A stretch of 64,000 bases of DNA from contig NC_020506.1 in assembly GCF_000344785.1 (NCBI RefSeq), positions 2,418,001 to 2,482,000 of the forward strand, read 5' to 3'. Below, in pieces: positions 1 through 64,000 of the stretch. The notes under the pieces were generated by a model, which saw only the letters and a list, made by a program, of their open reading frames with translations, did not search any database and was not told the origin of the DNA. Within the stretch, counting starts at the first letter, position 1, and each line of letters starts with the position of its first letter. The position numbers were made by a program, and so were the translations under genes. This DNA is from Corynebacterium callunae DSM 20147. Its GTDB lineage: Bacteria > Actinomycetota > Actinomycetes > Mycobacteriales > Mycobacteriaceae.

Positions 1-100
1 TAGGCGGGACCTCACTTTTACATCCTGATATTTACCTAGCAACACCTCTTAAAGGTCGCGTGGACCGGCGTTAAAGGAAAATCTCGCGTGAAATAGCTGA

Positions 101-152
101 CATTTGCCGGATTTTGCCCATTTTTGCCAGGTTTATGCCCCTTTTGTTTGCC
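101..152. repeat. Phased TTTGCC iterations upstream of lpqE
   Basis: TTTGCC begins at 103, 113, 123 and 147, with a TATGCC variant at 134. The steps are 10, 10, 11 and 13 bases, close to one helical turn, so the copies would lie on roughly one DNA face. The stretch lies in the gene-free region 1-278 before lpqE. In mycobacteria carD is divergent from lpqE, so this may be a shared promoter region, but carD itself is outside the window. A regulator binding array is an inference. Confidence 0.4.
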
Positions 153-278
153 CCCGTTTACACCCTCGGTTAGCCCAATCAACTGTGTTAAAGAGGTTTT
201 AAAGACTAGGGTTAGTTGCAGCATATCCAGATTTTCTGGATGAATCCTGGAATTTATACCCCAATGGAGGACGAACCC

Positions 279-845
279 GTGAAGTCCCTGAACTCGGTTG
301 CCCGTCGTGGCGCGATCATGACTGTGGCTGCTGCGTCAGCTCTTGCGCTTGCTTCCTGCAGTGCAGGACAGATCACTCAGACCTCGAGCCAGGTTGCTGC
401 CGTTGATGGCAACCAAGCTGCAGCAGAAAGCGGAGCTGTTGTAGTCCGCGACGTAACTGTTCACCTCACCGAAGAGGGCGAAGCTGGCGTTAAGTTCACT
501 GCAATCAACCAGGACACCGAGAACGTCTCCCACAACCTGGAGTCCGTCACCGTTGATGGCAAGGAAGTTACTCTCGGCGATGTAGCTCCACTGGAGCGCA
601 ACTGCTCCCTCGTCGCAGATATTGAGTCTGAACTTGCATTGCTTGAAGAGCCTGAGGTTGGCTGCATCCAGCACGTTGCAACCTCCGTTGAGAACCCAGG
701 CTTCGCATATGGTGGAGTTGTTCCTGTGGTTTTGACCTTCGACACCGGTGAGATCACCGTTGACGCTACCGTCTCCGCACCAGTTCTGGAGTCCGGCCAG
801 GTTAGCCGTGAAGTTGGAAGCGGCGAAGAAGAATCTAGCCACTAA
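279..845 (+). CDS. lpqE: LpqE-like secreted lipoprotein
   Basis: The 188-residue product starts with a short basic region, a hydrophobic core and the lipobox LASC, so it should be exported and lipid-anchored at Cys about 27. The start is the GTG at 279, eight bases after a GGAGG at 266-270; the longer reading from upstream has no signal-peptide logic. The mature part carries few recognisable motifs. Synteny with mycobacteria (lpqE-radA-disA) supports the LpqE assignment. Function is unknown; it is a cell-envelope lipoprotein. A hairpin terminator follows directly, so radA probably has its own promoter. Confidence 0.8.
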
Positions 846-862
846 TCTTTAACTAGCCTTTA

Positions 863-894
863 AAAATGCACACCTCGTTTGAGGTGTGCATTTT
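863..894 (+). terminator. Hairpin terminator after lpqE
   Basis: A 14-base stem AAAATGCACACCTC / GAGGTGTGCATTTT with a 4-base loop is followed by a T-rich run. It ends lpqE transcription. Confidence 0.85.
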
Positions 895-984
895 GCTTTT
901 CCTAAGTCTTCACAATTTCCCAAACCACCCCTATTTTCGAACATAGTTTCCCCTATGTCCCAATGGTGGTTTAAGGTTGTGGGC

Positions 985-2379
985 ATGGCTAAAAAAGCAC
1001 GCAGCGTACACACTTGTTCAGAATGTGGTTATTCCAGCCCCAAGTGGTTGGGTCGCTGTCCCGAGTGCGGTTCCTGGGGTTCCATGCAGGAACATGCCGT
1101 GGGTGAAACCGGCGGAGCTGCCCGCGCCGCAGTGTCTGGCGTAACTCCCGCAGGTCTGACACCTACCTCCCCAGCTGTCCCCATCGGCCAGGTAGTTGCC
1201 TCCTCTGCCACCAGCATTTCCACCGGCATCGGTGAATTAGACCGCGTACTGGGCAATGGCATTGTGCCAGGCTCAGTTGTACTTATGGCTGGTGAGCCAG
1301 GTGTTGGTAAATCAACACTGCTTTTGGAGGTAGCCAGCCGCTGGTCATCCATGCCAGAAGGAGATGGCACTCGTACCGCACTTTATGTCACCGCAGAGGA
1401 ATCTGCAGGTCAGGTGCGCCTGCGTGCAGAAAGAACTGGAGCGGTTAAAGATACCCTTTATCTCGCCGCTGAATCTAACTTGGATGTAGTTTTTGGCCAT
1501 GTCTCCCAGCTCAAGCCCAGTTTGCTCATTGTGGACTCGGTCCAAACCATGCATGCCGCAGGTGTCGAGGGCGTTGCCGGCGGTGTGGCACAATCTCGTG
1601 CCGTCACAGCAGCCTTGACCACCTTGGCTAAAACCTCTGGCATTCCCATTTTGCTTGTTGGCCACGTCACCAAGGATGGCAATGTGGCAGGTCCACGCGT
1701 TTTGGAACACCTCGTGGATGTGGTGTTGAACTTTGAGGGTGATCGCCACTCTTCCCTACGTATGCTGCGCGGTATTAAAAACCGCTATGGTGCCACCGAT
1801 GAAGTGGGCTGTTTTGAGCAACAATCAGATGGCATCAAAGAGGTTCCAGACCCCTCCGGACTCTTCCTCTCCCACCGTGGCTCCACCCCTGATGGCACTG
1901 CCGTTACCGTCGCCATGGACGGCGTGCGCCCACTATTGGCCGAGGTCCAAAGCTTGCTTGTCGACGCCCCCTCGAAGAATCCCCGCAGGGTTGTCACGGG
2001 GCTCGACGCTAACCGGGTGCCGATGGTCTTGGCGGTACTGTCCGCGCGCGCAGGGCGCGCTACCCAGGGCAAAGATGCCTATGTGGCAACTGTCGGAGGA
2101 ATGAAGGTTGGGGAACCAGCCACTGATCTAGCAGTAGCTCTAGCTACGGCATCGGCCCTTGCTAAAAAACCTCTGCCCGATAAAACGGTGGTACTTGGTG
2201 AAGTTGGCCTAGCCGGTGAAATCCGCCGAGTTCCAAATGTGGAAAGGCGCATTGCTGAAGCCGAACGCCTCGGTTATCAAAAAGCCATCGTGCCTGCAGG
2301 TTCCAATATCAAAAACTCCTCGCTGAAGATAATGGAAGCAGCAACGCTAGTTGATGCATTGGCAGCGGTAAGCTTATAA
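985..2379 (+). CDS. radA: DNA repair protein RadA
   Basis: RadA is a RecA-like ATPase that processes branched recombination intermediates. The N-terminus has the C4 zinc finger (CSECGYSSPKWLGRCPEC), followed by the P-loop GEPGVGKST, the RadA-specific KNRYG motif (IKNRYGATDE), and a Lon-protease-like C-terminal domain around GEVGLAGEIRRV. The start at ATG 985 places the zinc finger at residues 9-26, as in the family; an in-frame ATG at 955 would add ten residues without conserved sequence. The stop is three bases before the disA start, so the two genes are probably co-transcribed. Confidence 0.95.
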   Translation: MAKKARSVHTCSECGYSSPKWLGRCPECGSWGSMQEHAVGETGGAARAAVSGVTPAGLTPTSPAVPIGQVVASSATSISTGIGELDRVLGNGIVPGSVVLMAGEPGVGKSTLLLEVASRWSSMPEGDGTRTALYVTAEESAGQVRLRAERTGAVKDTLYLAAESNLDVVFGHVSQLKPSLLIVDSVQTMHAAGVEGVAGGVAQSRAVTAALTTLAKTSGIPILLVGHVTKDGNVAGPRVLEHLVDVVLNFEGDRHSSLRMLRGIKNRYGATDEVGCFEQQSDGIKEVPDPSGLFLSHRGSTPDGTAVTVAMDGVRPLLAEVQSLLVDAPSKNPRRVVTGLDANRVPMVLAVLSARAGRATQGKDAYVATVGGMKVGEPATDLAVALATASALAKKPLPDKTVVLGEVGLAGEIRRVPNVERRIAEAERLGYQKAIVPAGSNIKNSSLKIMEAATLVDALAAVSL

Positions 2380-2382
2380 CTC

Positions 2383-3501
2383 ATGACACCAACCTCCCCT
2401 CAGGGTTCTACCGCCATGGCAGCAGCCGGTGCCGATACCGGCCTTTTAGGAACCCAGGATGTACATACTCTCAAAGCCACGTTGCATCGCTTAGCTCCTG
2501 GAACTCCCCTGCGTGATGCACTAGATCGCATTGTGCGCGGACACACTGGAGCTTTGATTGTTATTGGAGATGATGAAAACGTCACCTCCATTTGTGATGG
2601 TGGCTTTGAATTTGATGTACCTTTTGCAGCGACGCGCCTTCGCGAGCTCTGCAAAATGGATGGTGCAGTGATCTTGTCCTCTGATATTGAACGCATTAAG
2701 CGCGCCAATGTTCAGCTGCTTCCCTCCCCCACCTGGCCTACCCAGGAATCCGGCACCCGCCACCGCTCAGCAGAGCGCACTGCGCTACACACGGGCGTTC
2801 CCGTAATTGCCGTATCGGAATCACAAAACACCATTACCCTCTACGTCGAGGGCAAAGCTCATATGCTGGAACAGCCATCAACCCTGCTTAACCGCGCAAA
2901 CCAAGCCTTGGGCACCATGGAGCGTTATCGCGATCGCCTTGATCAGGTTGATAGCCGTCTTCATCTGGCAGAGTTACACAGCTATGTCACCGTCATTGAC
3001 GTGGTTTCTGTAATTCAGCGCGAAGAGATGCTGCGCCGTGTGGGCGAAAGCATTGACGGCGATGTTTTGGAATTGGGCAAAGACGCCAAGCAGATTCAGA
3101 TTCAGCTCAGCGAATTGCGTGGTGATAATGACCGCGAGCGCGAGGCAATTATCGCAGATTACCTGGTTACCGATGGTATTCCTGCGGATGATGAAGTTCA
3201 CGCAGCTTTGGAATCAATTTCCGAGCTTGATGATAAAGCCTTGATGAAGCCCGCTAATATTGCTCGTATTCTGGGACTTCCTCCCACCGAGGAAGCACTT
3301 GATGAGCCAGTGGTTCCACGCGGATACCGCACGCTAAACCGTGTGCCTCGTGTACAGAAATTCCTCATGGATAAACTCATTGTGGAATTTGGCAACTTGG
3401 ATGCGCTGCTTAATGCCAGCACCGAGGATCTCAGCGCCATTGAAGGTGTCGGTTCCCTATGGGCCCGCCACATTACCGATGGCCTCGGCCGACTCAGCTA
3501 G
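2383..3501 (+). CDS. disA: DNA integrity scanning diadenylate cyclase DisA
   Basis: DisA makes cyclic di-AMP from two ATP and scans DNA through a C-terminal helix-hairpin-helix. The DAC domain shows both diagnostic motifs, DGA (KMDGAVIL) and RHR (GTRHRSAERTA). A helical linker follows, then the HhH region LSAIEGVGSLWARHI at the end. The length of 372 is slightly above the usual near 357, because of an N-terminal extension; an internal ATG at 2416 is an alternative start. It lies three bases after radA, the usual actinobacterial and Firmicute pairing. Confidence 0.95.
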   Translation: MTPTSPQGSTAMAAAGADTGLLGTQDVHTLKATLHRLAPGTPLRDALDRIVRGHTGALIVIGDDENVTSICDGGFEFDVPFAATRLRELCKMDGAVILSSDIERIKRANVQLLPSPTWPTQESGTRHRSAERTALHTGVPVIAVSESQNTITLYVEGKAHMLEQPSTLLNRANQALGTMERYRDRLDQVDSRLHLAELHSYVTVIDVVSVIQREEMLRRVGESIDGDVLELGKDAKQIQIQLSELRGDNDREREAIIADYLVTDGIPADDEVHAALESISELDDKALMKPANIARILGLPPTEEALDEPVVPRGYRTLNRVPRVQKFLMDKLIVEFGNLDALLNASTEDLSAIEGVGSLWARHITDGLGRLS

Positions 3502-3520
3502 TCTCAGCTAGTCTCAGCTA
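3491..3520 (+). repeat. Three 10-bp tandem copies at the disA stop
   Basis: The units GACTCAGCTA, GTCTCAGCTA and GTCTCAGCTA lie end to end. The first encodes the last residues and the TAG stop of DisA (3499-3501); the other two follow it. It looks like a small tandem duplication of the gene end. Confidence 0.8.
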
Positions 3521-3538
3521 AAAGGGCTTAAACGACAA

Positions 3539-3580
3539 AAAGCGCCTGTATTCCCGAAGTTTTGGGAATACAGGCGCTTT
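3539..3580. terminator. Bidirectional terminator between disA and the facing gene
   Basis: A 17-base perfect stem (AAAGCGCCTGTATTCCC with its complement) and an 8-base loop lie between two convergent genes. A/T runs flank both sides, so it can stop transcription from either direction. Confidence 0.9.
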
Positions 3581-3588
3581 ATGTGTTT

Positions 3589-4302
3589 TTAGGCCAGGTT
3601 AAAGGTCACTGGAACTGAAGGATTAGATCCGATCACAGTATGTAAGAAATATGCTCCAGCAGGAACTGCTTGGCGGTTATTGCACTGCCCGGGGGCAGAG
3701 TTGGTGCGAGACCAGGTGGCCTGGAAATAACGATCCTTACCAGCAGGGAAAACACTGGTGCCATCTTCAATTGCTGGATTACAGTCAACGTCGGACCAAA
3801 TACGGGCATTGGTGGCCAGATCATAAACCTCAAAACGCAAGACGTTTTCTTCCAGGTTGATCTCACAATCAACGGCAGTTGGATTATGCACCGTCATAAA
3901 CAATTCGGGCTGTTCCCCGCTGGCAAAGCTGGTGTTATTAGTGTTGGCCGTAATAACAAGATCTTTAAGTTCACAGGTCTTCTTAGCATCGGCAGCTGCC
4001 GTGGTGGAAGCTTTAGGATCTGCCGAGGTTGATTCCTTGACAGTAGAAGCCTCAGAGGCAGAATCCGAAGCAGATGGAGAGGCACTAGAGCTGGTGAGAT
4101 CTACCGGCTTAGAGCTTTCCACTGCTGAGGTAACGGCAGCATTGGTCGACTGATCTTCTTCAGTTTTTTCAGAAGATCCGCCCCCTAATGCCACAACTGC
4201 CCAAATAATTAGGGCAATGACGACGAGCAGAACTGCAAGCGCGGCCATGCGACGGCGCCTATAAATGGCTTCATTATGTCTCGGCGTTCCCACATCCACC
4301 AC
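3589..4302 (-). CDS. Membrane-anchored secreted protein, Rv3587c-like
   Basis: The 237-residue product has a basic N-terminus (RRRR), one transmembrane segment at about residues 20-41, a long low-complexity Ser/Ala/Thr/Glu linker (about 45-110) and a C-terminal globular domain of about 120 residues with Cys residues at positions that could form disulfides. The layout is that of an anchored extracytoplasmic beta-sandwich domain. Its place between disA and the beta-carbonic anhydrase matches mycobacterial Rv3587c. No enzyme motif is visible and the function is unknown. The start is a GTG. Confidence 0.75.
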   Translation of the reverse strand: MVDVGTPRHNEAIYRRRRMAALAVLLVVIALIIWAVVALGGGSSEKTEEDQSTNAAVTSAVESSKPVDLTSSSASPSASDSASEASTVKESTSADPKASTTAAADAKKTCELKDLVITANTNNTSFASGEQPELFMTVHNPTAVDCEINLEENVLRFEVYDLATNARIWSDVDCNPAIEDGTSVFPAGKDRYFQATWSRTNSAPGQCNNRQAVPAGAYFLHTVIGSNPSVPVTFNLA

Positions 4303-4375
4303 TCTATAACTTGCAGCTCATTGGTACACGGATTAGCGGTGTGGGCGTGTTGAAAATTAACCCGCCCAGCAGCTT

Positions 4376-5014
4376 TTAATCCAAACCTACATTGCGGCTA
4401 ATAACCGGCATGGTCTTGCCATCGGAAAGCTGGTAGCGCAGGCCGATAATGCCCACCTTGCCAGCGTTGACCTTATCGTGAATCTCAGGGGAACGAGAAA
4501 GAATCTGGTTCACCGTTGCTACTACATGGTGCTTTTCAAAATCTTCAATGCTGGTTTTGCCATCAGCCTTGGCCTCAAGAATGGAAGGAGCTACCTTTTC
4601 TACCAATACGCGCTGGTAACCACCAGGGATTGCACCACCATCAAGAGCGCTGGCAGTAGCAGCGACCGCACCACAGGATTCGTGACCCATGACGATAACC
4701 AGTGGCACACCAATGGATTCAATGGCGTATTCGATGGAGGCAAACACTGCCTGGTCCAAAATTTCACCGGCGGTACGAACCACAAAAAGATCACCGAGTC
4801 CAACGTCAAAAATCAGCTCAACGGGCACGCGGGAATCAGAGCAGGAAATGACAACTGCAGCGGGCTTTTGGCCATCACGAAGCTCACGGCGACGAGGTGC
4901 ATCCTGGTTAGGACGGTCCTCGTTGAAGTTCATAAAGCGCTCATTACCGGCAGCAAGTGCCGTCCACACAGCAGAAGGGGTTCTCTCAACATTTCTCAAA
5001 GGCATAAATAACAT
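4376..5014 (-). CDS. canB: Beta-class carbonic anhydrase
   Basis: It interconverts CO2 and bicarbonate in the cytoplasm, supplying bicarbonate to carboxylases. The zinc ligands and catalytic pair are visible in CSDSRVP (Cys, Asp-Arg) and GHESCGA (His, Cys). At 212 residues it has the normal length. An internal ATG at 5005 is an equally possible start; neither has a clear ribosome site. It stands divergent from mutY, as in mycobacteria (canB-mutY), with a short 57-base intergenic region. Confidence 0.93.
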   Translation of the reverse strand: MLFMPLRNVERTPSAVWTALAAGNERFMNFNEDRPNQDAPRRRELRDGQKPAAVVISCSDSRVPVELIFDVGLGDLFVVRTAGEILDQAVFASIEYAIESIGVPLVIVMGHESCGAVAATASALDGGAIPGGYQRVLVEKVAPSILEAKADGKTSIEDFEKHHVVATVNQILSRSPEIHDKVNAGKVGIIGLRYQLSDGKTMPVISRNVGLD

Positions 5015-5071
5015 TGTGTCACTTAGTGTGATTGGGAACCTAATAGATTGGGCATTAAAATTTTTCAGGAC

Positions 5072-5953
5072 ATGTCATATAAACCACTGCACACAGCCCT
5101 TTTAACCTGGTTTCGCAGCAATGCGCGCGAGCTAGCCTGGAGAAATCCCAACACCAGCGCCTGGGGAATTCTCATTTCTGAGGTGATGAGCCAACAAACT
5201 CCCGTTGCCCGTGTGGAACCAATTTGGTTGGAATGGCTCAAAAAATGGCCCACCCCTGTGGATTTTGCTGCTGCCTCCACCGATGAAGTGCTGCGTGCCT
5301 GGGGCAAGTTGGGTTACCCCAGACGAGCCTTGCGTTTGAAGGAGTGCGCGCAAGTGATCGTCGACAAGCATGGTGGTGAGGTCCCGGATTCGGTGGAGGA
5401 ACTGCTGGCGTTGCCGGGAATTGGTGATTACACCGCGCGGGCGGTGGCGGCTTTTCATTTTGGGCAGCGTGTACCGGTGGTTGATACCAACGTGCGTCGC
5501 GTGTATCAGCGCGCCATAAATGGGCGCTACCTTGCCGGTCCGGCGAAAAAACAGGAGCTTGTCGACGTCGAGTTGCTGCTTCCGGAAAAAGACGCCCCCG
5601 AATTTTCCGCAGCGTTGATGGAATTGGGTGCTTTGGTATGCACTGCAACCTCGCCTAAATGTGGCAGCTGCCCTTTGGTGGAGCTGTGCCAATGGCAAAA
5701 ATTGGGATGTCCCAGCCCCAGTGAAGAAGAATTGGCATCCGCTAAAAAGCGGGTGCAGAAGTTTGTGGGGACTGATCGCCAAGTGCGTGGTTTGATCATG
5801 GATGTACTACGCGGGGCAGATGCACCAGTACCACTTTCAGCAATTGATGTGGTGTGGCCGGATGCTGCCCAACGCTCCCGCGCGCTTTATTCCCTGCTCC
5901 AGGATGGACTTGCCGAGCAAGATGATCAGGGTTATTTCCACCTGCCGCGGTAG
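5072..5953 (+). CDS. mutY: A/G-specific adenine glycosylase MutY
   Basis: MutY removes adenine mispaired with 8-oxoguanine. The catalytic Glu is in SEVMSQQTPV, the helix-hairpin-helix in LPGIGDYTA with the essential Asp in VVDTNVRRV, and the 4Fe-4S cluster is given by Cys-X6-Cys-X2-Cys-X5-Cys (CTATSPKCGSCPLVELC). The 293-residue length is near other short actinobacterial MutY proteins. The start is ATG 5072; a TTG at 5048 would add eight non-conserved residues. The last 22 bases overlap a small gene on the other strand. Confidence 0.95.
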   Translation: MSYKPLHTALLTWFRSNARELAWRNPNTSAWGILISEVMSQQTPVARVEPIWLEWLKKWPTPVDFAAASTDEVLRAWGKLGYPRRALRLKECAQVIVDKHGGEVPDSVEELLALPGIGDYTARAVAAFHFGQRVPVVDTNVRRVYQRAINGRYLAGPAKKQELVDVELLLPEKDAPEFSAALMELGALVCTATSPKCGSCPLVELCQWQKLGCPSPSEEELASAKKRVQKFVGTDRQVRGLIMDVLRGADAPVPLSAIDVVWPDAAQRSRALYSLLQDGLAEQDDQGYFHLPR

Positions 5954-6102
5954 GTGAATCCACCGGGAAGCTTCACGGTGATGCCACCGCGAGTATTAAA
6001 GGTAACCGGCCCGATCCTCTTGGAACCAGATACTCCGGACTTGGAGACATTAATCCAGCTGTCTTTTCCGGTCTTAATTACTTTTCGATAATTTAATCCC
6101 AT
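5932..6102 (-). CDS. Small DUF4236 family protein
   Basis: Reading the minus strand from ATG 6102 gives 56 residues that start MGLNYRKVIKTG and continue with a Ser-Lys-Ser-Gly segment (NVSKSGVSGSKRIG) and a Gly-rich end (RGGITVKLPGGFTYRGRWK). This matches the DUF4236 pattern of a short basic beta-rich protein with an N-terminal FRK/YRK and SKSG motif. The function of the family is unknown. The stop lies inside mutY, giving a 22-base antisense overlap, and the gene sits between mutY and the clpC terminator, filling an otherwise empty gap. Confidence 0.75.
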   Translation of the reverse strand: MGLNYRKVIKTGKDSWINVSKSGVSGSKRIGPVTFNTRGGITVKLPGGFTYRGRWK

Positions 6103-6139
6103 AACACTTGAGCCTAATCAATTGTGGGGATAAACAAAG

Positions 6140-6173
6140 AACTGCCCCACACCATGGTAAGTGTGGGGCAGTT
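6140..6173. terminator. Terminator of clpC
   Basis: A 13-base perfect stem AACTGCCCCACAC / GTGTGGGGCAGTT with an 8-base loop lies 15 bases beyond the clpC stop. Confidence 0.88.
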
Positions 6174-6187
6174 CGTCGAGAAGCGCT

Positions 6188-8971
6188 TTACTGCTCGCGC
6201 TGTGGCGCTGCGCCACCGGACTGACCGTCGGTGCCGTAGAAATCATTGGATCCACGGTCGATATCAGTGCCCTGCTCAGCATCAGCATCGAGCTTTTCAA
6301 GCTGATCGATGTCAATGCCATCCAGGGAATCAGTCTCTGGAACGTCGCCGTCGGCTGCAGAATCTACATCTTTAATAGCTTCTGCTGCTTCCACGGAGAT
6401 CTCCGAGAACTTACCCTCTGGCAGTGGCTTTGGGCGAGGGGTGAAGGTGAACTTGGCCTTGTCCGTATCCTTGGACTCGCCATCCCAGCCTTCAACATCC
6501 ACGCTGACGATCTCGCCGGCACCGATTTCACCAAAGAGGATCTTCTCAGACATCTGGTCCTCGATCTCCCGCTGAATGGTACGACGCAATGGACGTGCAC
6601 CCAGTACTGGATCAAAGCCACGAGTTGCCAGCAAAGCCTTAGCCTTATCGGAAAGCTCGATGCTCATATCCTTGTCAGCAAGAGCCTTGGAGACACGGCC
6701 GATAAGCAGATCCACCATCTGAATGATCTGATCCTTGGTGAGCTGGTGGAAGACCACGATCTCATCAATACGGTTCAGGAACTCAGGGCGGAAGTGCTTC
6801 TTTAGCTCATCGTTGACCTTGTTCTTCATGCGGTCATACTGTGCTTCCGTATCGGTAGCGGTAGAACCGGAGAAGCCCAAGCCCACAGCCTTGGAGATAT
6901 CAGAGGTACCCAGGTTGGAGGTGAAGATAAGAACAGTATTCTTGAAGTCCACTACGCGACCCTGGCCGTCGGTCAGACGTCCATCTTCTAGCACCTGCAG
7001 CAAGGTGTTGTAGATCTCCTTGTGAGCCTTCTCGATTTCGTCGAAAAGCACCACAGAGAATGGCTTGCGGCGAACCTTCTCAGTCAGCTGGCCACCTTCT
7101 TCATAGCCAACGTATCCCGGAGGGGCACCGAAGAGTCGAGACGCGGTGAAGCGGTCGTGGAACTCGCCCATGTCGATCTGGATGAGGGCATCATCGTCAC
7201 CGAAGAGGAAGCCAGCCAAAGCCTTGGACAGCTCCGTCTTACCAACACCGGAAGGACCAGCGAAGATGAAGGAACCGGAAGGACGCTTAGGATCCTTCAG
7301 GCCTGCACGGGTACGACGGATTGCACGAGCCACTGCCTTAACTGCATCATTTTGACCGATGATGCGCTTGTGCAGCTCCTCTTCCATGTTGAGCAGGCGG
7401 GAGGACTCAGCCTCGGTGAGCTTGAAGACAGGAATACCGGTCCAGTTGGCCAGAACTTCTGCGATCTGCTCTTCGCCGACTTCTGCGATCTCTTCAAGAT
7501 CACCAGAACGCCATTGCTTTTCCTTCTCAGCGCGCTCTTCGCCTAGCTTGCGCTCCTTATCGCGCAGGCCAGCTGCCTTTTCGAAGTCCTGAGCATCAAT
7601 TGCTGCTTCCTTCTCACGACGGACATCAGCAATGCGCTCATCAACTTCGCGCAGAGACTCAGGAGCAGTCATACGCTTAATGCGCATGCGTGCACCTGCT
7701 TCATCGATAAGGTCAACGGCCTTATCTGGCAAGAAGCGGTCATTAATATAACGATCAGCAAGCTGAGCTGCAGCAGCCAGCGCGCCATCGGTAATGGAGA
7801 CACGGTGGTGTGCCTCATAACGATCGCGCAGACCCTTAAGGATCTCAATGGTCAGCTCAACAGAAGGCTCAGGAACCTGAACTGGCTGGAAACGACGCTC
7901 AAGGGCCGCATCCTTTTCGATGTGCTTACGGTACTCATCAAGAGTGGTAGCACCGATGGTCTGCAGCTCACCACGAGCCAGCTTTGGCTTCAGCAAAGAA
8001 GCGGCGTCAATTGCACCCTCAGCTGCACCAGCACCAACCAAGGTGTGGATCTCATCGATAAAGAGGATGATGTCACCGCGCTGGTTGATCTCCTTAAGAA
8101 CCTTCTTCAGGCGCTCTTCGAAGTCACCACGGTAACGGGAACCTGCAACCAAAGAACCGAGGTCTAGAGAATAAACCTGCTTGTCCTTCAAGGTCTCAGG
8201 AACCTTGCCATTAACGATATCTAATGCCAGACCCTCAACAACGGCGGTCTTACCAACGCCAGGCTCACCAATAAGCACTGGGTTGTTCTTGGTACGACGG
8301 GAGAGCACCTGCATAATGCGCTCAATTTCCTTATCGCGACCAACAACTGGATCCAGCTTGCCATCCTTGGCAGCCTGGGTCAGGTTACGACCAAACTGAT
8401 CCAACACTAGTGAAGTAGAGCGCTCGCCCACACCACCGGAGGTAGGACGACCACCAGGAGCAGCACCTGCACCAACGGCATCTCCAGCACCTGGAGCGCT
8501 CTGGCCGGCCTCAGGGGAACCACCCTGACCGCCTTCATAACCGGAAAGCAACTGAATAACCTGCTGGCGTACGCGAGGCAGATCAGCACCAAGCTTGACC
8601 AAAACCTGAGCAGCGACGCCCTCGCCCTCACGAATCAGGCCGAGCAAAAGGAACTCAGTACCGATGTACTTGTGTCCCATCTGCAGACCTTCGCGGAGGC
8701 TGAGCTCCAAAACCTTCTTAGCGCGGGGAGTAAAAGGAATATGACCAGTGGTTGGCTGAGTGCCGTGTCCAATGATCTCTTCAACTTCTTGCCTAACAGC
8801 GTCCAGGGAAATACCCATGGACTCCAAAGCCTTAGCGGCTACACCCTCACCCTCGTGGATGAGGCCGAGCAGAATGTGCTCGGTGCCAATGTAATTGTGG
8901 TTGAGCATGCGCGCCTCTTCTTGCGCGAGCACAATCACGCGGCGTGCACGATCGGTAAACCTCTCGAACAT
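6188..8971 (-). CDS. clpC: AAA+ unfoldase ClpC
   Basis: ClpC unfolds proteins and feeds them to ClpP1P2. At 927 residues it has the full class-I layout: N-terminal double Clp repeat (about 1-150), AAA domain 1 with Walker [14 protein letters not shown] and Walker [11 protein letters not shown], a coiled-coil middle region, AAA domain 2 with [14 protein letters not shown] and [11 protein letters not shown], and a C-terminal acidic tail. A strong ribosome site (AAGGGGAGAG) precedes ATG 8971. ClgR and SigH control clpC in C. glutamicum (family knowledge); a ClgR-like site lies upstream at 9134-9144. Confidence 0.97.
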
Positions 8972-10693
<1,722 letters not shown>

Positions 10694-10710
10694 TTTGCCA
10701 CAACATAACT

Positions 10711-10744
10711 AAAGGGAGGTTGGACATTTGTCCAACCTCCCTTT
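10711..10744. terminator. Terminator between guaB1 and the MFS genes
   Basis: A 15-base perfect stem AAAGGGAGGTTGGAC / GTCCAACCTCCCTTT with a 4-base loop lies between convergent genes. Confidence 0.88.
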
Positions 10745-10778
10745 GTGCTGAGAAAACCGCACATTGCATCAGTTTTGC

Positions 10779-10788
10779 GTCGAAAAGC
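10779..10788 (+). repeat. Dispersed motif GTCGAAAAGC (intergenic copy)
   Basis: Exact copy in the short gap after the guaB1 terminator, followed at once by CAGCTTTTAAAAGC, a partly palindromic stretch. Confidence 0.7.
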
Positions 10789-10803
10789 AGCTTTTAAAAG
10801 CTT

Positions 10804-12255
10804 TTAAGCAGCGTGCTCTTCTACCTCAATGCGGGTAACAAAGAGCGAGGTTACCAAGGAAATCAGGGCGATAATTGCGGCTGCAATAAACGCCACGCGG
10901 GTACCGGCTGCAACAGCATCAGCTTGCGCGGTGCCACCCTGAACCGCGAGGGCGGTGCCAAAGGAAAGAGCGGCAATCATAATGGCGGTACCAGCGGCAC
11001 CAGCCAATTGCTGCAGGGTATTCATGATGGCAGAGCCGTGACCATAGAGGTTCTTGGGCAGTGCGCCCAAGGCAGTGGTCATCAGCGGGGTCATCATCAA
11101 ACACATGCCGATGGAGAAAAGCACATGCAGTGCCACAACCATCCACACTGGAGTTTGGCCATTAAGGAAGGTCAGCGCGGCAGCGGCGACAACAAGCGCT
11201 ACGGCACCTGGAATCAACAGCGGACGGGGACCAACCTTGTCATAAAAACGACCGATGAAGGGAGAAATTAAGCCCTGCATCAAACCACCTGGCATCACTA
11301 CCAGGCCAGTGACCAGCGCAGATACTCCCAGGGAATTCTGCAGGTAAATCGGCAGCACCATAACGGTTCCGAGCATCGCGCCAAAGGCCAAAAGAATGGA
11401 AGCCAAGGAGAAGGAGAAGTTGCGAATCTTGAAAGGCCGCAGATCCATCAAAGCGCGGTTTTGTTTGCCCAGCTGGATTTGACGCCATCCAAAAACCAGC
11501 AGTGCCACAACGCCGACTAGCAGCGCGATGATGCCAGTAGTGCCCTCGCCCTCCAGGATTGCGCCGATGGAGCTGAGTCCATAAACCAAGCCACCAAAGG
11601 CAAAAACAGAAAGGACCACTGAAAGAATATCCAGCGGAGTAATCTTGGTTTCGCCAATGTTTTTAATAAAGAAGAAACCGATAATTAGTGCAGCTGCAAC
11701 AATGGGCACCATGACCCAAAACAGCCAGTGCCAGGTCAAAGAGTTAAGAATAAAGCCTGACAGTGTTGGTCCAAGTGCTGGTGCCACGGAAATCACGATG
11801 GAAATAATGCCCATCATGGAGCCGCGTCGCTCAGCTGGGACCACAGTCAAAGTTACTGTCATCAGCAGTGGCATAACCAGCGCCGTTCCCACCGCTTGAA
11901 TAATGCGGGCAATAAGAAGGACTGCAAAAGTTGGCGCTAAGGCTGCTGTAATCGTTCCTACCAGGAAGAACAGCAGCGCAGTAACAAAGATCATCTTGGT
12001 GCTGAAACGATCCAGCAGATAACCGGTGGTTGGAATAACCACTGCCATGGTGAGCATAAAACCAGTGGTTAACCACTGTGCGGTGGTTTCAGGAACCGCA
12101 AAATCTTCCATAATCGATGGCAGCGCCACTGAAAGAATAGTCTCATTGAGGATCATGATCATCGCGGAGACAACAAGAATAGCTAGGACAACAACGACCT
12201 CCCGCGGCAGCTTTGTGGGCTGCGGGGAGGTCTGATTATTAATTTGGGATTCCAT
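10804..12255 (-). CDS. MFS multidrug exporter, DHA2 (EmrB/QacA) type
   Basis: The 483-residue protein has about 14 hydrophobic segments. Segment 1 carries the DHA2 signature NETILSVALPSIM (variant of LDxTIVNVALP), and the segment 2-3 loop has GYLLDRFSTK (motif A). It is a proton-driven drug or metabolite exporter; the substrate cannot be told. It is 41 bases downstream of a close paralogue with long shared stretches such as NSLTWHWLFWVM and YGHGSAI.NTLQQL, so the pair came from a tandem duplication and is probably one operon. Confidence 0.85.
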   Translation of the reverse strand: MESQINNQTSPQPTKLPREVVVVLAILVVSAMIMILNETILSVALPSIMEDFAVPETTAQWLTTGFMLTMAVVIPTTGYLLDRFSTKMIFVTALLFFLVGTITAALAPTFAVLLIARIIQAVGTALVMPLLMTVTLTVVPAERRGSMMGIISIVISVAPALGPTLSGFILNSLTWHWLFWVMVPIVAAALIIGFFFIKNIGETKITPLDILSVVLSVFAFGGLVYGLSSIGAILEGEGTTGIIALLVGVVALLVFGWRQIQLGKQNRALMDLRPFKIRNFSFSLASILLAFGAMLGTVMVLPIYLQNSLGVSALVTGLVVMPGGLMQGLISPFIGRFYDKVGPRPLLIPGAVALVVAAAALTFLNGQTPVWMVVALHVLFSIGMCLMMTPLMTTALGALPKNLYGHGSAIMNTLQQLAGAAGTAIMIAALSFGTALAVQGGTAQADAVAAGTRVAFIAAAIIALISLVTSLFVTRIEVEEHAA

Positions 12256-12296
12256 TTAAGGGAAACAAGCCTTTCGGCAAATAAAGTATGGGAAAA

Positions 12297-13832
12297 CTAG
12301 ATAATCGTGCCACAGCTTGCTCCCCTTGGCAATAAATACCGCGCTTTTCGACGAAAAGACGATGCCTGATGTGGTGCTTCCTGCTCAACCACTTTCGTAC
12401 GCTGAGGTGCCTGGATAAATAGCGCAGCAACCAGCGCAATAGCAGCCAAAATGCCACCGGCAATAAATGATGCACTAGTACCATCCGCTTGGGCTGCAGC
12501 CATCGACGTGGCAGATGAATTCTTCGCACCAATGGTCATCGCTGCAATGAGGATCGCTGTTCCGGCGGCGCCACCCAGCTGCTGCAAGGTATTCACGATT
12601 GCCGATCCATGTCCATAAAGATGCTTGGGCAATACGGAGAGGGAAAGAGTCATCATTGGAGTCATCACCAGGGCCATGCCAATGCCAAAGAGCACGTACA
12701 TTGCGATAACAGTCCACACTGTGGTGTTTTCACTCAGGCCAAAATGCATCCAGATTTGGGAAGCCAAGAGAATGAGGGCACCGGGAATAACCAATGGCCG
12801 TGGGCCTACTGAGTCATAAATTCGGCCAATGAATGGTGAAACCAAACCCTGAATAAGTCCACCTGGCAACAAAGCCAAACCAGTAACAAGAGCCGTGATG
12901 AGCAATGCAGACTGCATATAAAGCGGCAGCACAATTACGGTACCGAGCATGGTTGCGAAAGCCAGCGAAAGCACAGTGACAGACAAGGTGAAGTTCAAGA
13001 CACCGAATGGAGCCATCTCCAGCAGTGCTTTGCCACTACGGCTGAGCACAATCTGACGACGCACAAACACTGCCAAGAACACAGCACCTGCAATGAGCGC
13101 TACAACTGGGATCCAGGATTCACCAGTTACAAGCTGTCCGATAGTGGAAAGCCCATAAACCAATCCACCAAAGGCAAGCGCAGACAAAACTACAGAAAGG
13201 ATGTCAAAGCCAATCTTCACGGGCTCTGCAATATCCACGATCAAGAAGAAGCCGGCAATCAAACAAACCAAAGCGATTGGAACCATCAACCAAAACAGCC
13301 AATGCCAGGTCAAAGAGTTAAGAATTAAACCTGACAAAGTAGGACCCACTGCTGGTGCCACCGACATCACGATGGAGTTAATGCCCATCATCATTCCGCG
13401 GCGTTCAGGCTCAACCAAAGTGAGAGTGACTGTCATAAGCAAAGGCAACACGATGGCAGTACCAATCGCCTGAATAACTCGTCCCAACAGAATACACACA
13501 AAAGCTGGAGCTACCGCTGCGATAACCGTACCCGCGATAAAGAGCACCAAAGCTGCGAGGAAAAGGGTGCGAGTGCCGAAGCGCTGCAGTAAGAAGCCAG
13601 TCGTTGGAATAACAATGGCCATGACCAGCATAAAACCAGTGGTTAGCCATTGCACGACATCAGCGCCAACGCTGAAATCCTCCATAATTGCCGGGAGTGC
13701 CACGGAAAGAATTGTTTCATTAAGAATCATGATCATCGCTGATACAACAAATACTGCGATGACAAGATTGACCCGTTTTGTACTCATCCGGGGTTGTTGA
13801 TCACGCTTTGTGGAGGACGTCGCTACTGACAT
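12297..13832 (-). CDS. MFS multidrug exporter, DHA2 type (paralogue)
   Basis: The 511-residue protein has the same 14-helix layout as its neighbour downstream, with NETILSVALPAIM in helix 1 and the family motif A GFLLQRFGTR. The last 25 or so residues are basic and not shared with the paralogue; they are encoded where the dispersed motif (12343-12352) and its near-palindrome CTTTTCGACGAAAAG lie, so the reading frame may have run into an intergenic element. An internal ATG sixteen codons in is an alternative start. No regulator gene is adjacent. Confidence 0.85.
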   Translation of the reverse strand: MSVATSSTKRDQQPRMSTKRVNLVIAVFVVSAMIMILNETILSVALPAIMEDFSVGADVVQWLTTGFMLVMAIVIPTTGFLLQRFGTRTLFLAALVLFIAGTVIAAVAPAFVCILLGRVIQAIGTAIVLPLLMTVTLTLVEPERRGMMMGINSIVMSVAPAVGPTLSGLILNSLTWHWLFWLMVPIALVCLIAGFFLIVDIAEPVKIGFDILSVVLSALAFGGLVYGLSTIGQLVTGESWIPVVALIAGAVFLAVFVRRQIVLSRSGKALLEMAPFGVLNFTLSVTVLSLAFATMLGTVIVLPLYMQSALLITALVTGLALLPGGLIQGLVSPFIGRIYDSVGPRPLVIPGALILLASQIWMHFGLSENTTVWTVIAMYVLFGIGMALVMTPMMTLSLSVLPKHLYGHGSAIVNTLQQLGGAAGTAILIAAMTIGAKNSSATSMAAAQADGTSASFIAGGILAAIALVAALFIQAPQRTKVVEQEAPHQASSFRRKARYLLPRGASCGTII

Positions 13833-13973
13833 TCACGCACCTTTTCTATGCCGATTTTTAAATTGCCGAAGCTTGCATGTTAATCCCCCTGCGCAGTGCT
13901 TCATAAGCTGGGACTACCCCGTTAGTAACCCGTTTGTGACGATCTTCTACCCACCCATAAAACCTCGCTGACC

Positions 13974-14894
13974 TCACATTCTGCTCTCTAAATGCTGTCG
14001 TAGCAGGCGAATAAACTCACTCTCCCCTGTTCTTTCTTCCAATTGTTTCGGCGTAATCCGCAAAACGATATAGCCCAAGTTGCTCAAGTATTTCTCCCGT
14101 TCTCGCTCTGCGATAATCACCTCTTCAGTGCGCGCAGCAGAATTGCGTTGGTACTTCACTCGCCCATCAATTTCCACAATGATCTTGTTATTTATGAGGA
14201 TGTCCACCAGATAGAACGTCCCGATCTCTGGCCGATCAAATGGCGCTTGTAGAAGCAGTCGTTTGATTTCCGGAATCCTTGCCTTCTGAATCAGCAATCG
14301 AGCCTTAGTCTCCTGCGCGCTATCAGAACAATGCACCGAAAGAGCAATAGCGCTTTTTAACACCTTCAGCCCAGCCCGCCCCCGAAACGGATTGGCTTCT
14401 TCCAAAAGACGCTCTTTGGTTAATTCTGGCCATCTACGCCGCGCCGAATCAATGACCACCACCGCCGCATCAAGGCCGTCATAACGTGCAATATCCAGGA
14501 AAGTGCAGATCAACGAGGTAATACGCATCCCTTGAAAGGTCTCAATATCGCTCTCTCGCAAATACCCGCTCCGGTAGACAACACCTTTTTTCCACTTCTT
14601 TCTAGACGAAGGGACCTTGGCTCCGGGTAAATAGCACACAACGTGCGATTCAATTTCCAAAACTTGTAATCCACGCAGTCTGGCCGCTGCTTGACCAGAA
14701 ATAACTGCCACATCAACTGTCATTCCAACAGCACATGCTCTGGCAGCAGCTTTATCCCAAGGGGGTAGGTTTTGATAAGTTTCGGCATCAATAACCACTT
14801 CTGCGGTGAGGTAGTGGACATTTCCTTGTGGCTGATCTTTAAGGGCGAGATGTCTCAGGCCAATGAGTCCGAATTTCTGTTTCCAATCTTCCAT
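13974..14894 (-). CDS. DUF559-like / AbiEi-like protein
   Basis: The C-terminal third reads FYLVDILINNKIIVEIDGRVKYQ, then EREREKYLSNLGYIVLRIT. Asp, Glu-Ile-Asp-Gly and the late Arg-Ile-Thr follow the PD-(D/E)XK/Vsr-like fold of DUF559 proteins. The N-terminal part resembles the DNA-binding AbiEi-type domain often found with it in actinobacteria. Such proteins are common, mostly single and without known function; a nuclease or antitoxin role is inference. I chose ATG 14894; a TTG at 14930 would add twelve residues. No partner toxin is visible. Confidence 0.65.
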   Translation of the reverse strand: MEDWKQKFGLIGLRHLALKDQPQGNVHYLTAEVVIDAETYQNLPPWDKAAARACAVGMTVDVAVISGQAAARLRGLQVLEIESHVVCYLPGAKVPSSRKKWKKGVVYRSGYLRESDIETFQGMRITSLICTFLDIARYDGLDAAVVVIDSARRRWPELTKERLLEEANPFRGRAGLKVLKSAIALSVHCSDSAQETKARLLIQKARIPEIKRLLLQAPFDRPEIGTFYLVDILINNKIIVEIDGRVKYQRNSAARTEEVIIAEREREKYLSNLGYIVLRITPKQLEERTGESEFIRLLRQHLESRM

Positions 14895-14947
14895 GAGTGA
14901 GACTCTTGAGGAAACTACCTCACTCTGCAAGTGTGCTACCGCTCAGA

Positions 14948-14984
14948 TTGTGGATAACTCTCGCCGTTTAGGATCTATCCACAA
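14948..14984. repeat. Inverted repeat of two DnaA-box-like sequences
   Basis: TTGTGGATA (14948-14956) and TATCCACAA (14976-14984) are perfect 9-base inverted arms 19 bases apart. The first contains TGTGGATAA, the complement of the strong DnaA box TTATCCACA; the second contains CTATCCACA, one base off. They lie between the DUF559-like gene and the lysS terminator. Confidence 0.5.
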
Positions 14985-15015
14985 AATCCTTCGGATTCAG
15001 GACCTCGGAAGGACG

Positions 15016-15063
15016 CAAAAAACCTCGGATTCAGCACTCCTTCCGAGTTATTGAATCCGAGGT
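15016..15063 (-). terminator. Terminator of the fol-lysS operon
   Basis: A 12-base stem (15022-15033 with 15052-15063) is followed on the minus strand by a run of six T at 15017-15022. Related short repeats (CGGATTCAG, TCGGAAGGA and its complement) just beyond could form alternative hairpins. Confidence 0.85.
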
Positions 15064-15083
15064 CTGCGCTCGCTGGCGAGGGA

Positions 15084-16670
15084 CTACTTCTGCTCTGGCT
15101 TCACCATTGGGAAAAGAACAGTCTCACGAATGCCCAAGCCGGTCAAGGCCATAAGCAGACGGTCGATACCCATGCCGTTGCCGGAGGTAGGTGGCATGCC
15201 CTGTTCCATGGCGGAGAGGAAGTCCTCATCCAAAACCATGGCTTCTTCATCGCCACCGGCGGCCAGGCGAGCCTGATCTTCAAAGCGCTCGCGCTGGATA
15301 ACTGGGTCAACAAGCTCGGAGTAGCCAGTTGCCAATTCGAAGCCACGGACGTAGAGGTCCCACTTCTCGGTGACGCCTGGCTTGCTGCGGTGCTGACGGG
15401 TCAAAGGACTGGTCTCAACTGGGAAGTCCTTGACAAAGATGGGGCCATAAAGCTGATCTTCGCAGAGGTGCTCCCAGATTTCCTCGACAAGTTTGCCGTG
15501 GCCCCAGCCGCCCTTTTCAGGCACGGAAAGACCAATTACTGCGGCGATTGCCTTGAGCTCTTCGACGGTGCTGTCGATGGTAACCTCTGGCTGACCTGGG
15601 AATTTGCGAGCCAAGGCCTCGTTGAGGGAAGGATACATCTCAATAACCTTCCACTCGCCACCCAAGTCATATTCAGTGCCATCGGCCAGGGTGACCAAGG
15701 TGGTGCCAAAAACTTCCTGAGCGACGGACTGGATAAGACCCTTGATCAGGGCAGCACCGGTTTCATAGGTGCCCCAAGCTTGGTAGGTCTCCAGCATGGC
15801 GAATTCTGGGGAGTGGGAGGAGTCAACACCCTCGTTGCGGAAGTTGCGGTTAACTTCAAAAACGCGCTCGATGCCACCAACTACACAACGCTTGAGGTAA
15901 AGCTCAGGCGCAATGCGCAGGTAGAGGTCAATATCGAGGGCATTGGAGTGGGTTTCAAAAGGACGGGCTGCGGCGCCACCATGCAAGGTCTGCAGCATAG
16001 GGGTCTCAACCTCAAGGAAGTCCTGGTCCTCCAGGTAACGGCGCAGGGCGCGCATAACCTTAACGCGGGTCAGGGCATTTTTGCGGGCCTGTTCGCGCAT
16101 GATGAGGTCGGTGTAGCGGTGACGCACACGGGTGTCTTCGCTCATATCGGCAAAGGCAACCGGCAAAGGACGCAAGGACTTGGATGCCATCTGCCAAGAA
16201 TCAGCCATGACGCTGAGCTCGCCACGCTTGGAGGAAATCACCTTGCCGCGGACACTGACGATATCGCCCATGTCTACGTCCGCTTTCCAGGACTTGAGGG
16301 ATTCTTCACCAACAGCAGCCAAGGAAAGCATGGCCTGCACGGTGGTGCCGTTTCCTTCTTGGAGGGCGGCGAAGCAGAGCTTACCGGTGTTGCGGATGAA
16401 CATAACGCGGCCAGCAACGGCTACTTCGACGTCGGTTTCTTCGCCAACTTCGAGGTAGGTTACGCCATCAATACGCTGTTCAACGGGGTTGTCTTCGGTG
16501 ACAACAACAAACTTTTCGCGCAGTTCCGTGATGGAGATGGTGCGATCTACCTCAACCGGGTAGGCATCCAATCCACTGTCCAGAATGCGCTCGCGCTTTT
16601 CGCGACGAATTCGCAGCTGCTCGGGCAAATCGGCGGAATTGTTTTTGGAAGTGGAATTGGATTCAGTCAC
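15084..16670 (-). CDS. lysS: Lysyl-tRNA synthetase, class II
   Basis: The 528-residue enzyme charges tRNA-Lys. An N-terminal OB-fold ([27 protein letters not shown]) is followed by the class II core: motif 1 around [18 protein letters not shown], motif 2 [21 protein letters not shown] and motif 3 [12 protein letters not shown] start at GTG 16670 because the upstream in-frame sequence is the panC end read in another frame and does not resemble LysS. It lies about 40 bases after panC, as the last gene of the fol operon, in mycobacterial order except for the missing panD and lsr2. Confidence 0.93.
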
Positions 16671-16710
16671 GTTTGTTAAGGGTAGTCGATAGCAGGTGCA
16701 ACTGCGTAAA

Positions 16711-17529
16711 TTAGCCCTGGGCAGCTTCGATATTTTTAAAGCCAATGCCCAAAGGCAAGCCCACATTATCGGAAATTTGCACGTCTCCAAGGGTCAGAGC
16801 AGCAAAAAGGCGGGCATCACCAAGCGCTGGAGGCTCGCCGAGATCAAGGCCACGGAGTTCCACATAGTCGGCAGTTAGGCCAGCTGCACCCAATACCGAT
16901 TCCACAGTTTCAACCACCACGGCAGCACCATGTTCGGCAGCATGGGCGCCGGCGGTCAAAGCGGCGGACAAAGCCACTGCGGAGTCCCTAAATTCCACCG
17001 GAATCAAAGCATTGCGCAGGGAAATTGCCAGGCCATCCGGCATGCGGACAGTAGGTACGCTGTGCAGCTTCACCGGCAGAAAAAGGTCATTAAGGGCACG
17101 TTGGACTGCCACAACTAGCTCATAATCCTTCTCTCCCAAGAACACATCGGTGGCGCCGGTGAGGGAAATCATTGCAAGTACTCGGCTAACTTCCGCACCC
17201 AAGCCAACAGTTATGCCAAGAGTTGTCCCACCATTTACTTCAACCCGCAGTCCATTAGGCCAGAGTGTGTCGGAAGAATACGTGAAGATCGCGTCGATAA
17301 GCTCTTGTTCGAGACGCTCATGATCGGCCTCCGGGCCTGCGTAGGAAACCACAACCACCGCACCGGGGATGCGCTTAGCAGCCCTGGTCATGGCAATATG
17401 CCCTGCGTGCAGGCCTAATCCGAGGGGGACCAACACCACAGGTTTGCCGGTTTTGCGCAGCGCGCGGCCAAACATCCGGATTCCTTCAACGGAATCATAA
17501 ACTCGGCCTTGGCCATGCTGAAAGCTCAT
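16711..17529 (-). CDS. panC: PanC-family pantoate-beta-alanine ligase
   Basis: PanC joins pantoate and beta-alanine with ATP. The nucleotidyltransferase signature ([12 protein letters not shown], for MGALHxGH), [10 protein letters not shown] and the [13 protein letters not shown] loop are present in order. At about 272 residues it is close to family length but several usually fixed positions differ (no Gln pair in KDYxQ, SLRN for SSRN). C. glutamicum has a separate panBC operon, so this copy may be a divergent paralogue; the activity is uncertain. The ATG at 17529 overlaps the stop of the upstream gene as ATGA. Confidence 0.7.
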
Positions 17530-18227
17530 TGGTCCTCTTTCTGAATTGCCCACAGCTCAATGTCTTGGGCGCGCGAAATTTCTGCCTGTCGGCGTGCCAA
17601 ATCCCGAAACAGCCGGCGCCGCCCGAGATTGTCAATGGAATCATACTGCTGGCTAAGCTCGCCAAGTTGCGGGAGTTGCTGTAAACCGCCAAAAGTGGAG
17701 CTGACCAGGTCCGCAGCGGTGTCATAATCCTGCAAAAATTCATCCAAATAATTGGTCGCATCGGTGCGCAAGGTATTAATAAAGCCCACATAAGTCAGTG
17801 CGGCAGCCAATTGCTGGCGCTTGGATTCAGGAATTTCCACAATGGAACCGCCCAGCTCCCCCACCAGCAAACCTACGATGGTTTCACCAAGTTCATCCAG
17901 CGCAGTTGCCACCCAGCGGTCCTCGCCCAGCGGGTGCGCAGCCATCACAATTGCGCCCTCGGTCTCCAGCGGATCCATGATTTGAATGCCGTGCGCGAGC
18001 GAGGTGTGCAAAAACATTTGACCCGAGCGTGCAAAAAGAGAGAGCTTTTCGACGACACCTGCCAGGTGGTCATCGCTCACGGAAATCACAATCAACTCAT
18101 AATTGTTGATTTCGCTGAATTCCGAAACCGGGGCCACATGATGGCCGACCCCGGCGAGCAGCTCTCCCATTCGCACGCGATCTTGTCCATCAGCAATAAG
18201 TGCAATGTTAAGTCGCGGTGCCCGCAC
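17526..18227 (-). CDS. Rossmann-fold DUF2520-like protein, Rv3603c type
   Basis: The 233-residue product resembles the 6-phosphogluconate-dehydrogenase-like family: an N-terminal nucleotide-binding half (LNIALIADG, then ELIVISVSDDHL and MFLHTSLAHG) and a helical C-terminal half. The glycine-rich loop is unusual (IADGQDRVRMG rather than GxGxxG), so NAD(P) binding is not certain. The place before panC matches Rv3603c in mycobacteria, where a pantothenate role was suggested by context. It starts at a GTG that overlaps the previous TAG stop by one base. Confidence 0.7.
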   Translation of the reverse strand: MRAPRLNIALIADGQDRVRMGELLAGVGHHVAPVSEFSEINNYELIVISVSDDHLAGVVEKLSLFARSGQMFLHTSLAHGIQIMDPLETEGAIVMAAHPLGEDRWVATALDELGETIVGLLVGELGGSIVEIPESKRQQLAAALTYVGFINTLRTDATNYLDEFLQDYDTAADLVSSTFGGLQQLPQLGELSQQYDSIDNLGRRRLFRDLARRQAEISRAQDIELWAIQKEDQ

Positions 18228-19012
18228 TAGTTCTTTTCCTGCTTTCGTGCTGAAGCCAGCAAATCTGCCACGCTCAAGCCTCCTTGACGCTCATCCCGAC
18301 GACGCCTTCCGCCACCTTCATCAGCAACGGCATGGCGGGAGCGACGACGAGGTTCAGCCTCCTGCTTTGGCTCCTCAGCTACATCAATGTCAACCACCTC
18401 GCGTGGGGTTTCCACTGGCTGAGACACCACAGGGCTGGCTACTGGTTCTGGAATTGGATCTGGTTCCATCTGCTCAACTGGCTCCGGCACAATTGGATCT
18501 GGAATCTTGGCTGCAGTTTGGCGCAGCTGCTCAGATTCCAATTCCAAAATGCGGCGGGCTTCAGCATGCAGCATGGTGGGCTCATAGCCCCATTCGCGGC
18601 CAGATAGCTCGGAGAGTTGGGTGCGCAGTTCCTCTAGTTGAGTCTTGATTTGCTGCAGGGTTTCATTTTCCTGTTGGCGCAGCTTCTCAGAATCAGCTAC
18701 CTGTGACTGCAATTGTGCAGCACGCTGTTCGCTTTCCAGGCGGGAAAGTTCCGTCAGATGGGCTTGTTCCAATGCCTCGGATTCCCGAACAGTGGCTTCT
18801 GCAACCTTGCGGTATCGATAAACCATGAAAAATCCAATGATCGCCGCCCACAGAGCAGCGAGGAGCGCAATCTTCATCGCGCCCTCGCTATCTGCAAGGA
18901 GCATAATCACGCTGGCGATCAACGCGAGTCCAATGAGGACTGCCAGCAGGATCTGTCCACGGTCAACAGAATTGCCGTCGCCGGAATCCTCGTGTGACAG
19001 TTCGTGAGTCAT
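18227..19012 (-). CDS. DUF6779-like membrane protein with coiled coil (Rv3604c type)
   Basis: Two transmembrane segments lie near residues 20-60 (ILLAVLIGLALIASVIMLL and IALLAALWAAIIGFFMVY). A long coiled coil follows, rich in Glu, Gln and Leu (about 70-140), then a Pro/Glu-rich linker and a basic end (RRRSRH, GGRRRRDERQGG). It is an inner-membrane protein with a cytoplasmic tail. Function is unknown; the order next to DUF3180 and fol genes is conserved with mycobacteria. I start at ATG 19012. Confidence 0.75.
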   Translation of the reverse strand: MTHELSHEDSGDGNSVDRGQILLAVLIGLALIASVIMLLADSEGAMKIALLAALWAAIIGFFMVYRYRKVAEATVRESEALEQAHLTELSRLESEQRAAQLQSQVADSEKLRQQENETLQQIKTQLEELRTQLSELSGREWGYEPTMLHAEARRILELESEQLRQTAAKIPDPIVPEPVEQMEPDPIPEPVASPVVSQPVETPREVVDIDVAEEPKQEAEPRRRSRHAVADEGGGRRRRDERQGGLSVADLLASARKQEKN

Positions 19013-19022
19013 GGGTTCCAAT

Positions 19023-19490
19023 CTAGCCGATCGTTTCCCCAGATTGGGGAGGCGGTGCCTGGCAGCTGCGTTCTAGATAAAGTCCAGCCACTGCCAAAGC
19101 GATTCCGCCCAGCGCAGAGGCCAAAACTCCGGGCAAATCCGCAGCTGCTGCACTTAGTTCTCCGACACGCGGAATGACAAAACTTGCAATGCCCACATAA
19201 ATTCCGCCGACAATTGCCCCACCCCAGGCACAAGCTCGGCCCAGCATGGCCAAATAAGCGATGGTCAGCGGATTCATTTGAGAGGAATCCTGCCCCACCA
19301 AACCTTCACCAATCCTGCCCTGCACCCGTACTGCGGCCAGGCCACAGATAATGGCCAAAATCCACAAGGTGATGGACACAGTGGCTGGAATGGTGGACAT
19401 TGCCCCATAAAAACGCCAGGTCAAAATAGCTGCCACGGCGGCAAAGAAACCGCCAGTGGCGATGAGCCAACCTATGGACGTTTTTTGCAT
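19023..19490 (-). CDS. DUF3180 family membrane protein
   Basis: The 155-residue product has four predicted transmembrane segments, in the pattern two, a charged loop (RVQGRIGEGLVGQDSSQMNP), two. This is the DUF3180 layout, always next to folK in actinobacteria. No function is known. The ATG at 19490 lies just before the folK stop region (19495), giving a compact operon. Confidence 0.8.
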   Translation of the reverse strand: MQKTSIGWLIATGGFFAAVAAILTWRFYGAMSTIPATVSITLWILAIICGLAAVRVQGRIGEGLVGQDSSQMNPLTIAYLAMLGRACAWGGAIVGGIYVGIASFVIPRVGELSAAAADLPGVLASALGGIALAVAGLYLERSCQAPPPQSGETIG

Positions 19491-19494
19491 GAGC

Positions 19495-19983
19495 CTAGAA
19501 CTCCTGAATCTTGGTGACGCCTTCAATATCGGTGGGATCAAGGTTATCTACATGCTCGGCAACGGTGGTGCCGTGCAATATAGCGTCAGGTTCTACTTCC
19601 AACCATGGAATCAAAACAAAGGCGCGCTGCCAAGCCCACGGGTGTGGCAAGGTCAGCTCTGGGTCATCGGAAAGGATTTCTTCATCATCTGCGCGCACCT
19701 GCACAATATCAACGTCCAAAGTACGTGGACCCCATTTGCGAACGCGCACCCGTTCAGCGGCTTCCTCCAGCTTTTGACCACGTCGCAGCAGTTCCAAAGG
19801 GGTGCTATTTACATCAACAACGATGACGGCATTAAGGAATTCATCTTGGTCGGTTACACCCCACGGCGGGGTGGCATAGATGGACGACTGCGCAACAATT
19901 TCAGAGGAAAACTCATCAAGCACTGTCTTAAGCAGCGCATAACGGTCATCCATATTGGAACCAATGGATAGTACAGCGCGCAT
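19495..19983 (-). CDS. folK: HPPK, FolK
   Basis: 6-Hydroxymethyl-7,8-dihydropterin pyrophosphokinase transfers pyrophosphate from ATP to the pterin before dihydropteroate synthesis. The N-terminal LSIGSNMDDR, the central FLNAVIVVD and the signature WGPRTLDVDIVQV (for RPRxxDLDIL) are all present, as is LPHPWAWQRAFVL. The 162-residue length is normal. Its ATG shares one base with the folB TAA (TAATG), suggesting coupled translation. Confidence 0.94.
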   Translation of the reverse strand: MRAVLSIGSNMDDRYALLKTVLDEFSSEIVAQSSIYATPPWGVTDQDEFLNAVIVVDVNSTPLELLRRGQKLEEAAERVRVRKWGPRTLDVDIVQVRADDEEILSDDPELTLPHPWAWQRAFVLIPWLEVEPDAILHGTTVAEHVDNLDPTDIEGVTKIQEF

Positions 19984-20363
19984 TAGTTCACACCTCTTTT
20001 ATTGCGGGAGCGACGAGCCACTACTGCCACATCGGCAAAGGTTCGTGGGATCGGTGCCTTTGGTTTGTGAATTGTTACTTCCACAGCATGCAAGGCAGCA
20101 AAACGCGCCATTAAAGTATCGGCAGCTTCGGTAGCAACAGTTTCAATAAGGTCGCGGGATGGGCCTTCCACAATGTCGGCCACCAGCAGAGCTAGCTCAC
20201 CATAATCAACGGTGTCGCTGAGATCATCGCTAGCTCCGGCGGAGGAAAAGTCCATCCAGCAGATGACATCCACAATGAAGGGCTGTCCCTGCTCTTTTTC
20301 AAAATCAAAAACGCCGTGGTGCCCAAAGCATTCTAGGCCTTTAAGCTCGATGCGATCAGCCAT
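19983..20363 (-). CDS. folB: Dihydroneopterin aldolase FolB
   Basis: FolB cleaves dihydroneopterin to hydroxymethyldihydropterin and glycolaldehyde. The family start MADRIELKGLECFGHHGVF, with the active-site Glu in EKEQGQPFIVDV, SDTVDYGEL, the ETVAT helix and the late VTIHKPKAPIP (catalytic Lys) are visible. The start at ATG 20363 gives 126 residues and overlaps the folP end by eight bases; a longer reading has no homology sense. Confidence 0.94.
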   Translation of the reverse strand: MADRIELKGLECFGHHGVFDFEKEQGQPFIVDVICWMDFSSAGASDDLSDTVDYGELALLVADIVEGPSRDLIETVATEAADTLMARFAALHAVEVTIHKPKAPIPRTFADVAVVARRSRNKRGVN

Positions 20364-21210
20364 GGTACTGGCCTCCGCTGCGCCATAGAGCAGCCACATC
20401 AACGGCGTCGCGGGATACTGGCACATTGTGCACTCGTACTCCCCAAGCACCCATTTGTGCGGAAACTGCGGTCACTGCTGCGGTGGCAGGATCTGCATCC
20501 AAAGGGGTTACTTCCAAGCCCCGTTCTTTGCGCACACCTGCCAAGAAACGCTTGCGGGAAGCTCCCACCAGCACTGGGAAAGGTCCGTCAATAAATTCTG
20601 GGAGGGCCTGTAACAAACGCCAGTTATCCTCGCGGGTCTTAGCAAAACCAAGACCTGGATCCAGCACAATTTGGTCCTCGGCAACACCTGCTGCGGTGGC
20701 CTTTGCCACCAAATCATCAAGCACGTGGTGCACATCTGCAACTACGTCATCGCCATGATCAGCATGTCCGGCAGCATCGCCAAATTGCAGGGTGCGCCAG
20801 TGCATCAGGCATACCGGGATCTGCGCATCGGCCATCACTGCAAACATTTCAGGATCAGCCAGGCCGCCGGAAACATCGTTGATCATGGAGACGCCAGCTT
20901 CTGCAGAAGCTGCTGCAACTGAGGCGCGCATAGTGTCCACGGAGGTAGGAATTCCTGCCTCATGGAGAGCCCGAATTACCGGAACTACTCGGTCACGCTC
21001 CAGGTTTGCGTCGACACGCACTGCCCCGGGGCGGGTGGACTCGCCGCCGACGTCAATCATATCGGCGCCCTCTGCGACAAGTTCAAGGGCGTGTTTAATG
21101 GCGGCATCGGTGTCGATGTAGCGCCCGCCATCGGAGAAAGAATCCTCGGTGACATTAACGATTCCCATTACCAAGCAACGTCCTGGGATTGTCAACGAAG
21201 CTACATTCAT
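20356..21210 (-). CDS. folP: Dihydropteroate synthase FolP
   Basis: It condenses hydroxymethyldihydropterin pyrophosphate with p-aminobenzoate and is the sulfonamide target. Motifs: MGIVNVTEDSFSDGGRY (pterin loop 1), DVGGESTRPGA (loop 2), DTMRA, NDVSGG, DPGLGFAKTREDN and GASRKRFL. The last segment holds RVHNV. Length 284 is typical. The ATG follows the folE TAA with no gap (TAAATG). Confidence 0.96.
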   Translation of the reverse strand: MNVASLTIPGRCLVMGIVNVTEDSFSDGGRYIDTDAAIKHALELVAEGADMIDVGGESTRPGAVRVDANLERDRVVPVIRALHEAGIPTSVDTMRASVAAASAEAGVSMINDVSGGLADPEMFAVMADAQIPVCLMHWRTLQFGDAAGHADHGDDVVADVHHVLDDLVAKATAAGVAEDQIVLDPGLGFAKTREDNWRLLQALPEFIDGPFPVLVGASRKRFLAGVRKERGLEVTPLDADPATAAVTAVSAQMGAWGVRVHNVPVSRDAVDVAALWRSGGQYHG

Positions 21211-21816
21211 TTAACGGCCTCTAATCAGGGTAAAGACCTCCGCGCGGGAGGCAGCGTTGTTCTTAAAACCGCCGCGCACGGCAGAGGTGGTGGTTACGGC
21301 GCCCGGCTTGCGGATACCGCGCATTGCCATGCACAGGTGCTCAGCTTCAATCACCACGGCCACGGCCTGGGCATCAAGCTTTTCGACGAGGGCATCTGCA
21401 ATTTGAGAGGTCAAACGCTCTTGTACCTGAGGGCGCTTGGCATACATATCAGCCAAACGCGCCAACTTGGACAAACCGGTGACCTTGCCGGACTTTCCAG
21501 GGATATAGCCAATGTGAGCTACCCCGAAGAATGGCACCAGGTGGTGTTCACAGGTGGAATAGATGGGGATCTCGCGCACCAGCACCAGTTCCTCATGACC
21601 CTCAGAGAAGGTCTTTTCCAAAACCTCAGTGGGATCTTCATGCAGGCCAGCAAAGATTTCCTTATATGCCCGTGCCACACGAGCTGGGGTTTCTTGCAGG
21701 CCTTCGCGCTCTGGATCCTCGCCTACTGCAATGAGCAACTCGCGGACGGCAGCAACGGCGCGTTCCTCATCAAATTCCCGGATTGCTACGTGATCATCCA
21801 CGGGTTTCACCTTCAT
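21211..21816 (-). CDS. folE: GTP cyclohydrolase I FolE
   Basis: FolE converts GTP to dihydroneopterin triphosphate, the first step of folate synthesis. The zinc and catalytic residues are in [13 protein letters not shown] (Cys, His) and [12 protein letters not shown] (Cys). [12 protein letters not shown] is the conserved oligomer helix. I start at ATG 21816, inside the ftsH 3' end, giving about 201 residues; ATGs further upstream add residues with no family match. The overlap with ftsH is 23 bases. Confidence 0.95.
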
Positions 21817-24313
21817 TATCAGAGCTCTCATCCTTGTTTTCGGTGCCATCGATCATGCGGGGGCGTTCCTCCACGATGGGCATTTCAGTGGTTTCTGAAG
21901 CACTGGCAGAAGGACGCTCTGGATAATCAGGGCGCTCATGCTCAGGCAGGCGGAAACCGATAATTTCAGTTGGGGCAGCACTTGGGGTTGCACCTGGGGT
22001 CTTAGGCGCAGCTGGGGAATGCTCTGCGCCGGTGGTTTGATCCATAAGTTCTGGATCGCCAAAGCCATAGGCCTTCATACCTGGGTGCTCGCCGGCATTT
22101 TCTCCTGCAGCAGTGCCAGTCTGGGCATAAGGGTTCGGACGAGTGCCACCTTGGGAAGCATTATCGGCAGCGTTATCAGCATGGTGCTTGCCGGAGGCAG
22201 AACCTGGAACCGTCCAATTAGCAGGAGGTGGGGTGCCATAAGTAGGCGCTGCTGTTGGGGTGGCAGGAGCAGCAGGTACAGCGGGGCTCAAGGGAGCCTT
22301 GCCCTGTGCTTCCAATTCCTGACGGCGGCGCTCACGGGTAGCACGGGAAGCTTCCAAGATGGAGAACTTCTTTGGTGGTTCTTCGCCACGTTCCAAAGCA
22401 AGTTCCACTGGAGTTTTCACGGGCTCACGGCCTTCTTGGCGTGGGAACCTGGTGGATTCTTCAGGGAATACTTCAGAGACCTTGCGTGGCACGATGTCGG
22501 TAAACAGTGCTTCCAAGTCTGGGCGACGCAGAGTTTCCTTTTCCAACAGCTTTTCAGCTAGGCGGTCTAGGTGATCGCGGTGCTCAGCCAGGATGGCATA
22601 GGAAATTTCATGTGCCTTATCCAGCAGGAACTGCACCTCGGTATCGATGGTGGCAGCTATTTCCTGGGAATAGTCCAGGTTTCCGCCACCGCCTCGGCCG
22701 GAGAATGGATCGCCTTGTTCTTGGCCATATTTCACCATGCCGACAGCAGGTGACATACCGTATTCGGTCACCATGGATCGAGCGATCTTGGTGGCCATTT
22801 CAATATCGGCAGACGCGCCGGTGGTGGGCTCGCCAAAGACAAGTTCCTCAGCGGAGCGGCCACCCGTGGCAAAGACCAATCGCGCAAAGAGTTCATTGCG
22901 GTTGTACATGCCCTTGTCATCTTCTTGGGCAGTCATGGCATGTCCGCCAGTACGACCACGCGCCAAGATGGTGACCTTGTAGACGCGTTCAATATCTTCC
23001 AAAGCCCAGGCAGAAAGGGTGTGGCCACCTTCGTGGTAGGCAGTGACCTTCTTTTCCTTTTCGGAAATGATCTTGCCGGAACGGCGCGGGCCGCCAACAA
23101 CGCGGTCAGTTGCTTCTTCCAAAGCATCGCCAGTGATCACATTGCCACCCACACGGGCGGTCAGTAGGGCTGCTTCATTCAGTACGTTGGCCAGGTCAGC
23201 ACCGGACATACCGGCGGTGCGCTTGGCCAAAGACTTGATATCTGCATCGGGAGCAAAAGGCTTGCCCTTGGCGTGAACTTCCAAAATCTGTTCACGGCCA
23301 CGCAGGTCAGGGTTGGTTACTGGGATCTGGCGGTCAAAACGGCCCGGACGCAGCAACGCTGGATCCAATACGTCTGGACGGTTGGTAGCTGCCATCAAGA
23401 TGACGCCCTGGCGATCGCCGAAGCCGTCCATCTCCACCAGCAGCTGGTTCAGGGTTTGTTCACGTTCATCGTGTCCGCCACCCATTCCTGAGCCACGGGC
23501 GCGACCAACAGCGTCGATCTCATCGATGAAGATGATACAAGGGCTGTTTTCCTTGGCTTGTTTGAAAAGGTCACGCACGCGGGAAGCACCCACACCCACA
23601 AACATTTCCACAAAGTCAGAACCGGAAATGGAGTAGAAAGGTACGCCAGCTTCGCCAGCTACCGCACGGGCCAGCAGGGTCTTACCGGTACCGGGAGGAC
23701 CATAAAGCAGTACACCACGAGGGATCTTCGCACCAAGGGCCTCATAGCGGGATGGGTCTTGGAGGAAGTCCTTGATTTCTTGAAGTTCATCCACTGCTTC
23801 TTCAGCACCGGCCACATCAGAGAAGGTGTTGGTAGGCATGTCCTTGGTCAATTGCTTGGCCTTGGAGCTGCCAATGCCCATCATTCCGCCACCCTGCATG
23901 CGGCTCAGGAAGAACATCAGCAGTCCGAAGATGATCAGCATCGGCAAGATGAGGCTGACCATGGACATCAGGAAGCTTTCCTGGGTCACATTGGTGGTGT
24001 AGGAATCGGGATTTGCTGCCTCTACCTTTTCAAAGATGGTATCGGCAGTGCGCGCTGGGTATTGCGCAATGATTTCTTCAACACCCTCACGTTCTTCCAC
24101 GGTAATGGGCTCGCGCAAGGTGAGTCGCACGCGCTGTTCGCGGTCGTCAATTTGAGCTTCGGCGACGTTGCCGGCGTCGAGCTGTGCCATTGCGACGGAG
24201 GTGTCTACCTCCTGGAAATTCCTGGTATCGCTGCTAAACAGGGAAACCAAAAATAACACGATGAGGACTACGGCTGCGATGCCGCCAATCTGCAGGTATT
24301 TCTTGTTCTTCAT
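21794..24313 (-). CDS. ftsH: Membrane metalloprotease FtsH
   Basis: FtsH degrades membrane and short-lived cytoplasmic proteins. Two transmembrane segments (about 6-28 and 112-133) flank an extracytoplasmic domain. The AAA module has Walker A GPPGTGKT, Walker [12 protein letters not shown] and the second region of homology with [18 protein letters not shown]; the zinc site is HEGGH with a downstream Glu in the peptidase domain. At 839 residues it is longer than the common 610-650 because of a C-terminal Pro/Ala/Thr-rich tail of about 200 residues, typical of Corynebacterium and disordered. It heads the fol operon. Confidence 0.96.
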
Positions 24314-24468
24314 GCGCAGTGGCCAACCAGCCGGAGCCGATCAGCCCGTGCCTTTCTCGGGTTAAAGGGGGTGTGAATTAGGTGCAGGACAATGATGTGA
24401 CAACGGTTAACAAGGCCAAATCGTTCCCACCGCGGGTCAATTCAACTGAGCCCGGGACAAAATAAGGA

Positions 24469-25071
24469 TTAGTCCGAGTAAACGCGAGGCTCTAGGGTGC
24501 CAACATATGGCAGGTCGCGGTAGCGCTCAGCAAAGTCGAGGCCATAGCCCACAACAAATTCATTTGGAATATCAAATCCGATGTCGAACATGTCAATGTT
24601 AGTGGTCAAACGCTCTGGCTTACGCAGCAAGGTAATGACATTGAGGGACTTTGGATTGCGGTTACGCAGGTTGCGCATCAGCCAAGAAAGGGTCAGGCCG
24701 GAGTCAATAATGTCCTCCACGATGAGCACATCGCGGCCTTCGATTTCTTTGTCCAGGTCCTTGAGGATACGAACCACTCCGGAGGAGGAGGTGGAGTTTC
24801 CATAGGAGGACACAGCCATAAATTCAGACTGGGTTGGGATATCGAGCATGCGGGAGAAATCAGCAAGGAAGTAGAAAGCACCCTTGAGGACACAGACCAA
24901 AATGAGGTCGTCTTCAGCGTCTTTGAATTCCTCAGAGACTCGCTTGGCCATCTCAGCGATGCGCTGCTTGAGCATCTCTTCGCTGATGAGGACGGATTCG
25001 ATGTCATCTCCATAAGGATTTGCTGGAACGTTGAAGTCCTTTTTATCCGCCATCTCGATGTTATTGCTCAT
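24469..25071 (-). CDS. hpt: Hypoxanthine phosphoribosyltransferase
   Basis: It salvages hypoxanthine and guanine with PRPP. The PRPP motif [17 protein letters not shown] is complete; [16 protein letters not shown] and the hood motif [19 protein letters not shown] are also typical. I prefer ATG 25071, nine bases after AAGGGG, over a GTG two codons earlier that would be only three bases from it. It lies 33 bases after tilS, the usual tilS-hpt-ftsH order. Confidence 0.95.
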
Positions 25072-25104
25072 AGCCACATTCCCCTTATTTTCAATAAATT
25101 GGTG

Positions 25105-26049
25105 TTAATCGTTGATCCTAAGCTTGCCACTTTGACGCACCACTTCCAACCTCCCAGTTGCCGTTTTACCCACGGCCACTGGTCCTTGGCCATGCCAATC
25201 AACAAGGAGGTGGTCAATTGCCTCAAGTTTGCGCGAGTTTACCTTGATGTCATAACCACGGAGAAAATCCGCCAACATTCGATGCCGCACGGCCCGAGGC
25301 TCGGCTGCCAAAGTCACCGGAAAACCATTTTTCCACTCTCCCCTGCGCTTTTCGACGACGCCCTCTAGTACTTCGGCAGCCTCGGCAGCGCGCCGCGCTG
25401 CCAGTGCCAAACCAGGTATGGGATCGCCTCCGTGGACCTCGCCTAAAAGGGGCAATACCTGAGTGCGCATGGCGACTCGTCGAAAAGCGCTATCTGAGTT
25501 TTGGGGATCCTGCCAAGGAGTGAGCCCCAGCTCTGCGCAGGCGCCTTGGGTGTTGGCACGCCGGGCTCCCAGGAGGGGGCGGATGACGGTGAGATTGGGG
25601 CGTCGAGAAGCGTCCAACATGCCGGTGGAATTGCCACGCAAACCGGCCAAAAGGTAGGTTTCAGCCTGATCATCCATCGTGTGCGCTACCCAAATCTCGG
25701 TGCTGAAATGCGCAAATGCTGCATAACGAGCCTCCCGCGCCGCAGCCTCCATCCCCTGCCCCGGCGTGACCTCAACGCTGTGCACAATGGCTTTTGCGCC
25801 CATTAACTCAGCCTGCGCCGCGGCTTTTTCCGAAATCTCGCGCGAACCTTCTTGTAAATTATGGTCAATACAAATCGCGGTGACGGCTGCCCCCTCAGCT
25901 CGCGCGGCGGCTATCAGGCTTAAAGAATCCGCCCCACCAGAAAGTCCCACAAAGATGTGTTCTTGCAGGTAGGGGCGGATATTATGACGCAAAATCAGAA
26001 AGTTGGGACTCTGATCCGGCAATTCCAGCTGGCCGATACGAGCGGGCAT
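25105..26049 (-). CDS. tilS: tRNA(Ile)-lysidine synthetase TilS
   Basis: TilS modifies C34 of the AUA-reading tRNA-Ile to lysidine. The PP-loop SGGADS is at residues 37-42, followed by AICIDHNLQEGS and the HTMDDQAET motif. The 314-residue length is the short actinobacterial form, without the extended C-terminal domain. Two copies of the dispersed 11-mer lie within the gene on opposite strands (25347 and 25479). Its ATG follows the dacB TAA directly. Confidence 0.93.
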   Translation of the reverse strand: MPARIGQLELPDQSPNFLILRHNIRPYLQEHIFVGLSGGADSLSLIAAARAEGAAVTAICIDHNLQEGSREISEKAAAQAELMGAKAIVHSVEVTPGQGMEAAAREARYAAFAHFSTEIWVAHTMDDQAETYLLAGLRGNSTGMLDASRRPNLTVIRPLLGARRANTQGACAELGLTPWQDPQNSDSAFRRVAMRTQVLPLLGEVHGGDPIPGLALAARRAAEAAEVLEGVVEKRRGEWKNGFPVTLAAEPRAVRHRMLADFLRGYDIKVNSRKLEAIDHLLVDWHGQGPVAVGKTATGRLEVVRQSGKLRIND

Positions 26050-27333
26050 TTAATAATCCCTCAGCACAGAAGCCATCTCATCCAAGGCCTCTCGCGCAGG
26101 CAAAATTGCCGATTCATTAGACACAAAAGCAAAGGTAAACACCCGTCCCGACTGTGAGGTCACCACGCCGGCCAACGCTGAGGTATCCGTCAAGGTACCG
26201 GTTTTGGCACGCACCCAGCCGGCTCCCGAAAGACCTTCATAACGATCCTCCAAGGTGCCGGTTCCATGTGCGATTGGCAAAGAAATCAGCAGCGGCTTGA
26301 GCTCCGCCTCGGTAGCAGCGCGGGTGAGAATATCATCCAAAAGCTGCGGGGTAATCAAGTTATCGAAGCTCAGGCCCGAATTATCCACGATGGACACCCC
26401 GGTGAGATCAAACCCATGCTGCTGCAAGATCTCCAACGTCATCTGTGCGGTGCTGGCCGAATCAGTTGCTTTGCCTTGTTTAGCCGCAACTTCTTTAGCC
26501 AGGCCCTCTGCCATAACATTGTCAGAATCCTTCATCATGCGAGCTAAGCGCTCCACCAGCGTGTCCGAAGTGATGCTGGCCAACACTTCTTGATTAGAGG
26601 TAGTTCCTGTTCCAACTTCGGTGGCACCGACGCGATCAGCCACCGCTTGGGCGACGTCGAGTGCAGGAGTATGGGAGCGTGGCAGGTCTCCCTCTGCCCC
26701 GCCGAGACGACCACCTTCAATCATGGCTGGTTCCACCGAGGTGATATAACCTGCATCAATATCGACTGGATCCCACGTTTCAGCAAATGCAGCATCCGGC
26801 CAAATAGAGGTATCGATCAATACCTTGGAGATATTTTGCCCCGCTAATTGCTGGCCTAGATCATCCAATTGTTCCTGGCTGATGGTGACATCGCCAGCAG
26901 CCTTAATAACGACAGTTCCGGCTTCATCACCAGCCACCACATCGGTGGTGATGGTGTCATTTGCTCCTAATTGATAGAGCGCCATGGCTGCCGTAAGAAT
27001 TTTGGTTGCCGAGGCCGGACGCACCGCCACCTCCGGATTGTGCTGCCACACTACTTCCCCAGATTCCACATCGCGGGCAATTCCGACAAAAGTACCTAGG
27101 CGGGAATCAGTAGCTTTGGCATTAAGTTGTTCTGCTAGGGCATCAAAGTCAGGAACTTCCGTGGCAGCTGGATCAATAGCAGAACTAAAAAGTGGTGCTG
27201 GCATTTCCGCAGTTTGAGCGGGCGGATGATTCAGCCCAAAACCGCTGCTATTAACCCAAATTCCCGCTCCAATGACCGAGCTGACCACGACAAGAGCGCC
27301 CACCGATGAGCTCACCCACAACGCCTTTTTCAT
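26050..27333 (-). CDS. dacB: D-Ala-D-Ala carboxypeptidase/endopeptidase, PBP4 type
   Basis: A class C penicillin-binding protein that trims peptidoglycan side chains. An N-terminal signal anchor (about 6-28) puts it outside the membrane. Catalytic motifs are S108-A-T-K111, SDN in MKDSDNVMAEGL, and KTG in VRAKTGTLTD. At 427 residues it is slightly shorter than E. coli PBP4, as expected for actinobacteria. It is first in a dacB-tilS-hpt run, matching the mycobacterial order, and is divergent from ppa. Confidence 0.93.
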   Translation of the reverse strand: MKKALWVSSSVGALVVVSSVIGAGIWVNSSGFGLNHPPAQTAEMPAPLFSSAIDPAATEVPDFDALAEQLNAKATDSRLGTFVGIARDVESGEVVWQHNPEVAVRPASATKILTAAMALYQLGANDTITTDVVAGDEAGTVVIKAAGDVTISQEQLDDLGQQLAGQNISKVLIDTSIWPDAAFAETWDPVDIDAGYITSVEPAMIEGGRLGGAEGDLPRSHTPALDVAQAVADRVGATEVGTGTTSNQEVLASITSDTLVERLARMMKDSDNVMAEGLAKEVAAKQGKATDSASTAQMTLEILQQHGFDLTGVSIVDNSGLSFDNLITPQLLDDILTRAATEAELKPLLISLPIAHGTGTLEDRYEGLSGAGWVRAKTGTLTDTSALAGVVTSQSGRVFTFAFVSNESAILPAREALDEMASVLRDY

Positions 27334-27455
27334 GGGCTCTCCTTCCTGTGTGGCTTCAAGTGTTTAAGCTTATATCGCGTGCCAACCTAGCTGGAATTAC
27401 GCAACACGCTAGAATTACCTATTAAGTATAAAAACCTAAGAAGAAGAGGACTTCT

Positions 27456-27932
27456 ATGAGAGTCGAAGTAACCGTCGAAATCCCTAAGGGTTCACGCAAT
27501 AAGTACGAGATCGATCACGAGACCGGCAAGGTATACCTCGATCGTTACCTGTTCACCCCAATGGCGTACCCACTGGACTACGGATACATCGAGCACACCC
27601 TGGGTGAAGATGGAGATCCATTGGACGCCCTGGTCATCCTGCCAGAGTCCGTATTCCCAGCAGTTGTTGTTAAATCCCGCATCATCGGCGTCTTCAAGAT
27701 GACCGATGAGGCCGGTGGAGATGACAAGCTGCTCGCAGTTCTTGACGATCCTCGCTACGACCACATCCAGGACATCTCCGATGTTTCTGACTTCCTCAAG
27801 GATGAGATCGAGCACTTCTTCGTCCACTACAAGGACCTAGAAAAGGGCAAGCACGTTGATGGCTCCGGTTGGGGCGACAAGGCTGAGGCTGAGAAGATTC
27901 ACGCTGAGGCAATCGACCGCTACAAGGCTTAA
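27456..27932 (+). CDS. ppa: Inorganic pyrophosphatase
   Basis: A soluble family I enzyme that hydrolyses pyrophosphate. The metal-site signature is DGDPLDALV, preceded by the substrate-loop [12 protein letters not shown]; further Asp and Lys positions follow in DDPRY and [11 protein letters not shown]. At 158 residues it has the usual bacterial length. The A/G-rich AAGAAGAAGAGGA lies just before the ATG. It is a single gene with its own terminator. Confidence 0.96.
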
Positions 27933-27948
27933 GCCTTAAGTTTTTCAC

Positions 27949-27995
27949 ATACCCCGAGTTCACCCTCCCGAGCGGAGTGGCTGAACTCGGGGTAT
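27949..27995. terminator. Terminator between ppa and the speE operon
   Basis: A stem of about 14 bases, ATACCCCGAGTTCA with its complement at 27982-27995, is followed by TTTTT. The genes on both sides converge here. Confidence 0.88.
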
Positions 27996-28003
27996 TTTTG
28001 CAG

Positions 28004-29545
28004 CTACTCCCCTGATTGGCGATAACCGCGGTGCAAATCTTCCACAACTCTTGGATGATCCAAGGTTGAAGGTTCTAAATCCTTAGGCTGGTTATCCTCC
28101 CCAAATACAGCAGCGGCTGCGAACACCTCATTATTAAGGTATTTCAGTGCTGGGGTATCTGACCGCAGCTGCAAATTCATCGTGTTAGGGCCGCACAATT
28201 GGAATCCCCAGTCCCCAAAGGTGGGCACGTGCACATGATAGGGAATGGTTTGGGCACAGCCTGCTGCTTTGAGAGTTGAGCCCACCCGCCAAAACACATC
28301 CGGAGTGGAATAAGCGCTGGAAGATTGCACCACCATGCGCCCATTGTCATTGAGCCGAGCACGAGCCAGGGCATAGAACTCCTGGGAATAGAGCCTAGCC
28401 ATCGTGTCATTATTGGGATCTGGGAGATCAATAATGACGGCATCGTAGGTTTCACCATTGTTGCCACCACTGCGCAGCCAGGTGAAGGCATCATCGATAA
28501 CAATTTTTACCCGGGGATCCTCCATGGATCCGCCATTATCACTGCGTAACACCGTATTGGCCACATTGATTACTTCGGGATCGAGCTCCACCTGAGTAAT
28601 GGACATCTCAGGAAATTTAAGCAATTCGCGCGCTGCCAAGCCATCTCCACCGCCGATGATCAAGACTGATGAAGCATCATCAGAAAGCGCAGGATATACC
28701 AAGGACTCTGTATAGCGGTGTTCATCCCGAGTGGAATATTGCAGTCCACCGTTGAGATAAAGCCGGCGATCTTTTCCCCGCTCTGTCACCACAATGTCCT
28801 GATAAGCGGATTGATGGGAATAGATAACAGGATCACGATAAAGCTGCGCCCGCGCACTTGCCACGATTCCATCGGAACGCACCAGCACTGTTAATAACAA
28901 GCCAATAGCCAGTAGCAATGCCACAACCGCGGTGATGAAATGAGCTCGGGGAAGCAAATGCCGCAGCAGTACACAACCCACAAAAAGCGCTGCCAAGAGG
29001 TTTATCATGCCGGCAGCTGCAGCACCTCGCATCATTCCAAGCCACGGCAAAAGAATAAAAGGCCAGGCCAAACCACCAAGCAAAGCTCCCAAGTAATCGG
29101 CGGCATTTAATGTAGCCACCAAGGATCCGGTGGTTCGAGCGTCTGCCAGGCGACCTTGTTGGATCATGGTCATCAGCAATGGCAATTCCGCGCCCACCAA
29201 GATGCCAATGGCGGCGGTGGCGAAAACCAAAATCCCCAAAGACTGCCCAATGGTGGCGAAGGTAAAGTACAGCACCAGTGCAGAGCAGCCACCCACCAAT
29301 CCCAGCAGGGTTTCCACGCCGAGAAAGGTTTGAGCAGGCCATGCCAAAAAAGGTTTAACCAGCAGTGCACCCAAACCAAGGGCTGCAACATAACCTGCAA
29401 CGATAAGTGAAGTCTCCACAATGCCACCGCCATTGAGACTGGTGGAGAGAGAGACTAAGGCTAGCTCATAAACCAGGCCGGAAGCTGCGCAAATAGCAAC
29501 GGAAACCAGCAACAACCAGCGCCAAATGGGACCTAGATCAGACAT
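28004..29545 (-). CDS. Membrane-fused spermidine-synthase-like protein
   Basis: The N-terminal 215 or so residues contain about seven transmembrane segments. The C-terminal part is a Rossmann methyltransferase-like domain of the polyamine synthase family: ILIIGGGDGLAAREL type loop (VLIIGGGDGLAARE), an acidic ribose end (QVELDPEVINVA), and the IIDLPDPNNDTMARLYS active loop. This fused form is known in actinobacteria (Rv2601 SpeE-like). Spermidine synthesis is not proven; no speD is present here. It is the last gene of a five-gene operon and its start overlaps the DUF350 stop by 13 bases. Confidence 0.8.
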   Translation of the reverse strand: MSDLGPIWRWLLLVSVAICAASGLVYELALVSLSTSLNGGGIVETSLIVAGYVAALGLGALLVKPFLAWPAQTFLGVETLLGLVGGCSALVLYFTFATIGQSLGILVFATAAIGILVGAELPLLMTMIQQGRLADARTTGSLVATLNAADYLGALLGGLAWPFILLPWLGMMRGAAAAGMINLLAALFVGCVLLRHLLPRAHFITAVVALLLAIGLLLTVLVRSDGIVASARAQLYRDPVIYSHQSAYQDIVVTERGKDRRLYLNGGLQYSTRDEHRYTESLVYPALSDDASSVLIIGGGDGLAARELLKFPEMSITQVELDPEVINVANTVLRSDNGGSMEDPRVKIVIDDAFTWLRSGGNNGETYDAVIIDLPDPNNDTMARLYSQEFYALARARLNDNGRMVVQSSSAYSTPDVFWRVGSTLKAAGCAQTIPYHVHVPTFGDWGFQLCGPNTMNLQLRSDTPALKYLNNEVFAAAAVFGEDNQPKDLEPSTLDHPRVVEDLHRGYRQSGE

Positions 29546-29958
29546 GCAGCGTTAACGGCTCCGACAACAACCAAAATGACGGCAACTACTACAGCTCCGG
29601 AACGGAGTTTGGGATCCTCCACCAAATCACGGAAACGCCCAGGAATTAGCGCCTCAAGAACCACCATGACAACTACTTGAATTAGTAGCCCCAGCACTCC
29701 GAATATGGCGGTTTCCACCAGGCCTTCGATAATAATTTCGGAGGAGGTCAAAACCGCGGTGACCACAATGATGCCAATGGAAATTTGCTGGCCAGCGGTG
29801 ATAATTGCAGCATTGGGCAGGTGATGAACAAAAACTAATTTATGTAATTTGCCGGGTGTGATGAGGTCGAGAATGACAAAACCAAGCACCAAAATGGCGG
29901 CGGCGAGGACAAAATAAGCCAGGGTGCCAATCACGCCATCGATAAGATATTCACTCAT
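29533..29958 (-). CDS. DUF350 membrane protein
   Basis: The 141-residue protein has four hydrophobic segments (about 8-30, 47-72, 80-105 and 118-140) with short loops, the DUF350 two-fold repeat layout. The function is unknown. It corresponds in place to mycobacterial Rv2600 between DUF4247 and the fused spermidine-synthase-like gene. Confidence 0.8.
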   Translation of the reverse strand: MSEYLIDGVIGTLAYFVLAAAILVLGFVILDLITPGKLHKLVFVHHLPNAAIITAGQQISIGIIVVTAVLTSSEIIIEGLVETAIFGVLGLLIQVVVMVVLEALIPGRFRDLVEDPKLRSGAVVVAVILVVVGAVNAACLI

Positions 29959-29975
29959 GTTGTAGTTCCTTTAGG

Positions 29976-30389
29976 CTATTTGACTCCGCCGCTAGACCCG
30001 GAGGACCCGCCGCTGGAATTACTAGGAGATGAAGGGCCAAATCCGCCACCCAACCAAATGAAGGTGCCGTTGTTAATACGATCTAAGCCTTCTACGGTGA
30101 TGCGACAATTGGGAGTGCCTTCACCGCTGACTGTGACCAAGTTTTTGCGATAACGCAGGTAAGTGTCACCAGTGGCGGGATCTACTGCTTGATCCATTGG
30201 CTTGGACATGGCCACAATCTCATCCACCACGCCCGTTTCATTGGCGCAGGAATACTGACCATTTATGCCTTCCCAACGATCAGAGATTTGGCTGCCGACG
30301 GCGGGACGTGCAACCACCGCTGCGATCAGGCACAACACCGCAAAAAACAGCAATATGAAACCGATTGTTCTTAAGGTTTTTGCACTCAT
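29976..30389 (-). CDS. DUF4247 family secreted or anchored protein
   Basis: A transmembrane or signal segment (about 8-28) precedes an extracytoplasmic domain of about 90 residues with two Cys (NGQYSCANETG and PNCRITVEG) that could form a disulfide. The end is Gly/Ser-rich (SSPSNSSGGSSGSSGG). This is the DUF4247 layout, unknown in function. The start codon overlaps the DUF2617 stop as ATGA. Confidence 0.78.
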   Translation of the reverse strand: MSAKTLRTIGFILLFFAVLCLIAAVVARPAVGSQISDRWEGINGQYSCANETGVVDEIVAMSKPMDQAVDPATGDTYLRYRKNLVTVSGEGTPNCRITVEGLDRINNGTFIWLGGGFGPSSPSNSSGGSSGSSGGVK

Positions 30390-30886
30390 GGCTGATAGAT
30401 ACTCCTCGTGCTCACGATGGTGCGCTCAGCAGGATAAAGATGGTGTGACCACCACTGCCAGGCACCATGGGAATATTCAGCACTCAGAGCAGTCAGGTGA
30501 TGGGGACCAGCACCTGGAAAACTCACAATCAACCAATCATCACCAGCTGTGGCGATTTCGGTTGCGGCTGCTTCAAAATCCTCTGAATCCAACACGGATA
30601 CTTTGGTTTGAAGCACGTAGTTTTCACGGCTCATGCTTTCTGGAAGTGGAAAACGCGCATCTTCTTGGAGCGGAGCATGGCAAGAAATTTCTTCTCTAAA
30701 GCGCCCAGCGGGCGCTTCTACGGTGACCACGTGGGATGCGCCAATCACGGCTAAATGGCAAGTACTGGGGTGTGGGGCTGCGTCGATAAGCGTCTCAGCA
30801 AGAACCTCTGGCAGTTCGCCATTCCAGCTCACCCCGAGATCCCCGGCGCGCACGTCGGCCGGCAGGCAGTCGATTGAAGTATGCAT
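30386..30886 (-). CDS. DUF2617 family protein
   Basis: A soluble 166-residue protein without signal or membrane segment. Start, length and the FPGAGPHHLTAL region fit DUF2617, which in mycobacteria (Rv2598 type) sits in the same operon. No catalytic motif is obvious. Its ATG directly follows the TAA of the DUF4178 gene. Confidence 0.75.
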   Translation of the reverse strand: MHTSIDCLPADVRAGDLGVSWNGELPEVLAETLIDAAPHPSTCHLAVIGASHVVTVEAPAGRFREEISCHAPLQEDARFPLPESMSRENYVLQTKVSVLDSEDFEAAATEIATAGDDWLIVSFPGAGPHHLTALSAEYSHGAWQWWSHHLYPAERTIVSTRSIYQP

Positions 30887-31495
30887 TTAGGCCTCGGGAG
30901 CTGGGTAAACCTTGAGTTCACCGGGTAGAATTTTCCAGCCTAAAGAGGCTTCAAGCGGGCCGTCCGCACCATAGCGTTCCAGGCTAAAGAGCCTATTTCC
31001 ACCAGCTTCGGCCATATCCCAGTATTCATACTCGCCAGAGTCCGCGAGACCGGTGGTGCCTTCGGAGGTGAAAGTGCCCATACCAGATTCGGTTTTGCGA
31101 TAACGCACGCCTTCGACAGTAACTTCGCGCTCGGGTGTGACATCGAGGTCGGGACGGGAAATCCACCAACCCAGTTTCAGCTGGCCTTCGTCATATTCCA
31201 CGCTGAGATATTCGCTGCCCTTGCCACCATCAAGCAGGTATTCGTGCCAAATATATTGGCCTTGACGCAATTGGATCGCACCGCGGCAGACATAGTCCAC
31301 CGCACCATAGGTGATGATCGCGCCGGGTCCCAGTATGCGGGCATTAAAATCCGCAGAGCCATCCGCAAATTTCAGAGGATCTTGGCGCTGCCGGGGTTGT
31401 TGAGGTTCGCTCTTCTTTTTCTTCTCAGCCAGGTACAAAAAGATCACTGCACCGATGACCAGGATTACTGCGAGGATCAGCCAGGTGATATTCAT
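30887..31495 (-). CDS. DUF4178 protein with N-terminal membrane anchor
   Basis: One transmembrane segment (about 4-24) precedes a basic stretch (EKKKKSEPQQPRQRQ) and a soluble domain with the DUF4178 pattern: GAIITYGAVDYVCRGAIQL, YIWHEYLLDGGKGSEYLSVE and a late EYWDMAE. The domain is therefore probably cytoplasmic. It is the first gene of the five-gene operon ending in the spermidine-synthase-like gene. Function is unknown. Confidence 0.78.
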   Translation of the reverse strand: MNITWLILAVILVIGAVIFLYLAEKKKKSEPQQPRQRQDPLKFADGSADFNARILGPGAIITYGAVDYVCRGAIQLRQGQYIWHEYLLDGGKGSEYLSVEYDEGQLKLGWWISRPDLDVTPEREVTVEGVRYRKTESGMGTFTSEGTTGLADSGEYEYWDMAEAGGNRLFSLERYGADGPLEASLGWKILPGELKVYPAPEA

Positions 31496-31533
31496 TTAAA
31501 ACTCCAGGTTGGTTGAGTTCTTTCACATCTACC

Positions 31534-32412
31534 CTACCTGGGAGTCCGCATCAAGCGAGCGATATGGAGGCTGAGATACACCACCTCATCATCAGAACAA
31601 TTGGTATCTAATTCCATTTGCAGCATCATGATCACTTTTCCCGCAATGTTATAAGCCACCGGATATTCATCAGCCACCTTGGTGGACAGACTCAACATGG
31701 CATCCTCCACCTGATGTGGATCGCGTCCCCTGCCAATCATTCTTTGCAGGAGATACCGCAGGTGAGTCACAAAACGGGCGGCAGCGGTGGAATCTCGATC
31801 AATCTCATGGTTCGGCAAAGCGGTTTCAATGACATCAAAAACCTGGGAAAGCAGACTGGTTAATTGCGCCGTACGCGTCATGGTGTTCTGTGCTGAGTTT
31901 TGCGCAAATTGGGCATTAACAATATGCAATGCCAAAGAGATAGCTTCTTCCTCAGGCAGGGACACCCCCGCAGCTTTTCTAATGTGCCCTAGAGCTTTAA
32001 GTCCAAAGGAATACTCCCGTGGATAAAACTGGCTAACCTCCCAGCGCAGCGGATTAGGCATTCTAATTCCCTGCGCTGCTCGATCAATGGAGAATCGAAT
32101 ATGGTCAGCCATGGCAATAACAGTGGAATCGGGAATCTCCACATCACACATAAACTGTGCATTTTCAGCCAGCTCGCGAGCCAGTGCGATGATTTCTGGG
32201 TTTAGCTCCGCGATTAATCGTGCGAGGTGTTCTGGTGGTTGTAAGCCTCCCGCGCGAAAATGCTCCTGCACAGCACTTTCTTGCACGGCTGCGCCAGCTG
32301 CTCGACCAAAGCCAATGCCTCGGCCGAGCAGCACTGCGCGATCGGCACCTCTTTCGGCGAGGACCACATTGTTGTTGAAGACCTGCACGATCTTCCAGGC
32401 TGTTGTTGTCAC
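31534..32412 (-). CDS. bglG: BglG/LicT-type transcriptional antiterminator
   Basis: An N-terminal CAT RNA-binding domain (IVQVFNNNVVLAERG, GRGIGFGR) is followed by two PTS regulation domains with their conserved His residues (MADHIRFSID, LALHIVNAQ, LPNHEID, LSLHIARL). It binds the RAT element in the bglF leader and prevents termination; the bglF PTS permease would phosphorylate and silence it when no beta-glucoside is present, and HPr may activate it. It starts at a GTG and lies eight bases after bglA, as in the C. glutamicum R bglF-bglA-bglG operon. Confidence 0.93.
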   Translation of the reverse strand: MTTTAWKIVQVFNNNVVLAERGADRAVLLGRGIGFGRAAGAAVQESAVQEHFRAGGLQPPEHLARLIAELNPEIIALARELAENAQFMCDVEIPDSTVIAMADHIRFSIDRAAQGIRMPNPLRWEVSQFYPREYSFGLKALGHIRKAAGVSLPEEEAISLALHIVNAQFAQNSAQNTMTRTAQLTSLLSQVFDVIETALPNHEIDRDSTAAARFVTHLRYLLQRMIGRGRDPHQVEDAMLSLSTKVADEYPVAYNIAGKVIMMLQMELDTNCSDDEVVYLSLHIARLMRTPR

Positions 32413-32420
32413 GGCTCTAA

Positions 32421-35916
<3,496 letters not shown>

Positions 35917-35968
35917 TCACCTCTCTTTAAAAGGAATTGGGGCGCCTTCAGGTCTTCTAGAAATGCAA

Positions 35969-36066
35969 AAAACCTGACCTCTCCACGCGGTTGGCGTGCC
36001 AGAGGTCAGGCAAATCAACTGCAAAGAGAGGCCAGGTTTTGCTTCCTGTGATCGGAATAACAACCC
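35969..36066 (-). promoter_or_regulatory. RAT antiterminator and overlapping terminator in the bglF leader
   Basis: On the minus strand the RAT element (36066 to 36032) reads GGGTTGTTATTCCGATCACA then GGAAGCAAAACCTGG, very close to the LicT/BglG target GGATTGTTACTG...CAGGCAAAACCT. Its 3' end AAAACCTGGCCTCTC can pair with GAGAGGTCAGGTTTT further on, and a shorter stem AGAGGTCAGG with CCTGACCTCT (36001-36010, 35973-35982) ends in a run of six T. RAT and terminator therefore exclude each other. Confidence 0.88.
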
Positions 36067-36138
36067 TGACTTGAATGTTGTTTGTATTACTTGATTTAGA
36101 CCTTAGGGGAAAGTATCCGGATTTAGCAAGATTTTCGA

Positions 36139-36154
36139 GTGAAATTATTTTCAC
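36139..36154. promoter_or_regulatory. Perfect inverted repeat GTGAAA-TTAT-TTTCAC
   Basis: Six-base arms with a four-base spacer lie in the bglF/rhodanese divergent region. It looks like an operator; the regulator is unknown. The spacer is too wide for the GlxR consensus. Confidence 0.4.
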
Positions 36155-36256
36155 ATCACACATTCCGCCCGCTAAAGCCCCCTTTCCCCACATCCCCTCC
36201 CGGGTATGACTATCCTCGAGAACACATAAATATCCAATTTTTAAGGAGTACTGCAC

Positions 36257-36547
36257 ATGCAGGAAGTAACTGTTAATGAAGTTCCAGAAGGCGTTCAGCT
36301 GATTGACGTTCGCGAAGCTGACGAATACGCCGAGGTTCGCGCTAAGGGTGCTATCAGCATTCCAATGAGCGAGATCGTCGGACGCGTTGATGAGATCGAT
36401 CAGGATCGCGATATTTACCTCATCTGCAAGGCTGGCGGTCGTTCCCAGAAGGTTGGCGAATACCTCGAGCAGCGTGGCATTGACGTTATTAACGTTCTTG
36501 GTGGCACCGATGGCTGGATTGCAGCAGGTCTGCCTACTGAAAAGTAG
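36257..36547 (+). CDS. Single-domain rhodanese-like protein
   Basis: A 96-residue single rhodanese domain with VQLIDVREADEYA at the start and the active Cys loop LICKAGGRSQKV. It can carry persulfide sulfur, but the physiological acceptor is unknown. AAGGAG lies nine bases before the ATG. It has its own terminator and stands alone. Confidence 0.92.
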   Translation: MQEVTVNEVPEGVQLIDVREADEYAEVRAKGAISIPMSEIVGRVDEIDQDRDIYLICKAGGRSQKVGEYLEQRGIDVINVLGGTDGWIAAGLPTEK

Positions 36548-36566
36548 GAGCTTTAAAGCCCTGAAG

Positions 36567-36599
36567 GAACCTCGAGCATCTTTTGGTGCCTCGAGGTTC
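36567..36599 (+). terminator. Terminator after the rhodanese gene
   Basis: GAACCTCGAG pairs with CTCGAGGTTC around a 13-base loop, followed by TTTTCTTTT. Confidence 0.85.
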
Positions 36600-36713
36600 T
36601 TTTCTTTTCATCAATGCCATCATCTGCATAAATAGCTCATTATCAGTCGTTTTAAAATAATTGGTTCCCCCAATGATTCGCGAAATCCTATATTTGGAAT
36701 TACTCTGGTAGGC

Positions 36714-37160
36714 ATGGCTACGCACCCAGACATCCCCACTGAGTTGCTCGAATCCCCCAGCTACCAACTCGAACGCCTGAGAAGGCGAACCCGCGATCAT
36801 GTGGAGAGCCAATTGTCCTCCCATGAAACCACCATGCGGGAGTACTGGACTTTGACGTGCCTCGTACATTCAGATGCAGCAAGCCAATCAGCTCTCTGTG
36901 AGCTCTTGGCCATCGATGCATCTGACATGGTCAGACTCGTTGATTCCCTCGAGAAGCGTGGCTGGGCAAAACGCGAACGTGATCCTAAAGATCGCCGCCG
37001 TCAGATTGTTACATCAACGAAGAAAGGCCGAAATGCCCAAGCTGAGCTTCACAAAGTGGTGCTCGAAGCTGAGGATGTTGCCCTTGATGAATCCACATCA
37101 AAACAACTTAAGCACCTTCGTAAACTGGCGGCCGCAATTATTTCCACTGAAGAGGACTGA
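36714..37160 (+). CDS. MarR family regulator
   Basis: A 148-residue winged-helix protein. The recognition helix and wing are in DMVRLVDSLEKRGWAKRERDPKDRRRQIV, the MarR signature; helices on both sides form the dimer interface. It ends eight bases before the large peptide synthetase gene and is very likely its transcriptional partner. A 5-5-5 inverted repeat ATTGG-TTCCC-CCAAT at 36660-36674 upstream is a candidate autoregulatory operator. Confidence 0.9.
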   Translation: MATHPDIPTELLESPSYQLERLRRRTRDHVESQLSSHETTMREYWTLTCLVHSDAASQSALCELLAIDASDMVRLVDSLEKRGWAKRERDPKDRRRQIVTSTKKGRNAQAELHKVVLEAEDVALDESTSKQLKHLRKLAAAIISTEED

Positions 37161-37168
37161 TTTTCAAC

Positions 37169-40100
37169 GTGGCTTTGAGCAGTGTTCCAGCCCAGTTCCT
37201 TAGGTCCGCAGAGGCACCGCCAAAGCGCACGCTATGGGACATCCTTGTCCAAGTTGCATCCACCTACCCCGAAGCAGCGGCGATTGATGACGGGCAAATC
37301 ATCACCTATGCCGAACTTATTGAAGAGGTAACCGCCCTCGCAGATTCCATGCATGCCCAAGGCATTCGCCGGGGGGACCGCATTGGTATCCGCATGCCTT
37401 CTGGCTCCAAGGATCTCTACATCTCAATTTTGGCTACTTTGGCGGCAGGTGCTGCCTATGTTCCAGTTGATGCCGATGATCCTGATGAACGTGCTGAAAT
37501 GGTTTTTGGGGAAGCCAATATCAATGCCGTTTTTGATGCGTCTGGTTTCCGCATTCTGCGCGCTACTCCCGGTGGTGATACCCGCCGTCCGCGCTTGGAT
37601 GACACCGCCTGGATCATCTTCACCTCCGGTTCCACCGGCAAGCCCAAGGGTGTCGCGGTATCTCACCGTTCAGCAGCAGCCTTTGTTGATGCTGAAGCAC
37701 AGATGTTCCTGGTTAATCACCCTTCTGGCCCGCTGGGGCCAGAAGACCGCGTTTTGGCTGGCCTTTCTGTAGCTTTTGATGCTTCCTGTGAGGAAATGTG
37801 GCTGGCCTGGGGACATGGCGCTTGTTTGGTTCCTGCGCCACGTTCACTGGTGCGTTCTGGCATGGACCTTGGCCCATGGTTGATTCGCCGCGATATTTCG
37901 GTCGTTTCCACTGTTCCTACCTTGGCGGGACTGTGGCCTGCAGAGGCTCTTTCACAGGTCCGTCTGCTTATTGTCGGCGGCGAAGCTTGTTCCCAGGAAC
38001 TCGTCGAACGCCTATCCACTCCTGATCGTGAAGTCTGGAATACTTATGGCCCTACCGAGGCTACGGTGGTAGCTTGTGCAACCCAGCTCCATGCGGGTCA
38101 GCCAGTAGGCATTGGTTTGCCACTAGCTGGCTGGGACCTCATTGTGGTTGATGAGGCTGGAAATCCAGTAGAGGTTGGCCAAGTTGGTGAGCTTGTCATT
38201 GGTGGCGTGGGCTTGGCCCGTTATTTGGATCCTGAAAAAGATGCCGAAAAATACGCTCCCCTCCCTTCTGCCGGCTGGCACCGTGCTTATCGTTCCGGCG
38301 ACCATGTGCGCCTGGAAGAAGATGGGCTTTACTTTGTAGGCCGTGTTGACGATCAGGTAAAAATCGGCGGACGCCGCATTGAGCTTGGCGAAGTTGATGC
38401 CAATGTGGCAGCCCTGCCAAATGTGCGTTCCTCTGCAGTGATTGTGCAAACCACTGGTGCTGATCAAAAAGTGCTGGTTGCTTATGTTTCTTTGCAGGAT
38501 GCAGCGGTAGGTTTTGATCAAGAAGAAGCCCAAGCACGCCTGGCAGATTCCATGCCAGCAGCGTTGGTGCCCCGTATTCATGTGATGGATGAGCTACCGG
38601 TTACTACCTCCGGCAAAGTTGATAAGAAGTCTTTGCCGTGGCCACTTCCTGGCACTGCTGTTGAAGCCAATGACCTTAACTCCACCGAAACCTGGCTTGC
38701 TCAGATGTGGGTGGATATTTTGGGCACCTCAGTGGCGGATAAGGATGCGGACTTCTTTAGCTTGGGCGGAACTTCCCTGGCAGCGGCTACTTTGGTGGGC
38801 CGTGTTCGCGAGAAGGTACCAACCGTTGCAGTACGAGATCTCTATGATCATCCCCGCTTGGAAAAGCTGGCGGAACGGGTGGAAACCATTGCCACTGATA
38901 CCGGAGTTTCCCTCGAAAAGCCGAAACAAGTAAAGCAACGCGTCGTAAAGCCTGTTTCTTTAGGCACCCGCATTGCTCAAACCATTATCCAAGTTCCAAT
39001 TATGACGCTGCAGGCAGCGCAATGGATCGCCTGGTTGCTTTTGGGCAACAACATCATGTCAGCTCTTGGTTTTGAGTGGGCACAGCCTGTTCCATGGCTG
39101 TGGGTTATTGGCATGATCGTCATTTTTGCAACACCCGTCGGCAGGCTCCCTATTGGTGGTTGGGGTGCGCGCATCCTAACAGCGGGGCTTAAGCCCGGCA
39201 ATTATAAGCGCGGCGGTTTTAACCACCTGCGCATCTGGACTGCTGAGCGCTTGGCTGATGCCTCGGGTTCCCGCAATATTTCCGGCGCGACCTGGGTGAA
39301 CTATTTTGCGCGTTCCCTGGGCGTAAAAATGGGCAAGGGTGTGGATTTACACTCCCTGCCACCGGTAACTGGCATGTTGACTTTGGGCTCCAATGTGTCC
39401 ATTGAACAAGAAGTTGACCTGCGCGGATATTGGATTGACGGCGATATTTTGCGCGTCGGCCCCATCGAGGTCAAAGATAATGCCCGCATCGGCGCACGTT
39501 CAACGCTGCTACCCGGCACTGTCATTGGCAAGGGCGCACACCTGGAGCCAGGTTCCACAGTTACTGGTGATAAAAACATTAAACCGGGTTCGCGCTGGGC
39601 TGGTTCGCCGGCGCAAAAGGTAGGCCGTGCCAAGCACAGCTTCCCTGATACCCATCCCCCACGTCGCAGCCGCTGGGTTCCAATCTTTGGCGCAACCTCC
39701 ATCGTATTGTCCTTGCTGCCACTAATTGCGTTGGGCGCAGGTGCTGCCTTTACCCTGTGGCTGGCTTATCTTGGCCCATTTAACCTGGCCATAGGCGTAT
39801 TGGTTTTTGCCACCCTCGGCGCATTGGTAGCCTTTGCAACCTACACCATCATGATCTGGATTTTGGTGCGTGTACTGTCCATTGGAATTAAGGGCGGAAT
39901 TACGCCAGTGCGTTCCCGTTTGGGCTGGCAGGTGTGGGCGGTAGAACGTCTGATGGATGATGCTCGCACTTACCTCTTCCCGCTTTATGCCTCCCAGCTC
40001 ACTCCTTTATGGTTCCGGAGCTTGGGCGCCAAGATCGGCAAGGATGTAGAGATCTCTACCGCGGTGATGGTGCCTAAACTGGCGGATATCCGCGAGGGCG

Positions 40101-41050
40101 CATTCCTGGCCGATGACACCCTCATCGGCGGTTATGAACTGGGCAATGGTTGGCTGCTCACCGGTGAAACCCGCATTGGTAAACGATCCTTCTTGGGCAA
40201 CTCCGGCATTGCCGGTCCAGAGCGCAAACTGGGCAAAAACTCCCTGGTTGCAGTGCTCTCCTCCACTCCTAAAAAGGCGAAGGCCAGCTCCAACTGGTGG
40301 GGTTCACCTCCAGAGCGGATGCGTCGTGTCACCGTGGAAGTCGGCGAAGGCGAATCCAAGACCTATAACCCTGGCATTGGCGTGAAGATCGCCCGCGGCA
40401 TTGTGGAAACTGCACGTTTGCTCGCACCGATGGTTTCTGGTGTGCTGGCTGCGCTAACCCTGTTGACCTTGCAGTTCCTGCTCACCACCTTCAACTGGTG
40501 GATTGCTTGGCTGGCTGGTGGCATCGTGCTGATGGCAGTGGGTATTCAGGCCATGGCCATTACGGTGATTATGAAGTGGCTCTGCGTGGGTCGCCATAAA
40601 ACTGCAGATCACCCGTTGTGGAGCCCCTTTGTCTGGCTTAATGAGCTACAAGATGCCTTTGTGGAATCGGTGGCAGGCCCGTGGTTCCTGGTTCCCAACT
40701 TGGGCACCGGCATGTTGAACTTTGGCTTGCAGGCCCTCGGTGCGCACATCGGCCGTGGCGCTTGGGTGGAGTCTTATTGGTTCCCCGAAACTGACCTTTG
40801 TTATGTCGGTCCGGGTGCCACCGTAGGTCCTGGCGTGGTTGTGCAGACCCACCTCTTCCAGGACCGCGTGATGAGCTTGGATACTGTAACCATCGCGGCA
40901 GGCGCTACTTTGGCAGACCATTCTGTGGCGCTGCCTGCAGCTTTTATCGATACCTCGGCCACTATCGGCCCAGGTTCCCTGGTCATGCGCGGCGATCGAG
41001 TTCCTGCGCACACCAGGTGGCAGGGCAATCCGATTGAGCCCTGGCTTTAA
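37169..41050 (+). CDS. Pls/PosA-type membrane non-ribosomal peptide synthetase
   Basis: The 1293-residue protein starts with an adenylation domain (about 20-490; core motifs IIFTSGSTGKPKGVAVSHR, NTYGPTEATV, YRSGDHVRLEEDG and a final GKVDKK) and a carrier domain with the phosphopantetheine Ser in FFSLGGTSLAAA (about 534). After residue 600 come three blocks of paired membrane segments alternating with three soluble blocks that contain left-handed beta-helix-like repeats (for example IEVKDNARIGARSTLLPGT). There is no condensation or thioesterase domain. This is the layout of epsilon-poly-lysine synthetase and the TIGR02353 family, which make isopeptide-linked poly-amino acids. The adenylation motif FDASCEEMW has an acidic residue where a basic amino-acid substrate would be expected to contact, but the substrate is inference. 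It starts at a GTG. Confidence 0.88.
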   Translation: MALSSVPAQFLRSAEAPPKRTLWDILVQVASTYPEAAAIDDGQIITYAELIEEVTALADSMHAQGIRRGDRIGIRMPSGSKDLYISILATLAAGAAYVPVDADDPDERAEMVFGEANINAVFDASGFRILRATPGGDTRRPRLDDTAWIIFTSGSTGKPKGVAVSHRSAAAFVDAEAQMFLVNHPSGPLGPEDRVLAGLSVAFDASCEEMWLAWGHGACLVPAPRSLVRSGMDLGPWLIRRDISVVSTVPTLAGLWPAEALSQVRLLIVGGEACSQELVERLSTPDREVWNTYGPTEATVVACATQLHAGQPVGIGLPLAGWDLIVVDEAGNPVEVGQVGELVIGGVGLARYLDPEKDAEKYAPLPSAGWHRAYRSGDHVRLEEDGLYFVGRVDDQVKIGGRRIELGEVDANVAALPNVRSSAVIVQTTGADQKVLVAYVSLQDAAVGFDQEEAQARLADSMPAALVPRIHVMDELPVTTSGKVDKKSLPWPLPGTAVEANDLNSTETWLAQMWVDILGTSVADKDADFFSLGGTSLAAATLVGRVREKVPTVAVRDLYDHPRLEKLAERVETIATDTGVSLEKPKQVKQRVVKPVSLGTRIAQTIIQVPIMTLQAAQWIAWLLLGNNIMSALGFEWAQPVPWLWVIGMIVIFATPVGRLPIGGWGARILTAGLKPGNYKRGGFNHLRIWTAERLADASGSRNISGATWVNYFARSLGVKMGKGVDLHSLPPVTGMLTLGSNVSIEQEVDLRGYWIDGDILRVGPIEVKDNARIGARSTLLPGTVIGKGAHLEPGSTVTGDKNIKPGSRWAGSPAQKVGRAKHSFPDTHPPRRSRWVPIFGATSIVLSLLPLIALGAGAAFTLWLAYLGPFNLAIGVLVFATLGALVAFATYTIMIWILVRVLSIGIKGGITPVRSRLGWQVWAVERLMDDARTYLFPLYASQLTPLWFRSLGAKIGKDVEISTAVMVPKLADIREGAFLADDTLIGGYELGNGWLLTGETRIGKRSFLGNSGIAGPERKLGKNSLVAVLSSTPKKAKASSNWWGSPPERMRRVTVEVGEGESKTYNPGIGVKIARGIVETARLLAPMVSGVLAALTLLTLQFLLTTFNWWIAWLAGGIVLMAVGIQAMAITVIMKWLCVGRHKTADHPLWSPFVWLNELQDAFVESVAGPWFLVPNLGTGMLNFGLQALGAHIGRGAWVESYWFPETDLCYVGPGATVGPGVVVQTHLFQDRVMSLDTVTIAAGATLADHSVALPAAFIDTSATIGPGSLVMRGDRVPAHTRWQGNPIEPWL

Positions 41051-41072
41051 AACCACGCTTTTCGGCGCCCAC

Positions 41073-41107
41073 CTCGGCCACGTTGCATCTTGTGCAGCGT
41101 GGCCGAG
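41073..41107. terminator. Terminator between the synthetase and the PucR-type gene
   Basis: CTCGGCCACG and CGTGGCCGAG form a 10-base stem around a 15-base loop, followed by TTCTTTT. The flanking genes converge. Confidence 0.82.
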
Positions 41108-41112
41108 TTCTT

Positions 41113-42357
41113 TTATTGAGCCGGGCGCAAAACCTCAGATCCAAACCAATGGGCCAATTCTAAGGCGGTCCGGAGATCGGTAGCGGTGGAATTATCCTTG
41201 CCCACCACCTCACGGAATTTATCCAAACGGTACTTCACGGTATTGCGGTGGGCCACCATTTCGGTAGCAGCACCAGCAATTCCATGCCGGAGGAAACTAC
41301 GTGCTGTGGCTCGAATGACGGAGCTATATTCATCGTCTTTAGCTAGCTCGCCGAGGGTAACCTCCACAATTTCACTGGCCAAAGGAATGCGGTCAACAAA
41401 GGCTGCAACCGTGAGTGCACCATCCATTCCCGCATCAATAAAGTTGCGATTTGAAGTGGTATTGCGCTCTGCCACCCTTCGCAAACGCTGCGCCATTTGA
41501 TGACTACTTCTAAAGCCAGCAACTCCTGTTGCGATCGGACCAATGGCTGCACTAACACCGGCTGGCAAAATTTCCTTGAGCGCAGCCTTTGCGATGATTG
41601 CCTCGCCACGACCCCCGCGATTATCCGCCACGGTTTCTGGTCGGCACCATACCCACAAGAGATTAGGCGAGCTAAACACCATCAATGGCTGGGCTTTAGC
41701 TCCAACTTCCGCAGAAATTTCCCGTGCTCCACGCAATAGGGTCTCTGAGTTTTGCGGGTTACCCGGCGCGCCCCATAACAAAAATGCCAATTGTGGACCT
41801 GCAAAAACATGCCCGCCGATGCTTTCCGAGGACTCGCGATCGCGCAGCACTCTTTGTACTTCTGCCAAGAGGCCTGGATCTCCCGGTACCTGCAGCCTGG
41901 CGACTTCTTCAGCAAATACCGCAGGTAACTGATCGGAACGCACATTGACACAACTATTTGTCATTACGCGCAGTTCCGAGAGAAACTTCATGAGTTCGTC
42001 AGAGTTGGAACCTACAAATAGGTCATTGGCAATATTGAGAAGCTGGAATTCCAAAATATTGTGCGCGCGGTGAAAGAGCATGATCAAAGTGGATAGTGGT
42101 TGGCCGCGCGCGGCCAGGGAGCGCGCCATTATGCGGATTTGAGGACCACTGCGAATTGCTCGTTTATCGCCTTCCATGGCAATAAAATCCCTAAATAATT
42201 CCACATTGCTCAGCGCACTATCACGCATCACTGAAGACATAGCAGGATTAACGAGCTCTGGCATCTCCCGCGATGCCTGAAGAACAATCTGATCAGCCAA
42301 TTCTTCGCCACGGCGGTTAAGTTCTTGGGTGAACTTCTTCCTATATTTTGGATCCAA
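41113..42357 (-). CDS. PucR/CdaR-type transcriptional regulator
   Basis: The 414-residue protein ends in the PucR-type helix-turn-helix (IAGAATEMVAHRNTVKYRLDKFREV), preceded by a GGDEF-related-like central region without diagnostic residues and an N-terminal helical domain. Such regulators often activate catabolic genes next to them. The neighbours upstream are a broken MpaB-type oxygenase gene and an oxygenase/aldehyde dehydrogenase set, which are the plausible targets. Its effector is unknown. Confidence 0.82.
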   Translation of the reverse strand: MDPKYRKKFTQELNRRGEELADQIVLQASREMPELVNPAMSSVMRDSALSNVELFRDFIAMEGDKRAIRSGPQIRIMARSLAARGQPLSTLIMLFHRAHNILEFQLLNIANDLFVGSNSDELMKFLSELRVMTNSCVNVRSDQLPAVFAEEVARLQVPGDPGLLAEVQRVLRDRESSESIGGHVFAGPQLAFLLWGAPGNPQNSETLLRGAREISAEVGAKAQPLMVFSSPNLLWVWCRPETVADNRGGRGEAIIAKAALKEILPAGVSAAIGPIATGVAGFRSSHQMAQRLRRVAERNTTSNRNFIDAGMDGALTVAAFVDRIPLASEIVEVTLGELAKDDEYSSVIRATARSFLRHGIAGAATEMVAHRNTVKYRLDKFREVVGKDNSTATDLRTALELAHWFGSEVLRPAQ

Positions 42358-42626
42358 CTCTCTTCCTCCCCACGCCTTTAACTATTGCTAATGACTTCTA
42401 TATTGCTTTGAGAAAATTGTAGTTTAAATCACTGTGCCTAATGCACAAAACTAGAGAGATGCTTACCTTCGACTTGGCCAAGAGAGCCTTTTTAAGTTCA
42501 CCTCCGAGAGAAAACTCGGTAACTTTCCAGCAATTAAGGAATATGTGACTTACATCTCCAGAAAAAGCCTTAGCAATGTAAAGCATGCCAGATATCTAAA
42601 GGGGTCCACATGGGACGAATCAGTAG
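42358..42626. other. Gene-free region before the MpaB pseudogene
   Basis: AT-rich sequence of about 270 bases between the PucR-type gene and the start of recognisable oxygenase sequence. I see no gene; it probably holds the PucR-type gene promoter and the lost 5' part of the pseudogene. Confidence 0.5.
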
Positions 42627-43042
42627 ATGGAAAGCCACACTTGGTACCTCTACTACGGAGTTGCGGAACCCAAAAATGTGCCAAAGAACTACAAAGAGTT
42701 CAAGACCTATATGGAAAGCTTCTTTGAAAATAAGCTCTACCACACCGAAACTGTGGAACGCTCCCGCATTGTGCAGCGCCTCGATATCGATCCACCAATC
42801 GCTGCCATCTCAACCTGGCTATGGCGTTCAATCCCCCACCCCTGGTGAACCTGTTGATTTGGGTTAACACCGCGCTCCTCCCAGAACAGATCCGAAGCCG
42901 TATTGGTTGGGAATGGACCAAGAAAGATCAGATCAAGTTTGTGATCTTCTCCCACACAGTGCGCTCTATCTTCTCGGTTCTGCCTCGCAAGGTACGCATG
43001 GTTGCCTTTGCAGACCGCGCATTTAAGCGCGCTGGCCGCTAA
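42627..43042 (+). pseudogene. Truncated, frameshifted MpaB/DUF2236 oxygenase gene
   Basis: One frame reads YYGVAEPKNVPKNYKEFKTY and on to DIDPPIAAISTWLWRSIPHP, then stops; a second frame starting in the same place continues VNLLIWVNTALLPEQIRSRI to FADRAFKRAGR. Joined, they give the C-terminal 135 or so residues of an MpaB/Lcp-type (DUF2236) protein. The break lies in a C-rich tract near 42830-42838. The N-terminal 200 residues that would include the haem region are gone. It is a different paralogue from the intact copy at 44977-46026, being only distantly similar. Confidence 0.72.
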
Positions 43043-43148
43043 ATAGCCCCAGAGCAGACCTTGAAGTCAGTATTTACTGGCCCCCAGGGCCTTTTTATTG
43101 CTTGTCGACGCAACGACGGTGGTCGACAAAGTTGCGGCTGATCATAAA

Positions 43149-43188
43149 AATAGGCGCCGGGAAGAGGATTCTCTTCCCGGCGCCTATT
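43149..43188. terminator. Bidirectional terminator after the MpaB pseudogene
   Basis: An 18-base perfect stem (AATAGGCGCCGGGAAGAG with its complement at 43171-43188) and a 4-base loop lie between converging genes. Just upstream at 43102-43129 are TTGTCGAC and GTCGACAA, 8-base inverted arms 12 bases apart. Confidence 0.9.
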
Positions 43189-43208
43189 TAGCTGCCTAGC
43201 TTTTTAGA

Positions 43209-44789
43209 CTAAGGCAGGAAACGCAACTTCTTACCCAGCTTCAGTGCGGTGACCATCGCATCGGCATAAACCTTGCGGGAGATTACGGCAGGGCCACGCA
43301 TAGAGATAAAGCGCTGCTCTGCCACATTGCGGATTTCGGTGTACTTGAGCAAGCCGTCTGGTCCGTGGCGACGTCCCATTCCGGACTGCTTCATGCCACC
43401 AAGCGGTACGGAAACAGTAGCCCAGGATGCTGCATAACCATCGTTGATGCCCACGCCGCCTGCTTCAATCTGGCTGGCGATCTTGCGTCCGGTTTCAGGG
43501 GCTGCAAATACGGAGGCATTCAGACCATAGGACGTGCCATTAGCCTTCTCCACGGCCTCTTCAAGGGATGCAACCTTTTCAATGTAGACAACAGGACCAA
43601 AGACCTCGTCGCTAAGCACTGGGGTACCGGCAGGGACGTCAACCAGCACGGTTGGCTCATAGAAGTACGGACCTAGGTCCGGGCGGGCTTTGCCGCCCGC
43701 CAACACCCTGGCGCCGTGTTCGCGGGCTTCATCAACAAAGCGGGAGACGGTGTCTAGCTGGGTTTGATTGATAAGTGAGCCCATATCAATATCCCAGTTA
43801 AAACCGCTGCCAATCTTCATGGCTTCTACCGCTACCTTCATGCGGTTAACTACCTCGGTGTAGACCGGTTCTTCGACGTAGATGCGCTCAATGGAGACAC
43901 ATAACTGGCCGGAGTTGGAGAAACATGCGCTGGTGATTTCGCGCATCACCAAATCAAGATCGGCATCTTTGGCAATAATCAGTGGGTTTTTGCCACCTAG
44001 CTCTGCAGAGTAACCAATCAGGCGCTCGCCAACCTGGCGGCCGAGGATGCGACCGGTCTTGGTGGAGCCGGTGAACATAAGGTAATCACAACGGTCAGCA
44101 ATAGCACTACCAACAACAGTTCCAGAACCGGTAACTACCTGCATCAGATCGCGGGGCAAGCCGGATTCATAGAGGAAGAGGACGGCGATCAGGCAGGAGA
44201 AAGGAGTATTGGAATCTGGCTTCGCCACCACACCATTACCGGCAAGCAGTGCTGGAATTGCATCAGAAATACCCAAAGCAAGAGGATAATTCCACGGGGT
44301 AATCTGTCCAACCACACCCTTGGGAATATGCTGCTCCACGCTGCGGGTGGCAATTGGAAGGGCACCCGGGCGCTTCTTTTCTCCAATGAGCTTGCCGACA
44401 TTATTTGCGTAATAACGGGCGTTGATGGCCACGTCCATAACCTCATCCAGGGCAGAAGCACGGTTTTTGCCGGTTTCTAGCTGGACAATGTCCATAAGCA
44501 ATTCGCGGTTATCAAGCACGCGGTCATGGAAGGCGCGGAAGATTTCCTGGCGCTGTTCAATAGGAGTTTGAGCCCACTTTTGCTGTGCAGCACGTGCCAG
44601 CTCAAAGGCGTATTCCACATCTTCCACAGTGCCGGATAAAACGGTGCCGATGGTTTCACCATTAAATGAGGATTTAACATCTACTTTTTCAGCATCTGCT
44701 GCGCCAGCAGTTTTGGTGTTGGTGGTGAGGTTGAGCAGTTTGCGGTGCAGATCTTCCGGCAAAGGGCCCATGGGGAAACGCTTATGCAT
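43209..44789 (-). CDS. NAD(P)-dependent aldehyde dehydrogenase, GabD2-like
   Basis: The 526-residue enzyme oxidises an aldehyde to the acid; the closest known group is the mycobacterial GabD2 type succinate-semialdehyde dehydrogenase. The catalytic Glu is in YSAELGGKNP, the Cys in NSGQLCVSIERI, and the cofactor loop in FTGSTKTGRILG. A C-terminal extension of about 40 residues (MRGPAVISRKVYADAMVTAL) is not in the basic fold. Next to the MpaB-type oxygenase gene it may oxidise that enzyme's aldehyde product; the true substrate is unknown. Confidence 0.88.
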   Translation of the reverse strand: MHKRFPMGPLPEDLHRKLLNLTTNTKTAGAADAEKVDVKSSFNGETIGTVLSGTVEDVEYAFELARAAQQKWAQTPIEQRQEIFRAFHDRVLDNRELLMDIVQLETGKNRASALDEVMDVAINARYYANNVGKLIGEKKRPGALPIATRSVEQHIPKGVVGQITPWNYPLALGISDAIPALLAGNGVVAKPDSNTPFSCLIAVLFLYESGLPRDLMQVVTGSGTVVGSAIADRCDYLMFTGSTKTGRILGRQVGERLIGYSAELGGKNPLIIAKDADLDLVMREITSACFSNSGQLCVSIERIYVEEPVYTEVVNRMKVAVEAMKIGSGFNWDIDMGSLINQTQLDTVSRFVDEAREHGARVLAGGKARPDLGPYFYEPTVLVDVPAGTPVLSDEVFGPVVYIEKVASLEEAVEKANGTSYGLNASVFAAPETGRKIASQIEAGGVGINDGYAASWATVSVPLGGMKQSGMGRRHGPDGLLKYTEIRNVAEQRFISMRGPAVISRKVYADAMVTALKLGKKLRFLP

Positions 44790-44976
44790 TATTTTTTAGC
44801 TTTCTTTTTAGAGGAGTTTTACTAAAGGCTATGTAGTTTTGCACGCCCAGCGCCACACAGTCGCCACATCAGTGCCACACAAGCAGCGCCAGTTAACGCA
44901 GATAGCGGAGATAACCCCGTCGCAGCAGTTGAAAAACTGCCCACAGAATCATCTCCGCATTTCAAGATGCAGGATC

Positions 44977-46026
44977 TTAGAAAGGACATCCTGCAGCGCG
45001 ACGTTCCTGAATGGACATGGTCTCGCTGGCCAAAGGCTCATGCGCAGCGGCATCTTCCTTAGGGTTCTTCTTGGAAAGAGTTGCGGTGGATACGCGCTTA
45101 TCCCAGTTTTGGACAGCCTCGCGCTGTTCCTCCGCACCAAGCATGCCATGGTAGGCCATAAATTCGCGGCCCGGGCTCATGTAGCGGGATTTCAGCGGAA
45201 GCTTCGGGAAGATAAAGCGAATAACCTTGCACAGGCGTTCAAAGCGCTTGATGTCTTTTTTGCTCCAGTCCAGCTGCAAAATATCACGCTGGGAATCTTC
45301 CAAGGTGCCCACGGTTACCCAGATCAAGCTGCGCATGGCGGGCTTCCAGATGATGTCCCATACCTTCTTTGGAATGCCATCTGGGCACTTTTGCTGCTCA
45401 ACTCGGGCGGTGCGCAGCGCAAAGTCCACGGTGTCATTGCGCTCCAGCTCGGTTGCAGTCATGTGCTCGATATAGGCGATGAGATCGGCATAGTTATCAA
45501 TAACTGGGCGGTTGGACATGCCGTATTTTTCCCACCAGGTCACGCCTTCACGAACCAGCTGGTCACGCTGCTCAGCGGTGAATGGGGTGCCAAAAAGATC
45601 CTGGGTGCGGATTACGCGGTACACAAATGTGGCGTGTGCCCACCAGAAAATCTCTGGGTTAAGTGAGTGGTAGCGGCTGCCATCGCGCAAGGTTCCTTGA
45701 ATATCTACGTGGTAGTCACGGATGCGCTGTGGCAGCGGGTTTCCCTCTTCAACGTAGATCGACTCAATGATCTGCGGGGTGGATCGCTGCAAACGCGCGA
45801 ATGGCTCCTCGAAGAACTTGGAGTGGTCCAGTAGGGACTGACCAATCGCGGGGTGCATATTCTGCAAAATTCCGGTGTATCCACGCAGCAAATGAATTCG
45901 GGCGTCTGCTCCGTATTGCCACAGGAGAGAGTTGGGGCCGAGTTCCGCACGGCGGAGGTCATCCCTTTGGGAGTGTGCACCATCATCAGGATTATGGTTG
46001 GTGTCTGGGTTGGCAGCGGTAGTCAT
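44977..46026 (-). CDS. MpaB/DUF2236-type oxygenase
   Basis: The 349-residue protein belongs to the haem-dependent oxygenase family that includes MpaB and the rubber-cleaving Lcp. Conserved traits: LLRGYTGILQNMHPAIGQSL near the start, RDYHVDIQGTLRDGSRY, a central FWWAHATFVYRVI with a candidate haem-ligand His, and YGMSNRPVIDNYADL. It ends in GCPF. No signal peptide is visible. It is flanked by two aldehyde dehydrogenase genes and is divergent from the second by 99 bases. Oxidative cleavage to aldehydes followed by their oxidation is an attractive but unproven pathway. Confidence 0.82.
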   Translation of the reverse strand: MTTAANPDTNHNPDDGAHSQRDDLRRAELGPNSLLWQYGADARIHLLRGYTGILQNMHPAIGQSLLDHSKFFEEPFARLQRSTPQIIESIYVEEGNPLPQRIRDYHVDIQGTLRDGSRYHSLNPEIFWWAHATFVYRVIRTQDLFGTPFTAEQRDQLVREGVTWWEKYGMSNRPVIDNYADLIAYIEHMTATELERNDTVDFALRTARVEQQKCPDGIPKKVWDIIWKPAMRSLIWVTVGTLEDSQRDILQLDWSKKDIKRFERLCKVIRFIFPKLPLKSRYMSPGREFMAYHGMLGAEEQREAVQNWDKRVSTATLSKKNPKEDAAAHEPLASETMSIQERRAAGCPF

Positions 46027-46125
46027 TATCGCTTCCTTTCTCGGGCTGTCTATGTTGCCAAATCTAGTGACTTAGGCGACACTGGACAATCAAAGTTGAC
46101 TCATACCACAAGGAGTTGTCCAAAA

Positions 46126-47628
46126 GTGACAAATGCAATTAACACCCTAAGCGTCAGTGCACAACGGGTTTCAGAAATCCTGGCGGGCATCCCTACCCAA
46201 TTGCTTATCGACGGGGGCTTGCAGGACGCAAGCGATGGCGCAACCTTTGAGGTCTTAAACCCGGCCACCGGGGAAAAGCTTTGCGACGTCGCCTCAGCAA
46301 GTGGACTCGACGCAATCCAGGCGATGGTCGCAGCCCACAACGCCCAAAAAGAGTGGGCACACACCCCAGCACGTACCCGTGCCAGCTTGCTGCACAAGCT
46401 CTTTGATTTAATCCAGGAAAACGCCGAAGAACTCGCCGTCATTATGACCCTTGAAATGGGCAAACCCCTGGAGCAGTCCTATGGCGAAGTTACCTATGGT
46501 GGCGAATTCTTCCGTTGGTTTGCTGAGCAAGCAGCCCACCTAGATGGCCACTATTCCGATACTCCAGAGGGCAATCTGCGCATGATGGTTAGCCATCAGC
46601 CAATTGGCCCAACCTATGCGGTCACTCCATGGAATTTCCCACTAGCAATGGCCACTCGCAAGCTCGCACCGGCCTTGGCAGCTGGTTGCACCACCATTGT
46701 GAAGCCTTCTGAGCTCACCCCACTTACCACTCTTAAGCTGGGACAACTGATCCAAGAAGCCGGTTTCCCTGCAGGAGTTGTCAACATTTTGCCAACCCTT
46801 GATGCTCCTGCAGTGTCCGATGCAATCATGAGCGATCGTCGGCTGCGCAAGATTTCCTTCACCGGTTCCACCGAAGTTGGACGCCACCTGCTACGCAGCG
46901 CTGCCGATAACATCTTGCGTACTTCCATGGAATTGGGCGGTAATGCACCATTTATTGTGCTGGAGGATGCCGATCTTGAGCTCGCCGTAGAAGGTGCTGT
47001 AGCTGCGAAAATGCGCAATATGGGTGAGGCTTGCACCGCTGCCAACCGCTTTATTGTGCATGCCTCCCTGGCGGATCAATTCGCTTCCCGTTTGGCCACC
47101 AAGTTCCGCGATATGAAGGTGGGCAATGGCCTTGATCCAGAAACCTATTGCGGACCACTGATCTCTGAAAAAGCGCTTGAGCGAGTGGCTGGACTGGTTG
47201 AAGATGCAGCCCAAAGAGGCGCGCAGATTTTGTGCGGTGGACACAAAATTGAGGGCGCAGGCAATTTCTATCCTCCCACCGTTTTGCACAATGTTCCAGC
47301 CGGTTCTCGTGTACTAACAGAGGAGATTTTTGGACCTGTCGCACCGATCATCAGCTTCCAAACCTTGGAAGAAGCAATCGAACTGGCCAATGACACCGAA
47401 TACGGCTTGGCCTCCTATCTTTACACCCGCGATGTTCAGCTCGGCCTGGAAATCAATGAGCACCTAGAAGCAGGACTTATGGGTCTCAACGTTGGTGTTA
47501 TTTCCAATGCGGCGGCACCTTTTGGTGGACTTAAGCAGTCCGGCATGGGCCGTGAAGGTGGCCAAGAGGGCATCCATGACTACATGGATACTCGTTATGT
47601 TGGTTTACCCCGCAGCAACCGCCTCTGA
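46126..47628 (+). CDS. gabD: Succinate-semialdehyde dehydrogenase family enzyme
   Basis: The 500-residue product is an aldehyde dehydrogenase with TPWNFPLAMATRKLAPALAA, the cofactor loop FTGSTEVGRHL, catalytic Glu in MELGGNAPF and catalytic Cys in NMGEACTAANRF. The A-N-R-F context after Cys is that of GabD. I start at GTG 46126 because AGGAG lies at 46111-46115; the long upstream in-frame reading crosses the divergent oxygenase gene and is not coding. Substrate assignment to succinate semialdehyde is by family and could be a related aldehyde. Confidence 0.88.
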   Translation: MTNAINTLSVSAQRVSEILAGIPTQLLIDGGLQDASDGATFEVLNPATGEKLCDVASASGLDAIQAMVAAHNAQKEWAHTPARTRASLLHKLFDLIQENAEELAVIMTLEMGKPLEQSYGEVTYGGEFFRWFAEQAAHLDGHYSDTPEGNLRMMVSHQPIGPTYAVTPWNFPLAMATRKLAPALAAGCTTIVKPSELTPLTTLKLGQLIQEAGFPAGVVNILPTLDAPAVSDAIMSDRRLRKISFTGSTEVGRHLLRSAADNILRTSMELGGNAPFIVLEDADLELAVEGAVAAKMRNMGEACTAANRFIVHASLADQFASRLATKFRDMKVGNGLDPETYCGPLISEKALERVAGLVEDAAQRGAQILCGGHKIEGAGNFYPPTVLHNVPAGSRVLTEEIFGPVAPIISFQTLEEAIELANDTEYGLASYLYTRDVQLGLEINEHLEAGLMGLNVGVISNAAAPFGGLKQSGMGREGGQEGIHDYMDTRYVGLPRSNRL

Positions 47629-48040
47629 ATAGCGAAAACGGGGCTCAGTTCAATGCGCCTGTAGACCCCCTCTTTAGTTGCATCGCACTGCAGGCATCCA
47701 CCAATCGGAGCCCAGACAAATTTCCCTTTTGTTGGTAGGTATCTAATACGGATAGAAGCTAGGTCGAGATTGAGTGATACCTAAATGTCAGGGGAAAGAC
47801 GTTTAGGCATCTCGAATGTTTGCTCGGCTTTGTCTCATAATTTCTCTTCATGCAAACTGCAATATCCGAAGAGCGCTTGAAGTAGTAGATTCCATGTTTA
47901 AAAGCCGTCACCTTACTTGTTTTCAATACCCCTAAGCTGACATAGAATAAATGACGGATTAAGTGACAATGTTTTCGGGCGTGGGTGTAGTGATTGCGGT
48001 TGGCACGTAAACGATCGTATTTATGATGGGATAATACTAT
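47629..48040. other. Gene-free region after gabD
   Basis: About 410 bases, AT-rich in the second half, with no reading frame that resembles a protein and no clear terminator. It forms the left edge of the decayed island. Confidence 0.5.
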
Positions 48041-48351
48041 AGCGTTGATTGGCTATATGCGGGTCTCGAAGTCGGATGGATCCGGACTATTTATATGAAG
48101 ACCGGGCGTCGGGCAAACAAGAAGATCGCCTGGAATCAGCCAGGGCCTGCGGGCGTAAGGGAGGGCGACCATTCAAGATGACCGCGGCCAAGGTGAGGTT
48201 GACGATGGCCTCGATGAGGCAACCAGAGATCAGTGTTGCTGCCTTTGCCCGGAGTTGGGGATTACCCGAGAGATTCTCTACCGGCATGTCTCACCGACAG
48301 GAGAGTTGCGCGAAAACGGTCGGAAACTGCTCGCTGGCAGCTGACCACCAG
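48041..48351 (+). pseudogene. Remnant of a Tn3-type resolvase/DNA invertase
   Basis: Three frames carry pieces of one serine recombinase in the right order. LIGYMRVSKSDGS (48045 on) is the N-terminus with the catalytic Ser in RVS. A second frame gives PDYLYEDRASGKQEDR and then, after a clear internal deletion of most of the catalytic domain, ARACGRKGGRPFKMTAAKVR. A one-base shift near 48256 leads to ITREILYRHVSPTGELRENG, the DNA-binding end. It has at least two deletions and a frameshift, so it is dead. It marks a past mobile element. Confidence 0.85.
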
Positions 48352-48558
48352 TGACGAAGCACTGTCCCGGTGGGAGGGATCATCTCCGCGATTGGGAAAC
48401 CGATCCCAGTGCGTAGGCTGAGAAAAACTGGGGGACGGGCAGGTTGCGCGCTACCGCACGCTTCTCAGTGCAATCCAGATGGATGGAATAACTACTTTCT
48501 TTGTGCTGCAGGCTAATCAATGGAGAGCAGGGAGAAGGTCCTAGGTACAGTGCCTAAT
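48352..48558. other. Spacer between the resolvase remnant and the broken nuclease-like gene
   Basis: No protein-like frame or clean repeat is seen here; transposase remains are not recognisable. Confidence 0.4.
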
Positions 48559-49789
48559 TTAGTTACCTTTTTCCATCTCTTTCATCCGCTTTTCGAATCG
48601 GCGGAACAAGTTTTCAAATGCCTGCTTACACCGCTTCTTTACGGCGCGTGGTAGTCGTAAAGCCGTTCCCTCGTGGTGGGCGAACTGGTGGAATGCCCAG
48701 CTATCCAGCTCGGAATTCCGCCATCGCTTAATAGTCTCGCTAACGCGTGGTCCCTGCGATTCACCAATGTGCTCCACCAGGAGAAGATCTTTATACGTCA
48801 TCAGGGCCAGGGGCAAGACATTGTGCTGTTGAAGAAGGTTCTTGCGTTCTAGGAATTCCTGGGTCGTAGCTGCTACCGGAAGTGTCCATGGCAGCGAGTA
48901 GTCCCCGGAAATGATCAAAGGAATGAACGTAGGATCACCAGACAGTGGGCTCCCAATCAATGGAGATGCGTCTTTGGTGAGCAACTCAACCATCGAGTTG
49001 AGTTGATCGGCTTTTCTATCCGTCATCAACATGGAGACTTCCTTACTAAGTCTTTCCACGTCGGATTGTCCGTGAGTTACCCGCCTAATCGGTTCCCTGA
49101 AAGTAGCATCAATGATGAGCCAGGTGTTGTCGAACTGTAGGACGAAGTCGGGGATCTTGGGCTGCTGTCTTTTACTACCTGAGCTAGCAAATGCCGATTC
49201 CAACTCAGTTTCATCCCAGACTCGGCTGGTCAGTTGATCAGTTTTGCTGCGTCTTTCATGGAAGGTACGTTCCAATACTTCAGATACGTCGGCTTCGAAC
49301 TGGGCTCCAATGGCACGGTGAAATGCATCTTTACGTTCAGTGCCCTGCTGCTGGTCAAAAATCTCCAAATACTGACGCACTTCGTGGGAGAAGTGCTCGC
49401 GCATAGACCGTTTGACCAGCCATCCCAGATGGATGACGAGATAGGATCCGTCTTTTAAGCGGAGAAGTGGGTTCTGCTTGATGGCGTCGAAGTTACAGTA
49501 CTGTCCTGACGTTTCATGTAGCTCTTGTTTAAGCGTGGGTACATCAGTGCTTAATGCCTGTAGTGCTTCTTCGTGTGAGGTATCAGTCAGGTGCGCCCAG
49601 GTTATGAAGTGAGGCGGAAAACCAAATGCCGACCTTTGAGGTGCTGTGCAATGAACTACTACAGGGCAATGTCAATGAAAGCCTCGATATCAGAGCCCGT
49701 GGCCTCAGGGAATAATTCCCGGGGCTCGCCCTTATTTTCTGTTGAGTCGCAGCATCAACATTGTCGTTCCAGGTGTCCCCCACAGTCAT
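48559..49789 (-). pseudogene. Broken gene with PD-(D/E)XK nuclease-like core
   Basis: An open 281-codon part (48559-49404) contains HRAIGAQFEADVSEVLE, then IPDFVLQFDNTWLIIDATF, the layout of a PD-(D/E)XK core with Thr where Lys is expected. The frame stays open without a start codon to 49671 and reads protein-like (FDAIKQNPLLRLKDGSYLVI). Further upstream the sequence continues in a second frame (RELFPEATGSDIEAFIDIAL, then two TAG stops, FIAQHLKGRHL) and begins in a third at ATG 49789 (MTVGDTWNDNVDAA). So one gene of about 410 codons was broken by at least two frameshifts and two stops. Family not identified. Confidence 0.6.
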
Positions 49790-50280
49790 TCAGAGGTACG
49801 AGCCACAAGATAGGGCAACGGAAGCTGCTGATTGAAGTAGATATTGGCAATTAAACCCGTCGCCAGAGGCTCTGCGAGGTGTCCCTATCGGGTGACATCC
49901 GGGTTGTCCGGCCAATCCTGGGGCAAATCACCAGAATCATCTAGGTCCTCGGCCACCCCAGGAGCGCACAGATCAGAAGATCCAGATCATTCTCTCCATC
50001 ATCAAGCCCATCGTCTTCGTCCCTGAGCAGAAGGAACTCGCGCATTGTCGTTAAAACTACCTGTGGAGCGATGAGGCGATGACCTTGTGTGAGTGCGCGC
50101 TCCACCGAGAATCGAAGCTTTGTGTCTTTTATACGTCCGCCCACAGCCGATCCGTAGTTGAAGCAGTCCCCGATTCGGAGCTCACGTCGGCGAGCATCAG
50201 AGCGAAGCGTGCCAAAGTTTCTCTAAAGGGAAGCTGTTTCCATACTTGTTCTTTCTACTCTTCGTGGTCAAGACAGTCAT
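49786..50280 (-). pseudogene. Broken companion gene upstream of the nuclease-like one
   Basis: It starts at ATG 50280 (MTVLTTKSRKNKYGNSF), changes frame near 50213 to FGTLRSDARRRELRIGDCFN, then ALTQGHRLIAPQVVLTTMRE, returns to the first frame near 49960 (VAEDLDDSGDLPQDWPDNPD), meets a TAG at 49885-49887 and continues LATGLIANIYFNQQLPLPYL to a TGA that overlaps the next ATG as ATGA. The overlap and the shared protein-like flow say the two genes were a coupled operon. I do not recognise the family; two cancelling frameshifts and one nonsense codon make it non-functional. Confidence 0.5.
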
Positions 50281-50702
50281 CCTTTGCATGTGGAGAGTGT
50301 GTGATGGATGTGGACGCTACCTCCCGCAGGAGGCGTCTGCACGACCCGGGGAGCCCTTTTACGTTGCGCGATCGGCTTCACCCCACATGGTCAGAGGTGC
50401 GTCGTGTAGCAACGCTTAGGAAGTGGAGCGTCCCCGCGGTTGTAGCAGGGCCTCGTCGCGTTCGGGCGCTTGCCACTTCAGATTCCCCTGATCAACGCGG
50501 CACGCAGTCGGGGCACGCGCGTGAGCTTGTGGAGGCGGCGCTGGGCCAGGTGGGAGTCGACAAGCTTGTGAACCCGGTAAACCGCCACAACACCTATCGG
50601 GATTCGAAAGACCCCAGGTGAAGGTGTAGAGGCTGAACGGTGAGGCTGTTTTTCTCTACTCTGGCCTATGTAACCAATAACCGATTTGTAGCAGGTGAGA
50701 AG
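50281..50702. other. Region upstream of katE without a supported gene
   Basis: The plus strand has a 180-codon open frame crossing here but its residue make-up is unlike a folded protein and it overlaps the broken minus-strand genes. Base composition becomes GC-rich from about 50300 on, as in katE. The katE promoter must lie here. Confidence 0.5.
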
Positions 50703-52865
50703 ATGACCCCGAAGAACAATCCCGCAGCCTCCCCGCAGGGCGACAAGGCCCCCGGTACCCCGGGCAACGCCACCCCAGATAAGAACGAGCCCACTACCCC
50801 GGCCACGCCTCCCGTACCGAAACCGGATCAGCAGGCGCCGCGGGCGGTCTCCCCGACCGGCTGCCCGTTCCACATCGGCGCCGGCGAGCCCGATCCCCGC
50901 GCCCAGCAGGGTGAGTACCTGACCACCGCTCAGGGTGCACGTCTGAGCGAGAGCAGCCACTCGCTGCGCGCTGGAACCCGTGGCCCCCTACTCATGCAGG
51001 ACCACCATTTCCGCGAAAAGATCACCCACTTCGACCACGAGCGCATCCCTGAGCGCGTGGTCCACGCCCGTGGTGCAGGCGCACACGGCATGTTCAAGGC
51101 CAATGGTGCAGCCTCTAAGATTTCCAAGGCGGGTGTGTTTACCAAGGACAAGGAAACTCCCGTATTCGTGCGCTTTTCCACTGTGTTGGGTTCCCGTGGC
51201 TCCGCCGACAGCGTGCGCGACACCCGCGGCTGGGGCGTGAAGTTCTACACCGACGAAGGCACCTGGGACCTGGTGGGCAACAACATCCCAGTTTTCTTCA
51301 TCCAGGATGGCATCAAGTTCCCGGACGTCGTCCACGCCGCCAAACCGCACCCAGACAGGGAGATCCCCCAGGCACAAAGCGCGCATGACACGTTCTGGGA
51401 CTTCGCGGGCCTTCACACGGAGGCTACTCACCACACCTTCTGGAACATGTCGGACCGTGGAATCCCCCGTTCCTTCCGCACCATGGAAGGCTTCGGCATC
51501 CACACCTTCCGCATGATCAACGACGCCGGCGAGACCACCCTGGTCAAGTTCCACTTCAAGCCACGTCTCGGCGTCCACTCCCAAGTGTGGGAGGAAGCGC
51601 AGATCACCGGTGGCGTGGACCCGGACTTCCACCGTCGCGATCTCGCCGACGCCATCGAAGCCGGCTCCTACCCCGAGTGGGACCTGGGTGTTCAGGTCTT
51701 CCCGGACACCAAGGAGCAGATGTTCGAGGGCATTGATCTACTCGACCCGACGAAAATCGTCCCGGAAGAGCTCGCCCCGGTGGAGATCATCGGCACCCTG
51801 ACCTTGAACAAGAACCCAGGAAACTACTTCGAGGAGACCGAACAGGTCGCCTTCCACCCGGGCCACCTAGTTCCCGGTATTGACGTGACCAACGACCCTC
51901 TGTTGCAGGCACGCCTTTTTTCCTACCTGGATACCCAGATCAGCCGGCTGGGCGGGCCGAACTTCTCCCAGCTGCCCATCAACCGCCCGCACGCGCCCGT
52001 CAACGACAACCTCCGAGACGGCATGTACCAGCAGGGCGCACACACGGGCGTCGCACCCTACAAGCCGAACAGCCTGGACGAGGGCAACCCCACCGAGGCA
52101 AGCGTCAACGAGGGTGCACTTATCGATGTCCCGCAACCCGTTGAGGGCCACATCACTCGTGAGAACCCGGCCTCCTTCGAGGACCACTTCTCGCAGCCGC
52201 GCATGTTCTACCTGTCCCTGTCGGAGGTGGAGAAGAAGCACCTGACCGACGCATTCTCTTTCGAGCTGGGCAAGTGCTACGAGGAGAACGTCAAGCTCCG
52301 GTACCTTGACGTTCTGGCCCACGTAGACCAAGGCCTGGCAGAAGCCGTCGCGGACAACCTAGGCCTGCCTCACCCGGAGCCTCAAGAAGTCGCCGACGTG
52401 CAGCCATCGCCTGCTCTGTCCCAGGTGGGCGACACCTGGCCCGTCGACGGCCGTCAGGTCGCGGTTCTGATCAACTCCGGAGCAGACCTCCGTGGTGTGG
52501 GTGCGCTTCTCGATACCCTCTTCGACGACGGCGTGACCCCGCTGATCGTCTCGGATAAGGGCGGCACCGTTACTACAGATGGCGCGGAGGTCTCCGTGTC
52601 GCGCACCTACCTCACCGCCCGCTCCATCGAGTTTGATGCTGTCGTGGTGGTCAACCCTCCTGCTATCCCGGAGGTGGCCACAATGTTGGGTGAATTTGAG
52701 CGCCACAAGAAGGCAATCATCCTCGCTGGGCCGGATGCCCCCGTCGCACTGGGTGCTGCTCGCGTCGAAGTCAACCAGCCCGGTATCGTCGCCGTCGCCT
52801 CCCCATCCGAGGCTGCGGCCCCGGTGACGGAGCTTCTCGCTTCCCACCGCGTCTGGGAGCGGTAA
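50703..52865 (+). CDS. katE: Large-subunit (clade 2, HPII-type) monofunctional catalase
   Basis: It destroys hydrogen peroxide with haem. Residues: catalytic His in [13 protein letters not shown], Asn in [13 protein letters not shown], proximal Tyr in [10 protein letters not shown]. The 720-residue product has a Pro-rich N-terminal tail and, after about 560, the flavodoxin/DJ-1-like C-terminal domain ([17 protein letters not shown]) that marks the large-subunit type. I start at ATG 50703. The gene is visibly richer in G+C at third positions than all neighbours, and follows a decayed mobile region, so it was probably acquired from a GC-rich actinobacterium. Confidence 0.95.
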
Positions 52866-52884
52866 GAAGCAAATATTGATATCG

Positions 52885-52920
52885 TGGCACCCGGAAAATT
52901 GCCCGACCTGCCGGGTGCCA
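52885..52920 (+). terminator. Hairpin after katE
   Basis: TGGCACCCGG pairs with CCGGGTGCCA around a 16-base loop. No T-run follows, so it may be a weak or factor-dependent terminator. Confidence 0.6.
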
Positions 52921-52936
52921 TGAGGGGGTTCAGTTC

Positions 52937-52950
52937 AGTTCATATGAACT
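52937..52950. repeat. Perfect 14-bp palindrome AGTTCATATGAACT
   Basis: It lies between the converging katE and ppk2 ends. Flanking GGGGG and CCCC could extend it to a hairpin that stops ppk2 transcription. Confidence 0.5.
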
Positions 52951-52961
52951 ACCCCTTTTAT

Positions 52962-53873
52962 TTAGTCACCGATCTGATCGCGACCGCGCAGCACGATCAA
53001 AGGGTCAGGCTCGCCGACTAGTTCATAGTCTTTGTCGGTGTAATCAAACTTGGACAAAACATAACGCATCGCGTTGATTCGAGCGCGCTTTTTGTCATTT
53101 GACTTAATGGTGATCCAGGGGGATTCATCAGTGTCGGTGTAGCGGAATTGTTCTTCCTTAGCGCGGGTGTAATCATCCCAACGATCCAAGGAGGCCAAGT
53201 CCATTGGAGAAAGCTTCCACTGACGAACTGGGTCTACCTGACGAATCGCAAAGCGGGTGCGCTGTTCTTTACGGGTCACCGAGAACCAGAACTTGGTCAA
53301 GCTAATACCAGAGCCCAAGATCATGTTCTCCAGCATTGGTACCTCACGGAGGAACTCAGCGTGCTGTGATTCGGTACAAAAGCCCATCACGCGCTCCACA
53401 CCAGAGCGGTTGTACCAGGAGCGGTCAAAGAAGACGATCTCGCCGGCTGAGGGGAAATGCTGGATATAACGCTGGAAGTACCAGGAGGTGGACTCACGTG
53501 GAGAAGGCTTCTCAAGCGCCACTGTGCGGGCACCACGGGGGTTTAGGTGCTCATTAAAGCGCTTAATGGTGCCACCCTTACCAGCAGCATCGCGGCCTTC
53601 AAAGAGGATGATGTGGCGCTGGCCAGTTTCCTTGGTCCAGTTCTGCCACTTCAGCAGTTCGATCTGTAAGGAACGCTTGACCTTTTCATAGTCCTCGCGG
53701 TTAACGCGCTCTTGATAAGGATAGTTTTCCCTCCAGGTTTCAATGGCTGTGCCATCTGGACGCAGGAGTACCGGATCATCCTCGTCTGAATCATCAACTA
53801 CATAGCCTTCAATCTTTGCAAGATCGATGACGGGGAGATCATTATCGTTGGTATTAGCCATGCTGAAAATCAT
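52962..53873 (-). CDS. ppk2: Polyphosphate kinase 2
   Basis: A class PPK2 enzyme that uses polyphosphate to phosphorylate nucleoside diphosphates. The thymidylate-kinase-like core shows Walker A FEGRDAAGKGGTIKRF and Walker B VFFDRSWYNRSGVERVMGF, plus the lid residues KLSPMDLASLDRW. An acidic N-terminal extension (VVDDSDEDDP) precedes the core. I chose ATG 53873 because GGGAGG lies five bases before it; ATG 53861 is the alternative. It is single, upstream of porA in the C. glutamicum order. Confidence 0.93.
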   Translation of the reverse strand: MIFSMANTNDNDLPVIDLAKIEGYVVDDSDEDDPVLLRPDGTAIETWRENYPYQERVNREDYEKVKRSLQIELLKWQNWTKETGQRHIILFEGRDAAGKGGTIKRFNEHLNPRGARTVALEKPSPRESTSWYFQRYIQHFPSAGEIVFFDRSWYNRSGVERVMGFCTESQHAEFLREVPMLENMILGSGISLTKFWFSVTRKEQRTRFAIRQVDPVRQWKLSPMDLASLDRWDDYTRAKEEQFRYTDTDESPWITIKSNDKKRARINAMRYVLSKFDYTDKDYELVGEPDPLIVLRGRDQIGD

Positions 53874-53932
53874 ACCTACCTCCCGCACATTAGGCGCGAT
53901 GTGTAGCGTATTTAATGTAGTGCTCACAACAA

Positions 53933-53964
53933 AAAGCTCCGATCCTGTTAAGGATCGGAGCTTT
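53933..53964 (-). terminator. Terminator of porH-porA
   Basis: AAAGCTCCGATCC and GGATCGGAGCTTT form a 13-base perfect stem around six bases, followed on the minus strand by TTTTTG. Confidence 0.88.
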
Positions 53965-53989
53965 AAGGATTTAAACCTAAGGGTTTAAA

Positions 53990-54127
53990 TTACTTAACCA
54001 GTCCGAGGAGGTCAGCAACTGCGCCAGCCCACTTGCCGGAAGCAGTAAAGAAATCAAGAAGCTCAGCAACGAGGCCGGTGGAAGAAAGGGTGTTTACGTT
54101 GTCGAGGAATTCAACAAAGTTGTCCAT
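53990..54127 (-). CDS. porA: Cell-wall channel protein PorA
   Basis: A 45-residue peptide beginning MDNFVEFLDNVN and ending in SGKWAGAVADLLGLVK. It lines up along its whole length with C. glutamicum PorA, with the shared KWAGAVADL end. PorA has no signal peptide, is O-mycoloylated, and forms the main cation channel of the mycolate outer membrane together with PorH. The strong ribosome site AAAGGAG lies before ATG 54127. It is downstream of porH in one transcript. Confidence 0.93.
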   Translation of the reverse strand: MDNFVEFLDNVNTLSSTGLVAELLDFFTASGKWAGAVADLLGLVK

Positions 54128-54207
54128 TTTTAATCTCCTTTAGAGAATTTTAAATACGGGTGAAGGGAAAAGGCTTCTAGGCACTTACCTAACAGCCATA
54201 TTGAAAA

Positions 54208-54381
54208 TTAAGAGGAGAGGCCTTCGAAAGCAGCGCTGGTTGCGTCAGCGTTGTCACCGAAGTTCTCGAAGAACGCGATGATGCCCTTGAGTAGATCAGG
54301 GATCATGGTAAGAGCGGTGCCGATGTTGCCACCAAAGGTGGAGTAATCGTCAAGGTTGTCTGCGAGAAGGGAAAGATCCAT
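54208..54381 (-). CDS. porH: Cell-wall channel protein PorH
   Basis: A 57-residue acidic amphipathic peptide, MDLSLLADNLDDYSTFGGNI at the start and TSAAFEGLSS at the end, matching C. glutamicum PorH in length and in the FGGNIGTAL segment. It forms hetero-oligomeric channels with PorA in the outer membrane and is mycoloylated on Ser. The start is ATG 54381 after AAGGAG; a longer reading adds leader codons. The 80-base gap to porA and the single terminator indicate a bicistronic message. Confidence 0.93.
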   Translation of the reverse strand: MDLSLLADNLDDYSTFGGNIGTALTMIPDLLKGIIAFFENFGDNADATSAAFEGLSS

Positions 54382-54811
54382 GAGAAATCTCCTTAAGAGG
54401 ACCAGCAAGGAGCTGGTGAAGGTTGCCAGTTTGCTAACGTCCTCAGGACGTCACTCACACATTCAATCACATTTTTGACAACCGTCAAGACGATTTGCAA
54501 AGTTTTTTATCTTCCATCAAGCTCTAATTTATTAATTTTTCATAAATAAAATTGCCAAGTATTTTAGCTTGAACTGGGGATATGTGGATTTTTAAGGCTA
54601 ACTTAAGGAAAACTTTTCTATACAACTATCAAAACATGTAACAAGAATTTACAAGGCTGCGATTAAGGCCACACAACTTGATAGGATCATTTTTACCCAC
54701 CCCCATCAGAGGGTAAGTGGTGAAAATCTTAACCCACCCGGCGGTAATTAAGAGATCACCTCTAATGCTACGGTGGCCAGGAAATCGTCGAAAAGCGCCC
54801 TAAAACGCCAA
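54382..54811 (-). promoter_or_regulatory. porH-porA leader and promoter region
   Basis: An AT-rich gene-free region. It holds a near-perfect 15-base palindrome ACGTCCT-C-AGGACGT at 54437-54451 that would be in the 5' leader, and the inverted repeat TTGAC-AACC-GTCAA at 54475-54488. A dispersed-motif copy is at 54787-54796. The promoter cannot be placed exactly. Confidence 0.5.
54787..54796 (+). repeat. Dispersed motif GTCGAAAAGC (intergenic copy)
   Basis: Exact copy between the groEL2 terminator and the porH promoter region. Confidence 0.7.
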
Positions 54812-54846
54812 ATAAGCTCCTCCCGCAAGAAGCGGGAGGAGCTTAT
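54812..54846 (-). terminator. Terminator of groEL2
   Basis: ATAAGCTCCTCCCGC and its complement form a 15-base stem with a 5-base loop just after the groEL2 stop. Confidence 0.88.
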
Positions 54847-54867
54847 CGGTATGAGAGGTTAGAAGGC

Positions 54868-56550
<1,683 letters not shown>

Positions 56551-56632
56551 TCATCTGCCCGGTAGGCGCCCGCGACGGCACGGTTAGTGAGTGTGGACCA
56601 ACCTCACCCACCAAGCAGTTCATGATCATTTA

Positions 56633-56659
56633 TTAGCACTCATACGAGCAGAGTGCTAA
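56633..56659. promoter_or_regulatory. CIRCE operator (HrcA site), perfect
   Basis: TTAGCACTC-N9-GAGTGCTAA is an exact match to the CIRCE consensus, about 120 bases upstream of the groEL2 start. HrcA binding is family knowledge. Confidence 0.95.
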
Positions 56660-56667
56660 CCTCTTTT

Positions 56668-56694
56668 CTAGCACTCTAAGGGCTTGAGTGCAAG
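56668..56694. promoter_or_regulatory. Second, imperfect CIRCE-like element
   Basis: CTAGCACTC-N9-GAGTGCAAG has the same 9-9-9 layout with a few arm changes and starts nine bases after the first element. Confidence 0.75.
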
Positions 56695-56766
56695 ATTTCG
56701 CACTACTAAGCAGCAGCATTCCAGGCAGCCTTTTAACTCCCTCTGCCCCGATTGCCAGAAACCTCA

Positions 56767-56799
56767 GCGTTTCCAGGCTTTTTAAGAGCCTGGAAACGC
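56767..56799 (-). terminator. Terminator of the GTPase operon
   Basis: GCGTTTCCAGGCT and AGCCTGGAAACGC form a 13-base stem with a 7-base loop, downstream of the small membrane protein gene. Confidence 0.82.
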
Positions 56800-56835
56800 G
56801 CGTTATTTGCTCTGGACACAGCTTGGTTTGAGGCC

Positions 56836-57117
56836 TTAAACAAAGTAATCAGTACTCCACCACAGCATCATTAATGCAGCCACCACCAGCACCGCACCAA
56901 CGGCAGTAACAATCCAAATGGCGAGCTTAATGCGACGCTTACGGTTTTCTTTCCGAACCGCCGCTAGCCTTTCCTCGGATTCTCTTACATGGCGAATATC
57001 GGTGCCTTGTTCCGCAAAAAATCCATCATTAAAATCTGCTCCGCCAAATCCGCCAGTGGCTTTTTTAGCTGCGGGAGCTTCGCCCCACACAGGGCCTTGA
57101 GAATGTCGCGGGCTCAT
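56836..57117 (-). CDS. Small membrane protein, last gene of the GTPase operon
   Basis: The 93-residue product has a polar N-terminal half with GGFGGADFNDGFF, a charged amphipathic stretch (RHVRESEERLAAVRKENRKRR) and one C-terminal membrane segment (about 70-90) ending WWSTDYFV. It is a tail-anchored type protein with its bulk in the cytoplasm. The ATG at 57117 overlaps the GTPase stop as ATGA. No family is recognised. Confidence 0.75.
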   Translation of the reverse strand: MSPRHSQGPVWGEAPAAKKATGGFGGADFNDGFFAEQGTDIRHVRESEERLAAVRKENRKRRIKLAIWIVTAVGAVLVVAALMMLWWSTDYFV

Positions 57118-58436
57118 CGTCCCCACCTCCAGAATCGACGTTTTTTAGGTTCAGCTGCGGTCTCGGTAGCTGGGTTTGAGAGCGGTGCTTGTTCAGCGGC
57201 GAGCGCCTGCTCTATTCCCCCACCCATAACTGCTGCTTGGCCAGGGAATTGGCCGGGGAACTGGCTGGTGACCGGTGCTGTTCCTAAGGCCGCTGCATTA
57301 CCCCACATCACCTTGGGCAATTCTTGATAAACCGGGCCATTAAAAAGACCATGCTCAGCCAAAACATCACGAATGGGATCTAAGCATCTAAATGGCGCAA
57401 TGCCGGTACGCGCAATACGATCGCCCTCCGGTGGCGCACCCAAAGCTGAGACCGCAAAGCAGGAAAAATCATAATTTTGCACACCCAACAAGGGTTGATT
57501 GAGCTGGTTAAGCAATTGGGTGGCATCTAAACATTCCAACATGCTGCGGATTTCTAGATCCAGCAGTTGAATACCGGTGCGATCAAAAGGTTGATCAAGG
57601 GCTGCGCTATCGCGTCGGAAGGTGGCGCCGAAATTACGCATAACCCGCTGCCAATTGACCATATTTGGACCGCTATAGTGCAGATGCTGCTGGTTAACCT
57701 CAGAAAGCCGCTGCATGGTGTCAAACTTGGAAAGGCACAGTGAAATCTTAGGTCGGTGTTCCTCACCCAATACCCTCAATACGTTGCGTAACACGATGGT
57801 GGGGCCATCTTCCCCTACCTCGGGGCTTTCTACGGAGCCTTCCAAAAGCTGGCGAATACGTGGTACTGCCATGGGGTCAAAAAGGAAGATAATGCGGTCG
57901 GCGTATTTGAAGAAGTCCAGCTCGCTTTGGCGTTGTGCAAAATTTTCTTCCTGCAGGTCTTCACCCGCCACATCGCGGAACACCACAAAGAGGCGCTGGC
58001 CCTGATGCGCTGGGGTGGAGACATCAAAAATTAGCGGGCGGGTTTGGTGTGCATCCGCAGAAGAAGCCGGAGGCGTAGGAGGCAAAAGACCCATCTGTGC
58101 AAACAGTGGGTTCTCATATTTGTCCTCATAAATGCGGCGTGTGTGTTCATCAGCACTGCGGAAAGAACCACCGTTGGCAATAACCAGCTTGCGCAGCAGC
58201 TTCACAATCACTGCAATATAAAGGCTTTTTCCGGAGGAACGGTCGCCTGCCATGGCAAAGGTAATAGTGCCAGAGCCCTGCCAGCCTTCGGGAAGTTGGT
58301 ATTCTTCACGGTCTTCCACATAAGGGGAAACAACTGCGTCGGCCGGCATTTCCTTAAAGGTAAAAGGACATTTAGTGGGCAGCAGTGCTGATTCTGGGCC
58401 TTGGGTTTCAGGCTCTTGAGTTAAATGATCAATCAT
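57114..58436 (-). CDS. P-loop GTPase-like protein (double-GTPase type)
   Basis: The 440-residue protein carries Walker A AGDRSSGKS at about 63-71, a switch-II-like FRDVAGEDL at about 155, and LSKFD (a variant of NKxD) near 237, all signs of a TRAFAC-class GTPase. The layout resembles the DO-GTPase2 group of actinobacteria as I recall it. A Cys-Pro-Phe near residue 23 and an unusual Pro/Gln-rich tail (TSQFPGQFPGQAA) ending in basic RRFWRWGR suggest membrane contact. It overlaps both neighbours by ATGA and so is strictly coupled with the vWA protein. Confidence 0.75.
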   Translation of the reverse strand: MIDHLTQEPETQGPESALLPTKCPFTFKEMPADAVVSPYVEDREEYQLPEGWQGSGTITFAMAGDRSSGKSLYIAVIVKLLRKLVIANGGSFRSADEHTRRIYEDKYENPLFAQMGLLPPTPPASSADAHQTRPLIFDVSTPAHQGQRLFVVFRDVAGEDLQEENFAQRQSELDFFKYADRIIFLFDPMAVPRIRQLLEGSVESPEVGEDGPTIVLRNVLRVLGEEHRPKISLCLSKFDTMQRLSEVNQQHLHYSGPNMVNWQRVMRNFGATFRRDSAALDQPFDRTGIQLLDLEIRSMLECLDATQLLNQLNQPLLGVQNYDFSCFAVSALGAPPEGDRIARTGIAPFRCLDPIRDVLAEHGLFNGPVYQELPKVMWGNAAALGTAPVTSQFPGQFPGQAAVMGGGIEQALAAEQAPLSNPATETAAEPKKRRFWRWGR

Positions 58437-59437
58437 GAACTTTTCTTCTCTGTAGCTAGCTGCTGGTTTTCAAGATCTGGAGCAGGAGGTGGAGTCCATC
58501 CGGTTAGGGCATCAAACATGGCGCGAGCTGGAATTGCCAGGCTCATAAGATCTTGGGCTTTAAGAGCCTCAATAAGTTTTGCATCAACGTGGGTAACACT
58601 AATGCCGTGGTCCACCAAGGGTTTACGAGAGCTCAAAAGGTGCACCTTCTTATTGGGCAGATTAACCACTTCAATGGGAAGGTCATCGGAAAGCACCAAC
58701 ACAGCGTCGCCTGGATCAATTTGGGCTAGGTCAACATTCCAGCCCACCTCGCGTGCGGGAGTAATTCGGCTGCTCAAAGCCCGGATAACTTCGGGGGATT
58801 CCAGCATTTCCATAGGCCGGGAGGAACTGCTGGTGAGCAGCCGGATGGATCTACCCTGGCTGGAGGTGGATAGCACTCCGGTGGCAAAGGCGCACATTGC
58901 ATCAAAAACTTCACTTGAGGTGCTGAATTTCATGGAGGCTGAAATATCAACCAGCACGCTAACAGCGGTACGCGGTGGTTCAGAAACACCATCCCGGTCC
59001 AAGGTGCGGCGCAGTGCAGAGCGCACCCCGGAGGCATAAACATCCAAGGAACTATCGGTATTGGCATCGCCTGCTTGCAAGCGCACAATCTCAAATGTGG
59101 TGAAGATGCCTAACACCGGGAAAGACCGCAAGCCACCGATAGCAAAGGTAGGAAGATCTAGGCGCACTTCATCGCCATTTCCGTCATTTAGGGTGATGGA
59201 GACAAAAAGCTGGGTGTCGATGGGAAATTCACTGCGGGTGTGATCAGGCACGATGGAAATTTCAGAATTTCCAATAGGATTTCTAATCGCCAAAACATTG
59301 CCACGGCGATTAGTTTCCATGCGTCCGGCCTCGATCTCAAAACCGGTTGGGCCCGTAATATCAAATTCAATACGCGCAATAAAACCGCGGATGGGAACCT
59401 CAAAAGATTGCCCTGAATCCAAACGAATATTGTTCAT
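58433..59437 (-). CDS. von Willebrand factor A domain protein
   Basis: The 334-residue protein has an N-terminal beta-rich part (about 1-115) and a vWA domain with an intact metal-site motif in VLVDISASMKFST (DxSxS) and a later DDLPIEV loop. Metal-dependent adhesion sites of this type bind partner proteins. No signal peptide is present, so it acts in the cytoplasm. It starts one base overlapped with the upstream stop (TGATG) and ends overlapped with the GTPase start, suggesting a stoichiometric complex. Confidence 0.8.
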   Translation of the reverse strand: MNNIRLDSGQSFEVPIRGFIARIEFDITGPTGFEIEAGRMETNRRGNVLAIRNPIGNSEISIVPDHTRSEFPIDTQLFVSITLNDGNGDEVRLDLPTFAIGGLRSFPVLGIFTTFEIVRLQAGDANTDSSLDVYASGVRSALRRTLDRDGVSEPPRTAVSVLVDISASMKFSTSSEVFDAMCAFATGVLSTSSQGRSIRLLTSSSSRPMEMLESPEVIRALSSRITPAREVGWNVDLAQIDPGDAVLVLSDDLPIEVVNLPNKKVHLLSSRKPLVDHGISVTHVDAKLIEALKAQDLMSLAIPARAMFDALTGWTPPPAPDLENQQLATEKKSS

Positions 59438-61401
59438 CAGCGCTTGTCCCTTCCTGAAGTGGGTTGACCACCATTAATTCTTTGTCTTTCGGCCAAAATT
59501 TCTGCAGCTACCAGCACAAAAACATCTGTAATGGCTGTTTTAAAGTGTAGATACTTCGGATCGGTATTTTTTTGAATCTCTGCAATATAGGCATCTTGGC
59601 GCCCACCCATATCCACAGCGTCCACGTCCTTAACCGCAATTCTGCGCGCGACCTGAACAAATGGCTCGGCATTCACGATGCCCCCACGCTGCAATTCAGC
59701 ATTTACATGGCGTTGCACGGCATCAAAACACAGTGCACCAATCGTGGCCGCAATTTTATTATCGCGCTTAGCTCTACCGGAAATAACTGGCTTAAAAAGC
59801 AAACGCAAAGCCACCGCATAATAAAGCCGCAGCATAGAAGCAGCATGGGAATTTGACGTGCTTTTTAGATACTGCTGCTCCATCATCTGCTCCATGGCAG
59901 CAATATTTTCATCACGTTTCAGCCAAGCCAACACACTGCCCAAAGGCATTGACCAGTGCAATTGATTAAGCACGGTATCAAAACTCGGCGAAGTAGGTTG
60001 CTTTTCGACGCGGCGCTGCTGCCTCACTGCGTTGCGCGCTACCTCGCGCAAAAGGTAGTGCTCCTGGGGCAAAACTGGTGTTTTTTCCCAATTACTCAAA
60101 GAGTGGAAATTGCTCAAAGAATCCAGGAATTTCCTATCCTGCGCTGTAGCTTCGCTAAGCAAACCGGTTTCCAAAAGGAAGTTAAGATAAGACATCAGTA
60201 TCCGTACCGAGGCATCATGCAGAGTGTACAAAGCAGCCAGGGCACGAGCTGAAAGTGCAGGATCAACCGGCAATTCCGGCCAGCTAGATTCTTCTAAGGC
60301 AAGTTGCGGATTATCAATAACATCATTGATAAATTCCATATCAATTGCTTGATAGGAGGTGGGCACAAATTCCTCCTCCAAATGCTGCTCGGCGACGTCG
60401 AAAAGCGCTTGGGTAACCCCATCGCCGCGGTTCTTAATCACCCGCGCCAAGCCATCGCCCAATTGGGCATGGCTTATCGCAAAATCCGAGATACCAGTGT
60501 TGATCTGGATTAATTCATCAACAAGCTGCTCTGAATCACTGCCCTCGACAAAAACCCCGGCGGTCATCTGCGCCCAGGTGCCATGCTGAGTTGGCGTGAT
60601 ATTTGCTGGATCAATCAACTGTACATCGACAATTTCGCGCAACGCTGCGGCATCTTCCGGCGGACACACATAGACCGTAGAGAAAGTGGCATTAGCGATG
60701 GCCTGAGGGAAGGTGGCGGCGCGCTCAAAAGTGGAAAAATGCAGCAAGGTGCGAGCTTCCTCAGGTGTCAAAGTAGAGGACAAAGCCTCAATCCAATAAG
60801 CCGCCTCATTGGAACTCTTAAGCAATAACACCGCACGCTTACACCCAGCTTGCAGGACATCTTGGAGCTGGTAAAGCACTTCTCTGCGATCGCCAAAGAG
60901 CTCATCAACCATCATCCAGGCCATCGAAATATCAGCAAAAACCCCAGGTCTTGGCTCTGTTAGTGCAGCATTAAGCTCCACCGCGTTAACCGCCTGTGCG
61001 CGAAATGGGGTCAGCAAATCCGGCGAGCGATAAAGATCAATGGGATAAATTGCTCCCATCGGCTCATCAAGATCTTGATCAATAAAAGCATGGGTAAAAA
61101 CATTTCCCGGGCGCCCGGTAGCATCCTTGCCGGCTGGAACTGACTGCAAAAAAAGCGCCGAATTGCTACGTGGCCGGTATTCAAAACGCCGTGGCAAAGC
61201 ATCAATGTCAGTGCTACTAATAAAATCATCGAAGCTTTTTACCGGCACCAAACTGGTTGGCGCCGCAGCAGAAACATCTTGTTGATCCTGCACACTTGCC
61301 CGCAAGGTGGGACCAACATTCCACCCACTGCGTCGGGTTTTGCTCTTAAAAGAGGCATAGGTAACGTGCGCCCAGCGTTGGTTCAGGGCACTTTCCATCA
61401 T
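59437..61401 (-). CDS. GTPase-associated protein 1-like (GAP1)
   Basis: A soluble 654-residue protein. The first 230 residues (QRWAHVTYASFKSKTRRSGWNVGP, then NVFTHAFID, YPIDLYRSPDLLTPF) resemble the GAP1 N-terminal domain found next to double-GTPase genes; the rest is helical with many Leu/Gln and no catalytic motif. Two dispersed-motif copies facing each other lie in it (60000 and 60397). The link to GAP1 rests on memory of the family and on the neighbours, not on a search. Confidence 0.6.
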   Translation of the reverse strand: MMESALNQRWAHVTYASFKSKTRRSGWNVGPTLRASVQDQQDVSAAAPTSLVPVKSFDDFISSTDIDALPRRFEYRPRSNSALFLQSVPAGKDATGRPGNVFTHAFIDQDLDEPMGAIYPIDLYRSPDLLTPFRAQAVNAVELNAALTEPRPGVFADISMAWMMVDELFGDRREVLYQLQDVLQAGCKRAVLLLKSSNEAAYWIEALSSTLTPEEARTLLHFSTFERAATFPQAIANATFSTVYVCPPEDAAALREIVDVQLIDPANITPTQHGTWAQMTAGVFVEGSDSEQLVDELIQINTGISDFAISHAQLGDGLARVIKNRGDGVTQALFDVAEQHLEEEFVPTSYQAIDMEFINDVIDNPQLALEESSWPELPVDPALSARALAALYTLHDASVRILMSYLNFLLETGLLSEATAQDRKFLDSLSNFHSLSNWEKTPVLPQEHYLLREVARNAVRQQRRVEKQPTSPSFDTVLNQLHWSMPLGSVLAWLKRDENIAAMEQMMEQQYLKSTSNSHAASMLRLYYAVALRLLFKPVISGRAKRDNKIAATIGALCFDAVQRHVNAELQRGGIVNAEPFVQVARRIAVKDVDAVDMGGRQDAYIAEIQKNTDPKYLHFKTAITDVFVLVAAEILAERQRINGGQPTSGRDKR

Positions 61402-61412
61402 GGGGTCACCGC

Positions 61413-63614
61413 CTATCCCCTATTCCAGGTGTTCAGACGCAGTTGCGCAGGATCCGGATCAATCAAAGCATTAACCGGCGCCATTGAATCAGCAGGTTGA
61501 CGGATAAAAAGTCGCATCAGTGAGCTAGCTGGGTAGCTAAGAATCTGGGGATCAATTTCCCAATACTTCACTACCTGCTGGTCAACTGGACGCAAAGATC
61601 CAGCGCTAATGCCAGGGCTAAACTGCGCCTCATCTGGTTCATTGGTGGTGCCATCAATCATGCGAGTAAGCACCTCATCACCATCTTCTGGTTCCAAGGG
61701 CAAACGGCTGCGGTGAATACGCAAAGTAAATTGATCAAGCTGCTGGGAGGCTGGTTGATCACGATCAGAGAAAATGGCCAAGAAGAGCCTTCCTCCAATC
61801 ACCTGCAGCTGATAGCTAAATTGGCGCACGCCACGGTAGTGCAATACCACTGGCTCGCCCCAAATCTGGTGTCCCTCATAAACACGAGAAGCAAAAAGTG
61901 CGATATCTCCAGGTCCAGGCAGTGGGAAACGCATTCCACCCTCATCTTGATAAGCCTCCTGATGGATGCTGACCAAGCTGGTTCCCGGGGTTTCTGGGGT
62001 CGGTCCAATGTGCTGCCCGGTGCCGGTTTCGCCAAAAACAGCCGTCACCTCATGAGCTTCCTCCGACCAACCGAAAGTAAGCAATTGGCTATTCACCCGC
62101 TCATGCAAGGTGGCATTGGTAATGGCGCCAACGCGCACCCGCGAATGGGTTTTACCAACCTGAGCTTGGTTACCCACCACGTTTACTGGGGTAATAAAGA
62201 TGGAATACCAATCATCAGGCCAGGTCACCGTGCAGGAGGATTTTTCCCCCTCGAGGTCATTGGCCCAATCGCGACGCGCCAGACCAAAGCCCTCCAACTG
62301 ATCAACTTCAATTTCATTAAATTGCAGGTCAGGATCAGGGGCCGTGGCAGTGCGATAAATCCTTACTTCACCAGAATGCGGTGGTTGCCAGGTCACCTTG
62401 AAGGTGGTGTCAAAGCCATCATCTTTTTCCACCACCTGAATAGGCACTGCCATGACCTCCGCAGGAACATTAATGGTTACTTCTTCTGAAGGAGCCGAAG
62501 CCAATTCCAAACCATTAATGGTGACAAAGCGCTGCGCGACAAATTTATACTCTCGACCACGATGTTGTGGCTGGAAACGGAAACCCTGCAAATTAGCAGT
62601 ATCGGTGGCAATCTCATTACGCCTAGCCAAAGTCAAGCGCTCATTTTTGGGCACGGCAAAAACAGCAACCCGGTGGGTATGTTCAGCTGATTCCCACTGG
62701 CCTTTGACCTCTGAACCTGCGGCAGAGAGCTCAATTCCCGAAATGGGATGGATATAGGATTTCTCCCCAATCAACACCGGTTGAGATTGCACTGCATCAT
62801 GTTCGGAATTCCCCTCATACATCCACACCTGATACATACGATAAGCAGTGGTCAAAGGAGCAGAATCTACCCATTTGGTGCCCACGGTAACTGCACGATG
62901 CTCACCAAAATCTGGATCCAGCTCAAAGGTTTGTTCATCACTGACAATGCGGAAAAGACGTGCCTTTTTTTGAGGAAGTTCTGGCAGTTCCCAATCCAGG
63001 CTTAATCCGCCCTGTTGATCTGGAACAACGCGCAAGCCCGCCCCAGCCAAAGGTTCTGGCCTGGCGAAGGCATCAAGGCGGGCAAATTCAAAGGCCGCCC
63101 AAGAGCGCAGGTTTTTATCTTCCTGTGCCGAATTATCTGCCTTGGCACGACGTTTGCCACCACGGCGTGATCCAGACTCAGTTGCTTTGAGGATATCTTT
63201 AGCAGCGGTGGCGGCAGGATTATCCTCCCTATGACGAGAATGCCTCCGCGGAGTTGGTTTGGATTCTGCCGGAGGAGTTTCAACCAGAGCTTCAACTGGC
63301 GCTTCAGGCTCTGCAGTCTTTTCTGAGGGTTCTGCTTTAGGCACTTCTACGCTCAGGTCTGGTTGAAAAAGCAGCGGGTCACTGCCGTCTTCAATGATGT
63401 CGGTGGTGCCCACGCGGGCATAACCGACAACACGACGCAGTGGCTTTGCCCAAACTAAAAGCTCAGGAAATTGTCCACCGGTTTTGAGTAGTTCCGGGTT
63501 TTCCGCAGCAGCAATAAGTGCCTCATCTTCGGGAAGTGAGTCCGCAGAATAACGCTCTCTGGCAACATCACGCCAGGTTCTAAAAGCACTAAGGATTTGG
63601 TATTCGGTGGACAT
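61413..63614 (-). CDS. Multi-domain beta-sandwich (FN3-like) protein of the GTPase operon
   Basis: The 733-residue protein begins with a small helical domain, then an acidic Pro/Glu linker (SVEVPKAEPSEKTAEPEAPV) and a basic one (RRHSRHRE, GGKRRAKA), and from about residue 200 several beta-rich repeats with FN3-like signs (FKVTWQPPHSGEVRIYRTA, AYRMYQVWMYE). No signal peptide or membrane segment is visible, so these Ig-like repeats would be intracellular, which is unusual. It stops 11 bases before the GAP1-like start region and its ATG follows the upstream TAA directly. Confidence 0.7.
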   Translation of the reverse strand: MSTEYQILSAFRTWRDVARERYSADSLPEDEALIAAAENPELLKTGGQFPELLVWAKPLRRVVGYARVGTTDIIEDGSDPLLFQPDLSVEVPKAEPSEKTAEPEAPVEALVETPPAESKPTPRRHSRHREDNPAATAAKDILKATESGSRRGGKRRAKADNSAQEDKNLRSWAAFEFARLDAFARPEPLAGAGLRVVPDQQGGLSLDWELPELPQKKARLFRIVSDEQTFELDPDFGEHRAVTVGTKWVDSAPLTTAYRMYQVWMYEGNSEHDAVQSQPVLIGEKSYIHPISGIELSAAGSEVKGQWESAEHTHRVAVFAVPKNERLTLARRNEIATDTANLQGFRFQPQHRGREYKFVAQRFVTINGLELASAPSEEVTINVPAEVMAVPIQVVEKDDGFDTTFKVTWQPPHSGEVRIYRTATAPDPDLQFNEIEVDQLEGFGLARRDWANDLEGEKSSCTVTWPDDWYSIFITPVNVVGNQAQVGKTHSRVRVGAITNATLHERVNSQLLTFGWSEEAHEVTAVFGETGTGQHIGPTPETPGTSLVSIHQEAYQDEGGMRFPLPGPGDIALFASRVYEGHQIWGEPVVLHYRGVRQFSYQLQVIGGRLFLAIFSDRDQPASQQLDQFTLRIHRSRLPLEPEDGDEVLTRMIDGTTNEPDEAQFSPGISAGSLRPVDQQVVKYWEIDPQILSYPASSLMRLFIRQPADSMAPVNALIDPDPAQLRLNTWNRG

Positions 63615-64000
63615 TTAGAACTCCCCCATTCCTGGCAGCTGCGAGTTTTTGTTATTGCGGGCAGTGAATCCACCGTTATTAAAACGGTTGGGATCGACAC
63701 CAGAGGTTTGGAAGTTTTCATCGACTGGCATGCCAGCAATTAGCTCCTGTGATGGCCCCGTTGGGTCAGGGAGTCGGAATGCAATGTCTTCCTTATTAAC
63801 TGGCCCACTGACCTGCAGCAACACTTCACTCAAGCCGATGGAATCAAAGGCATTGATATGGGATTCGTATTTGCACAGACTTGGATCCAAATCCAAAATG
63901 TCATGCACGCGACCAAGTGGCGTAGCAATTTCACCATTAAAGGAACCTGTGGTGAGGTGCTCTTTAAGAGAAGAATAGGTGGGCGCAGGTACCTGTTTTC
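63615..64000 (-). CDS. 3' part of a further GTPase-operon gene (cut by the window edge)
   Basis: The frame is open to the window end: PTYSSLKEHLTTGSFNGEIA, then TPLGRVHDILDLDPSL and on to NKNSQLPGMGEF. The gene starts beyond 64000. The visible part has no known motif; its last 40 residues are Asn/Gly-rich and probably disordered. It directly precedes the FN3-like gene (TAAATG), so it belongs to the operon. Confidence 0.7.
   Translation of the reverse strand, partial: KQVPAPTYSSLKEHLTTGSFNGEIATPLGRVHDILDLDPSLCKYESHINAFDSIGLSEVLLQVSGPVNKEDIAFRLPDPTGPSQELIAGMPVDENFQTSGVDPNRFNNGGFTARNNKNSQLPGMGEF

Follow-up and report, generated by a model that had tools for sequence, protein, structure and literature searches.

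GAP1-N2 DO-GTPase systems, including an actinobacterial tubulin theme, have been predicted in Kaur 2020 (PMC7159879). According to the accessible parts of that paper, the GTPase of these systems usually, if not universally, carries two N-terminal zinc ribbons, the actinobacterial theme has an HRDC domain fused to the FNIII protein, and one tubulin gene is counted per actinobacterial system, two per firmicute system. Operons associating FtsZl1 with vWA and GTPase genes were described by Makarova and Koonin in 2010 (PMC2875224), and a reviewer's comment in the accessible part of that paper mentions a C. glutamicum vWA protein, cgR_2627, that bears a signal peptide. A tubulin-based system has been on paper since 2010, and it spans many actinobacterial genera, with Mycobacterium, Rhodococcus and the laboratory species C. 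glutamicum among its carriers; GAP1-N2, Tubulin_2 and DO-GTPase2 are all detected in C. glutamicum. In the literature searched, which left most subscription journals out of reach, no experiment on the cassette was found, and the matches listed for presumed C. glutamicum locus tags were all unrelated.

The locus described here lies at one edge of the window, the 64,000-nucleotide stretch of Corynebacterium callunae DNA that was analyzed (positions 2418001-2482000 of the 2.93-Mb genome). The cassette is a member of this already predicted, named kind. As in the Kaur 2020 theme, so far as the accessible text describes it, one operon encodes a DO-GTPase, a GAP1-N2 protein, a protein in the FNIII position, a membrane-bound vWA protein and a tubulin-family protein whose helical part is large. 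The link made in an earlier note on this DNA, to named actinobacterial GTPase-associated sets with no tested role, agrees with that description. The tubulin-like protein that defines the theme sits past the window edge, hence its absence from this first reading. Several features nevertheless depart from the published theme, within the same part of PMC7159879: GAP1 is found upstream of the GTPase, a separate gene encodes a cytosolic vWA protein, the GTPase of the window has no zinc ribbon, HRDC and FNIII domains are undetectable by Pfam and, in contrast to the single tubulin gene described, the model of the protein called TM934 below suggests a second tubulin fold. The resemblance to the Makarova and Koonin operons, as far as the accessible text of PMC2875224 goes, is that vWA proteins and a diverged GTPase accompany a protein of the Tubulin_2 (FtsZl1) family.

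The whole unit is a nine-gene, 16.6-kb operon, whose five 3'-most genes lie in the window along with the end of a sixth. From 5' to 3', it encodes a three-TM protein (3TM), a secreted vWA protein, the tubulin-like protein (Tub), a two-TM protein of 934 aa (TM934), the FNIII-type protein, GAP1, the cytosolic vWA protein, the DO-GTPase and a small TM protein. Six genes had been proposed in the earlier note. The single operon stands, with an order and junctions that recur elsewhere, but the gene count is raised to nine, because the window edge cuts the sixth gene, which has 934 codons, down to its final 127, and three further genes, of 1198, 915 and 186 codons, lie upstream of it; a divergent gene follows. 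All window members are on the reverse strand. The small last gene, with one C-terminal hydrophobic segment, covers 56836-57126 (96 aa from GTG 57126, 93 aa from ATG 57117); the DO-GTPase (440 aa) is encoded at 57114-58436, the cytosolic vWA-like protein (334 aa) at 58433-59437, GAP1 (654 aa) at 59437-61401 and the FNIII-type protein (733 aa) at 61413-63614. The C-terminal part of TM934 occupies 63615-64000, the gene extending beyond the window to 66419 in the same numbering. Counted upwards from the 3' end, the intergenic gaps are of -13, -4, -1, 11, 0, -1, 76 and 8 bases, and all the junction coordinates reported previously hold. The last gene overlaps the GTPase gene through the ATGA at 57114-57117, provided that it begins at that ATG, its start being placed at GTG 57126 in the list of open reading frames. 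Another ATGA (58433-58436) is common to the GTPase and cytosolic vWA genes, a single base (59437) is common to the latter and GAP1, an 11-base gap (61402-61412) separates GAP1 from the FNIII-type gene, and TAAATG at 63612-63617 joins the FNIII-type gene to TM934.

Lack of conserved co-occurrence across genera had been named beforehand as the observation that would speak against a common complex; when examined, co-occurrence proved conserved, and the proposal was not refuted on this count. In a scan of named genomes, which retained the best 80 of 196 Tub relatives and thus leans to close relatives, all eight core genes are found in 68 of the 80 loci, in one identical order (68/68). Eleven of the 12 incomplete loci among these best 80 of 196 run into a contig or locus end; in the remaining one, from Nocardia (L171), the cytosolic vWA protein is undetectable. 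Median junction gaps in the same 80 of 196 range from -4 to +2 bases, except for 47 bases before Tub. Since order and tight junctions recur in different genera, the arrangement is more than chance. The genera represented among the best 80 of 196 include Corynebacterium, Mycobacterium, Mycolicibacterium, Rhodococcus, Gordonia and Williamsia, together with Nocardia, Microlunatus, Salinibacterium, Curtobacterium and an Arthrobacter MAG. Within Corynebacterium, GAP1-N2 was detected in 18 of 61 genomes and Tubulin_2 in the identical 18 (Fisher p 7.6e-16, kinship ignored). TM934 was detected in 19, namely those 18, with strong matches, and one genome with a marginal 85-residue match (E 4.8e-4) that is taken as chance. 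A class-level survey of 296 genomes found GAP1-N2 in 32, Tubulin_2 in 20 and both in eight, on different contigs in five of the eight; the presence of GAP1-N2 thus does not imply a tubulin cassette. Three more distant loci (L089-L091) have recognizable Tub, TM934 and secreted vWA proteins, GAP1, the GTPase and the cytosolic vWA protein being not recognizable there. Median identities to the C. callunae proteins in the first orthologue set are 43.5% for the GTPase, 37% for Tub, 32% for the secreted vWA protein, 28% for 3TM, 26% for the small TM protein, 24.5% for the FNIII-type protein, 22% for GAP1, 20% for TM934 and 18% for the cytosolic vWA protein, the fastest-changing member.

The DO-GTPase had been recognized by its intact P-loop and SKxD motif, and this assignment is borne out. 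It matches Pfam DO-GTPase2 (PF19993) with 37.4 bits (cut-off 27) and displays, on the reverse strand, the P-loop AGDRSSGKS (58224-58250), DVAGED (57957-57974) and SKFD (57720-57731). Residues G69, K70, D155, A157-D160 and K237-D239 are unchanged in all 22 aligned orthologues; the Walker B glutamate E159 of DVAGED, a criterion of the TRAFAC-clade DO-GTPases, is thereby invariant (22/22). The absence of an N-terminal zinc ribbon is seen from a lone Cys within the first 60 residues, and Cys pairs were seen by eye in some orthologues, for example at L135 and L127. The basic GTPase tail and the tail-anchored last gene had been taken as clues to assembly at the membrane, and neither is supported as such: the tail is found in 2 of the 22 aligned orthologues, which rules it out as a general feature, and the last gene, found by profile in 4/20 loci and in 8/80 (best 80 of 196), is clade-specific and outside the core. 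Membrane attachment would instead be supplied by genes outside the window, judging from their predicted segments. The secreted vWA protein (915 codons) has signal-like and TM segments with one TM helix, the 186-codon protein has three hydrophobic segments, and TM934 has TM helices at 541-559 and 591-609, both inside a helical insert. The VWA_2 match of the C. callunae secreted vWA protein is weak (E 0.019); among 28 orthologues, Pfam finds VWA_2 in 22 and VWA in 19, at best with 2e-10.

GAP1 was confirmed by HMM search, with 67.2 bits for GAP1-N2 (PF20013) and 39.6 bits for GAP1-M (PF20014), the cut-off being 24 for each, and it bears an invariant GxDxxxRxxN stretch at 61102-61131 on the reverse strand. 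Two other names have to be qualified. The cytosolic vWA protein does have the metal site announced for it, a MIDAS-like DISAS at 58934-58948; D164 is invariant (27/27), D251 nearly so, and DxSxS is kept in 25/27, broken in 4/20 of an earlier orthologue set. The vWA label itself is less secure, the window copy having no Pfam vWA match and its orthologues only weak ones (vWA-TerF-like in 5/27, VWA_2 in 2/27). Similarly, the 733-aa protein, described as FN3-like in the earlier note, is orthologous to the FNIII component of GAP1-N2 systems by its position and gene order as in Kaur 2020, on which the label rests, while Pfam FN3 and HRDC matches were obtained in 0 of 30 members. Searches by sequence for solved relatives returned none for GAP1 (E limit 0.1), and two weak, unrelated-looking matches each for the cytosolic vWA protein and TM934.

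Whether FtsZl1 proteins have the whole tubulin fold is a question of 2010, on which the present models bear. Tub (1198 aa) matches Pfam Tubulin_2 (FtsZl1, PF13809) with 213.5 bits and has no solved relative by sequence at an E limit of 0.01. Its model, built with 35 sequences (pLDDT 88.3, pTM 0.79), superimposes on CetZ with a Z score of 20.8 over 307 residues (rmsd 3.5), and on tubulins with Z 18-20. The alignments with tubulins exceed 330 residues, begin at model residue 1, end near residue 1030 and take in nearly the whole tubulin chain. FtsZ is the best Foldseek match (E 9.5e-4), and FtsZ, CetZ, TubZ or tubulin entries make up 49 of the 50 matches listed. Because residues 369-715 are almost wholly helical in the model, the tubulin fold appears split by an insert, and Tub reads as a complete tubulin fold with a helical insert, which appears new. 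The T6-H7 part and the C-terminal tubulin domain were not identifiable according to the accessible text of PMC2875224, in contrast to the whole fold modeled here; of the options given there, "elements present but diverged" fits the model best. The T1 and T4 G-boxes of the GTP pocket are intact in 35/35 sequences. The T7-type motif NxDxxD/E was not found in five of six rows checked and falls outside the aligned fold in the sixth, and assembly-driven GTP hydrolysis by Tub is therefore doubtful.

Tub and TM934 also resemble each other at their C-terminal ends. In C. callunae, the last eight residues are TLPGQGEF in Tub and QLPGMGEF in TM934 (codons 63618-63641, reverse strand); they are SMPGEDLF and DMPGEDLF in C. 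parakroppenstedtii, NLNDLDDTF and DLSDLDETF in Corynebacterium sp. HMSC036D02. Last-eight-residue pairs were scored with BLOSUM62, using one genome per cluster of Tub identity under 60% and permuted partners, after dropping 31 gene ends that run off the sequence (25 of them GTPase ends). Over 31 representatives, the mean score is 8.90 within genomes versus -1.47 between genomes, and over the 17 Corynebacterium ones 15.24 versus -1.67, with p 5e-5 in both cases, the floor of 20,000 permutations. Nine of the 17 score at least 20, four score 1 to 6 and four are negative. With clusters under 50%, nine Corynebacterium representatives still give 11.89 versus -4.18 (p 3e-4). Among the 27 control pairs (5,000 permutations), no mean score is positive, and p falls below 0.05 in three: Tub with the secreted vWA protein (0.0094), Tub with the cytosolic vWA protein (0.020) and TM934 with the cytosolic vWA protein (0.040). 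An earlier test on 15 representatives gave 15.67 versus -2.76 (p 5e-5), with 2/27 controls under 0.05; some genomes appear in both tests, which are therefore not independent. The twin tails are rejected as a family-wide trait: the 14 representatives from other genera show no pairing by genome (1.21 versus 1.93, p 0.66), nor do five such representatives with clusters under 50% (-2.8 versus 2.8, p 0.95). The last residue is hydrophobic in 30/31 Tub and 27/31 TM934 proteins, and still mostly so outside Corynebacterium; the corresponding counts are 2/31 for the secreted vWA protein, 5/31 for the FNIII-type protein and 2/29 for the cytosolic vWA protein. Both tails are disordered in the models. Within Corynebacterium, the Tub and TM934 tails match by genome and vary together, which appears new, and we read them as a single docking motif carried by two proteins, with one putative partner varying with lineage.

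Eukaryotic EEY/F tails, found on tubulin, EB1 and CLIP-170, are bound by CAP-Gly domains. In both cases, a tubulin and a partner protein carry a short acidic tail that ends in an aromatic residue; sequence, partner and history differ, so that this is an analogy and not membership. No mention of shared tails was found in the accessible parts of PMC7159879, PMC2875224 and PMC11237479; the word "tail" does not occur in the main text of PMC2875224 as accessible, nor do "C-terminal tail" and "short linear" in the available text of PMC7159879. Being short and easily mutated, the twin tails offer a way to find out which proteins bind each other, so that the system becomes testable in a harmless strain.

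Two alternatives bear on this pair of proteins. TM934 could be a coiled-coil membrane adaptor unrelated to tubulin, its likeness reflecting a common alpha/beta arrangement, which we consider rather doubtful while giving it real weight. The AF2 model (32 sequences, pLDDT 82.0, pTM 0.70) reaches at best a Z score near 10, which is moderate, the structural comparison tool warning that Z 7-8 is typical for the best matches of unrelated folds. Foldseek gives no match at E 0.001 or below, pore-forming proteins leading among the 50 matches listed, and the comparison of TM934 and Tub profiles by hhalign is not significant (E 0.24, 0.96 and 0.21), leaving sequence homology between the two unsupported. 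Twenty later pairs of TM934 and Tub regions gave a best E of 0.011, which is not counted as evidence because the region was chosen after seeing the first hhalign result. Against an unrelated adaptor, tubulin or microtubule entries fill each of the top 19 rows among the matches listed in the structural comparison (Z 8.4-10.0 over 223-246 residues, with rmsd 4.2-5.7), the chain being taken as tubulin from title and length for axonemal, cofactor and lattice entries, and the rows that follow, pore-forming proteins and Rab GTPases, stay at Z 7.2 and below. Moreover, the matched residues flank the helical insert on both sides (7 to about 883-890), as in Tub. Since the GGxG[SA] G-box is found in 0/32 rows within the first 300 aa, TM934 is classed at most as tubulin-like in fold and not as a GTP-binding tubulin. 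With moderate confidence, the model points to a membrane-anchored pseudo-tubulin, which appears new; if it is a degenerate second subunit, the one-tubulin actinobacterial and two-tubulin firmicute counts of Kaur 2020 would agree with each other. As for the matching tails, a by-product of coupled translation (a ribosome-binding sequence) or of recent gene conversion might be invoked, as both the Tub and TM934 genes reach into or abut the start codon that follows and the C. callunae tail codons contain GGGGAG. This explanation is highly improbable. A ribosome-binding-like core is limited to 6/14 Tub and 5/14 TM934 gene ends, the codons differ synonymously in 10/10 pairs printed, and the other equally tight junctions show no tail matching, as seen from the control pairs above.

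The explanation we favor, although we lean very slightly against it as a whole, is that of an actinobacterial tubulin-type GAP1-N2 DO-GTPase operon in which Tub and TM934 would form a membrane assembly with a shared tail partner and a GTPase switch. Tub, with its full tubulin fold and intact GTP pocket, would pair or co-assemble with the membrane-anchored TM934, which has no G-box, as a tubulin-like assembly beneath the membrane, under the extracellular vWA protein. Both acidic-hydrophobic tails would dock on one common, fast-evolving partner, and the cytosolic vWA protein, acidic side chains being the classical ligands of a MIDAS metal, GAP1 or the FNIII-type protein could be guessed as candidates. 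The three distant loci with Tub and TM934 that have no recognizable GAP1, GTPase or cytosolic vWA protein weigh against this scheme. The DO-GTPase and GAP1 may act as a switch that loads or releases the assembly once the envelope-facing part senses a cue. As the earlier note suggested, the proteins may form a physical complex of fixed stoichiometry and may act in defense or stress. More broadly, and as a tentative proposal, actinobacterial FtsZl1 systems could be two-tubulin machines, combining a GTP-binding tubulin that carries a giant helical insert with a membrane pseudo-tubulin whose own insert has become a TM coiled-coil hairpin, with co-evolving tails, a shared receptor encoded in the operon and a DO-GTPase/GAP1 switch. 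If true, bacteria would have their own equivalent of the way in which CAP-Gly proteins recognize tubulin tails.

The role of such an assembly may be envisaged in two other ways. In the prediction of Kaur 2020, as given in the accessible part of PMC7159879, the cassette is an anti-phage or anti-invader conflict system, with FNIII/vWA sensing, DO-GTPase switching and tubulin containment at the membrane. Its patchy, all-or-none presence in Corynebacterium (18/61) is in line with this, as are its copies on two Rhodococcus megaplasmids, the fast change of the cytosolic vWA, TM934, GAP1 and FNIII parts and chromosomal surroundings that vary by clade, from which it follows that either the cassette or its neighborhood has moved; groEL adjoins it in three of 17 genus loci besides the window copy. 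We nevertheless find this unlikely: none of the six window proteins has a match in PADLOC-DB, gene content and order are fixed, where an arms race would be expected to leave exchanged effectors, and experimental support was not found in the literature searched. No GAP1 relative was found in viral contigs, in a search sensitive to close relatives, and no GTPase match among phages. A housekeeping or stress machine that remodels the membrane or envelope, in line with the FtsZl1 operons of Makarova and Koonin, is plausible enough to be kept in view, short of being probable. The protein set equals that of PMC2875224 in its accessible part, three of the proteins are membrane proteins, the extracellular MIDAS (DxSxS) is intact in 28/28 secreted vWA proteins and the order is conserved over many actinobacterial genera. 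On the other side, the cassette is missing from 43 of 61 Corynebacterium genomes and is therefore dispensable for growth in this genus. For the membrane assembly with a GTPase switch that we favor, the cue could be either phage or envelope state, the fixed gene content mildly favoring the envelope and the patchy presence favoring phage.

No Rfam match was found at gathering scores in the 19-kb stretch searched. At the 3' side, the operon is separated from groEL by an inverted repeat of 15 pairs (56767-56799), which is the likely operon end, with a tail that shows no clear T run on either strand. A separate, CIRCE-like repeat at 56633-56659 goes with groEL rather than with the cassette operon.

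In Corynebacterium, the Tubulin_2/FtsZl1 protein and the two-TM protein TM934 have matching C-terminal ends, the twin tails. In the more distant loci L090 and L091, the tail of the tubulin-like protein also resembles that of TM934 (DTGV with DSGI; DTTGIL with DPTGIL). Three loci (L036, L114 and L115) are exceptions to the twin tails, with the end DNPFGGPF in the tubulin-like protein versus RLTNLDSLQAIQ in TM934, whose tail has possibly been lost or frameshifted. The distant loci differ in their TM934 organization. The gene matching TM934 is longer in L090 (1250 aa), and TM934 seems to be divided over two genes in L089 and L091 (genomes G137 and G324), where an ORF separates the tubulin-like gene from the TM934 match and, by eye, begins much as TM934 does at its N-terminus. 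GAP1, the GTPase and the cytosolic vWA protein are not recognizable in L089, L090 and L091.

The GxDxxxRxxN stretch of GAP1-N2 (gene at 59437-61401) is invariant in all 28 orthologues and looks like a putative binding or catalytic site. DO-GTPase2 matches without GAP1-N2 were found in six Corynebacterium genomes (G028, G038, G042, G043, G045 and G052), four of them above the cut-off; these probably belong to other GTPase systems of the genus. In L097, from another actinobacterial genome, a weak protein kinase match (10993-12123, E 1.5e-4) adjoins a Tubulin_2 gene, with a diverged GTPase in the vicinity.

Ahead of groEL, the perfect, CIRCE-like inverted repeat at 56633-56659 is independent of the operon. 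Between the PPK2-like gene and groEL, the ORF list contains no ORF of at least 80 aa at 53928-54867; the equivalent position in C. glutamicum is occupied by small porin genes.
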